DNA of 64,000 nucleotides. Origin: Rhodococcus pyridinivorans. Lineage in GTDB: Bacteria; Actinomycetota; Actinomycetes; Mycobacteriales; Mycobacteriaceae. Below the pieces are notes generated by a model. That model had not been told where the DNA came from and made no database searches. It was given only the letters and a program-made list of their open reading frames with translations. This document shows positions 1-64,000 of this stretch, one piece after another (the first letter of the stretch is position 1; each line of letters begins with the position of its first letter). The stretch is taken from positions 4,216,001 to 4,280,000 of the forward strand of contig NZ_FNRX01000002.1 of NCBI RefSeq assembly GCF_900105195.1. The letters are read 5' to 3'. Made by a program: the position numbers and the translations under genes.

Positions 1-2978
1 AGGTCGAACGGCTGCAGCCGATCCTCCTCGATGAGTTTCTCGGCGCGGGCCTGCTGCTCGGCGGGGTCGAGGTCGGTGAGGTCGACCTCGGTGAACGGCA
101 CCTCGAGATCCGCCGCGCCGATGAACTGCACCGGATCGGCCAGACCGTCGTCGGTGAAACCGGCACGCACGGTGGGGTTCTCGGCGAGCAGACGTGCGGC
201 GGCGCGGCGCAGGCGCTCGACGTCGAGGCGGTGGCCGAAGTCGAGCGAGAACTGGGCGGTGTAGATGTCCTTCGACGAGTCGAAGACCGACTGGAAGTAC
301 AGGCCGCGCTGCAGCGGCGACAGCGGCCAGATGTCCTCGATCCGCACGGGCGCGATCCGTGCGACGCGGTCGATCTCGGTCTGCGTGAGCGTGACGTGCC
401 CGAGATCGGACGGAGTGAGACAGGTCCGCCCCAAAGCTGCGTCGGCGCGGCCGAGGAGATCGTCGAATGCCGCGCGCCATGCCTCGGCGAGCCCGGCCAC
501 GAGATCGGGGTCGAGCGCCTCGTCGGCGGTCAGATGCACCGTTGCGCCGCCGGTTCCCCGTTCGACGTGGATATCGAGCAGGTAGTTGCCGATGCGGTCT
601 CCGCCGCTCCGCACGAGCACCTGCGGCTGTCCGAGCGGCGCGAGGGCCGGTCCGGCCTGGACGTTGGCGTAACGCAGCATCGGCCAGCCGATGCCCCGGT
701 CGGGGGCTGCGCGCAGGCGTTCCTTCGCGGTGCGCAGGGCGTCGAGCGGATCGGTGGCGAGCGCCAGCCGCACCGGCGTCGTCCAGTCGAGCGCGCCGAC
801 GGTGCGGGTGAGGTCGGCGTCGGGGGCCAGTGCGATGCGGCCGTCGCGGACGATGTCGACGAGCAGTTCACCGTCGCCGCTCTCGCGGGTGTTCGCGACC
901 GCGGCTGCGGTCACCGCGGTCCACACATCGGTCGAGACGCCCGAGACGAGACCGGCCACTGCGGTGGTCGCCATGGAGAATTCGTCGTCGGTCAGGGTGA
1001 GGGTCACAGGCGTCCGTGTGCGGCCGGTGGCCACCGCTGCGGCGAACTCGGCACCGGGTGCGACGGTGGTCATCCAGTCGGGAAGCTCGGCGAGTCGCTG
1101 CGGGGAGGCGGCCTGCTCGGTGAAGACGCGGGCGTGGGTCGCGGGCGAGGTGGGCACGGGCGGCAGCACGATCTGCGTGCCGCGCCGGGCGGCGCGCAGG
1201 GCACGGTGCAGGTCGGCGGTGACGATCGACCAGGACGTCTCGTCGACGAGCCCGGCGGGGGCGAGGAAGACCAGTTCCCCGGCGCTCTCGTCCGCAGCGG
1301 TGAGCCGCCCCGCGGTCAGGACCCGGCCGGCGGTGGCGTCGGGGCGCAGGGGCAGGTCGGCGGTCGCGGTTCCCACCGGCAGGGCGGCGTCCGCGACGAG
1401 GGTCCGGACGTCGACGGCGGCGGTGTCGTTCACCGACAGCAGCCACAGCACCGGGGCCGGTGCGGTGAGGGTCGTCCGCAGCGCCGGGTGGTGCTCGACC
1501 ACGGCGGCGACCGCGGCGAGCACGGCGTCGTCGGTGAGATCCTCCGGAGCCGGGACGCGGTATTCGCGCAGGTCGGCGTCCACGGAGAGTCCGGCGTCGC
1601 GGCGTCGCGCGGTGGCCGGCAGCAGCGCGAGCGGTCCGGCGGCGGTGTCCTCGTGGTCGGTCTCGGAGCTGTCGCCGAGGGCCGGCGCCGAGGCGACGTC
1701 GAAGGTGCCGAGCGGCGCGTCGAGGTCGTCGAGGATCGCGGCGAGGAAGTCGTCGAGATCGGCGGCGCAGCGCTGCGCGAGCGGTGCGTCGTCGGCATGA
1801 CCGCGCAGTCCGATCTCGATCGGGTGCCCGGCCTTCTCGAGCACGAGGATGAATTCCAGTTCGCCGACCGGCCCGGAGGACAGCATGTGCGCCTGCGATT
1901 CCCGCCCGACCGAGTACCGCGAGGCAGCTGCGGGCATGATGTTCACGCCGACGGTCGGGGGCCGCCAGTCCGGGTCGATCTCGGCGAGTTCGCGACCGAG
2001 ATCCTCACCGCGGTACCGGCCGTGTTTGAGCAGGCCGAGCAGTTTGCCGTCGATCACCTCGGCGACGTCGGCCAGGCGCGCGTCGTCGGGAACGTCGAAG
2101 CGCAGGGGCAGGACGCTGGCGACCATCGCGGGCACGGTGCGCAGTTCGCGGGTGCCGCGCGCGGTCGTGGGCAGGCTGATCACCACGTCACGGCGGCGGG
2201 TGGCCCGGGCCAGATAGGTGCCGAGGAGGGCGATGAGCACGGTGGCGGGCCGGGTGCCGTGGGCTTTGGCGTACCGCTCGAGCCGGCCGCGTCCGTCGGC
2301 GTCGATGTGCGACCAGGCGACGAGTTCTCCGGGGCTCGACAGGCGACCAGAGCCGAGCAGGCGCGTCACCTGCGGGAGGTCGGCGAGTTCGTCGAGCCAG
2401 TAGCGGCGGTCGAGTTCGCGTTGTTCGCTCGCGACGTACTCCTCGTCGACGCGCACGTACCGTTCCAGGGTCCACTCCGTGGCGCGGTCGGGACCCTTGC
2501 CTTCGACGTACGCCCTGGTCATCGCGGTGGTCGCGAGACCGATGCCGTAGCCGTCGTTCACGATGTGGTGGTACTGCTGGTACAGCCGCATCGTGTTGTC
2601 GGAGAGGCGGTGGATGGCGAATCGGAACAGCAGGTCGCGGGCTAGATCTTGCGGTTCGTTCATCGTGGCGCGCATCCAGCGGTCGGACGCCGCGGCCGGG
2701 TCGTTCTCGCCGCGGAAGTCGATGACCGGCAGGTCCCACTCGCGGGTCGCGCGCGGGATCTGGACGACATTGCCGTCGGCGTCGACGTCGAAGTTGACGT
2801 GCAGGGTCTCGGCGGCGTCGAGGACCGAGTGGATCGCCGTGATCATCCGGTCGATGTCGATGTCGTCACCGATGGTCTCGGTGTACATGCCGGTGTTGTA
2901 GAGGTGCCCGGTGGCGTCGAGCTGATGACCGAAATAGATGGTCCGCTGCGCGCGCGTGACGGGATACACCGACTGCAT
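1..2978 (-). CDS. Non-ribosomal peptide synthetase, N-terminal part (cut by window edge)
   Basis: The frame is open from an ATG at 2978 to the left edge, giving 992 visible codons; the gene continues outside. The start follows a GGGAGAGAG Shine-Dalgarno. Residues 1 to about 430 form a condensation domain with HHIVNDG at 137-143 (intact HHxxxDG) and a segment resembling EntF/DhbF starter C domains. Residues about 440-860 look like an epimerization-type domain: RTVG near the middle and GIGWPMLRY near 760. The histidine motif there reads PAGLVDE, so it should be catalytically dead. A second C domain starts near 880 (PLSPLQRGLYF). No adenylation or carrier domain lies between these three. The gene lies 76 bp downstream of the larger NRPS gene on the same strand, but an iron box in the gap suggests its own promoter. 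The role is inferred to be assembly of the same siderophore. The downstream modules cannot be seen. Confidence 0.85.
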   Translation of the reverse strand, partial: MQSVYPVTRAQRTIYFGHQLDATGHLYNTGMYTETIGDDIDIDRMITAIHSVLDAAETLHVNFDVDADGNVVQIPRATREWDLPVIDFRGENDPAAASDRWMRATMNEPQDLARDLLFRFAIHRLSDNTMRLYQQYHHIVNDGYGIGLATTAMTRAYVEGKGPDRATEWTLERYVRVDEEYVASEQRELDRRYWLDELADLPQVTRLLGSGRLSSPGELVAWSHIDADGRGRLERYAKAHGTRPATVLIALLGTYLARATRRRDVVISLPTTARGTRELRTVPAMVASVLPLRFDVPDDARLADVAEVIDGKLLGLLKHGRYRGEDLGRELAEIDPDWRPPTVGVNIMPAAASRYSVGRESQAHMLSSGPVGELEFILVLEKAGHPIEIGLRGHADDAPLAQRCAADLDDFLAAILDDLDAPLGTFDVASAPALGDSSETDHEDTAAGPLALLPATARRRDAGLSVDADLREYRVPAPEDLTDDAVLAAVAAVVEHHPALRTTLTAPAPVLWLLSVNDTAAVDVRTLVADAALPVGTATADLPLRPDATAGRVLTAGRLTAADESAGELVFLAPAGLVDETSWSIVTADLHRALRAARRGTQIVLPPVPTSPATHARVFTEQAASPQRLAELPDWMTTVAPGAEFAAAVATGRTRTPVTLTLTDDEFSMATTAVAGLVSGVSTDVWTAVTAAAVANTRESGDGELLVDIVRDGRIALAPDADLTRTVGALDWTTPVRLALATDPLDALRTAKERLRAAPDRGIGWPMLRYANVQAGPALAPLGQPQVLVRSGGDRIGNYLLDIHVERGTGGATVHLTADEALDPDLVAGLAEAWRAAFDDLLGRADAALGRTCLTPSDLGHVTLTQTEIDRVARIAPVRIEDIWPLSPLQRGLYFQSVFDSSKDIYTAQFSLDFGHRLDVERLRRAAARLLAENPTVRAGFTDDGLADPVQFIGAADLEVPFTEVDLTDLDPAEQQARAEKLIEEDRLQPFD

Positions 2979-3035
2979 CGAATTTTCTCTCTCCCACGGA
3001 TGCCGCGACGAACCGCGGGCGCATACCGACTAGCT

Positions 3036-3054
3036 AATGGTTAGGCTAACCATA
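3036..3054. promoter_or_regulatory. IdeR/DmdR-type iron box upstream of the second NRPS gene
   Basis: The core GGTTAGGCTAACC (3039-3051) is a perfect palindrome and matches the centre of the actinobacterial iron box (TTAGGTTAGSCTAACCTAA). It is centred about 67 bp upstream of the NRPS start at 2978. Repression by an iron-loaded IdeR/DmdR1 homologue is inferred from the family. Confidence 0.8.
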
Positions 3055-13704
<10,650 letters not shown>

Positions 13705-13764
13705 GGGTACTCCTCGGCATTCCTGGACCCGCCCCCTCGGATCCGCCCCTCCGTCCGGATATAG

Positions 13765-13783
13765 TTAGGGCCGCCTAACCATA
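13765..13783. promoter_or_regulatory. IdeR/DmdR-type iron box between NRPS and siderophore reductase
   Basis: TTAGGGCCGCCTAACCATA matches 15 of 19 positions of the iron-box consensus. It lies in the divergent intergenic region, about 60 bp from both the NRPS start (13704) and the flavoprotein start (13842), so one operator could repress both genes under iron sufficiency. Confidence 0.8.
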
Positions 13784-13841
13784 CCAGCAGCGACGCGCCC
13801 GCCCGAATTGTCCGGCCGGTCCCGTCCGGAAGGAGCTCACC

Positions 13842-14717
13842 ATGCCGGTGACGACGCCCCCGACCCGCGTCTCCCTGCCCATCGTCCTGCGGCGCCTGAC
13901 CGTGCTCCGCGCGGTGGACGTGACACCGCGGATGCGTCGGATCACCCTGGGCGGCGAGCAGCTCGGTGCCTTCCGCAGCGGCGACTACGACGCCCCGGCG
14001 TTCACCACCGAGGGTGCCGACGACTACGTCAAGATCTTCCTGCCCGAACCCGGCAGCGACACCCCGGCCCTGCCCGAACAGCACGACGGGCACCTGCACT
14101 GGCCTCGCAAACCCGCACCCGTGGCCCGCGCCTACACGGTGCGTCGCTTCGATCCCGTGGCCGGGGAACTCGATCTGGACTTCGTCCTGCACGGCCACGG
14201 CCCGGCCGGCAATTGGGCCCGCACCGCCGAACCCGGCAGTGTGCTCCATCTCGCGGGACCCAAGGTCGCGATCATCCCGCCGCAGGGCGCCGACTGGTGG
14301 CTGCTCGCCGGCGACGAGACCGCGCTTCCCGCGCTGGGTCGCTTCGTCGAGACCTACGGCGGCACGGTGCCGATGCACGTCTTCGCGCTGGTCGACGGTC
14401 CGCAGGAGGAACAGTCCGATCTCGCGGGCGTGACGTGGGTGCACCGCCGCCCCGGCGTCTCCGACGCCACCGTGCTCGCCGAGGCCGTCGAGTCGGGTGC
14501 GCCGCGCGGCGGCGAGGGGTGGATGTGGATCGCCGGTGAGGCGTCGATCGTGAAGGAACTGCGCGCCGTGTCGAAGCGACTCGGCATCGCCAAGCCGATG
14601 CTCGACGCGTCGGGCTACTGGCGCAGCCCCGAGTCCGATCGTCCGCTGGCCCGCCTGCGGCTGCTGCGCGAGCAGGCCGTCGAGACGCTCGAGGCGCGTC
14701 GTCGCGGCACCACCTAG
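13842..14717 (+). CDS. Siderophore-interacting FAD-binding protein (ferric-siderophore reductase)
   Basis: The protein has 291 aa, an ATG start and GGAAGGAG 8 nt upstream. The N-terminal FAD-binding barrel contains RMRRITLGG and the ARAYTVRRFDP motif typical of SIP/ViuB proteins. HGHGPAGNWA near the middle is the family signature, and the C-terminal half holds the nucleotide-binding segment (WWLLAGDETALPALGRF). Family members reduce Fe(III)-siderophore in the cytoplasm with NAD(P)H to release iron. It is divergent from the NRPS gene and shares its iron box, which supports use on the siderophore made by this locus. Confidence 0.93.
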   Translation: MPVTTPPTRVSLPIVLRRLTVLRAVDVTPRMRRITLGGEQLGAFRSGDYDAPAFTTEGADDYVKIFLPEPGSDTPALPEQHDGHLHWPRKPAPVARAYTVRRFDPVAGELDLDFVLHGHGPAGNWARTAEPGSVLHLAGPKVAIIPPQGADWWLLAGDETALPALGRFVETYGGTVPMHVFALVDGPQEEQSDLAGVTWVHRRPGVSDATVLAEAVESGAPRGGEGWMWIAGEASIVKELRAVSKRLGIAKPMLDASGYWRSPESDRPLARLRLLREQAVETLEARRRGTT

Positions 14718-14727
14718 ACGATCCGGA

Positions 14728-14778
14728 CGATTTCGGTGTTCTCGACAGCGCCCGGCGAAGTCGAGAACACCGAAATCG
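14728..14778. terminator. 19-bp perfect inverted repeat, bidirectional terminator
   Basis: The arms 14728-14746 and 14760-14778 (CGATTTCGGTGTTCTCGAC and its complement) are perfect, with a 13-nt loop. The repeat starts 10 bp after the flavoprotein stop and also lies downstream of the minus-strand panD fragment and isochorismatase gene. There is no U-tract, as is common in actinobacteria. Confidence 0.8.
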
Positions 14779-14787
14779 CTTCCCGCG

Positions 14788-14898
14788 TCAGCGCGGTGAG
14801 AGTTGGTCGCGGTCGATCGTCACCGATCCGACGTAGTGCAGATCGGCGTGGGTGACGATCGCGCGATGGATCTTGCCGGACAGAAGAATTCGCTGCAT
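14788..14898 (-). pseudogene. panD: Truncated panD (aspartate 1-decarboxylase) fragment, 36 codons
   Basis: An ATG at 14898 opens a 36-codon frame ending in TGA at 14788. The translation contains [20 protein letters not shown], which matches the start of PanD, including the Gly24-Ser25 self-cleavage site (HYVGSVT) in its exact position. PanD is normally about 115-140 aa and makes beta-alanine for pantothenate. Here all homology stops near residue 30, and the next sequence is the terminator hairpin. It begins 34 bp after the isochorismatase stop on the same strand. I see it as a decayed remnant or a truncated copy. A retained function for the short peptide is unlikely. Confidence 0.8.
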
Positions 14899-14931
14899 GT
14901 GCTGAAGTTCCCGATTCTCGGACCGTGCCGG

Positions 14932-15618
14932 TCAGCGCAGCGATGCGGTGAGTTCTTCGGTCTCGCGGTCGCGGCGACGCGCTGACGCGGTGATCGACTC
15001 GATCAGCGCGTCCGTGGTCTCGACCCGGCCGACCCGCTTGGCGACGTACTGGAGCGCCATGAGGTGCTCGTCGCGGGAGAAGTCGGCGGTGGCGTCGAGG
15101 GCCATGAACGGCGCGACGTCGCTCATGAAGGCGTCGGCGGCGCTGAGCATACAGCCCATGTGTGCGTAGACGCCGGTGACGATGAGCTGGTCGCGGCCGT
15201 TGTGCGCGAGCAGCTGACGGAAGTCGGTGCGCTGGAACGCCGAGTAGCGCCACTTGGTGACCTGGATGTCGTCCGGGCCGGGGGTCAGTTCGTCGATGAC
15301 CTCGGTGTCGCGGCCGGTGCTCAGCCCGACGCCCCAGAAGTCGGCAAGGATGCCGCGACGCGACGGATGCTGGTCGCCGGGCTGCATCGTGTAGACGACG
15401 GGGATACCGGCGGCCAGGCACGCCTCGCGGAGGCGGACGATGTTGGGCACCACGGTCGCGAGGGGTTCGGCATCGCGCCGGTAGGCGTCGATGAAGTACT
15501 TCTGCATGTCGTGGATCAGCAGTGCACAGCGGGACGTATCGATCATCCAGTCCACCCGAGCAGCGGGAATCTCGTCGCTGGTAGGCAACTCGTACGGATC
15601 GATGCTCGGGATGGCCAT
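14932..15618 (-). CDS. Isochorismatase, EntB/DhbB type without carrier domain
   Basis: The predicted protein has 228 aa. I chose the ATG at 15618 ([12 protein letters not shown]) because AGAAGGAAG lies 5-6 nt upstream; a longer frame start at 15672 would run to the iron box. The sequence follows EntB closely: [10 protein letters not shown] (catalytic Asp), a TKWRYSAFQ segment (catalytic Lys), and [17 protein letters not shown] then ADFSRDEHL. The enzyme hydrolyses isochorismate to pyruvate and 2,3-dihydro-2,3-dihydroxybenzoate, the second step of DHB synthesis. EntB has an additional C-terminal aryl carrier domain; this protein ends before it, so the aryl carrier must be encoded elsewhere. 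An iron box lies 57 bp upstream. Confidence 0.9.
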
Positions 15619-15674
15619 GCGACTTCCTTCTGCTGTTCGGGGTACGCGTTCGGGCACCGACAGTGTCGGCATGC

Positions 15675-15693
15675 GTAGGCTACCCTAACCAGC
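15675..15693. promoter_or_regulatory. Probable iron box upstream of isochorismatase
   Basis: GTAGGCTACCCTAACCAGC matches about 13 of 19 consensus positions with a well-kept right half (CCTAACC). It is placed 57 bp upstream of the chosen ATG, the same spacing as the other two iron boxes in the locus. Confidence 0.6.
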
Positions 15694-15723
15694 CCTACGG
15701 TGGGATGTCTCGACCCCTGATAC

Positions 15724-15764
15724 GCCGACCGGCCCGCACCGGAGATCGGTGCGGGCCGGTCGGC
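15724..15764. terminator. GC-rich hairpin terminator of glyA
   Basis: An 18-bp perfect stem (GCCGACCGGCCCGCACCG at 15724-15741 and its complement at 15747-15764) has a 5-nt loop. It lies 15 bp past the glyA stop on the minus strand. No U-tract is present. Confidence 0.8.
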
Positions 15765-15779
15765 GACAGTAGGGAGCCG

Positions 15780-17075
15780 TCAGATCAGACGCCAGTCCTC
15801 GAGGCCCTCGTACAGCGGCACGGACTGTGCCAGGGCGCTCACGCGGGTCCGCAGCGACTCGGCGTCGGCGCCACCGACGAGCGTCTGCGCGATGATCTCG
15901 GCGACCTCGGTGAACTGCTCGTCGCCGAAACCGCGGGTCGCGAGCGCCGGGGTGCCGATGCGCAGGCCCGAGGTGACCATCGGGGGACGCGGATCGAACG
16001 GCACGGCGTTGCGGTTGACGGTGATGCCGACCTCGTGGAGGGCGTCCTCACCCTGCTGGCCGTCGAGCTGCGAGTTGCGCAGGTCGACCAGGACCAGGTG
16101 CACGTCGGTGCCACCGGTGAGCACCGAGATGCCCTTGTCGGCGACGTCGGACTGCGACAGGCGGTCGGCGATGATCCGGGCACCGGAGAGGGTGCGCCGC
16201 TGGCGGTCCTTGAACTCGTCGCTCGCGGCGATCTTCAGCGCGACGGCCTTCGCGGCGATCGCGTGCATGAGCGGTCCGCCCTGCTGACCGGGGAAGACGG
16301 CCGAGTTGATCTTCTTCGCCCATTCCTGCTTGGCGAGGATCAGGCCGGAACGCGGGCCACCTAGGGTCTTGTGCACGGTGGTGGAGACGACGTCGGCGTA
16401 GGGCACCGGCGACGGGTGCAGGCCTGCGGCGACCAGACCGGCGAAGTGCGCCATGTCGACCCACAGGTAGGCACCGACCTCGTCGGCGATGGAGCGGAAG
16501 GCGGCGAAGTCCTCGTGGCGCGGGTAGGCGGACCAGCCGGCGACGATGACCTTCGGCTTCTCGCGCAGCGCGATGTCGCGGACCTCGTCCATGTCGATGC
16601 GGTGGTCGTCCTTGCTGACCCCGTAGGACGCGACGTCGTACAGCTTGCCGGAGAAGTTGAGCTTCATGCCGTGCGTGAGGTGGCCGCCGTGCGCGAGGTC
16701 GAGACCGAGCAGCTTCTCGCCGGGGGTCATCAGCGCCATGAGCACCGCCGCGTTCGCCTGCGCACCCGAGTGCGGCTGCACGTTCGCGAAATCGGCGCCG
16801 AAGAGCTCCTTGGCGCGGTTACGGGCGAGGTCCTCGACGACGTCGACGTTCTCGCAGCCGCCGTAGTAGCGACGACCGGGGTAACCCTCGGCGTACTTGT
16901 TGGTCAGGACGCTGCCCTGGGCCTGGAGGACGGCGCGCGGCACGAAGTTCTCCGACGCGATCATCTCGAGCGTGTCGCGCTGACGCGACAGCTCGCCGGC
17001 CATGGCCTCGGCGACCTCGGGATCGAGGTCGTTCAGTGCGGCAGTGTTCACGTCGGCGCCGGGCGCAGCGGTCAT
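15780..17075 (-). CDS. glyA: Serine hydroxymethyltransferase
   Basis: This 431-aa protein is collinear with bacterial SHMT. It interconverts serine and glycine with transfer of a one-carbon unit to tetrahydrofolate, using PLP. The PLP lysine is K236 in [27 protein letters not shown] near residue 61 and the substrate-binding SENF near 41 are present. The ATG at 17075 has GGAGA upstream. coaA lies nearby, as in Mycobacterium. There is nothing unusual in the sequence. Confidence 0.97.
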
Positions 17076-17170
17076 CGAGGTTTCTCCAAGCAGAGGACGT
17101 CAGGGATACGTCCTCCAGTCTACGAAGGCCGTCCACCGCTCCGGAAGCCGGTCCCCGAGCGACCTGCGGT

Positions 17171-18361
17171 TCACCGCAGGCTGCTGGGCACCAGGGGTTC
17201 GTCGAGCAGGCGCCGGAAACGGTCGGCGCGCTCGGCTCCGGCCGGAACCTGCCCGAGCCAGCTGCCGAGGAGCCGGTAGCCCTCCACATAGGTGCTGATA
17301 TAGGCGCGCCACAACGGCGACGACAGGAACCGCAGCGACTGCCGGGCACGTTCGGGGCTCGACAGCGACCAGCGCTGCAGGAATTCCACGACCTCGTCGT
17401 GGCTGCGCCCGCGGTCGTGGAGCAGCAGCGCGGCGTCCTGCCGCACCGAGAGCAACTGCTCGGACGCCTCGGACAGTTGCTCGGCCAGTTCGCCGTCGAA
17501 CCGGAGCCCGAGATCGGCGTAGATGTCCTGCGCCCACTCCCCCCAGCCCGGGCCGACGATCGCTTCGAGCGCAAGATCGGCGAGCCCTTCCGCCATGAGG
17601 CACTGCGGGGTATTGACGAGGAACAACGTCTGCTCGGCCTGACCGCCGGCGACGAGACCGGCCTCCTTGCGGCAGTGCTCGGTGTGGTGCCCGGGATACG
17701 CCTCGTGCGCGATCAGCCGCGGCAGGTGCGCCATCGTCTGTTCGAGATCGGAGTTGATCGCGACCCGCGAACGGTAGTCGCCGAGGTAGTAGTTGAAGCC
17801 CGACCACGGCTTGTCGCCGACGATCTCGTACTCGACACGCTCGGTGTCGGGCAATGGGTAGACCGCCCGCACCTTCTCCCGTAGAGCGCTCGAGAACGCG
17901 TCGACGCATTCGGCGAGACGATCGGCGGGGATCACATCGGACTTGCGGTGGGCCTGCATCCGTTCGGTGAGCGATCCGGTGCCGGGCAGCAACGCATCGA
18001 GGCGACGGTGCGCGTCGCGGTAGGTGTCCTCGTCGCCGGGCGCGATGCGGACGTCGAAGTATGCCTCGACCTCGTCGACGAAACCGATCTCCTCCCCCGC
18101 GAACTTGCGGGCCGAGCAGTCGAGGGCGCGCAGATGCACGTCGAGGAAACGGGTGCGCTCGTCGGACAGTGCCGCACCGGGAAGTTCGTCCCGCAGGCGT
18201 CGCGCGGTGTGTGATAGATCACGGGGATCGGGGGTCGGGGCGTTCTCGACCTTCCGCCGCAGCGCGGGATCGCCGGTGTAGGCGTCGACGTACCCGTCCT
18301 CGAGCCGGTCGAAAGCCAGGCCCAGCAGCAGATATTCGTTCACGAAGTCGTCGGCTCCCAT
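17171..18361 (-). CDS. DUF885 family putative metallohydrolase
   Basis: This is a 396-aa protein of the DUF885 family. The signature [15 protein letters not shown] lies near residue 205. It resembles a zinc-binding HExxxGHH-type site, which suggests peptidase or hydrolase activity. The region [16 protein letters not shown] just before it and the C-terminal helices fit the family. I chose the ATG at 18361 because residues upstream of it have no family character, although the Shine-Dalgarno is weak. The protein has no signal peptide. The substrate is unknown. It is divergent from coaA. Confidence 0.8.
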
Positions 18362-18512
18362 ACCGGCCGAGCGTAGTCGCTCGTCGGCGACCCGACACGG
18401 GAGAACCCGCCGGGGTGGGGACCCCGGGGAGGCATCCTCCTGTGTCAGCGAGCACAATCCGTTACATGGACATGCAACGCCGCATCCGCCGCGCCACCGG
18501 GAAGCCGTGCCG

Positions 18513-19445
18513 ATGGCTCGTCTGAACGAACCGAGCCCGTATGTCGAGTTCGACCGCAAGCAGTGGCGGACGCTGCGGAAGTCGACTCCCCTCGTCCTCA
18601 CCGAGGACGAACTCATCGGGCTTCGGGGCCTGGGCGAGCAGATCGACCTCGCGGAGGTCGCGGAGGTGTATCTCCCCCTCGCCCGGTTGATCCACCTGCA
18701 GGTCGCAGCGAAGCAGCGGTTGTTCGCCGCGACCGCGACCTTCCTCGGGGAGAAGCATCCCGACCAGCAGGTGCCGTTCGTGATCGGTGTGGCCGGTTCG
18801 GTGGCGGTCGGCAAGTCCACCACGGCCCGTGTGCTGCAGGCGTTGCTGGCACGCTGGGACCATCACCCGCGGGTGGATCTCGTGACCACCGACGGGTTCC
18901 TCTACCCCACCAAGGAACTGGTGCGGCGCAACATCATGCACCGCAAGGGTTTTCCCGAGAGCTACGACCGGCGCAAACTGCTGCGGTTCGTCACCGAGGT
19001 CAAGTCGGGAGCGAAAGAGGTTGCGGCGCCGATCTACTCCCACATCTCGTACGACATCATCCCGGGTCAGTACCACATCGTGCGGCAGCCGGACATCCTC
19101 ATCATCGAGGGCCTGAACGTGCTGCAGACCGGTCCGCGGTTGATGGTCTCCGACCTGTTCGACTTCTCGATCTACGTCGACGCGCGTATCGAGGACATCG
19201 AGAAGTGGTACGTGGAACGCTTTCTCGCGCTGCGTAAGACGTCCTTCGCGGATCCCGAGGCGCACTTCCACCACTACGCGAACCTGTCGGACCGGGACGC
19301 GATGAGTGCCGCGAAGGAGATCTGGCACTCGATCAACCTGCCGAACCTGGTGGAGAACATCCTGCCGACGCGTCCCCGCGCGACCCTGGTCCTGCGCAAG
19401 GACTCGGATCACGCCATCAACCGGCTCCGGTTGCGCAAGCTCTGA
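18513..19445 (+). CDS. coaA: Pantothenate kinase, type I
   Basis: The protein has 310 aa and is near-identical in layout to mycobacterial CoaA. It phosphorylates pantothenate with ATP, the first and regulated step of coenzyme A synthesis. The P-loop GSVAVGKS is at 95-102, followed by [11 protein letters not shown] and the family signature [17 protein letters not shown] six bases upstream is possible, but the ATG at 18513 is better spaced from GGGAAG and matches the usual [13 protein letters not shown] start. The panD fragment 3.6 kb away belongs to the same pathway, but I see no operon link. Confidence 0.96.
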
Positions 19446-19470
19446 CGCGCCCCGCCGCTCGGCCCTGTTC

Positions 19471-19563
19471 CAGGCGCCGAACCGGCGGGCGCCGTCAGGC
19501 GCCGAACCGGCGGGTGCCGTCAGGCGCCGAACCGGCGGGTGCCGTCAGGCGCCGAACCGGCGG
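19471..19563. repeat. 25-bp tandem repeat, about 3.7 copies, derived from uppS 3' end
   Basis: Units begin at 19471, 19496, 19521 and 19546 (partial), each containing CAGGCGCCGAACCGGCGGG. The last copy is the 3' end and stop codon of the Z-prenyl synthase gene, so the array arose by duplication of that end into the convergent gap with coaA. GGCGCC elements in each unit can pair, so each copy could also form a small hairpin, possibly acting as a stacked terminator. Confidence 0.9.
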
Positions 19564-20312
19564 TGCCGGGCGGCGTAGTCGCGCAGCGCGCGCAGGAAGT
19601 CGACCCGGCGGAACTCGGGCCAGTACGCCTCGGTGAACCAGATCTCCGAGTAGGCGGACTGCCAGAGCAGGAATCCGGACAGTCGCTGCTCGCCGGAGGT
19701 ACGGATCACGAGGTCCGGATCGGGTTGACCGGACGTGTAGAGGTGGCTGTCGACACCGTCGACCGTCACGGACTCGACGAGCTCTTCTCCACGCAACCCC
19801 TGCGCGTAGCGCACCCGCAGGAGCGACTGCACCGCGTCGACGATCTCCTGGCGACCGCCGTACCCGACGGCGACGTTGACGTGCGTGCCCGTCCGGCCCG
19901 CGGTGCCGGCCGCGGCCTCGTGCAGCCGCTTGGCGTGGTCGGCCGGGAGCAGGTCGGTGGTGCCGACGATCTTCACGCCCCAGTTCTGGCCGGGCGCGGA
20001 GATCTCCTCCACCACGTCGGAGATGATCTCGAGCAGAGCATCGAGCTCCTCCGGGTCGCGCCGGAGGTTCTCGGTGGACAGCAGGTAGATCGTCGCCGTC
20101 TCGATACCGGCCGCGTCGCACCAGCTCAGCAGCTCGGCGATCTTCTTGGCACCTTCGCGGTGGCCGTGACTGACGTCGGTGAAGCCGTTCTCGCGCGCCC
20201 AACGCCGATTGCCGTCGCACATGACCGCGACGTGTCGCGGATGCCGTGCTCCGTCGAGTTCCTTCAGCAGCCTGCGCTCGTAGAGCCGGTACAGCAGTCC
20301 GCGGACGCTCAC
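19545..20312 (-). CDS. Short-chain Z-isoprenyl diphosphate synthase (Rv1086-like)
   Basis: The protein has 255 aa and belongs to the undecaprenyl-diphosphate synthase family. The catalytic aspartate motif is VAVMCDGNRRWA near residue 30, with GHREGAKK after it, and the C-terminal signature is DLVIRTSGEQRLSGFLLWQSAY. In M. tuberculosis the homologue Rv1086, in the same neighbourhood, makes Z,E-farnesyl diphosphate that feeds decaprenyl phosphate for cell-wall synthesis. The CDGNRRW variant and the position match that one rather than the longer-chain UppS. It starts at GTG 20312. Its stop lies in the last unit of the tandem repeat. Confidence 0.9.
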   Translation of the reverse strand: MSVRGLLYRLYERRLLKELDGARHPRHVAVMCDGNRRWARENGFTDVSHGHREGAKKIAELLSWCDAAGIETATIYLLSTENLRRDPEELDALLEIISDVVEEISAPGQNWGVKIVGTTDLLPADHAKRLHEAAAGTAGRTGTHVNVAVGYGGRQEIVDAVQSLLRVRYAQGLRGEELVESVTVDGVDSHLYTSGQPDPDLVIRTSGEQRLSGFLLWQSAYSEIWFTEAYWPEFRRVDFLRALRDYAARHRRFGA

Positions 20313-20421
20313 CCCGTCATCACCACGCGAGTCACATTACGCCCAGGCGTACGGACGGTCGCGTCGGTGGTCACAGAGTCTCCCGGAGCGCCCTCACGGG
20401 CTGTAACGTGACGACGGAACA

Positions 20422-20441
20422 AACCTACGGGTGCGTAGGTT
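20422..20441. promoter_or_regulatory. Perfect 20-bp interrupted palindrome upstream of hemolysin III gene
   Basis: AACCTACG-GGTG-CGTAGGTT has 8-bp perfect arms. It lies 28 bp upstream of the ATG at 20470 and just before the AGAGGAG ribosome site. The geometry is typical of a TetR-family dimer operator. The regulator is unknown. Confidence 0.55.
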
Positions 20442-20469
20442 ACTGATCGGTACCGAGAGGAGCGCACGC

Positions 20470-21138
20470 ATGACGGCACTCGGCCTCGAGGAACTACCCG
20501 TCAAACCGCGGATGCGCGGATGGATCCACGCCTGGGCCTTCGGTGTGGCCGTCATCGCCGGCGTCACCCTCGTCTCGGCCGCCGCCTTCCTCGCCGACCG
20601 CCCGGACGCCGTACTCCCCGCGACGATCTACAGCCTCACCGTGTGCGGTGTGTTCGGCGTCAGCGCGCTCTACCACCGCCTGAACTGGGGGCCCCGGTCC
20701 CGCGTGTGGATGAAGCGCGCCGACCATTCGATGATCTTCGTGTTCATCGCCGGCAGCTACACCCCGTTCGCGACACTCGCCCTGCCCCCGGAGTCCGGGC
20801 GACCGCTGCTGATCGTCGTGTGGGCGGGCGCGCTGGCGGGCGTGGCCCTGAAGATGCTGTGGCCTACGGCGCCGCGCTGGGTCGGTGTGCCGCTGTATCT
20901 GCTGCTCGGATGGGCCATCGTGCCCGTTGCCGGACAGCTGGTCGCCGAAGTCGGTCTCGCTCCCATGCTGCTCCTGCTGGTCGGAGGGCTGCTCTACAGC
21001 GGAGGAGCGATCCTCTACGCGACCCGCTGGCCCGATCCGTGGCCCGCGACCTTCGGGCACCACGAGTTCTTTCACGCGGCCACGGTCATCGCGGCACTGT
21101 GTCACGCGATAGCGGTGTGGCTCGTGATTCTCGGTTGA
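20470..21138 (+). CDS. Hemolysin III / PAQR family membrane protein
   Basis: The protein has 222 aa, starts at an ATG behind GAGAGGAG and has about seven predicted membrane segments. The family residues are present: SALYHR near 65, KRADHSMIFVFIAGSYTP near 85, and a C-terminal HHEFFHAATV whose histidines, with the earlier ones, form the presumed metal site. The function in bacteria is not settled; the name comes from a hemolytic activity in Bacillus. The order next to the Z-prenyl synthase is conserved in Mycobacterium (Rv1085c). The palindrome upstream suggests regulation. Confidence 0.9.
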   Translation: MTALGLEELPVKPRMRGWIHAWAFGVAVIAGVTLVSAAAFLADRPDAVLPATIYSLTVCGVFGVSALYHRLNWGPRSRVWMKRADHSMIFVFIAGSYTPFATLALPPESGRPLLIVVWAGALAGVALKMLWPTAPRWVGVPLYLLLGWAIVPVAGQLVAEVGLAPMLLLLVGGLLYSGGAILYATRWPDPWPATFGHHEFFHAATVIAALCHAIAVWLVILG

Positions 21139-21212
21139 AACCTCACCGACCGCTTCGTGCAACTTCTCACACCACCTGAAGCCTCCGGCACCCGTTTGTA
21201 GACTCGCGGGGG

Positions 21213-22130
21213 ATGTCTATTCCGTTGCTCGCCTTCGAACTGACCGAGACCAACAGGGACTGGCTGATCCACCGGCCGCTCGCGATCGTGAGTTACATCG
21301 TCGTCGCGATCGTGCTCCGCTTCGTCCTCCACCGACTGATCGACCGCATGACGAAGCCGCGTGAGAAATCCGGCAAGCCCCGCCGATCGTTCCTCGCACC
21401 GCTGCAGGAACGCGCCGAACGCGCCATCGGTGATCCCTACGCGCGCGAACGCCGGATCCAGCGTGCCCAGACGATCGGCTCGGTATTCAAGTCCGGTGTG
21501 TCGGTCGTCGTGCTCGTCTGGGTGGTGCTGCAGACGCTCGACACGCTCGGCTTCAACGTCGCGCCGTTCATCGCCTCGGCCGGTATCGCCGGCGTTGCTC
21601 TTGGTTTCGGTGCGCAGAACCTCGTGCGGGACTTCATCTCGGGCATGTTCATGCTGCTCGAGGACCAGTACGGTGTGGGCGACGTGGTGGACCTCGGCGA
21701 CGCGGTGGGCACCGTCGAGTCGGTCGGCCTGCGCGTGACGACCGTCCGCGACATCGACGGCACCCTGTGGTTCTGCCGCAACGGCGAGATCCTGCGCGTC
21801 GGCAACATGAGCCAGGGCCACGCGGTCTCCGTGATCGACGTACCCATCGCACCGACCTCCAATGTCGACCGCGCCTGCCAGATCGCCATGCGGGCCGTAC
21901 TCGACGGCGTCGAACGCGAGGACATCGCACCCGACGTCCTGGAGAAGCCCGAACTGCTCGGGGTCAACTCCGTGACGGCGGGTGCGGTGACGCTGCGGCT
22001 GACCGTGCGCGTGCGCGCCGGCAAGCAGTGGGCGATCCGCCGCAGTCTCACCCGCGCGGTGCTCGAGGCGTTCGATCAGAACGGCATCGAGTCGCCGAAC
22101 GTCGCGGTCGCAGCCGCCGTGAGCAGCTAG
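21213..22130 (+). CDS. MscS-type mechanosensitive channel
   Basis: A 305-aa protein. The N-terminal segment holds a membrane helix (residues 22-42), then a basic loop, and a second helix near 93-115. The pore helix and hinge read PFIASAGIAGVALGFGAQNLVRDFISG, which is the MscS TM3 pattern, followed by the beta domain (DQYGVGDVVDLGDAVGTVESVGLR). Such channels open on membrane tension during hypo-osmotic shock. It follows the hemolysin III gene by 74 bp and is convergent with the DUF255 gene. The ribosome site is GCGGGGG. Confidence 0.93.
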   Translation: MSIPLLAFELTETNRDWLIHRPLAIVSYIVVAIVLRFVLHRLIDRMTKPREKSGKPRRSFLAPLQERAERAIGDPYARERRIQRAQTIGSVFKSGVSVVVLVWVVLQTLDTLGFNVAPFIASAGIAGVALGFGAQNLVRDFISGMFMLLEDQYGVGDVVDLGDAVGTVESVGLRVTTVRDIDGTLWFCRNGEILRVGNMSQGHAVSVIDVPIAPTSNVDRACQIAMRAVLDGVEREDIAPDVLEKPELLGVNSVTAGAVTLRLTVRVRAGKQWAIRRSLTRAVLEAFDQNGIESPNVAVAAAVSS

Positions 22131-22194
22131 ACCCTCGAAGTAGAGGACCGAGCGCACCGATTCACCGCCCCTGGCACCGCCTGGCCCCGACGAG

Positions 22195-24189
<1,995 letters not shown>

Positions 24190-24232
24190 GCCCCCACGCT
24201 ACGGAAGGAGCACCGCCGGTGACGGCCGGTCG

Positions 24233-24553
24233 TCAGCTTCCCTTGGTGGGTTCCGGACGTTCCGGACCGGTGGCCTTCGTGCCGCCGGCCTTCTCCTCGG
24301 CTCCGCCGGGCATCGCACCCGGCAGCGTGCCGTCGTCCACGGCCTGGTCGGGTTCGGGATGCTCCGGCTGGAAGTTCTCGGGCAGCTTCTTCAGCCGCTT
24401 GTTCATGTTCCAGATCAGCAGAGCGGTCGCGACCAGCAGGACCACCACGATGGCCAGTCCGAGCGGAGACGCCTTGCCGAACTCGGGGCCGGTCGGCTCC
24501 TGGGCCAGAATCTCGACGGCCAGAACATCGACCGCGAGCGTGCCTATCGTCAT
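24233..24553 (-). CDS. Small single-pass membrane protein next to mca
   Basis: The protein has 106 aa, with an N-terminal periplasmic or signal-like stretch and one clear membrane helix ([18 protein letters not shown], residues about 34-51). A basic [10 protein letters not shown] and a Pro/Glu-rich tail follow. The ATG overlaps the mca stop (ATGA), so the two are translationally coupled. It occupies the place of M. tuberculosis Rv1083. I do not know its function. Confidence 0.85.
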
Positions 24554-25428
24554 TTGCCCTGTCCGTCCTCGATGCCCGCGAACAGATCCGTCTCGGGAAG
24601 TACCGTGCTCACGCGGGTCTTGGCCAACTCGAACTCCTCGGTCGGCCACACCTTCTGCTGGATGTCCAACGGCACCGCGAAGAAGGATCCGTTGGGGTCG
24701 ATCTGGGTGGCGTGGGCCCGCAGCGCGTCGTCGCGCTTCGGGAAGTAGTCGCCACAGGTGATCTGGGTGGTCACGCGCCCCATGATGTCGCCCTGCTCGG
24801 TGCGCCACTTGTTGAGCCACTGCTCCATCGGGAACGGCTCCCCGCGACGCTCGTACTCCTCGCGGAACAGCTCGAGCCGCTTACGGATGAAACCGTGCGA
24901 GTAGTAGAGCTTGCTCACCGCCCAGGGCTCGCCCAGCTCGGGATGGAAATCCGGATCCGCGGCCGCTTCGTAGGCCGCGACCGACACCTCGTGGCACCGG
25001 ATGTGGTCGGGATGCGGGTAGCCACCGTTCTCGTCGTAGGTGGTCATGACGTGGGGGCGGAACTCGCGCACCGACTGCACGAGCCGGCGGACCGGTTCGT
25101 CGAGCGGGATCGCAGCGAAGCAGCCCTCCGGCAGCGGAGGCTTGGGGTCGCCCTCGGGCAGTCCGGAGTCGACGAAGCCGAGCCACTGGTGCCGCACCCC
25201 GAGGATGCGGGCGGCCTCGGCCATCTCCTCCTGACGCACCTCGCTCATGCGTTCGCGAATGCCGGGCACGTCCATGGCGGGGTTCAGGATGTCGCCGCGC
25301 TCTCCGCCCGTGAGCGTGACCACCAGGACCTCGTGTCCCTCGGCCGAGTACCGGGCCATCGTGGCCGCGCCCTTGCTCGACTCGTCGTCGGGATGGGCGT
25401 GCACGGCCATGAGCCGTAGTCCGCTCAC
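24550..25428 (-). CDS. mca: Mycothiol S-conjugate amidase
   Basis: This 292-aa protein is of the LmbE/PIG-L family. The zinc motif AHPDDE is at 11-16, and the third ligand lies in [11 protein letters not shown]. Mca cleaves mycothiol conjugates of toxins to a mercapturic acid and GlcN-inositol. The length and the C-terminal insert match Mca rather than the related deacetylase MshB. A GTG at 25428 follows GGAGGA with good spacing. The gene marks the host as a mycothiol-producing actinobacterium. Confidence 0.95.
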
Positions 25429-25590
25429 GTGTATTCCTCCACCTCACGTCGTCTGCTTCGCCGGAACCGACCCTGCGCCCGCGTCGCGGTCGCTACGGAT
25501 CCGTCCTCTATAGTTCCACCTGATAATTCCGACGTCAGCCGTGACCCTGCGGCGACGCCCGATCCATCGTTCCGCTGTGAAAGCAAAGTG

Positions 25591-26019
25591 ATGAGCAACA
25601 CCCTGCCCACCGACCGGTACCCCTCCTCCCGGTACCCCGGGCCCCGCGTGTCGACACGCGGCAAGCGCTGGGGTTTCACCATCGCCGGTCTGCTCGCCGG
25701 GCTCGTCGTGGCGTTCGTGCTGTTCCAGAACAACTCGGCTCCGATCGAGTCGGAGGTCCTCGCCTTCGAGATCATCGACGACAGCACCATCGACATCCAG
25801 CTCAAGGTCACACGGGACGATCCGTCCGAGGATGCCGTCTGCATCATCCGGGCGCGGTCGAAGGACGGCAGCGAGACCGGACGGCGCGAGGTCCTCATCC
25901 CGGCGTCCGATTCGCAGACGGTCGTGCTGACATCCACGGTCAAGACGTCACAACGCCCCGGAATGGGCGATACCTACGGCTGCAGCACCGAGGCTCCCGA
26001 CTACCTCCGCGCACCCTAG
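25591..26019 (+). CDS. DUF4307 membrane-anchored protein
   Basis: The protein has 142 aa, with a basic proline-rich N-terminus, one membrane helix (FTIAGLLAGLVVAFVLF near 29-45), and an extracytoplasmic beta-rich domain with two cysteines (CIIRAR and YGCS) that could pair. It matches the DUF4307 proteins encoded between mca and greA in mycolata (Rv1081c). The ATG at 25591 is preferred because the frame upstream overlaps the mca promoter region. The function is unknown. Confidence 0.85.
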   Translation: MSNTLPTDRYPSSRYPGPRVSTRGKRWGFTIAGLLAGLVVAFVLFQNNSAPIESEVLAFEIIDDSTIDIQLKVTRDDPSEDAVCIIRARSKDGSETGRREVLIPASDSQTVVLTSTVKTSQRPGMGDTYGCSTEAPDYLRAP

Positions 26020-26077
26020 GAATCTACCGCGACCAGCGGCTTCCTGCTCTTTTCCGGAGCAGCGACGATAGTGATGC

Positions 26078-26120
26078 TAAAATAGCCGGATACACGGTTC
26101 CACCCTTTGGGGCCGTGTAT
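26078..26120 (+). promoter_or_regulatory. greA promoter -10 and leader hairpin
   Basis: TGCTAAAAT (hexamer 26078-26083) is an extended -10 element in an otherwise GC-rich gap. Just after it, ATACACGG and CCGTGTAT (26090-26097 and 26113-26120) form a stem at the likely 5' end of the transcript, leaving a leader of about 175 nt before greA. No -35 with good spacing was found. The rest of 26020-26266 shows no gene. Confidence 0.5.
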
Positions 26121-26266
26121 TGCTGCATAAGAGCATCAACAGACAGTACGACTTCCGTTCAGCCTGACAACAAGGGGGGACGACGGGGGTCGTGCTGTCG
26201 CGGTCGTTGCATGTGCACGACTTGTCCACGGAGCCGGGGGCTCCAACCCGAAGGAAGTGATCGAGG

Positions 26267-26761
26267 ATGACCGAGACCCAGGTGACCTGGCTGACGCAGG
26301 AGTCGTACGACCGGCTCAAGGCCGAGCTGGACCAGCTCATCGCGAATCGTCCTGTCATCGCCGCCGAGATCAACGAGCGTCGCGAGGAAGGCGACCTCAA
26401 GGAGAACGGTGGCTACCACGCGGCCCGCGAGGAGCAGGGCCAGCAGGAAGCCCGTATCCGTCAGCTCCAGGAGCTGCTGGGCACCGCCAAGGTCGGCGTC
26501 GCTCCGACCGAGTCGGGTGTCGCCCTCCCCGGTTCCGTCGTCACCGTCTACTACGCCGGCGACGAGACCGACACGGAGACGTTCTTGATCGCGACCCGCG
26601 AAGAAGGTGCCCGCAACAGCGAGCTCGAGACCTACTCCCCCAGCTCGCCCCTCGGTGGCGCCCTGATCGACGCGAAGGTCGGCGAGACCCGCGAGTACAC
26701 GCTGCCCAACGGCAACACCATGAAGGTGACACTGGTGAGCGCGGAACCCTACCGCGGCTGA
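26267..26761 (+). CDS. greA: Transcription elongation factor GreA
   Basis: The protein has 164 aa. The N-terminal coiled-coil ends in the acidic tip [20 protein letters not shown], whose Asp and Glu drive transcript cleavage by RNA polymerase. The C-terminal FKBP-like domain ([15 protein letters not shown]) follows. It rescues backtracked polymerase. Start ATG after GAAGG. It ends 37 bp before a strong terminator shared with the convergent wall hydrolase gene. Confidence 0.96.
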
Positions 26762-26798
26762 TCGCCGAGTGCCGCACCGCGGCAGTCCCTCTGCAGCC

Positions 26799-26834
26799 GA
26801 AAGGCCCGACCGGATTCTCTCGGTCGGGCCTTTC
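26799..26834. terminator. Bidirectional terminator between greA and wall hydrolase
   Basis: A 14-bp perfect stem (GAAAGGCCCGACCG at 26799-26812 and its complement at 26821-26834) with an 8-nt loop sits 37 bp after the greA stop and 7 bp after the convergent gene's stop. Short T and A runs border the stem. Confidence 0.85.
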
Positions 26835-26840
26835 GCGTGT

Positions 26841-28214
26841 TCACGGCAGGTGCCAGAAGATGCGCCGCGCCTTCATGTCGGGGAAGACCGGCCCCACCCG
26901 CACGACGTCGCCGGTGGTGGGTGCGTGCACCATCTGCCCGCCACCGATGTAGATGGCGACGTGACCCGGTCCCCCGGCCTGCCAGTTGCCGAACAGCAGG
27001 TCGCCGGGGCGCGCCGCGTACAGCGGCACCTCGGTGCCGATGTGCCACTGTGTCTCGGACGTGCGCGGCAGCGTGATGCCCGTCGCGGCGAAGACCGCGT
27101 ACGACGTCAGGCCGGAGCAGTCGAAACCGCCGCCGGACGGCCCGTTGATATTGCCGCCACCCCAGACGTACGGCAGGCCGAGGTACTTGAAGGCAAGGTC
27201 GACGATGCGATTACCGACGTCGCCGGCTCCGCCTCCGATACCCAGACCCAGGAACGGCGAGAGCATGCGGGCGAAGACGTGCTCGGTCGCGCGGATCTTC
27301 GCGACGTAGGGCTTCGTCTGGTTCTCGTAGTCGGGATGACCGGACGGCATGCCACCCGAGCGCTTCACCGCGCCGACGCCGGCGTTGTAGGCCGCGAGGG
27401 TCAGATCGAGGGTGTCGCCCTCGACCAGTCCGCGCTTCTTCCAGTCGTCGATGAGCTTGTAGTTGTCGCACAGGAGGTTGCCCGACGCCATGACCGGGTC
27501 GGCGATGCCGAGGACGTCGGCCTTGCCGTCACCGTCGGCGTCCTTGCCGTACTGGTCCCAGGTGCCGGGCATGAACTGTCCCGGGCCGCGGGCGCCGACC
27601 GGCGAGACCGGCGCGGTCGGGCCGTACCGGAAACCGTTCTCGGCGGAGTAGAGGGCCGCGAGGACCGGCGCGGAGACCCCTTCGCACAGTTCGCCGGCCT
27701 TCTTCAGCCACGGCGCGAACACTGCGATCGCACCGATGGGTGCGAGTCGCGTTCCGGGAAGGATCGCCGGGATCGACGGCAACGTGATCCCGGTGCCCGG
27801 GATCGTGGGACCGGGTTGCGGGTTCCCGACCACACCGGTCGCCGGGGGTTGGACCGGTATTCCGAAGGGCCCGGGACGCGCGGCCGGCGGTTCGGGCGCC
27901 AGAGCGGGCGGAGCTGCTTGCGGATCGGCGGGGTGCAGGGCCGCGGCCGCGTCCTCGGGCAGATGCGGCTCGATCGCTCCCGCGACCGCCGTCGTCGCAT
28001 CCGCGACCGCCTGTTGTGCTCCCTGCTGCATCGGTTCCGGCAAGGACGCGACGAGATTCGCCACATCCGTGTCGGCGTTCTCGGCAGTTGCCTCGAACGA
28101 CTCGATCGCCCCGTTGATCTGATCCTTGATCTCTGCTGGTAGGTCCACGCCCTGAACGAGCGCACTTGCTGCCGTAGCCACTGCCACGATGACCGCAGAC
28201 GGGTCCACCGACAT
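26841..28214 (-). CDS. Bifunctional lytic transglycosylase / NlpC-P60 endopeptidase
   Basis: The protein has 457 aa. Residues 1-90 are Ala-rich and helical, and 91-160 form a Pro-rich linker. Residues about 165-320 form a lytic transglycosylase (SLT) domain with the catalytic Glu at 192 (SAENGFRYG) and LAAYNAGVGAV. Residues about 330-457 form an NlpC/P60 domain with Cys366 (FDCSGLTSY), His418 (GHVAIYIGGG) and a downstream His. It should cut both glycan and peptide parts of peptidoglycan outside the membrane. No classical signal peptide is obvious; the first 25 residues are only mildly hydrophobic, so the export route is unclear. Confidence 0.92.
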   Translation of the reverse strand: MSVDPSAVIVAVATAASALVQGVDLPAEIKDQINGAIESFEATAENADTDVANLVASLPEPMQQGAQQAVADATTAVAGAIEPHLPEDAAAALHPADPQAAPPALAPEPPAARPGPFGIPVQPPATGVVGNPQPGPTIPGTGITLPSIPAILPGTRLAPIGAIAVFAPWLKKAGELCEGVSAPVLAALYSAENGFRYGPTAPVSPVGARGPGQFMPGTWDQYGKDADGDGKADVLGIADPVMASGNLLCDNYKLIDDWKKRGLVEGDTLDLTLAAYNAGVGAVKRSGGMPSGHPDYENQTKPYVAKIRATEHVFARMLSPFLGLGIGGGAGDVGNRIVDLAFKYLGLPYVWGGGNINGPSGGGFDCSGLTSYAVFAATGITLPRTSETQWHIGTEVPLYAARPGDLLFGNWQAGGPGHVAIYIGGGQMVHAPTTGDVVRVGPVFPDMKARRIFWHLP

Positions 28215-28307
28215 CCGCTACCCCCACATCCATCCATCAACCGCTCTCACCGTAGCTGTGAGGTCGATCACCAGTGCGGCTTCCGGATGTTCTTATCACA
28301 TATATTC

Positions 28308-28321
28308 AAGAACACGTTCTA
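28308..28321. promoter_or_regulatory. Palindromic operator resembling a KstR box
   Basis: AAGAACACGTTCTA contains the 12-bp palindrome AGAAC-AC-GTTCT. It matches 13 of 14 positions of the TNNAACNNGTTNNA motif bound by the sterol-catabolism repressor KstR. It lies about 95 bp upstream of the wall hydrolase start in an AT-richer stretch that could hold its promoter. The regulator assignment is inference. The remaining 28215-28363 shows no gene. Confidence 0.45.
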
Positions 28322-28363
28322 GTACTGGGACCAGTGGGACCGGTGCTTCCTGAGGGTCCGGAG

Positions 28364-30274
28364 TTACGGTTCCGGATAGAAGTCTGCGGCGTCCGGCTGG
28401 GTCAGGACGTCCATGATGTCCACCGCATCGACCGCGTCCTCGTCCAGCAGCGTGACGAGCGTGTCCCGCTGATCCTTCGTCACCGGTTCGCAGCCGCCGG
28501 GCATCACCCACCGGTCCTCCCCCACCGGCATCACACGGGCGCACAGCAACGTCCCGGCGGGCACCTCACCCGCGAGCCAGGGCGCGGACACCTCCACCAC
28601 CCGATCGCTACGGACGTTGCGCAGCGTGAGCGACTCCTCCGGCGCACTCGCCTCGACCTCGAAGACCGAACGCTCGACCGCCAGCCACGAGCGGGCGAGC
28701 TCGGCCTCGTCCTCGGGCAGCAACTCACCGCGACGCTCGACGAAATCCGCGAAGGCGCCGGCATCGAAGAGCAGGACGTCCTCGACGAGAGGATCGGCGA
28801 CGGCCTCGGCCACCGCGTCGTCGTCCCCGTAGCCGGAACGCGCCTCCGCCAGCGCGACCCGCTGTTCGGCCCATCCGGGTTCGAGGGCGTGCATGGCCGC
28901 CTTCATGTACAGCCAGTCGGAGCGTTCCTCGAGCGAGTGCTCGGCGCGCCCGAGATGGCACGCCTTGTACTTGCGGCCCGACCCGCACCAGCAGCGGTCG
29001 TTGCGGCCGAGCCCCGGGACCTCCTTCGGCCGGTACCGTTCGAGCACTTCGTGGAGGGGATGTTCGTCGCCGCCCGGCACCCGGGCGAGCAGAGACAGCC
29101 CCCGTATCGCGTCCCCGCGATCGGAAGCGAAGCGCGCGAGGTCGAACAACGGGAGGTCGAAGGCGGAGTCGAGGTCGGCCGAGCGCTCGTAGTGCCGTTC
29201 GGCTTCCGTGAGGCGTCCGGTCGATTCGGCCGCGCGACCGGCGATCCAGTGCGCTGCCCCCGCCGCACGTCGCGGCGCATGGTCGAGCAGCCACAGCGCG
29301 GCCTGTTCGATCGCCTCGGGCGCGAGCTTCTCCCCCACCAGTTCGTCGTAGACGGTCTCGGCGATCTCGGGATCGGACAGCACCGAGTACAGACCGGATT
29401 TTCCCACGGCGAAACGCTCGTCGAGTTCGGCGTCGTCGCCGCGTTCGAGGGCTTCGACCAGCGACGCGAACAGGGCCACGCCGGGCACGGCGTCGACGGG
29501 GATCCCGAGCTGTTCGGCATAGATCTCGAACATTGCCCGGTCGGAGTATCCGTCGAAGTCGAAACCGTTCGGTGCCACCAGGTCTCCGCTGCGGACCAGA
29601 CCGGCTCCGGCGAGCAAGTCCCCGAGCGGCAGGGACGGCGCGGAGAACGCGTCCGGTACATCGGCGAGCACGTCGAGGAAGGCGCCCCCGAGGCTCGCCA
29701 CCTGCTGGCGGGCGATGGCCTGTTCGAGCGCGTGCACGAATTCGGCCTCACTACTTCGGACTTCGTCGTCGACCGGAGCGAACGACAAGCGACCGTCCCG
29801 CACGGTGAGTGCGAGCAGGTCTCCCGCCTCGTGACCCGCCAGGGCTCCTTCGGGAAAGACGATCGTCTCCTTGCGGACGATCTCATCCGAATCCGGATCG
29901 TTTTGCGTGGCAGCAGCTTCGAATCCACCGGGCTGCACGAGATCGAACTCGTCGTCCTCGGAGACGAGCAGCAGGAGCGGTTCGATGTCGTCGACCGGGA
30001 TCGCGTGCCGGTCGAGTTCGTCCGCGGTGAGGCGGTGTGTGAGCATCCTGCCCTCGAACAGCGCATCCGTCGCCGCGACACGGTCGTCGGACAACCACAT
30101 CAACAGCGGATGCGGTTCCGACTGTTCGAGATCGATCATCACTTGCTCGGCCGAGCCGAATCCGTGCTCCTCGAGATGATCGGCCACCTCGTCGATCGTC
30201 ATGGGTCCATGGCGCCGTACCGTGTCGAGCACGGTGTCCCACAGGGCGGATTCGGGATGTTCGTTGTCCGTCAC
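28364..30274 (-). CDS. SEC-C motif protein of unknown function
   Basis: The protein has about 636 aa. The frame extends to 30331, but residues upstream of VTDNEHPESALWD look random, so I placed the start at GTG 30274 (a second GTG at 30277 is equally possible). The N-terminal 60 residues resemble a small winged-helix. The middle is helical and repeat-like. GRNDRCWCGSGRKYKACHLG near residue 415 is a complete SEC-C zinc motif, as found at the end of SecA and in various orphan proteins. The C-terminal part is unassigned. The cellular role is not known. No partner genes adjoin it. Confidence 0.85.
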   Translation of the reverse strand: MTDNEHPESALWDTVLDTVRRHGPMTIDEVADHLEEHGFGSAEQVMIDLEQSEPHPLLMWLSDDRVAATDALFEGRMLTHRLTADELDRHAIPVDDIEPLLLLVSEDDEFDLVQPGGFEAAATQNDPDSDEIVRKETIVFPEGALAGHEAGDLLALTVRDGRLSFAPVDDEVRSSEAEFVHALEQAIARQQVASLGGAFLDVLADVPDAFSAPSLPLGDLLAGAGLVRSGDLVAPNGFDFDGYSDRAMFEIYAEQLGIPVDAVPGVALFASLVEALERGDDAELDERFAVGKSGLYSVLSDPEIAETVYDELVGEKLAPEAIEQAALWLLDHAPRRAAGAAHWIAGRAAESTGRLTEAERHYERSADLDSAFDLPLFDLARFASDRGDAIRGLSLLARVPGGDEHPLHEVLERYRPKEVPGLGRNDRCWCGSGRKYKACHLGRAEHSLEERSDWLYMKAAMHALEPGWAEQRVALAEARSGYGDDDAVAEAVADPLVEDVLLFDAGAFADFVERRGELLPEDEAELARSWLAVERSVFEVEASAPEESLTLRNVRSDRVVEVSAPWLAGEVPAGTLLCARVMPVGEDRWVMPGGCEPVTKDQRDTLVTLLDEDAVDAVDIMDVLTQPDAADFYPEP

Positions 30275-30360
30275 CACGTGATCGTACGGCGCCCGGCAGT
30301 GCTTCCGGGGGCTATGCGGTTCCTTCCGCACGTCGCCGTCGGTGTTTTCCCGATCGACAC

Positions 30361-30394
30361 GAGAAGAAGGCGTCCTTCGGGACGCCTTCTTCTC
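30361..30394. terminator. Terminator downstream of metB
   Basis: A 15-bp perfect stem (GAGAAGAAGGCGTCC at 30361-30375 and its complement at 30380-30394) with a TTCG tetraloop lies 22 bp past the metB stop. Confidence 0.85.
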
Positions 30395-30415
30395 CTGTCT
30401 TCTACGACCGGTGTG

Positions 30416-40297: not shown

Positions 40298-40474
40298 TCA
40301 GAGGAAAACTACGAGCAGCACGACGATCACGACGACCACCGCGACGGCTGCGATCACCGCACCCGCCGAACGCCGGCGCTGCACCGGCCCGTCGCGGACG
40401 AGTTCGGGATCGGCGTCGGGCGCGTCCCCGATCGGGTCGTTGTTCTCGGGACCGGAGTTGGTGGGATGCGACAT
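40298..40474 (-). CDS. 58-aa tail-anchored small membrane protein
   Basis: The ATG at 40474 follows a near-perfect AGGAGG. The first 30 residues are acidic and Pro-rich (MSHPTNSGPENNDPIGDAPD). A basic QRRR comes next, and the last 22 residues are a hydrophobic Val-rich helix that ends the protein. This gives a C-terminally anchored protein with a cytoplasmic acidic head. The gene is convergent with corA. I do not recognise the function. The ribosome site and codon bias support that it is real. Confidence 0.7.
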   Translation of the reverse strand: MSHPTNSGPENNDPIGDAPDADPELVRDGPVQRRRSAGAVIAAVAVVVVIVVLLVVFL

Positions 40475-40593
40475 CGGTCTCCTCCTGGCTGTCTGTGTCG
40501 AAGTCTGACACGGACGAGCCGGTCGTGTTCGGTTTCAGGCTGTTCGGGTGGGGTACTCCGTCAGAGCAACGTTCGATGACACAGGAGGACCCC

Positions 40594-40791
40594 ATGGCCG
40601 ACTTCGTCGATAAGGCAAAGCACAAGGCAGAAGAAGCGGGCGGCAAGATCAAGGAGAACACCGGTCAGGCGACCGGCGATCGTGATCTCGAAGCCGAGGG
40701 TCGCGGCGACCAGGCCTCCAGCGGTCTGAAGCAGGCAGGCGACAAGGTCTCGGACGCCGTCGAGAACGTCAAGGACGCTTTCAAGAAGTAG
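40594..40791 (+). CDS. CsbD-like stress protein
   Basis: The protein has 65 aa: MADFVDKAKHKAEEAGGKIK, then ENTGQATGDRDLEAEGRGDQ, and an amphipathic C-terminal helix. This is the CsbD pattern, small hydrophilic helical proteins often under general-stress sigma control. The ATG at 40594 has AGGAGG at good spacing; the frame upstream of it is non-coding in character. The role is unknown beyond the family's stress association. Confidence 0.88.
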   Translation: MADFVDKAKHKAEEAGGKIKENTGQATGDRDLEAEGRGDQASSGLKQAGDKVSDAVENVKDAFKK

Positions 40792-40801
40792 CCCTTGAAC
40801 T

Positions 40802-40837
40802 GCGCGGTGCCGGTAGTTGCGACTACCGGCACCGCGC
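40802..40837. terminator. Terminator of the CsbD gene
   Basis: A 16-bp perfect stem (GCGCGGTGCCGGTAGT at 40802-40817 and its complement at 40822-40837) with a TGCG loop starts 10 bp after the stop. Confidence 0.85.
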
Positions 40838-40850
40838 TGTGTCGGTGCGT

Positions 40851-40878
40851 GCAGCACCCCGCTCTCACGGGGTGCTGC
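40851..40878. terminator. Terminator of the convergent 65-aa gene
   Basis: GCAGCACCCC and GGGGTGCTGC form a 10-bp perfect stem with an 8-nt loop. It lies 5 bp past the minus-strand stop at 40884. The two neighbouring hairpins serve the two convergent genes. Confidence 0.75.
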
Positions 40879-40883
40879 CGGGA

Positions 40884-41081
40884 CTACTTCGAGGAGGTGC
40901 CTTCGGTGTCGTCGAAGAAGTGCCAGGTACCGTCCTGCTCGTTCTGCGCCTCCATACGCCAGCCGAGTTCGCTGTTGTCGGCGCGCTGGTCGACGAACCA
41001 GGCGTGCGCGTCGTCCGCGCTCTCGATTTCCTTGGTATCCACGACGTTCCCGGTCGGGTCGATCACTCTGTAGGTAGCCAT
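40884..41081 (-). CDS. 65-aa protein of unknown function
   Basis: Sequence: MATYRVIDPTGNVVDTKEIE, then SADDAHAWFVDQRADNSELG, and a Trp-containing C-terminus (WHFFDD). It is predicted as a small soluble alpha/beta protein. The ATG at 41081 has GGGAAG upstream; the longer frame to 41561 overlaps other genes. I do not recognise a family. Good codon use and its own terminator support a real gene. Confidence 0.75.
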   Translation of the reverse strand: MATYRVIDPTGNVVDTKEIESADDAHAWFVDQRADNSELGWRMEAQNEQDGTWHFFDDTEGTSSK

Positions 41082-41300
41082 GCCGAGTGTCTTCCCACGC
41101 GACTCGCCGGTCAAACGTCGCGCGAACCTTCTGGTGTAGGGTGGAGACATCGTTCGGCTCGCACATGATGAGCAACCTCGCACCACAGTGCCCGAAGGTT
41201 CCGAACCGGACGTGAGAGTTCCCCGCCGCGTGTACCGCGGCCCCTCTTCTTCGCACTGCCCCACGGCCGGGTCTACCCGGCCGCACCCGAAAGGACGGCC

Positions 41301-41447
41301 ATGAGCCAGAACAAAGAATTCGACGGACCCCTCTTCCTCGCGCCCACCACTCCGGAGACCGACGCCGAGACCGAACCCGTCACCGCTGTCGCCGAAGTGG
41401 GCGGTCCCCACGACTACACCTCGATCTTCTCCGCGCGCGGCGCCTGA
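41301..41447 (+). CDS. 48-aa peptide with structured leader
   Basis: The ATG at 41301 follows GAAAGGA. The sequence starts MSQNKEFDGPLFLAPTTPET, is acidic in the middle, and ends GGPHDYTSIFSARGA. The third-position GC pattern is coding-like. It is convergent with the hydrolase gene, with 7 nt between stops. Upstream, 41082-41300 has no other gene; it holds a GGCCGGGT-CTA-CCCGGCC hairpin close to the ribosome site. The acidic leader plus GG followed by a short C-terminal segment recalls secreted or modified peptide precursors, but no processing genes are nearby. Function unknown. Confidence 0.6.
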   Translation: MSQNKEFDGPLFLAPTTPETDAETEPVTAVAEVGGPHDYTSIFSARGA

Positions 41448-41454
41448 TCCCGCC

Positions 41455-43167
41455 TCATCCGACTGTGAAGCTACCGACTCGGTCGGCTGCGAAGTCGGCG
41501 AGCGTCTGCGATACCTGCTCGGGCCGCCCGTCGTTCTGATCAGCGGCCGCAGTGAGTACATCGATGTGCTTGTATCCGGGCAGCACCCACCTGCGTTCGT
41601 TCGGATGATCCCTCTCCGGCAACGGGATCCCGCCGCTCGCCACCAGCGTCACCACAGGATTGCGCGCGACACCGTCGCGGTGGAGATGCCCTTCGAAGCG
41701 GGTCGCCGATGCGAGGTCGAACGGAAGCCTCGACGGGAAGTACCACTCGGTGAAATCCAGTGGTGGCTCCGACAGATTCCGCGCCAGCTCCGCGATCGAC
41801 GTCACCTCGCTCCCCCGATCGGTGTACCGCGCCTCGTCGGGTGACGACGCCCCAGTGCCCACCTCGTCGTAGTCGAGCCACCGGTAGACGACTCCCGGAT
41901 CCGCGAACACCGCCGGCGACGCCTTGAGCGCATCGCCGAAGAATCCCGACCCGAGCACCTCCGGCGTGGCGGGAACAGGAAACAGCTTGTCGCGCACGGG
42001 CGCCCCGGTAATGAATCCGACGCTCACCTGCAGGAACCCCAGCGGTTGCGAATTGTCGTCGAGGATCGCGCCGAGCACCGCCTCGTTGGTCGCGTTCAAC
42101 GTCCGCACATCCGGGTCGCCCGTCGCGAACATCGCGTAGTCCCCCGACAACAGAGTGCGCAACGTCCAGTCGATGTTCGGGTTGTCGGGCATGCGCGGGA
42201 CAATGCCGTCGGTGCTGTCCGGGTCCAGTCGCGCGGCGAGTCCGGTGAGTGCGAGCAGATTCGTCGTCTCGGGATTGATGACCGTGGGAAGTGCCAGCAC
42301 CGGCGATGCCGTCGAGATGGAGCCGAAGAACGCATCGACTGGCGCCGAGACCGCTTCGGGCAGATCCGGGAGGGCACTCTGCCCGGGGGAGGGCGCTCCC
42401 GCCTCGATCACCGTATCGAGCGCAAAGTACCCGCCGCACTGGTTGTAACCGGCGTCGCCCGTGGTGGCGGGATCTCCGTCGAAGTCCCATTCCGCGAAGT
42501 AGCCGGTGATGAAACCACCGAGAGAATGTCCGCCGCACAACACTTTCCGTTTCCGCAGTTCCGGGTCGGAGAGTTCGTGACGCAGCAGGTCGTACTGGTC
42601 GCGCAGCGTCTGCTCGATGCCGACATGCGAGAGCCACGCGACGTCGGCGCCGCTCGCGTGGCCGGCGAATCGTCGCCCGTCCACTTCGGCACCGCGGAAG
42701 TAGTAGTCGGTCGCGGTGTCGAGCGAACCCGTCCGCAGTGCCGCCCGGGTACCGGTGTGGTCCTCGAGGCAGTTCGATCGCCGGTCGAGTGCCCAGAACT
42801 CGACGTGGGCACCACGGGCCGCGGCCGCGACGACGGTGTTGCGCGCGACGCTCTCGAACGCGCCCGCTCCCTCGAAGATCCCGGGCTGGGCGACGAGGAT
42901 CCGGTCGGCGTCGGCCGAACTCTCCGGTCCGTCGGCCGACCGCCACCGCAGATACGACAACCGGTCGCACGCGGCGGGTCGCGGTCCCGCTTCCGCCGGC
43001 AGCGGCACGGGTATCGACACCACGGACCCGAGCACCTCGCCGGCCAGCGGCGCCGACGAGTCATACGGCATTTCGGTGCGTCCGCTCGTCTCCGCCGACA
43101 CCACCGATGCCGTCAGGACACTTCCCATCACCGCCGCAGCCATCGCGGCGCCCATCATTGCGCGCAT
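41455..43167 (-). CDS. Secreted alpha/beta hydrolase
   Basis: The protein has 570 aa. An N-terminal signal peptide (MRAMMGAAMAAAVMGSVLTA, cleavage near SAE) is followed by an alpha/beta hydrolase. The nucleophile elbow is GGHSLGG near residue 215, and a His near the C-terminus (PGYKHIDVL) fits the catalytic histidine. Several cysteines (CDRL, NCLEDH, CGG) may form disulfides outside the cell. The substrate is unknown; an esterase or lipase role is plausible. It is divergent from the thiamine-transport operon. Confidence 0.85.
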   Translation of the reverse strand: MRAMMGAAMAAAVMGSVLTASVVSAETSGRTEMPYDSSAPLAGEVLGSVVSIPVPLPAEAGPRPAACDRLSYLRWRSADGPESSADADRILVAQPGIFEGAGAFESVARNTVVAAAARGAHVEFWALDRRSNCLEDHTGTRAALRTGSLDTATDYYFRGAEVDGRRFAGHASGADVAWLSHVGIEQTLRDQYDLLRHELSDPELRKRKVLCGGHSLGGFITGYFAEWDFDGDPATTGDAGYNQCGGYFALDTVIEAGAPSPGQSALPDLPEAVSAPVDAFFGSISTASPVLALPTVINPETTNLLALTGLAARLDPDSTDGIVPRMPDNPNIDWTLRTLLSGDYAMFATGDPDVRTLNATNEAVLGAILDDNSQPLGFLQVSVGFITGAPVRDKLFPVPATPEVLGSGFFGDALKASPAVFADPGVVYRWLDYDEVGTGASSPDEARYTDRGSEVTSIAELARNLSEPPLDFTEWYFPSRLPFDLASATRFEGHLHRDGVARNPVVTLVASGGIPLPERDHPNERRWVLPGYKHIDVLTAAADQNDGRPEQVSQTLADFAADRVGSFTVG

Positions 43168-43305
43168 CCCATCCCCCGATCGGTTCGTGCGTATTGAACA
43201 CCGTTGCGGGAGTCGGGTCTACGGAAACAACAGAAGAACGGACCCGTCGGAGTTCACCGACGGCCCTTCATCGTCCGCGCAAGGGAGAGACATGCGCAGA
43301 GCGAC

Positions 43306-43338
43306 GGTCCCTGCCGTTCGGGGGAGGTGGCAGGGACC
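43306..43338. other. Orphan hairpin in the divergent intergenic region
   Basis: GGTCCCTGCC and GGCAGGGACC form a 10-bp perfect stem with a 13-nt loop. It lies 139 bp upstream of the hydrolase start and 150 bp before the riboswitch promoter, where no recognised gene ends. The rest of 43168-43478 shows no supported gene. Confidence 0.5.
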
Positions 43339-43478
43339 ATCACTCGAAGAGTCGGGATCTTCGATCCTTCCGTTGCGGGTGAAATGTGAGGGTGACATCC
43401 TGACCTGGGCATTTCCGTAACTTCGGGTCACATCTTCCGTTCTGCTCCCGTCCCGGCGGCCCCAGGAGGGCATGGTGC

Positions 43479-43484
43479 TAGGGT
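43479..43484 (+). promoter_or_regulatory. Probable -10 element of the thiamine operon
   Basis: TGCTAGGGT gives an extended -10 hexamer TAGGGT just 10-12 nt before the 5' boundary of the TPP riboswitch, where transcription should begin. No convincing -35 is seen. Confidence 0.5.
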
Positions 43485-43493
43485 CGCCCGTGA

Positions 43494-43564
43494 CACGGGG
43501 TGCTCCGCACGAGCGGGGCTGAGATCACACCCGTCGAACCTGACCAGGTAATGCTGACGAAGGG
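43494..43564 (+). ncRNA. TPP riboswitch (THI element)
   Basis: The sequence carries the conserved TPP-aptamer parts: ACGGGGTGC at the 5' side, GGGGCTGAGATCACACCC, then GAACCTGACCAGGTAATGC and the closing GACGAAGGGA. CTGAGA and the ACCTGA/GGTAATGC core are the ligand pockets for the pyrimidine and pyrophosphate. It precedes a thiamine-precursor ABC transporter, so TPP should lower its expression. The closing strand contains the purine-rich GAAGGGA that can act as a ribosome site, suggesting translational control. Confidence 0.95.
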
Positions 43565-43574
43565 ATGTCCCGAC

Positions 43575-43622
43575 ATGACCACGCCTGTACCCACATCGAT
43601 CCGTCCCCTGCCCGCGCAGTGA
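43575..43622 (+). CDS. 15-codon leader ORF coupling riboswitch to transporter
   Basis: The ATG at 43575 lies about 10 nt after GAAGGGA in the riboswitch closing strand. The frame MTTPVPTSIRPLPAQ ends in TGA at 43620-43622, which overlaps the GTG at 43619 of the lipoprotein gene (GTGA). That GTG has no ribosome site of its own, so coupled re-initiation is the simplest reading. No function of the peptide itself is implied. Confidence 0.5.
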   Translation: MTTPVPTSIRPLPAQ

Positions 43623-44632
43623 AGGCGCGGCGGACTCTCGCCGGACTGCTCACCCTCGTCGCCGCACTCTCCGCGGTCGTCGGGTGCTCGTCCGATTCCG
43701 GGAGCGACACCATCCGATTCGCGTTGGACTGGACGCCCAACACCAATCACACCGGCCTGTACGTGGCGCAGCAGGAAGGTCTGTTCGCCGATGCGGGTCT
43801 CGACGTCGAGATCCTGCCGTACAACAACGCGACCCCCGACACCCTCGTCGACGCGGGTAGCGCCGAGTTCGGAATCTCCACGCACGCCACATCGACCATC
43901 GCCAGAGCCGCCGGGTCCCGGACCGTCGCGGTCCTCGCACCGCTGCAGCACTGGGCGACGGGGATCGCCGTGCGGGCCGACAACGCCGAGATCACGCGGC
44001 CGGCGGATCTCGACGGCAAGACCTTCGCGGGCTTCGCCAACCCTGGTGAGGACGAGATGCTCGCCGAAGTGATCCGCAACGACGGTGGTCGCGGTGAGTT
44101 CGAGAACGTGACGCTCGGGACGTCGTCGTACGAGGCCGTCTACTCGTCGACCGCCGACTTCACCGTGTCGTACCTGGCGTGGGAGGGTCTCGAGGCCGAG
44201 CACCGCGGCCTGCCCATGCGGTACTTCGGCTTCACCGACTACGGCTTCCCCGACGCGTACGCGATCGTCGTCGACGGCAACGAGGACTGGATGACGGAGA
44301 ACCCGGAGCAGGCACGCGCTTTCGTGCAGGCGCTGCACCAGGGTTACCGGATCGCCGCCGACGACCCCGATCGTGGAGCCCGGGCGCTGCTCGAGGCGAA
44401 CCCCGGGGCCTTCCCCGACGAGGAACTCGTCTACGAGAGCCAGCGCATGCTCGCCGCCGAGTACATGCGTGACGCCTCCGGCGCCGTCGGAGTCCTCGAC
44501 GCCGGGAAATGGTCGGGCTATGCCCGGTTCCTGTACGAGAACGGCGTGCTGTCCGGACCCGACGGCAGCCCGTTGACGACCGAGCCGGACTGGTCGACCT
44601 ATGTCACCGATGACTACCTCGAAGACCGATAG
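43619..44632 (+). CDS. ABC transporter substrate-binding lipoprotein, ThiY/NMT1-like
   Basis: The protein has 337 aa from GTG 43619. This start gives a proper lipoprotein signal (basic KARR, hydrophobic core, LSAVVGC). The ATG at 43565 would add a charged tail and sits within the riboswitch. The mature part belongs to the NMT1/THI5 family: FALDWTPNTNHTGLYVAQ, then GISTHATS and the YGFPDAYAIVV region. Homologues bind formyl-aminopyrimidine or hydroxymethylpyrimidine for thiamine salvage. The TPP riboswitch supports a thiamine-precursor ligand. Confidence 0.9.
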   Translation: MKARRTLAGLLTLVAALSAVVGCSSDSGSDTIRFALDWTPNTNHTGLYVAQQEGLFADAGLDVEILPYNNATPDTLVDAGSAEFGISTHATSTIARAAGSRTVAVLAPLQHWATGIAVRADNAEITRPADLDGKTFAGFANPGEDEMLAEVIRNDGGRGEFENVTLGTSSYEAVYSSTADFTVSYLAWEGLEAEHRGLPMRYFGFTDYGFPDAYAIVVDGNEDWMTENPEQARAFVQALHQGYRIAADDPDRGARALLEANPGAFPDEELVYESQRMLAAEYMRDASGAVGVLDAGKWSGYARFLYENGVLSGPDGSPLTTEPDWSTYVTDDYLEDR

Positions 44633-45395
44633 CATCGGCCGCGCACGTCGGCTCCTTCCCGCGCTGCTCATCGCCGGGGCTCTGGTCGCGATCTGGCAGT
44701 CGTACGTCGTGGTGAGCGGTGTCCGCCCGCAGGTGTTGCCCTCCCCCGCACGCGTTCTCACGCAGGGGTGGTCTCATCGCGTCGACATCGCCGGGCACGC
44801 CTGGTCCACTCTGCAGGTCACGATGGTCGGGTTCGCCGTGTCGCTGGCACTGGCGTGGGCCCTCGCGATCGTCGTAGACTTCTCGCCTTGGTTGCGGCGG
44901 GCCCTCGTGCCGTTGTTCGTGGTGTCGCAGACCCTGCCGATCATCGCGATCGCGCCGTTGATGATCATCTGGTTCGGTTTCGGACTGCTACCGAAGATCC
45001 TCGTCATCGCGCTGGTGACGTTCTTCCCCGTCGCGATCGGGCTGCTCGAAGGGTTCGCGGCGGCCGACCGGGAGGCGGGCGCGTTGCTACGCAGTATGGG
45101 CGCGTCGCGGTGGCAGCAGTTCCGTTACGTGCGCCTGCCATCCGCGCTCCCCCGCTTCTTCACCGCCCTGCGGATCGGCATCACCTACGCCGTCGTGGGT
45201 GCGGTGTTCGCCGAATACGTCGGCGCGACATCCGGTCTGGGCATCTACATGAGCACGCAGAAGAACTCGTTCCGCACCGATCTCGTGCTCGCTGCCGTAG
45301 TGGTGACCGCTGCTCTGTCACTCCTGCTGTACGCGCTGACGTTCGTCGTCGAACGGATGGTCGCGCCGTGGGCGCTCACGAGGGGTGAGAGATGA
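44601..45395 (+). CDS. ABC transporter permease for thiamine precursor, ThiX-like
   Basis: The protein has 264 aa, with about six membrane helices and the permease EAA-type loop (ADREAGALLRSMGASRWQQF). It starts inside the 3' end of the lipoprotein gene (ATG 44601 or 44610), so the genes are coupled. The closest families are the SsuC/TauC/ThiX permeases; the riboswitch context favours pyrimidine uptake. Confidence 0.9.
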   Translation: MSPMTTSKTDSIGRARRLLPALLIAGALVAIWQSYVVVSGVRPQVLPSPARVLTQGWSHRVDIAGHAWSTLQVTMVGFAVSLALAWALAIVVDFSPWLRRALVPLFVVSQTLPIIAIAPLMIIWFGFGLLPKILVIALVTFFPVAIGLLEGFAAADREAGALLRSMGASRWQQFRYVRLPSALPRFFTALRIGITYAVVGAVFAEYVGATSGLGIYMSTQKNSFRTDLVLAAVVVTAALSLLLYALTFVVERMVAPWALTRGER

Positions 45396-46162
45396 ATGCG
45401 GTGACGGTGGCCTCGGTCCACAAGTCGTACGGCGACCGGGCGGTGATCGACGGCATCGACTGTGCTGTGGAGCCCGGCGAGTTCGTGTCCCTCATCGGGC
45501 CGAGTGGGTGCGGCAAGTCGACGCTGTTCTCGATCGTCGCGGGACTCGAGCAACCCGACACCGGAGAGGTTCTCGTCGGCGACTCCCCCGCGGCACCCGC
45601 GCAGGTCGCGCTGATGCCGCAGAAGGACCTGCTGTTCCCGTGGCGGACGGTGCTCGACAACTGCACACTCGGGCTCGAGGTGCAGGGTGTACAGCGATCC
45701 GACGCTCGTGCCCGCGCCCGCGAACTGCTGCCGACCTTCGGCCTGGCCGGCTTCGAGGACGCTGCCCCGCACCAACTGTCGGGCGGTATGCGTCAACGCG
45801 CGTCGCTCGCACGCACGGTGCTGCAGGGGCGCGACGTGCTCCTGCTCGACGAGCCGTTCGGCGCACTCGATTCGCTGACCCGCACCGAGATGCAACTGTG
45901 GTTGCAGCAGGTGTGGCAGCAGCATCGGTGGACGGTGCTGATGGTGACGCACGACGTCCGCGAGGCGGTGTTGCTGTCCGATCGGGTCGTCGTCCTCGGT
46001 CCGCGACCGACGCGGGTGCAGCACGAGGTGCGTGTGCACCTGCCCCGACCTCGAACCCTGGAGACGTGCGTGTCGAGCGAGTTCGTGGCGCTCGAACACG
46101 AGCTCATGGAGGTCCTGCACCGGTCACGACACGAGGAGCAGCAGAGGTTGCCCTCGGGATAG
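45392..46162 (+). CDS. ABC transporter ATPase for thiamine precursor, ThiZ-like
   Basis: The protein has 256 aa, with Walker A GPSGCGKST near 38, Q-loop MPQKD, signature LSGGMRQR near 131, Walker B VLLLDEPFGALDS and switch HDVREA. The ATG overlaps the permease stop by 4 nt. It completes the three-gene transporter. A large inverted repeat and then the prophage attachment site follow. Confidence 0.93.
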   Translation: MNAVTVASVHKSYGDRAVIDGIDCAVEPGEFVSLIGPSGCGKSTLFSIVAGLEQPDTGEVLVGDSPAAPAQVALMPQKDLLFPWRTVLDNCTLGLEVQGVQRSDARARARELLPTFGLAGFEDAAPHQLSGGMRQRASLARTVLQGRDVLLLDEPFGALDSLTRTEMQLWLQQVWQQHRWTVLMVTHDVREAVLLSDRVVVLGPRPTRVQHEVRVHLPRPRTLETCVSSEFVALEHELMEVLHRSRHEEQQRLPSG

Positions 46163-46188
46163 TCGCCGGCCGAACTGTTCGCCACCAG

Positions 46189-46261
46189 TGCATCCGCTAC
46201 AAGATTCGCTATCCGCTACGGCAAATTGTTGTAGCGGATAGCGAGAGCGGTAGCGGATGCA
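46189..46261. terminator. Long imperfect inverted repeat after the thiamine operon
   Basis: The arms 46189-46219 and 46231-46261 (31 nt each) pair with two perfect blocks (TGCATCCGCTAC and TCGCTATCCGCTAC-type ends) around a 5-nt mismatch, with an 11-nt AT-rich loop. ATCCGCTAC also occurs twice as a direct repeat within each arm. The repeat begins 27 bp after the ATPase stop. It can end transcription from either side. It sits 22 bp from the tRNA fragment. Confidence 0.65.
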
Positions 46262-46282
46262 TCGGGGACGACCCCGGACCTG

Positions 46283-46327
46283 TGCCCCCAGTGGGACTCG
46301 AACCCACACTGTGCGGATTTTAAGTCC
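46283..46327 (-). tRNA. 3' half of a tRNA gene; prophage attachment site (partial)
   Basis: On the minus strand the segment reads GGACTTAAAATCCGC (anticodon-arm-like), a 5-nt variable loop, the T arm GTGGG-TTCGAGT-CCCAC, and the acceptor 3' strand TGGGGGC plus A. No D arm or 5' acceptor (GCCCCCA expected) lies upstream, so only the 3' half exists here. This is what integration into a tRNA 3' end leaves at one prophage border. The loop CTTAAAA would give anticodon UAA, but there is no long variable arm as in leucine tRNAs. The acceptor resembles actinobacterial tRNA-Lys. The identity is left open. Confidence 0.7.
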
Positions 46328-46420
46328 ATTCGATACCCGTAGTGCGGCATAGTGTGATGCCGCCACCTGGTGTTATTCGCCGTGTGGCACAGGTTGGACC
46401 TTGCTCATGTGGCGTGAGTT

Positions 46421-46440
46421 GTGACAACTCCGTGACAACT
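46421..46440. repeat. Two GTGACAACT direct repeats, 11 bp apart
   Basis: Copies at 46421-46429 and 46432-46440 are one helical turn apart, about 95 bp inside the prophage from the tRNA fragment. Spacing and position resemble recombinase or excisionase arm sites. The stretch 46328-46473 holds no gene; it also has a GCGGCA/TGCCGC hairpin near 46345. Confidence 0.4.
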
Positions 46441-46473
46441 TTCGTCTCCCTTCGCTCTTCCCCGGAGGAACCC

Positions 46474-47082
46474 ATGAAACGTGTCCACACCATCGACAGC
46501 TGGGCGACGATCGCCATCGCGGTCCTCGCATTCGGGCTGTCCTACACCAAACTCGTCGACCTCGCGGAGCGCGCCGGCTACGGCACCTACGCCGCCCACG
46601 CATGGCCGCTCATAGTCGACGGACTCACCATCGTCGCAACCCGCGGCGTCCTGAGACTCGACACCGGCCGCAGCTACGCCTGGACGCTGTTGGCCGCCGG
46701 CACTCTCATGTCCATGGTCGCAGCCGTCGCGACTCAGCTGCTGCCGCCGGGGCCGCTGCCCCCCTTCGCCGCCGCCGCGGTGTCGGTCGTGCCGCCGCTG
46801 TGCCTTCTGGTCGCACCTCACCTTGCCGTCCAGCTGTCACAGGCTGAGGAGGTGCGACCCGAGTGCGACGTCCCCGAGGTCGAGCCTGCGCCGCCGGTAG
46901 TCGAGGAGGTCGCACCCGAATCGGAACCCGAGACAGTCGACCGTCGCGCCTGGGCGCTTGAGCTGCTCGCCACCACCGACATGTCTCAGCGCGCCGTCGC
47001 AAAGACAGTCGGGGTGACCGAGACGACGGTGCGACGGTGGATCAAGGCTGCTGAGGAGGTGAGTGTCGGTGCGTCGTCGTAG
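46474..47082 (+). CDS. DUF2637 membrane protein with C-terminal HTH
   Basis: The protein has 202 aa. It has about four membrane helices in the first 120 residues (WATIAIAVLAFGLSYTKLVD onward; AAHAWPLIVDGLTIVATR is the DUF2637 signature). A Pro/Glu-rich linker and a helix-turn-helix (MSQRAVAKTVGVTETTVRRW) follow. The ATG at 46474 has GGAGG at ideal spacing. Such proteins are common near the ends of actinophage and integrative-plasmid genomes. It may be a membrane-tethered regulator. Being first from the attachment site, it is probably expressed in the lysogen. Confidence 0.85.
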   Translation: MKRVHTIDSWATIAIAVLAFGLSYTKLVDLAERAGYGTYAAHAWPLIVDGLTIVATRGVLRLDTGRSYAWTLLAAGTLMSMVAAVATQLLPPGPLPPFAAAAVSVVPPLCLLVAPHLAVQLSQAEEVRPECDVPEVEPAPPVVEEVAPESEPETVDRRAWALELLATTDMSQRAVAKTVGVTETTVRRWIKAAEEVSVGASS

Positions 47083-47092
47083 ACTCTTCGCT

Positions 47093-47136
47093 GCGCGGGC
47101 GGTGGGGACTACGGTTCCGGGAAGCACCGCCCGCGC
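47093..47136. terminator. Terminator of the DUF2637 gene
   Basis: GCGCGGGCGGTG (47093-47104) and CACCGCCCGCGC (47125-47136) form a 12-bp perfect stem with a 20-nt loop, 10 bp after the stop. Confidence 0.75.
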
Positions 47137-47247
47137 TCCTCATTCCTAAGTGCTCGAGCATCCCCATAACGGACAGTAGGTCGCGAACCTCGTCGACGTT
47201 CATGTGAGGTTGGACGCGACGGTTGCTGGTTTGGTTCCGAGACGACG

Positions 47248-47283
47248 AATGACCCCCGCTCTCCGAAGAGAACGGGGGTCATT
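47248..47283 (+). terminator. Second hairpin before the small prophage operon
   Basis: AATGACCCCCG and CGGGGGTCATT form an 11-bp stem, extended by CTCT/AGAG inside the loop. It isolates the DUF2637 unit from the next genes. The 275-bp gap 47083-47357 contains this, the previous hairpin and no supported gene. Confidence 0.65.
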
Positions 47284-47357
47284 TCATGCGGGGCCGCGGG
47301 ATGCGTTACGAGCGGCTTCGGATTGCGACTCGGCGTAGATGCGGGACAATCCGGTAC

Positions 47358-47543
47358 ATGACTGACCACGAGCTTGCTCCGTACCTGGCTATCCCGATCA
47401 GAGAAGGGATGGCACTCGACCGCGCATGGTCACTTCTCCGAACAGTCGCAGAACAGAACCCTGACCTCGCACCGGAGCCTTTCAGTGAAGCGGTACTCGC
47501 CGCCGTCGCTGAGTCCGAATACCCCATCCGCATTTCGCAGTGA
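47358..47543 (+). CDS. 61-aa hypothetical prophage protein
   Basis: The ATG at 47358 opens MTDHELAPYLAIPIREGMAL, followed by a mainly helical acidic remainder. Its stop overlaps the ATG of the acetyltransferase gene (TGATG), which supports coupled translation. No family is recognised. The ribosome site is weak. Confidence 0.6.
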   Translation: MTDHELAPYLAIPIREGMALDRAWSLLRTVAEQNPDLAPEPFSEAVLAAVAESEYPIRISQ

Positions 47544-48085
47544 TGAACCTCGCCTCCAAAATTCGCGAAGTCTTGTGGCGCGAGGCCGGCGATCACCACT
47601 CGGTCTTGTGGCTGTTCATCGTGAACGATGTACTCGGACTATTCATCTTCCCCGCCCGAATCCGCACACAGCTACTGCGGCTCTTCATTCCCGGCATCGA
47701 CCGCCGGGCCATCATCCGCGCGCATGTCATATTCAAGTCGAGCAACGTGCGGATAGGTCCGGGGACTGTGGTTTCCTACCGGGTGATGTTCGATACCCGA
47801 GAGGGAATCACAATCGGCCGACGCGTCTCCATCGGAGCCGACGCCCGGTTCCTGACATCGGACCACGACAGCTCCGACCCTAAGCGGCGGTCGGGGCGCG
47901 GCTTCGGATCGCCGATCACCATCGGTGACGGCTCCCGGATCGCTGTGGGATCGACAGTCCTTCCCGGCGTCACCATCGGCGAGGGCGTGATTGTCGGCGC
48001 ATGTTCGGTGGTGCGCAGCGACTGCGAGGACCACACCCTGTACGCCGGCGTCCCGGCAGAGGCGAAGAAGCCCCTACCCGTCTAG
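47543..48085 (+). CDS. Hexapeptide-repeat O-acetyltransferase (prophage accessory gene)
   Basis: The protein has 180 aa. After an 80-residue N-terminal part come left-handed beta-helix repeats ([IV]-G-x-x-x pattern: VRIGPGTVVSYRV, ITIGRRVSIGADA, ITIGDGSRIAVGSTVLPGVTIGEGVIVGACSVV) and the family ending LYAGVPAEAKKP. The His in TSDHDSS fits the catalytic position. It resembles LacA/NodL/WbbJ-type sugar acetyltransferases. Placed between the attachment site and the late operon and read in the opposite sense, it could acetylate a surface glycan in the lysogen and change phage sensitivity. Confidence 0.85.
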   Translation: MNLASKIREVLWREAGDHHSVLWLFIVNDVLGLFIFPARIRTQLLRLFIPGIDRRAIIRAHVIFKSSNVRIGPGTVVSYRVMFDTREGITIGRRVSIGADARFLTSDHDSSDPKRRSGRGFGSPITIGDGSRIAVGSTVLPGVTIGEGVIVGACSVVRSDCEDHTLYAGVPAEAKKPLPV

Positions 48086-48095
48086 GCGCTCGAGC

Positions 48096-48137
48096 GCATC
48101 GCGGCTCAGTCACTTTTGTCTGGCTGAGCCGCGATGC
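48096..48137. terminator. Bidirectional terminator between accessory and late genes
   Basis: GCATCGCGGCTCAG (48096-48109) and its complement (48124-48137) form a 14-bp perfect stem. The hairpin lies between the plus-strand acetyltransferase stop (48085) and the minus-strand late-operon end (48144). Confidence 0.85.
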
Positions 48138-48143
48138 AATGCC

Positions 48144-49355
48144 CTAGACGATTCCCTGACCGGTCAGGTCTTGCCACGTGAACTGCCCCATTTGAAACAC
48201 CGTTCCCGATGCGGGCGAGTTATCGAGCGTGAAGGCAGGCCGGAACGTGTACGACGACAACCCCGCCGGCATCGTCCATTCCTGCACGTAACTGCCGAGT
48301 TCGTACCCTTGCTCCACTCGGAACCCGAAAAGTTTGTCCTCCGTGGACACGGGCTGCTGCGCGAGCCGGAACGTGATTCGACCTGCACCGGGACGGACAA
48401 ACTTGGACTTGAATCCGAGTCGGTACCTGCGTCCCGCCACAAGCGTCTGAGTGGCGCCAACGAATGTAGTGACTCCCGAACCTGATCCGTCATAGGTGAT
48501 CGTCAACAGTTTTCCAGCGACGTCGGCATGATCGGCCTGCGTCACTACAGCCCCGGTGCCGAGGCTGCCCGACCAGGACTCGACGAAGGTGCCGACCTTG
48601 TTCATCATGATCGGCTTTTGCATCAGTAGTGAGGCGTCGGGTTCGGAGTGCGCGAAGTCGAACGCCCCGAATGTGGGCAGCCACGGCGCGAGTGTGTCGT
48701 TGAAGAGTTTCGCCAACGCCTTCGCTCCGGCCGCGTTCGAGTGCACACTGTCGCCGTCGCTGTATGCGGGAAGCCACTTGTTCGTGGCGGGGTCGGTGAA
48801 CAGTTTGTGTGAGTCGATCAGCGGAACACCCAGTTCGCGTGCGCGACGGCGCAGCCACACGTTCAGCTTGTTCACGAGCGACGCGTCGACGATGTTGTCG
48901 AGGGGCTGCACTGTGACGATGATCGGCATGATGTTCGCCGCGATCAGCTGGGTGTAGACGGTATCGAGTGCGGCAAGAGTGTCAGCGAACATGTCGATGC
49001 TGTTCTGCCCGCAGTGCACCACACACGCCCACGGCTTCGCTGCCATCGCGACGGGTAGGTGCTCGTCACGTACCTGCATCGCGGAGTATCCACCGGTCGC
49101 GGCCTGCCCTGCGTATCGCCACAGTCCGTTCGATTGGATCTGCGCCCATCCGACGTAGGCGGCGTCGGTGAAGTACCCAAACCCGACCTTGTTGTGCCCG
49201 ACGTAGGACGCTTCGGAACCACGAGCGATCGAGGACGAGCCGATGAAGAAGATGTCGCGTGGGCCACCACGGCGGCGGTATTGGGTTTCGGTGAAGAGTG
49301 GGGCGTGGTTGCGTTTTGCGGCAGCCTTCGCCATACCGAGGGTCACAGGGTCCAT
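48144..49355 (-). CDS. Phage tail-associated SGNH hydrolase
   Basis: The protein has 403 aa. The N-terminal MDPVTLGMAKAAAKRNHAPL is a short segment typical of actinophage tail fibre or appendage proteins. The SGNH hydrolase core follows: DIFFIGSSSIARG (nucleophile block, Ser in GSSS), GQNSID (Asn block) and DGDSVHSN (Asp/His block). The last 150 residues look like a beta-sandwich carbohydrate-binding or tip domain. It may deacylate surface polysaccharide during adsorption. It is the last gene of the late operon. Confidence 0.85.
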   Translation of the reverse strand: MDPVTLGMAKAAAKRNHAPLFTETQYRRRGGPRDIFFIGSSSIARGSEASYVGHNKVGFGYFTDAAYVGWAQIQSNGLWRYAGQAATGGYSAMQVRDEHLPVAMAAKPWACVVHCGQNSIDMFADTLAALDTVYTQLIAANIMPIIVTVQPLDNIVDASLVNKLNVWLRRRARELGVPLIDSHKLFTDPATNKWLPAYSDGDSVHSNAAGAKALAKLFNDTLAPWLPTFGAFDFAHSEPDASLLMQKPIMMNKVGTFVESWSGSLGTGAVVTQADHADVAGKLLTITYDGSGSGVTTFVGATQTLVAGRRYRLGFKSKFVRPGAGRITFRLAQQPVSTEDKLFGFRVEQGYELGSYVQEWTMPAGLSSYTFRPAFTLDNSPASGTVFQMGQFTWQDLTGQGIV

Positions 49356-49357
49356 CG

Positions 49358-49639
49358 TTACTGCACCTCGATCTTGGTCAGGTTGCCATTCGTGTATGTG
49401 TACTTGCGGGTGACCCCGGCGCGGGTGTCGGTGTCGACCGTGCCGTCCGCGTTGTACGTGTACGTCGTGGTGATGCCGTCCTCGGTCACAGAGGTGACGT
49501 TGCCGTTCGCATAGCCGATGGTCTGCGAGGCAGGGAACGCCCGCCCATAAGTGGAATCCCCGACCCGTGTGATGTGGTCGTCGACGGTCTCCTCGGTGAC
49601 CAGGCGCTGTGACGCCGGCCGAGTACCTGGTGATGTCAT
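49358..49639 (-). CDS. 93-aa protein with YD-like repeats
   Basis: After a 40-residue N-terminus, the sequence has two YD/RHS-type units: IGYANGNVTSVTEDGITTTY and YTYNADGTVDTDTRAG, then YTYTNGNLTKIEV. YD repeats are usual in giant RHS toxins; here they stand alone as a mini-protein between tail genes, so a structural tail-tip role is more likely. ATG 49639. The next gene starts 2 nt after its stop. Confidence 0.75.
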   Translation of the reverse strand: MTSPGTRPASQRLVTEETVDDHITRVGDSTYGRAFPASQTIGYANGNVTSVTEDGITTTYTYNADGTVDTDTRAGVTRKYTYTNGNLTKIEVQ

Positions 49640-49642
49640 GGA

Positions 49643-49912
49643 TCAGACTCCCGTCACGTAGGGGACGCCGTCGACGTCCAGAGCAATCGAGCCACCACCG
49701 GTGGCCGAGGTATCGAAGTAGGGGACGCCGTCGGAGTCGAGGAAGATCCCACCGCCTCCCCCGCCGGCGCCGGCCTCGGCCAGGCGATGCGCCTCAACGA
49801 TCCCTTCCTCAATATGATCGAGCGCCGCCGCAGTGACCGGCGTCGTATAGTTCGGCCGGTCCCGCCACTGCGAATGAAACTTGCTGTAAGCCATCACGGC
49901 CCCTTCGCTCAT
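49643..49912 (-). CDS. Small phage structural protein
   Basis: The protein has 89 aa if it starts at ATG 49912, which overlaps the previous stop by 4 nt. An ATG at 49894 (MAYSKFHSQWRD) has a better GAAGGGG ribosome site and may be the true start. The string TPVTAAALDHIEEGI is a short helix found in many phage tail proteins. Two near-identical DxDGVPY segments follow a poly-Gly stretch. Probably a small appendage subunit. Confidence 0.75.
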   Translation of the reverse strand: MSEGAVMAYSKFHSQWRDRPNYTTPVTAAALDHIEEGIVEAHRLAEAGAGGGGGGIFLDSDGVPYFDTSATGGGSIALDVDGVPYVTGV

Positions 49913-50898
49913 ATAGTTCGGCCAGAAATCGTGTCAACCGCGTAGCCGTACGACGTCGAATAAAACGACTTGACGTTCGCCACCTCGAACCCCCACCGGG
50001 TGAACGTCGAATCCACCGGGAACGCATTGCTCGAATCGGTCCACACCAAAATCTCCACACCGTCTCGCAGCAGCGCGTACTTGTTGCCCTGGACACGAAA
50101 CACGAGCGTGTTCCCAGCCGAGAACGTCAAGCTGGTGCGGTTCGCAACCTGCGTCGCAGTACCGTTCTGATAGGTGTTGATGTATGCCGCAGAACCGGTG
50201 ACACCTCCGACCACATAGGTGCGCTGCGTGATACCGGTGCCGCGAACGATCGCTCCCACACCACGATCGGCGTCGAGCGTGCCCGTCGGAGCAACAATGG
50301 TGAACTGCACTTCCTGGTCAATCCCAGGTAGCGACACCGAATTGAGCGATGCGTGTATGTTCGTGGTGTTGTTGCTGCCGCCGGAGCCAGCCTGAGCCTT
50401 GTTGCCAGCAATGACCGGAGCCATCGAAAACGACTGCCACCCCGCGCCCAACGCGCCATCGGCACGGTTGAATGTGTCCGAGCTCCCCGCGATCGTCGTC
50501 CACGCCTGCACCTCGACCGGAATATCCACGACCGGGCTGAAACTCGGGAAACTCGATAACCCGACCTCAACAGGCAACGACACATCCACAGTCATCGCCA
50601 CCGACCCGCCGATCGCGTCCGCCACATAGTCGACCCGCATATCCAGCGGAATCGTCACAGCAGCCGACATCACCCCGATCGCAGTCGCCGAGACCCCAAT
50701 CGACACGGGGATCTCGATGTCGAGTTTCGGACGCCACGGCATCACCGAAGGTACCGTGCCCCGCGATGCTGCAGATACCCCTACCAGGGGGCGTTTCGCC
50801 ACCGACATCGACACAACCCCTGGAGGTGGCCACACCAACGACCAGCCACCCGGGAACGTCAACGACCCCGGGAAGGTAAGAAGACCCGGGTACGTCAT
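49909..50898 (-). CDS. Tail fibre-like protein with lectin-type C-terminal domain
   Basis: The protein has 329 aa. The N-terminal third is Pro/Gly-rich (MTYPGLLTFPGSLTFPGGWS) and beta-rich. The C-terminal 190 residues (SSDTFNRADGALGAGWQSFS to the end) resemble laminin G or concanavalin-like sandwich domains seen in phage receptor-binding proteins. The ATG at 50898 overlaps the preceding stop (ATGA). A longer frame to 51357 crosses the previous gene and is rejected. Confidence 0.8.
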   Translation of the reverse strand: MTYPGLLTFPGSLTFPGGWSLVWPPPGVVSMSVAKRPLVGVSAASRGTVPSVMPWRPKLDIEIPVSIGVSATAIGVMSAAVTIPLDMRVDYVADAIGGSVAMTVDVSLPVEVGLSSFPSFSPVVDIPVEVQAWTTIAGSSDTFNRADGALGAGWQSFSMAPVIAGNKAQAGSGGSNNTTNIHASLNSVSLPGIDQEVQFTIVAPTGTLDADRGVGAIVRGTGITQRTYVVGGVTGSAAYINTYQNGTATQVANRTSLTFSAGNTLVFRVQGNKYALLRDGVEILVWTDSSNAFPVDSTFTRWGFEVANVKSFYSTSYGYAVDTISGRTI

Positions 50899-51254
50899 CA
50901 GGACCCCTGAGGAACCTGGAAGATCGGTGAAATCTTCAGCACACCCTGACCGGGGAACGTGATGCCGTTGATCGCCTGCGACCACAAGTAAGTGCCGCCT
51001 GTCGCTGCCGTCCAGCACCCGATGTGTGTGTATGTTCCTGCCGGAATATCGAACGACACCTCGGTGCCCACCACGCTGCCATCCGAAGCGCCACCGGTCC
51101 AAGTTGTCTGTTTCCGTGCATACGCCGGTGTGCCACCGGTGACCTCTCCGTTGCCGGTCGTCGTCGGATCTGATGTGTGCAAGCTGATATATGCGCCCTG
51201 AGCGGTCGCGGCGAGGGCCACGGATTCGCGGAACGCATTGGTCATCTTCGCCAT
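50898..51254 (-). CDS. Phage tail protein (118 aa)
   Basis: Begins MAKMTNAFRESVALAATAQG, then LHTSDPTTTGNGEVTGG and PAYARKQTTW. This is the pattern of small tail proteins common in actinophages, upstream of fibre genes. It is beta-rich with no enzymatic motif. Start ATG 51254, 10 bp after the previous gene's stop. Confidence 0.8.
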   Translation of the reverse strand: MAKMTNAFRESVALAATAQGAYISLHTSDPTTTGNGEVTGGTPAYARKQTTWTGGASDGSVVGTEVSFDIPAGTYTHIGCWTAATGGTYLWSQAINGITFPGQGVLKISPIFQVPQGS

Positions 51255-51263
51255 GGGTGTCTC

Positions 51264-51611
51264 CTACTGTTCTCGCTTGACCGTGCCGCGGTACCAGCAC
51301 CAGTCCTGAATCTCCGCGCCGTCGATCGGCGGCGGATAGTGCACCAGCAGACGCCATGACGGTGCTGGCCGGTCCGGGATCGCATCCGTCGATGTGGACT
51401 GCACCCAGAACGACACCTCATCGGCGGATACGTCCTCGGCCGGCCAGGTTGCTAACACTTCTGCGTTCATCGCATTCGATTTGGTGATCACGATTTCCGC
51501 TGTCGTTCCTGCTGGAAAGTCCGGATCTGAAGGGTGTTTGCGGTAGATGTGGATGAAGTCGGCGCCGCGAGTGAGGATCAGGTTCTCGCGCACCGGGGAG
51601 TAGCCTGCCAT
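51264..51611 (-). CDS. LtfC-like phage beta-sandwich protein
   Basis: The protein has 115 aa. MAGYSPVRENLILTRGADFI and the Trp-rich end (RLLVHYPPPIDGAEIQDWCW) match small actinophage proteins with an LtfC/p132-like beta-sandwich. A structural tail role is presumed. It starts immediately after the stop of the 151-aa gene. Confidence 0.7.
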   Translation of the reverse strand: MAGYSPVRENLILTRGADFIHIYRKHPSDPDFPAGTTAEIVITKSNAMNAEVLATWPAEDVSADEVSFWVQSTSTDAIPDRPAPSWRLLVHYPPPIDGAEIQDWCWYRGTVKREQ

Positions 51612-52067
51612 CTAGTTTCCTCCCAGAATTCCCTTGCGGGCCTTGCCGGCACGCTCTGCTTCCAAAACCCGCGCCTGCTCGGCAGGGTCGGCGTTGTTGA
51701 GGTAGTCGTTGACTTCGGTCACTGTGTGCGCGGCCGGGTCGAACATGTCCGATTCTGGAGGGTTCTCCGCGCCAGGCCCAACGAGCGAATAACCGCCGGC
51801 CAACTGCAGCGCTAGATAGTGATTCGGCTCGTCCGTGGTGTACGTGCCGGGCTGAGCACGCACTTCCCGCCCGTACACACCGCCGTCTGGGGTCGACAAC
51901 ACCACTGTCATCTGCCCGGGCTGACCGTAGATGCGGGGACGGTGGTAAACGATGATGTGGTCGGTTCCTTGAATGGGCGGGTCGATCTGGTACAAGGTCG
52001 CCAGACCGGCGAACCCTGCGATACCGTCCGCCACGATTTTTGCTGTCGGCAACACAATCTCCTTCAC
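51612..52067 (-). CDS. 151-aa phage tail-region protein
   Basis: The GTG at 52067 overlaps the stop of the glycine-rich tail gene (GTGA). The sequence starts MKEIVLPTAKIVADGIAGFA and ends in a charged helix (DPAEQARVLEAERAGKARKG). No catalytic motif. I do not recognise a specific family beyond its position among tail genes. Confidence 0.75.
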   Translation of the reverse strand: MKEIVLPTAKIVADGIAGFAGLATLYQIDPPIQGTDHIIVYHRPRIYGQPGQMTVVLSTPDGGVYGREVRAQPGTYTTDEPNHYLALQLAGGYSLVGPGAENPPESDMFDPAAHTVTEVNDYLNNADPAEQARVLEAERAGKARKGILGGN

Positions 52068-53239
52068 ACCAAAGTGGTGAACTGCAGGGGGGCCGACAAT
52101 TCCGAAGCGTTATCACCGAGATCGACGGCCTGCACTCTGACGGTGTACGTGGTCGCGGGCGTCAAGTTCACGAAGTCATTCGACGTGGTGTTGACCACCC
52201 CATAACGTGTGCCGTCCAGGAACAGCACATAGTGCTTGACCATCACGTCATCGATCGACGCCGTCCACGTCACCTTCGCTGACGTCGCCGTCAGATTGGC
52301 AATCGCGAGGTTCGTGGGGGTCGAGGGGGCAACACCGAGTTCGTCCGCCACATACACCGTCACGAACACGGCACCCGCGGCGCCGTTTCCTCCGGTGCCG
52401 ACGCCCCCGTATCCACCACCACCTCCGCCTCCGGGCGCAGATGGCCATCCGCCATGTCCGCCGTTGCCGCCGCGGCCGAAGATGCTGGTGCCTCCAGCAC
52501 CGCCGCCGCCAGCGGAGCCGACACCGATCTGCCCTACGCCGACGCTGAAACCATGCCCGCCGTTACCGCCGTTGCCTCCGGTTCGGAGTCCACCGGATCC
52601 ACCGGGGTTGAAGGGTCCGTTACCACCGGCCGAGCCGTTGAGGGTTTCGTTTCCGCCGTCACCGCCGCGAATCTTGTAGGTGCGTGCACCGGAACCGTAG
52701 TTGTCGGCGGTGGCCCCGTAAACGGTCAGGTAGCTTCCGAACGATGTTGAACCAGCCTGCTCCGGGGAACCTCCGGTGGTGCCGGGACCGATGGTGACCG
52801 ACACCGCATTTGGGAGGTCTTCCAGTTCGGATCCGGTGAACGTGGCTCGGTCCCACCCACCGCTGTATCCGCCGGCGCCACCTCGGGTGTTGCTTACGCC
52901 GTTGCGGCCACCGGACGATCCAGAAAAAGCATCGACCACGACTTTGTACGCGGCCGGATGCTTCTCCCACACATCGGATTCCGAGTAGGTGTAGAGGAAA
53001 GCCCGCTCTGATCCGAACACGACCTCGTCGATCCGGTTGTCGAGGCGAACCACTTCACCGTTGAACAGGGGTGCGGAGATGAACTCCGACTTCATGTTGT
53101 TCTGGGCGCCGTTCCATGAGCCTTTCCAAGCTCCGTTGGTGGCTTCGTTCTTCGCTTGTTCTTCGGTCTGCGCCTGCCGAGCAGCGAATGCTCCTACGCC
53201 CAGCGATCCGTCGGGTGAGGCGCCATCAGGTGAAGTCAC
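52064..53239 (-). CDS. Glycine-rich minor tail protein with fibronectin type III domain
   Basis: The protein has 391 aa. Residues 1-100 form an N-terminal virion-binding domain. About 110-300 is extremely Gly-rich (GGNGGNGGHG and GGGGGGGYGG blocks), probably a polyglycine-II bundle as in phage fibre tips. The last 90 residues are a fibronectin type III domain (PSTPTNLAIANLTATSAKVT start). GTG 53239 overlaps the previous stop. Likely a host-adhesion protein. Confidence 0.85.
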   Translation of the reverse strand: MTSPDGASPDGSLGVGAFAARQAQTEEQAKNEATNGAWKGSWNGAQNNMKSEFISAPLFNGEVVRLDNRIDEVVFGSERAFLYTYSESDVWEKHPAAYKVVVDAFSGSSGGRNGVSNTRGGAGGYSGGWDRATFTGSELEDLPNAVSVTIGPGTTGGSPEQAGSTSFGSYLTVYGATADNYGSGARTYKIRGGDGGNETLNGSAGGNGPFNPGGSGGLRTGGNGGNGGHGFSVGVGQIGVGSAGGGGAGGTSIFGRGGNGGHGGWPSAPGGGGGGGYGGVGTGGNGAAGAVFVTVYVADELGVAPSTPTNLAIANLTATSAKVTWTASIDDVMVKHYVLFLDGTRYGVVNTTSNDFVNLTPATTYTVRVQAVDLGDNASELSAPLQFTTLV

Positions 53240-53595
53240 CGCTCCTCCTCAACGTCCTCATGCTGGAACTCCCACAGCACAATCAGCCGATGCAGCAACG
53301 CCAGCAACAGCACAATGACGGTGACAGCTCGTACTTCGTTGCGCCACGTGTAGTCGCCGAGCCACCACACCGATATCAGCTGCAGCCCGATCAGACCGAG
53401 AGCGGCCGCCGTGTACATCAGGGTCTTGCCGGCCTCGGTGGTGCGCCACGGAGAACGGAACCCGTACAGTGCGACAAACAGCCACGCCAGGACTGTCATG
53501 GTCGTCAGCAGAATGCGGGCTTCCTCCTGCGGATCGAACACCGCAACCACCACACCGCAGGCGACCGCAGCCACCGGCAGAATGATCCGTCTCAT
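53236..53595 (-). CDS. Four-helix phage membrane protein
   Basis: The protein has 119 aa with four hydrophobic segments (residues about 4-22, 30-48, 60-82 and 90-112) and an acidic C-terminus (HEDVEEER). It lies in the lysis region after the holin-like genes, with 4-nt overlaps on both sides. It could be an additional holin or antiholin. Function is inferred only from position and topology. Confidence 0.7.
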   Translation of the reverse strand: MRRIILPVAAVACGVVVAVFDPQEEARILLTTMTVLAWLFVALYGFRSPWRTTEAGKTLMYTAAALGLIGLQLISVWWLGDYTWRNEVRAVTVIVLLLALLHRLIVLWEFQHEDVEEER

Positions 53596-53798
53596 GCGTT
53601 CCGCCTCCTCATCGCCGCCGCGGCAGACGCACCAAACCCGTTCACCCTGATGTGTTTCTCCGCAAGTTCGGCCAAGCGCTCCACATACTCGCGTTGCGCC
53701 TGCACCTGCTCGAGCCGCTGCTCGGTCACGATCCGCTCCGCCCGCGCCCTCTTCACCGCCGTGGATTCGGGCTTCTGCTTCTTTCTCCACCACGTCAC
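53592..53798 (-). CDS. 68-aa basic coiled-coil protein of the lysis module
   Basis: The GTG at 53798 overlaps the previous stop (GTGA), and the gene's stop overlaps the next ATG. The sequence MTWWRKKQKPESTAVKRARA, with a long helix after it, is strongly basic. No family recognised. The double overlap argues for a real gene. Confidence 0.65.
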   Translation of the reverse strand: MTWWRKKQKPESTAVKRARAERIVTEQRLEQVQAQREYVERLAELAEKHIRVNGFGASAAAAMRRRNA

Positions 53799-54079
53799 AG
53801 CCCCTCCCCTGCACCGAGTTTTTTCAGCGTTTCGGCCATGTGCACCGACAGTTCGATCTTCGGGATGAGCAGGGAGATTTGAGACGCCTGCTCGTCGATG
53901 ATCTTGCGTTGCACCAGCTTGTCTTCGCGGTGCTCTTCGATCTGCCGGTCCTTCTCGGCGAGTGCAGCTCGGTGCTGCCTCCATGGGACGAGGCCGCCGA
54001 AGATGATGAGCAGTATGACTGCCGAGAGGATGCCGCCGAGGCCGATGTCGGAGGTGAAGAACGCCGAGAACTGCTCCAT
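53795..54079 (-). CDS. Holin-like protein with one membrane helix and coiled coil
   Basis: The protein has 94 aa, with a short N-terminus, one membrane helix (IGLGGILSAVILLIIFGGLV), then a charged coiled coil (residues about 38-75). This topology is common for the second holin or membrane partner in actinophage lysis cassettes. It starts 3 nt after the two-helix holin's stop. Confidence 0.7.
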   Translation of the reverse strand: MEQFSAFFTSDIGLGGILSAVILLIIFGGLVPWRQHRAALAEKDRQIEEHREDKLVQRKIIDEQASQISLLIPKIELSVHMAETLKKLGAGEGL

Positions 54080-54082
54080 GCG

Positions 54083-54442
54083 CTACCCCCTGCGGATGAA
54101 TGGATCGACGTACTGCTCCCGCAGATCGCTGGCGTGTGTGATGGCTGGGCTCGTGCCCTGGGGTGCGGCTACCGGCGTCGGCCGGACTTCCTCGCGGACG
54201 ATCTGCCGGAGGATCGGCGCGAGATCCTGCAGTGAGTCGATGGTTTGCCCGACCTTCGCGGCGAGCGGCTTGTTCGGCACCGCCCAGACGCCGATGATGC
54301 CGGCGATGATCGTGGTGATCGTGATGGCAATGGCCGCCCACTGGGGCAGGAGGTCGCCGTAGACGAGCAGCTGCGGGCCGCCGGTGGCGATCAGTGCTGC
54401 CGCGGCGATGATCGCTTTGCGGATCTCTGCGAACGTCATCAT
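54083..54442 (-). CDS. Holin
   Basis: The protein has 119 aa. Two membrane helices (AIIAAAALIATGGPQLLVYG and WAAIAITITTIIAGIIGVWA) precede VPNKP and a soluble C-terminal tail. This is the common two-helix actinophage holin placed right after the endolysin. It should open the membrane at the end of the lytic cycle so the GH25 lysozyme reaches the wall. ATG 54442 overlaps the lysozyme stop. Confidence 0.8.
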   Translation of the reverse strand: MMTFAEIRKAIIAAAALIATGGPQLLVYGDLLPQWAAIAITITTIIAGIIGVWAVPNKPLAAKVGQTIDSLQDLAPILRQIVREEVRPTPVAAPQGTSPAITHASDLREQYVDPFIRRG

Positions 54443-55398
54443 GCGCCCTCTTTCCGGTTGAGCAACTGGTCGAGCTTGGACTCGATGCGGACCTGCCGCG
54501 CCGCGACGGTCTGCACCAGCGCCACGAGGGAGCGGCCGACGTCGTCGGGGACGTCGGCGTATTCGGGGCGGATGTCGTAGCCGTCGAACACGGTTTCGTT
54601 CCAGATGTCGCACCAGATGTCGTAGGGCCACGGCTCGGCCGGGGTACGTGTCGACGGGTTGACGTTCTGCTGCCGGTTGATCGGGCGCAGGCGGCCCGGC
54701 TGCGGATGCAGCTGCCCTGCTCCCTGCTCGACGATGTCTGCCACGGGTTCCCCCTTGGGTTGGGCGCTGCCGAACAGCGCGCGAAGTTCGTGCTCGGTGC
54801 CTCGGAAGGCGTTGACGTCGACGGCTTGGCCGGCGACCTGTCCGCGTTCGGAGAACTGCAGGAGGACGACCGGGGGTGCGCCGGTGTGGAACTCGGCCCA
54901 TCCGGCGTGCCCGTCGCCCGGGTAGAGGACGGAGGCGTAGCCGGTTCCGTTCACGTAGTGGCTGTTCCAGATCGGCGGCGTGCCGTCCAGTCGGGGTGCG
55001 CCCATGTGGCCGGTCCAGTACCAGCGAGGCAGATAGTTCGCGAACACCCGCATCCCGCGCTCTTCGATGGCCCGGATGAGGGCCTTCATATTGTCGATGG
55101 AGCCTCGGTTGCTGGTGTCCTCGTAGTCGAGCTGCACCGGAATGCTCGGGTCGCCAAGGTGTGCGAGGAGTGCGTCGGCCTGACGGTTCACGTCGACGTT
55201 GTTGCGTGCGAAGTGGTATCCGCCGAACAGGCCCCGGAAGTGCTGGCGCATCTGGTCTCGGGCGCGGGGCCAGTACGGGTCGCGGTAGCCGTCGCCCTCG
55301 GTGACTTTGTGGGTGGCGAAGACAAATCCTTCTCGCTTGGCCGCCGCGAAGTCGAAATCACGCTGATGGTTCGAAATGTCGATGCCGTAGATGGTCAT
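54439..55398 (-). CDS. GH25 lysozyme endolysin
   Basis: The protein has 319 aa. Residues 1-210 are a glycoside hydrolase 25 domain: YGIDISNHQ (Asp5), FVFATHKVTEGDGYRDPYW, and QLDYED with the catalytic Asp/Glu pair. GH25 cleaves the beta-1,4 bond of peptidoglycan. The C-terminal 100 residues contain PYDIWCDIWNETVFDGYDIR and a helical end. No signal peptide, so it relies on the adjacent holin. It follows the M23 gene with a 4-nt overlap. Confidence 0.92.
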   Translation of the reverse strand: MTIYGIDISNHQRDFDFAAAKREGFVFATHKVTEGDGYRDPYWPRARDQMRQHFRGLFGGYHFARNNVDVNRQADALLAHLGDPSIPVQLDYEDTSNRGSIDNMKALIRAIEERGMRVFANYLPRWYWTGHMGAPRLDGTPPIWNSHYVNGTGYASVLYPGDGHAGWAEFHTGAPPVVLLQFSERGQVAGQAVDVNAFRGTEHELRALFGSAQPKGEPVADIVEQGAGQLHPQPGRLRPINRQQNVNPSTRTPAEPWPYDIWCDIWNETVFDGYDIRPEYADVPDDVGRSLVALVQTVAARQVRIESKLDQLLNRKEGA

Positions 55399-55928
55399 CG
55401 GTTTCCCTTCGGCGGGACGAGTTGCGCGAACCCTTCCCGCACGTAGTCGGAGTAACCCTCACGCTGCGCAGTGGGTGCCGGCGCCGGGGGCACCTCGTCC
55501 GGGAACAGCGCCCCGGCGAGGAGTGGGAGTGGGTCGAGTCGATTCGGGCCGGGAGGTGACCACACGGCCCGGTGCCACTCGAGGTGTAAGTGCGGAGCGA
55601 CGCCGCCGTTCGTGCGGGAGTCCGGATTGATGTGCCCGATCCGCTGGCCCGCTTCGACGCGCTGGCCGTAGCGGACCTCGGGGATGATGTGCCCGTACAC
55701 CGTGGTGCCCGAGCCGTCCTCGGTGGGGTGGTCGATCACGATCCACTGCCCGAACCCGGAAGCCGGTCCGACGTTGACGACGGTGCCGCCCTGCACGGCG
55801 TAGATGGGTAGACCACCGGAGCCGCCGTCCCATCCGAAGTCGACGCCGAAGTGCATTCCGCCCCATCGGGGCCCGAAACCGGAGGTGACCACGTGGCCGC
55901 GTTTGAGAGGCCAATATCGATTAGTCAT
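55395..55928 (-). CDS. M23 family peptidoglycan endopeptidase
   Basis: The protein has 177 aa. The zinc ligands are in MHFGVDFGW (HxxxD) and APHLHLEW (HxH); the LysM-free core is VTSGFGPRWGGMHFGVDFGW. M23 enzymes cut peptide cross-links. With the GH25 gene next to it, the phage carries both a glycan and a peptide hydrolase, either as two endolysins or with this one in the virion. ATG 55928 overlaps the previous stop; an upstream in-frame ATG at 55952 is less likely. Confidence 0.9.
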   Translation of the reverse strand: MTNRYWPLKRGHVVTSGFGPRWGGMHFGVDFGWDGGSGGLPIYAVQGGTVVNVGPASGFGQWIVIDHPTEDGSGTTVYGHIIPEVRYGQRVEAGQRIGHINPDSRTNGGVAPHLHLEWHRAVWSPPGPNRLDPLPLLAGALFPDEVPPAPAPTAQREGYSDYVREGFAQLVPPKGNR

Positions 55929-56110
55929 CAGATTCTGCCCTCTCTGATCCATTCGACGACGATTTCGCGGACCTGCTCGACGCGAGTGCGGTGCACACCC
56001 GTCACCGGATCGAGGCCCGCCGCCATCACCGCGTCCTCACACACCTGGCGCGACACACCCAACATTCGTGCCAGCATCGGGATCCGAATCAGATCCGGAT
56101 CCGGATTCAC
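55928..56110 (-). CDS. 60-aa helical protein, possible HTH
   Basis: MNPDPDLIRIPMLARMLGVS then RQVCEDAVMAAGLDPVTGVH suggests a small winged-helix or MerR-like fold. It overlaps both neighbours by 4 nt. It may be a structural adaptor; a regulatory role in a late operon would be unusual. Confidence 0.6.
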   Translation of the reverse strand: MNPDPDLIRIPMLARMLGVSRQVCEDAVMAAGLDPVTGVHRTRVEQVREIVVEWIREGRI

Positions 56111-56709
56111 GTCAACCCCAGGTGTGCTGTGATGCGCTCCGAAATGTCACGTGACACCAGATCGAACGCGTTGACTTCCATACCGAAGTCGGCGAGCAAA
56201 TCCCGCACCCGATCCACATCGAGACTCAGGCGTTGCGCGAGATCATCGACCCGCAACCAGCCCGACGGCACCGCCGGATCCGCCACATCTTCCATACCGA
56301 GCTTGGAATTGATGAGTTCTTTCAGTTCTGCCTTGTCTTGCTGGGGAAGCTTCGCGACGATGTCGGCCATCGTCTGCTGCGGCACGTCAGGCTCGTCCTT
56401 GTCCACCCATTCGCCCTGTGCACCCCACTGGTTCGCCACCATGTTCTTCGGCGGACGCCACTTCAACTCCGGCTCCGACTTGATACCGGCCCCGAGGACA
56501 CACATGTGATACGACTGCATCTCGTAGAACTCGACGGGCATGATGAGCGGAGCACCCTTCTGCCCCGGCGCCGCGGTGAACATCCACAGGAACCGGGTCC
56601 GGGGATTCGACTCGTCGCAGTTCTCGCGGGTCGGAACCCCGCGCCCGCTCCATGGTTCCCACTGGTCAAATCGTTTGCCTTCGATAGGCGGGTATTCGCT
56701 GATGTCCAA
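56107..56709 (-). CDS. Phage tail-region protein starting with TTG
   Basis: The protein has 200 aa. The start is TTG at 56709 with AGGAG 6 nt upstream; no nearby ATG or GTG fits. The N-terminal 120 residues are Trp-rich (FDQWEPWSGRGVPTRENCDE, LWMFTAAPGQKGAPLIMPVE). The C-terminal part has helices and an HTH-like segment (LRVDDLAQRLSLDVDRVRDL). The family is not recognised. It lies 12 nt after the split minor tail gene. Confidence 0.75.
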   Translation of the reverse strand: MDISEYPPIEGKRFDQWEPWSGRGVPTRENCDESNPRTRFLWMFTAAPGQKGAPLIMPVEFYEMQSYHMCVLGAGIKSEPELKWRPPKNMVANQWGAQGEWVDKDEPDVPQQTMADIVAKLPQQDKAELKELINSKLGMEDVADPAVPSGWLRVDDLAQRLSLDVDRVRDLLADFGMEVNAFDLVSRDISERITAHLGLT

Positions 56710-56721
56710 GAGTGCTCCTGC

Positions 56722-57315
56722 CTAGAACCCGAGCTGCTGGAACGCAGACACCAGGGCTTCGAACTTGCGCCATGCCTGGGCCACTGGATCCTCGAGCTCG
56801 GAGCCGTCGCCGATCGTCATCGTCCAGGTCGGTGGGGTCTCGCGATCCCACGACAACTGCACCTTGTGGACCCGGTCGACATAGATGCGTCCGGTCTTGT
56901 CACCGCGCACCGTGTAACCCGCCCGGTCGGACAGCCACACGTGCCCGGTCTCACCAATCAGGAAGGGTGCCCCGTCTCGCGCCGAGAACTCGTGGGCCTC
57001 GTACGATCTTGTCGCCCAGAAACCAGCACGCAGCACCATCAGCGACGAAATCGTGTACGCCTTCGAACCATCCGACGACAAGTACTCGAAGTACCTCGTC
57101 CAGCCCTGATTGTTCGCCCGGGCCGCGCTTCTCGCGACCATCCACGCCAAGATCGTGTCCTCCACGAAAGGCATCAAGATCGCCGAAGCGGCTCCGCCAA
57201 CCGGAGGGACGCCAGGAATCATCGCGAGCAAATCGCCGGCTAGCTGAATCGTTGCGTTTATTAGTTCATTGGCAGATTCGAGATCGCCTAGCCCCCCTAG
57301 GTTTCCCCAGGGGGG
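56722..57315 (-). pseudogene. C-terminal part of minor tail protein, in frame beyond an amber codon
   Basis: Immediately after the TAG at 57316-57318 the same frame is open for 198 codons (PPWGNLGGLGDLESANELIN, then LLAMIPGVPPVGGAAS and so on) to a stop at 56722. The residues resemble the C-terminal third of actinophage minor tail proteins, which are normally one polypeptide of about 580 aa; the combined length here is 574 sense codons. No ribosome site precedes any start in the segment. It is therefore either made by read-through or lost by a nonsense mutation. Confidence 0.7.
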
Positions 57316-57323
57316 CTAGGCGA
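57284..57323. other. 15-bp perfect stem-loop containing the amber codon
   Basis: TCGCCTAGCCCCCCT (57284-57298) and AGGGGGGCTAGGCGA (57309-57323) are fully complementary, with a 10-nt loop. On the minus-strand mRNA the TAG stop lies in the 5' arm of the stem. It may be a chance product of the coding sequence (PPWGNLGGLG), a recoding signal or a terminator. Confidence 0.7.
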
Positions 57324-58449
57324 CCCCCGGCATCGAGTGCCCGCCTGTGATGACCTGGATCCCCTTGGACCCGGTCTTACGCATCCGGTACGTATCCAGT
57401 CCGGTGATCTCACCGTCCCGCCACACCGCAAGCGGCATACCGCGGGCCGGCCGCCGGTTCCCCGGCTCGAAGTACTCCACCGGGATCGTCGTGTCCGTTG
57501 CGAGCTTCGACGTCGAATCGATGAAGTCCCCGACGAACTCGGAGATGGTCCGGATCAATCCGTCCCAGATCGTGCCTCCGGTCGCAGCACCGGTGGTGAA
57601 CCGACCGGACCGGTCCTCGAAGCTGACGACCCGGGTGCCGTGACGCAGGTTCGCACCCGGCCACGGCGGCGGATCACCCTCGAGATAGCAGCGGATCACG
57701 GGCGAGACTTCGGAGTCCTGCATGATCGGCTGCGCCAACTCATGGAAGTTCTTGAACCGCGAGGCCGCGATCGACCAGAGCACACCGTCGTTCATGGCCT
57801 GCGCGAAGCTGATCGGCTTGACAACCATCGACCACGTCGACTGGTTCAGGTCGGTGCGTTGCGCCGGGTCCATCGGATCCGACGGCAGCGCCCACGTCGA
57901 CTCGCGTTCACGCTGCAGCTGCAGATCGAGAATCAGCGACAACAGCCAGGTCGCGGGACCAGCCGAGATGAAAATCCGCGGAAACTGGATCCACTCAGGC
58001 AGCCACGGATTGGCCCAGACGTGATACCACTTGAGCCGCTCATAGTCCGACAGGAACCGGGCCGTGATGACCTGGTCCCCATCCTCGTCACCTTCAAGCT
58101 CGACATACTCGAGCAGCCCCGACAGGCGGGATTCGCAGTAGTCGATGGTGATGTTGACGTTGCGTTTCTCGCCACGCTCCAGCCGGCCGTGCTCGTCCCA
58201 CAGCCACTGCCCGACCGGATGATCGAACGGATGCTTGATCTCGAACACACCCGAGTCGCCATCGATCAATTCGGCCTGCACCGAATACTCGGCCTGCACG
58301 ACGTGCTGCAGCCGCATCTCGCCGTCCCACAGGCGTACCAGCGGCGGGATCTCCCGGAGACGCTGTTCTTTGCGGGCGTGCTCCTGTGTCGCGTTCCAGA
58401 TGGCCCGGCACTGCTCTTCGAGCGATAGTTCCTGGTCGATAACAGTCAA
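57316..58449 (-). CDS. Minor tail protein, N-terminal part ending at amber codon
   Basis: 377 aa from TTG 58449, which has GAGGAGGTGA 6 nt upstream. The sequence LVRLWDGEMRLQHVVQAEYS, then WLWDEHGRLERGEKRNVNIT and the remaining domain match the large siphophage minor tail (Gp37-like) family near the distal tail. The frame ends at TAG 57316 after GGHSMPGVA, where homologues normally continue; see the segment 56722-57315. It lies 18 bp after the 314-aa tail gene. Confidence 0.85.
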   Translation of the reverse strand: MTVIDQELSLEEQCRAIWNATQEHARKEQRLREIPPLVRLWDGEMRLQHVVQAEYSVQAELIDGDSGVFEIKHPFDHPVGQWLWDEHGRLERGEKRNVNITIDYCESRLSGLLEYVELEGDEDGDQVITARFLSDYERLKWYHVWANPWLPEWIQFPRIFISAGPATWLLSLILDLQLQRERESTWALPSDPMDPAQRTDLNQSTWSMVVKPISFAQAMNDGVLWSIAASRFKNFHELAQPIMQDSEVSPVIRCYLEGDPPPWPGANLRHGTRVVSFEDRSGRFTTGAATGGTIWDGLIRTISEFVGDFIDSTSKLATDTTIPVEYFEPGNRRPARGMPLAVWRDGEITGLDTYRMRKTGSKGIQVITGGHSMPGVA

Positions 58450-58467
58450 CGAGTCACCTCCTCAATC

Positions 58468-59412
58468 TCACTGGCCACCTATCGGTTCCGACCACCAGCG
58501 CGGCTGGATCAGTTCCATGCGGGCGCCACCGGCCGGCACGTTCGTCACCGACACCGGAAGCAACTGCCGTTGCGTCTTCGGGGGAATGCAGTACTCGAAG
58601 AACCTGCCCGGGACCGGCATCCGGCCGAGCAGGTTCGTATTGCCCGCGTCCCGGATCATCAACTCTTGGCCGTCCAAGTCGACGGTCACGCCGCCCTCGA
58701 GCGTGCCGATCGCCGGCAAAGCGATCATCCGATTACTGTCGTCGCGGCCCGTCATCTTCGACACCCCGGGACGCCGGTTGTACGGCGGACCCTCCCATGA
58801 GAAGTCCGGCAGGGACCAGTTGCCGCGGGTGCCGTTCCACTTCTGCAACATCGGCTGGTCGGTGGGGTTTTCGACCTCGATGTACTTCACACCGTCCGTG
58901 GTGAACTCCACCGCGGTGATCTCGGGTTCCTCGTAGTAGAACGGCATCCCAGCCCGCAACGGAAACACCCGGTTCGCGTGCTGCGTCACGAGCGGATCGA
59001 TATCAGGATTGAAGTCGTCCATCTCGTACAGCTGGATATCCAGCCAGCGTTGCGAACCCGAAGGTGCGATCACTTCGATCTTCGCGAGCGACGCATCGTG
59101 ATCCCACTGATCCTCACGCCAATCGAGAGCCTGACGGAACCTGGACATGATGTCCTCTTGGTCCCCACCCCGAACTCGCTGCGCCGAAATATGGAATCCG
59201 AGCAGAAGGTCCCGCGGGTCGTACCACAGGCCCTTCATGGTGCCGCCGGTTTGACGTTGCGTGGACTTCCAGAAGGTGCGGCCCGGGACAGGGAACAAGC
59301 CCTTGACCTGCCCCTGTCCCAGGACTACACCTTCCGCGCCCTCGTCTTCACCGTGGACCGGCCAGAAGCTGCCATCTTGCCCATGAATGTTGATGGTCAT
59401 CGACGACAGCAT
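58468..59412 (-). CDS. Distal tail / minor tail protein
   Basis: The protein has 314 aa and directly follows the tape measure gene (ATGA overlap at 59412). It includes MTINIHGQDGSFWPVHGEDE, LLLGFHISAQRVRGGDQEDI and a C-terminal beta-rich part, matching the actinophage minor tail protein that caps the tail tube after the tape measure protein. No enzymatic motif. Confidence 0.85.
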   Translation of the reverse strand: MLSSMTINIHGQDGSFWPVHGEDEGAEGVVLGQGQVKGLFPVPGRTFWKSTQRQTGGTMKGLWYDPRDLLLGFHISAQRVRGGDQEDIMSRFRQALDWREDQWDHDASLAKIEVIAPSGSQRWLDIQLYEMDDFNPDIDPLVTQHANRVFPLRAGMPFYYEEPEITAVEFTTDGVKYIEVENPTDQPMLQKWNGTRGNWSLPDFSWEGPPYNRRPGVSKMTGRDDSNRMIALPAIGTLEGGVTVDLDGQELMIRDAGNTNLLGRMPVPGRFFEYCIPPKTQRQLLPVSVTNVPAGGARMELIQPRWWSEPIGGQ

Positions 59413-62400
59413 CAGAACGGCCTCCCTCCATTGCGCATCCGCGCCAACTCCTGCTTGTCACGCGCAGCGCGCATCATCTTCGACTCGTTCACGAAATGCG
59501 GGCTGTAGATGTGCACCGAGTAGTCGTTGCCACCACCGGCGGCCGGCACCAACGAGTCCAACTGGGCGCCGGCGAACTGCAGCAACTGCTGAGGACTGTT
59601 GAAGATCGGCTCAGGCTTGTTCGACAGGTTGATTGCCATCTCGTTCGGCTTCAACCAACCGCCCGTATCGAACACCTTCAACGGCAACTTCTTCAGATGC
59701 TGCTGCACCCACTTCGGTATGCCCTGCCCCGGATCGAAACCGAGCTGCTCGTCTGCGCCCGGGAAGTTGGCCGGGATGCTCAACTCGTCGATCGGCTTCT
59801 TGTCCGAGTCCTTCGACTTCTTGCCGCCCTTCTTGCTGACGGTCTCCCCCTCCTTGGGGGGCGTGAAGTCGGGGAACGGGATAGACAACCAGCGGGACTC
59901 ACCGAACGGTGAGGCCTGCTCGATGACAGAGTCCACGATGATCCCGAACACATCCGAACCGAACTTCTTCAGCCGGTCCTTCAGTGAGAACTCGCCGCCG
60001 GACGATCCGTCCTTGCCGCCGCCGGTCGCGAGTTCTTCCTCTTCCTCAGCGATGCGCTTCTTGGTTTCCTCGAGCGAGTTCTTCGCCGAGTGCACCTGCA
60101 GGTCTGCCTTCTCCTTGTCGAGCGAGGTCGAGTCCGGATCGTTGTAGACCTTGTCGCGCGCCAACTGTGCATCCAGGACGGAGATCTCCGCCTGCCGGAG
60201 CTGGATCGCCGATTCGTCCATGTCGCCGGTGAGAGGCGGGGCCGGTTCCGTGGAGATCGCCGAAGCAACCCCGACACCGTCCCGCTTGTTCTCCAGTTCG
60301 CGGACTTTCAGTTCGGCGCGCTGCACTTTCAGATCCGCTTGTGCCTTGTCGGCGTCGGACTTCTTCTCGTTCGCGTACGTCTTGTCGCGTGCCTCCTTGG
60401 CCTGCTGCACAGCGATACGAGCCGATTCGAGATCCAGTTGGTCCTTCTCGGTCCACGGCTCACGCTCGACCGCGTACGCCCCGATACCGCTGATACCTTC
60501 CGTGCCGCCGTCGATCATTTCGTTCGGCAGATGGAAGATGCTGTGGAACTGCGAGTCGAACGCCCCCACCGCCGGCGGGCCGATCCTCGAGGTGCCATGT
60601 GCACCACCGGACTCGACGGGCTGACCGTTGAGCGTGGCCGCCATATGCTCGTCCGACGTACCGACAACGAACACCGTCCCGGCGGGACCGGAGCCCGGCT
60701 GCAGCCCGGCTGTGGATCCACCGAGCAGCGAGTACGTGGTGTAGAGCCGTCGCCCTGCAGCCTCCGATGGGGTCGCGCCCATCAGGATCTGCTGCAGGTA
60801 ACCGACCCAACCCGAACAATCCCAGCCGTTCGGGCCGGTCCCACCCCACACGTACTTGATGCCGTTGCCTGCGGTCGCCGCATCCAATGCTCGTCGGATA
60901 CCGCCGTCGGCGAACTTCTCGAGCCGATAACCGAACCGTTCTGCGACGTCCCCGAGGATCGCCGTCGAACGTGCCCGCTTTGACTCGGCCAGCGGAATGA
61001 ACGCTTCACCGCCGGTTTCGCCTTCGGCCCACTGCACCAGTCCGGCGCCGCGGCCCGGTTCGATGCGTGCATTCTCGGGGAGGCGGTCGATACCACCGTT
61101 TGCGCGGGGTGTGACCGAGAGTGGGCCGACGAAGCCGGGGTTGGCGTTGCGTGCTGCGCCGTAGTCGACTGCGAACTGTACGGCGATCTCGGCGGTCCGT
61201 TTCCGGGCCGCGTCGTCGATGGCCGCGTTGACGACCTGTGCGTTCGCGAGGGCCTGCTGGATCTGCAGCAGGACCTCGGGGTTGGCCTTCGAGGTGTCGA
61301 GTGCTGCCAGCTTCTCGAGGGTGACACTCTCACCTGCGAGGAACTGGTCGATGATCGCCCCGATTTCTGGGGAGACCTGTGTGCGGTCGATGTTTCCGAG
61401 CGAGTCCAGAGTGTTCTGGTCGACGATGCGGAACATCGTGTCGTCGGCGCCGATCTCCGGTACAGCGGACTCGCCGCCCACTTCATGAACCTTGTCGAGC
61501 ACCGCGTCCAACGCCGCGATAGCCAGACTGTTATCCGCAGAGATCCGGATGTTCTCGTTCTGGAGCTTCTCGACCTCAAAGCCCATCTCCCGCAAGGTGG
61601 CAAGAACCTGCGGATCGATATCAGCCGGGTCGATCTCGATCGGCTTGTCCGGAAAATTCTCCAGGTAAGTCCTGATCAGATCGAGACCAGCAACGACCGC
61701 ACCATCGCCGTCGAGTCGGACGCCGATATCGAACGCCTCCGGAAGGTATCCCTCGGCCGCGGCGATCTTCATGATCTCGTCGAACGATAAGCCCGCCGAT
61801 TCGGCGAGGGCACGGAACATGTCCTCGTTCGCCGCGAGCGTGGCATCCAGATCGCCGCCCGACGCAACTACGTCAGCGGTGGCGTTCTTGATATCCAGGA
61901 TCGAATCGCGGAGCCTCGCACCATTCTCGGTGCTCGTATCGACAGAACCGTTCTGGCCGATGAGGGCATCAGCCCACCCCTTCGACTGGTCCCACGCCTC
62001 AGCCGTAGCCTCAGCAGTGTCCCGGACGAGCTCGTTGTAATCCTGCATGGCGTCGCCGAGTGACGGCGGCACCCCCGCGAGGATGTCCAACGTTCGCTTG
62101 AGCGCGCTCGACTTGTCATCAGCCGAAGCTGCTGAATCAGCCAGGGTCTTGAAGCTGTCAGCGAGCTCTCCAATGCCAGGGGTGAGATCCCGTGCAGCTC
62201 CCTGCTGTCGCTGCAGCTCTTCACGCTGCCGCTCGAGAGACTCAATCGCCTCATCGGATGCGCCACCAACCGAACGCATCTTTTCGAGGAAGCTGCTCCA
62301 CCCAAGATCCGAGCCGGACATCGCATCCGCGATATCGCGGTTCGACGCACCGACCTTTCGAAGCGCGTCAGCGGTCTCTTCAGCGACGCGGCCGGCTTCC

Positions 62401-64000
62401 TGCAGGTCGTCGTTCGCGCCACCCCACCAGGCATCCCACCGCTCACCGAGCGACATGCCGTCTTCCCACTTCGGCATGACCCAGTTGGTGATGTCATTCA
62501 TCAACCCTGGGGCTTCGGACGCGGTGCGCTCCAGTCCCTGGCGGTAGGTCTCCATCTGCTGGGTGAGCGCGTCGAAGACGTCCTCGTTGATGACTCCGCG
62601 GCTCTCCTGCAGCGCCTTCCCGACGTCACGCTGAGCCTCAGCGAGCTTGTTCGCGGACTCGAGGTTCGCGTTCTGCGAATCCTCCATGTCGTCCATCGCG
62701 CCGACGAACTGCGTCGCTGCAACGATAGCCAACCCGATGCCGAGGCCACCGGAGAACAGATTCCGGACGCCCGACGCCGCGGCCCGCAACCCGCCGAGAG
62801 CCGGGGTCACACCGGCACGGATAGCACCGGCGAAACCACCTGCAGCAGTCGACGAGTTGATGAACGCGTTCTGCATGTTTCGGATGGTCGCCGAGTTGTT
62901 CCCCAGCGCACGCATCGCAGCGCCCACACGACCGATCTGCGGAGACAGATTCCGGAAATCGCCGCGCATCGCAGCGAACGACGCCCGAACCCCAGCCGTC
63001 GATGTCGACGTCGCAGCCAGCGACGTCCGCAGCGGAGCGAACGCTGCCGCCGCGGCAGCGCCCAACGCCGGCAACGTCTTGAATGCGGCAAACGCAAGCA
63101 CCAGGGCAGTAACTGCTCCCTGGTTCTCGACCATCAACTCAGACAGCGTGGACAGCGCCGGAACCAGAACCGCATCAGCGACCTGCGCGGCAGCATCCAG
63201 CGTATTCAGCAACACCTGCCACGTCGACACACCCACTGCGGCCGACGCCTGCACGAGAGACTCGACGATCGCCTGAATCGCTGGAGCCAACTCACGCCCG
63301 GTATCGAGCAACTCTCCAAACGTGGCACTGACCTGGGTGATCGATCCCACCACGAGACCGGAGCCGGTGAACTCGCCCCACATCTCAGCGATAGTGCGAC
63401 CGAATTCCTGAGCCTTCGGAATACCGTCCGAGTCCAGCCAGCGATCGAACTTGTCGACAAACGGCGTGATCGCCGCGGTCGCACCGTCAATCGCTTCGGT
63501 GATGCTGCCGAATCCGCCGGCGGCCCGATTGAACACTGGCCCTGCCACCACAGCACCGAAGCGACCCAGGGCGGCGCCCGCGTTCTGCATGGCGCCGGTG
63601 ACAGTCTGTCCGGCTTCCTGTGCGGCGCCGCCGATGTTCTTCTGGATCGCTGCGAAGAACATCTCCGAGGAGATCTTGCCCTCGGAAGCCATGTCCTTGA
63701 CTTCACCGGCTGCGACACCGGCTTCTTCGGCGAGCCACTGGTAAATCGGGATACCGCGGTCCGACAGCTGGTTGAGGCTGTCGGTGTAGGCGACCTGGCC
63801 GGTCTGGACCTGGTTCAGCACACCCCCCATCTCCGACAAACCAACGCCGGCGATTGCCGCGGCATCAGCTGTCATCGACAGGTACTTCGTCAACTCTGCA
63901 CCGGGCTTGATGCCAGCGGCGACAGCGGAAGCGGCGATTGTGGCGGCGTCACCGAGTCCGTAGGCGGTGCCTCGAACGGAGTCGAGCGCCGAGTCCATGA
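59412..64000 (-). CDS. Tape measure protein with NlpC/P60 domain (5' end outside window)
   Basis: 1528 aa are visible; the frame is open at the right edge. The first visible ATG (63998) lies inside a conserved tape-measure N-terminal domain, so the real start is outside. The order is: tape-measure domain (MTADAAAIAGVGLSEMGGVL onward), Ala-rich coiled coils, a hydrophobic stretch (LGIGLAIVAATQFVGAM), and more coiled coil. An NlpC/P60-like domain lies near visible residue 1060 (YVWGGTGPNGWDCSGW with Cys, then DEHMAATLNG), and a charged helical tail ends the protein. It sets tail length. The peptidase part probably opens the wall during DNA entry. Confidence 0.93.
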   Translation of the reverse strand, partial: MDSALDSVRGTAYGLGDAATIAASAVAAGIKPGAELTKYLSMTADAAAIAGVGLSEMGGVLNQVQTGQVAYTDSLNQLSDRGIPIYQWLAEEAGVAAGEVKDMASEGKISSEMFFAAIQKNIGGAAQEAGQTVTGAMQNAGAALGRFGAVVAGPVFNRAAGGFGSITEAIDGATAAITPFVDKFDRWLDSDGIPKAQEFGRTIAEMWGEFTGSGLVVGSITQVSATFGELLDTGRELAPAIQAIVESLVQASAAVGVSTWQVLLNTLDAAAQVADAVLVPALSTLSELMVENQGAVTALVLAFAAFKTLPALGAAAAAAFAPLRTSLAATSTSTAGVRASFAAMRGDFRNLSPQIGRVGAAMRALGNNSATIRNMQNAFINSSTAAGGFAGAIRAGVTPALGGLRAAASGVRNLFSGGLGIGLAIVAATQFVGAMDDMEDSQNANLESANKLAEAQRDVGKALQESRGVINEDVFDALTQQMETYRQGLERTASEAPGLMNDITNWVMPKWEDGMSLGERWDAWWGGANDDLQEAGRVAEETADALRKVGASNRDIADAMSGSDLGWSSFLEKMRSVGGASDEAIESLERQREELQRQQGAARDLTPGIGELADSFKTLADSAASADDKSSALKRTLDILAGVPPSLGDAMQDYNELVRDTAEATAEAWDQSKGWADALIGQNGSVDTSTENGARLRDSILDIKNATADVVASGGDLDATLAANEDMFRALAESAGLSFDEIMKIAAAEGYLPEAFDIGVRLDGDGAVVAGLDLIRTYLENFPDKPIEIDPADIDPQVLATLREMGFEVEKLQNENIRISADNSLAIAALDAVLDKVHEVGGESAVPEIGADDTMFRIVDQNTLDSLGNIDRTQVSPEIGAIIDQFLAGESVTLEKLAALDTSKANPEVLLQIQQALANAQVVNAAIDDAARKRTAEIAVQFAVDYGAARNANPGFVGPLSVTPRANGGIDRLPENARIEPGRGAGLVQWAEGETGGEAFIPLAESKRARSTAILGDVAERFGYRLEKFADGGIRRALDAATAGNGIKYVWGGTGPNGWDCSGWVGYLQQILMGATPSEAAGRRLYTTYSLLGGSTAGLQPGSGPAGTVFVVGTSDEHMAATLNGQPVESGGAHGTSRIGPPAVGAFDSQFHSIFHLPNEMIDGGTEGISGIGAYAVEREPWTEKDQLDLESARIAVQQAKEARDKTYANEKKSDADKAQADLKVQRAELKVRELENKRDGVGVASAISTEPAPPLTGDMDESAIQLRQAEISVLDAQLARDKVYNDPDSTSLDKEKADLQVHSAKNSLEETKKRIAEEEEELATGGGKDGSSGGEFSLKDRLKKFGSDVFGIIVDSVIEQASPFGESRWLSIPFPDFTPPKEGETVSKKGGKKSKDSDKKPIDELSIPANFPGADEQLGFDPGQGIPKWVQQHLKKLPLKVFDTGGWLKPNEMAINLSNKPEPIFNSPQQLLQFAGAQLDSLVPAAGGGNDYSVHIYSPHFVNESKMMRAARDKQELARMRNGGRPF

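Follow-up and report, generated by a model that had tools for sequence, protein, structure and literature searches.

To our knowledge, efficient bypassing of long gaps by bacterial ribosomes rests mainly on one gene, gene 60 of phage T4, and because bypassing is known mainly from this gene its rules are hard to generalise. Gene 60 has 5′ and 3′ accessory stem-loops and a Shine-Dalgarno-like site. Its gap measures 50 nt, with GGA as both take-off and landing codon (PMC5009743), and the processivity of bypass sliding is described as uniform over gap lengths of up to 56 nt (PMC11194080). Bypassing has also been considered at the tape measure gene of Corndog (PMC4351075), a case different from the one presented here. 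In this work we analysed a tail gene in a 64-kb stretch of Rhodococcus pyridinivorans DNA (hereafter, the window) together with its relatives. Comparison of these sequences indicates that an insert in the gene is probably (at a rough probability of 0.77) a programmed ribosomal bypassing element, i.e., a stretch of a hub gene that would be skipped by translation.

A hairpin insert in a prophage baseplate hub gene

On the minus strand of the window, a frame is open from 58449 to a TAG codon at 57318-57316 and then continues for 197 sense codons to a second TAG at 56724-56722. The stop at 57316-57318 and the open frame beyond it had been pointed out in the initial annotation and are present in the sequence; its count of 198 sense codons takes in the second stop. 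The proposal that the continuation is the missing C-terminal third of the protein was borne out, since Pfam Sipho_Gp37 matches both gene halves (profile positions 2-249 and 242-370 of 370). The halves also match PHROG 110 (minor tail protein), and solved-structure and fold searches with the hub product returned near-full-length matches to Bxb1 gp25 (9d93) and Douge gp18 (8zdo). In the solved structures of Bxb1 and Douge the baseplate hub is one chain without an insert, and Bxb1 gp25 reads SMPGV-NE across the position that we call site 1. An AlphaFold model of the hub protein was of moderate confidence (mean pLDDT 65). The gene order is tape measure gene, another minor tail gene, hub gene, gene for a gene-29-like protein and lysin genes. 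As judged by homology, the product of the split gene is a baseplate hub, a homologue of Bxb1 gp25, in a prophage. The features of the locus are:

57322..58449, minus strand: hub gene, upstream part; 376 codons, TTG start, ends at the predicted take-off codon
57280..57327, minus strand: hairpin of 22 bp with a 4-nt loop (RNAfold); starts in the GGG codon preceding the take-off codon
57322..57324, minus strand: predicted take-off codon GTC, paired within the stem base; last codon homologous to uninserted relatives
57271..57321, minus strand: insert of 51 nt, missing in uninserted relatives; exact gap between the adjoining residues 376 and 377 of L033
57316..57318, minus strand: in-frame TAG (the amber codon of the initial annotation) in the 5′ arm; second codon past the take-off codon
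57271..57273, minus strand: predicted landing triplet GCC, equal to GTC at two of three positions
57270-57268, minus strand: resume codon AAT, directly after the landing triplet
56725..57270, minus strand: hub gene, downstream part; 182 codons
56722..56724, minus strand: hub gene stop codon TAG

The nearest relative without an insert, L033, encodes a hub protein of 558 residues that is ~80% identical overall (82% to the upstream part and 80% to the downstream part), and when its two parts were used as queries, exactly 51 nt lay in the window between residues that adjoin in L033. In the alignment with uninserted homologues no sense codon stands in place of the TAG, as the whole 51-nt insert is missing there. 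On this homology the TAG is incidental, being one codon of the insert, which is the true homology break, and the downstream part is in the frame of the upstream part only because the insert is a multiple of three. A read-through product, which had been thought to match the usual full length, would be 17 residues longer than the L033 protein. The stem that had been noted at this place is real, but RNAfold pairs 57327-57306 with 57301-57280 (G-U pairs counted), giving 22 bp and a 4-nt loop rather than 15 bp and 10 nt. The 101-nt stretch holding the stem folds at -60.7 kcal/mol (z -8.6), and none of 200 dinucleotide shuffles folded as well. The suggestion that the hairpin is partly a by-product of the coding sequence fails, since the whole stretch is absent in uninserted relatives.

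When phage records were searched at near identity with window positions 52000-64000, only ~120 bases of a lysin gene matched. Two IMG/VR records (L031 and L032) share the window's junction; they may derive from the same or a near-identical genome and so offer no independent resequencing of it. The protein database holds six stand-alone C-terminal hub proteins (P0002-P0007, 118-174 residues), one from Rhodococcus sp. CSLK01-03 that is 72% identical to the window's downstream part. Some of the six may be fragments at the ends of the short contigs that carry them, and others suggest more interrupted hub genes.

Hairpin inserts recur at three sites of the hub gene

The hub genes of Nocardia, of the window's own genus and of viral contigs yielded 28 different hairpin inserts, 20 at site 1, six at site 2 and two at site 3, these counts being of related copies and not of independent events. 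Site 2 follows an NPF motif and has TTT as take-off codon (L007, L029, L303, L305, L306 and L317), and site 3 lies four codons before it with TGG (L304 and L309). Nineteen of the 28 came from protein homology, shortened frames or a hairpin scan (L029 via the scan), three site-1 inserts via an upstream-flank pattern, five via a covariance model with the landing region among its columns, and L317 via a site-2 pattern. Most are located in prophages or unlinked viral contigs, and the named relatives carrying the insert are Nocardia. Insert length is 46-56 nt in 27 of the 28, inside the range of up to 56 nt described for constant processivity, and 72 nt in L309 (G445 contig 99, site 3), which has a second small hairpin within its loop.

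At the 214 loci where both hub parts could be placed, the gap was either 0 (170 loci) or 46-56 nt (44 loci, comprising 12 different inserts). A second example in the window's genus, in genome G008, has a different hairpin sequence and its downstream part in another frame. Of seven hub regions whose frames were shortened or broken, five had an insert at another place and two had none. The site-1 covariance model scored above 50 bits in 10 of 150 genomes of the genus Nocardia, four of 401 of the family and two of 397 of the order (overlapping genome sets, strict filters), always at hub site 1. Elsewhere in those genomes no place exceeded 42 bits; since sites 2 and 3 escaped the model too, this says little on other genes. 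Seven weaker matches that were inspected (32-41 bits) appeared by eye to be mostly hairpins at gene ends. In the collected loci (1.79 Mb, with much overlap) the scan detected 61 distinct hairpins whose arms measured at least 15; 17 of them had open, coding-like flanks. The cultured Rhodococcus phages REQ3 and ReT1v-1 have no insert and an intact hub despite a split appearance in match lists. Among the matches listed in the open-access literature, none described inserts of this kind for hub or Gp37-like genes.

The initial annotation had named programmed read-through and tRNA suppression of the TAG first among its options, and the window's insert, in frame with one stop, is what such a process would need. 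Yet 20 of the 28 inserts are not multiples of three and 15 have no stop in the upstream frame for 30 codons. With lengths in all three classes modulo 3 (class 1, 13 inserts; class 0, eight; class 2, seven), read-through is ruled out as an explanation of the inserts, and at the TAG itself we rate read-through or suppression as extremely improbable. No tRNA gene was found in the 64-kb window, and a suppressor tRNA was rejected as a candidate. Hairpin inserts do recur in related prophages, although a stop as the second codon past the take-off codon is found only in the window and L120. A lone nonsense mutation or base error, also considered earlier, is contradicted by the 28 different inserts, by stem covariation and by selection on the downstream part; the comparison points instead to another of the options then listed, ribosome bypassing as at T4 gene 60.

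An intein was rejected as well, given the 20 inserts out of frame and the different look of intein-like inserts in other hub genes. Two such inserts were recognised by eye. One, in a Nocardia-group hub gene (L064 and L088; G315 contig 45), spans ~160 in-frame residues ~10 codons after site 1, beginning CVSGDTV and ending SHNT; the other start (CVSG-ETL or CVSG-QTL) occurs soon after the NPF motif in L310 (G453 contig 14) and L311 (G444 contig 1, ~340.5 kb). Inserts of several kinds seem to be drawn to the hub gene.

Structure and covariation of the stems

Every insert folds strongly into a hairpin whose base lies at the last upstream codon. All three bases of the take-off codon are paired in 26 of 27 folded inserts, and L317, the 28th, leaves the third base unpaired. 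Across 15 site-1 inserts an 18-bp helix is 95.2% paired, and nine of its pairs change on both sides, in 40 cells, a level reached by three of 500 shuffles. Site-1 stem covariation was 0.513, compared with 0.193 in shuffles (0/500 reaching it; a control that ignores the kinship of inserts) and at most 0.108 when the stem was slid. The outermost helix pair fails in nine of 14. At the protein level, SMPGV is encoded at site 1 in 20 of 20 inserted copies versus 58 of 110 uninserted ones (as defined at site 1; L007 and L029 among them have a site-2 insert). Fourteen bases at site 1 are common to 18 of the 20 inserted versus two of the 110 uninserted copies; some copies were found through that sequence, which is in 10 of the 12 protein-homology finds.

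Over the 28 inserts the mRNA-strand stem pairs include 52 G-U and eight A-C, and with G-U so far in excess on this strand the stem seems to be kept as mRNA, not DNA. Removal of the insert at the DNA level before the gene is used, which the patchy presence on the tree described below would suit, is thereby disfavoured, as G-U is tolerated on one strand only, suggesting RNA, and no recombinase was found beside the hub gene among the scanned neighbouring proteins; we give such removal next to no weight.

Matching triplets at the ends of the inserts

The position of the resume codon was fixed by homology to uninserted relatives, and T and C were counted alike at the third position. The results showed that in all 28 inserts the triplet before the resume codon shares two or three positions with the last upstream codon (three positions in nine; two in 19, including GTC to GCC in the window). 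By comparison, control triplets at offsets 3-20 nt further up matched in 77 of 504 cases (15%), and re-dealing the landing triplets among inserts (20,000 draws) produced 17.6 matches on average and never more than 25. The match is found in 17 of 17 inserts of a kin-thinned set, in all 19 inserts found without flank pattern, model or site-2 pattern, and in three take-off families (GTN, TTT and TGG). At site 1, take-off GTG goes with a G-ending landing triplet in 3/3, and a landing triplet ending in C accompanies GTC or GTT in 16/17; when the next codon is taken as take-off instead, only 13 of 20 match.

This result bears on the main rival reading, RNA splicing, in which the hairpin would be a miniature intron excised from the mRNA with its ends rejoined. 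Exact borders, frame independence and a stem on the mRNA strand are equally expected of a spliced element. Splicing, however, needs no codon match, unless the match marks the splice site, and at ~50 nt the insert is far below the size of self-splicing introns, which are far larger. The region gave no Rfam intron match (at E values up to 1 the sole Rfam match was a chance-level one to a miRNA family, well under its cut-off); a group I or II intron was rejected as a candidate on this ground. We consider splicing unlikely.

Reading frames and selection on the downstream part

For the Nocardia clade (seven inserts, 21 pairs) the median dN/dS was 0.165 upstream (range 0.061-2.963) and 0.152 downstream (range 0.017-0.207), the upstream maximum of 2.96 probably stemming from an extra frame break in L028, which was included. 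Between the window and L033, dN/dS was 0.21 upstream and 0.14 downstream. Mean pN/pS of the downstream part was 0.196 in its own frame versus 1.88 and 2.81 in the two other frames. Purifying selection thus acts on both sides of the insert, and downstream it acts on the frame proper to that part. In L028 and L081 (Nocardia arizonensis; G413 contig 36) the further frame break lies upstream of site 1, at hub residues ~89-95, without a hairpin-sized insert; it may be an assembly error or decay.

The hub might alternatively be two assembling polypeptides from two genes, with the hairpin as boundary or RNase III site. Consistent with this, 11 of the 28 inserts end the upstream frame within 10 codons, an ATG stands at downstream codon 10 in 15 of 20 site-1 copies, and databases contain predictions of the six stand-alone C-terminal hub proteins. 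Against it, 15 upstream frames extend >30 codons in the wrong frame into the downstream coding region, the ATG at codon 10 is also frequent in uninserted relatives, and the head of the downstream part has no start codon common to all copies; long upstream frames without a common start make two separate genes unlikely. Two genes would also leave the codon matching unexplained and have the break at three places, and we judge this reading very unlikely. Decay of the gene through selfish or accidental inserts in dying prophages would agree with the prophage location of most copies and with the further break in L028; set against the purifying selection downstream, the conserved stems, the codon matching and the recurrence, it appears highly improbable.

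A model of bypassing at the hub gene

Bypassing would account for the ~50-nt gap, the frame independence, the stem at take-off, the matching landing triplet and the exact protein length of the family, and the sequence evidence in its favour is strong. According to this model, ribosomes would translate the hub mRNA as far as GTC at the base of the hairpin, where the peptidyl-tRNA would release the mRNA; with the hairpin skipped, the tRNA would re-pair at the near-matching GCC just beyond the stem and translation would restart at AAT. One 558-residue hub protein, the same length as in the uninserted relative, would result. We infer that the gap is removed by translation rather than by RNA or DNA processing, and the take-off and landing codons are likewise predictions.

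Distribution and possible mobility of the inserts

In a quick tree built from the upstream part (87 rows, 18 of them inserted; L157 and L203 omitted as too short, uninserted rows thinned at 85% identity), insert presence needs nine changes versus 16.6 when shuffled, and the well-supported branches alone require at least eight; these are counted as changes only, gain and loss being indistinguishable in direction. Inserted and uninserted copies are close kin in the window and L033, in L252 and L047, and in seven Nocardia and L023. The patchy presence on the tree and the three sites suggest that the inserts may be mobile. A neighbouring homing endonuclease would parallel the T4 case. None was found among eleven proteins neighbouring the hub (nine scanned with Pfam and PHROGs and two with one each; three L024 frames, picked by length, had no match), nor among the tail and lysin genes scanned.

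Strong hairpins with the core GTGCCCC...GGGGCAC, apparently at gene ends, were seen in L278, L256, L280, L281 and similar host loci. Speculatively, these hairpins, which are like the site-1 inserts and might be terminators, could be the origin of the element. In the window itself, a 20-bp stem with a TTCG loop at 30356-30399, between minus-strand frames 28364-30331 and 30402-31211, is probably a terminator.

We see about an even chance that the hairpins are a mobile family that enters an essential gene while hidden from translation, among phages of Nocardia, Rhodococcus and their kin, with several take-off codons (Val, Phe and Trp), several hub sites and probably other phage genes. If so, mobile hairpins would be a ribosomal counterpart of introns and inteins.

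Comparison with known bypassing systems

Since the 28 natural variants differ in stem, length, take-off codon and landing mismatch, comparing them would put the rules of bypassing to the test, and, if the model is right, a recoding hairpin can play the part of an intron in a phage gene. Because gene callers cut such genes short or assign them a wrong frame, functional phages may be classed as defective.

As in T4 gene 60, a non-coding gap of ~50 nt lies in one gene (PMC5009743, PMC11194080), with a stem-loop at the take-off codon and a matching landing codon directly before the resume codon. The hub inserts differ from T4 gene 60 in gene, host group and sequence, and in comprising 28 variants at three sites. 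They also have a long, near-perfect stem and a landing match that is often two of three positions, and a stop directly follows the take-off codon in 0/28 (one codon later in the window and L120). Gene 60 further has a stimulating nascent peptide (KKYK type), which has no evident counterpart here, as the 25 residues before site 1 looked alike by eye in the 20 inserted and 30 of the 110 uninserted copies. The hub inserts resemble the mitochondrial bypass elements of Magnusiomyces capitatus, as described in PMC5009743, in being inserts within genes to be skipped, with take-off and landing codons not always perfectly matched; those elements belong to another translation system, and the likeness is one of description, not sequence. 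The suspected bypass in the terminase gene of Streptomyces phage Hau3 is likewise from an actinobacterial phage (PMC5009743), although the gap described there is much shorter and tied to UUA codons. Bxb1 gp25 and Douge gp18 are hubs that belong to the same protein family over the full length, but their solved chains have no insert. With no stop after take-off, no evident peptide signal and looser landing, the hub inserts would work like gene 60 without belonging to the same family, and the best explanation is an element family unrelated to T4 gene 60 and perhaps mobile.
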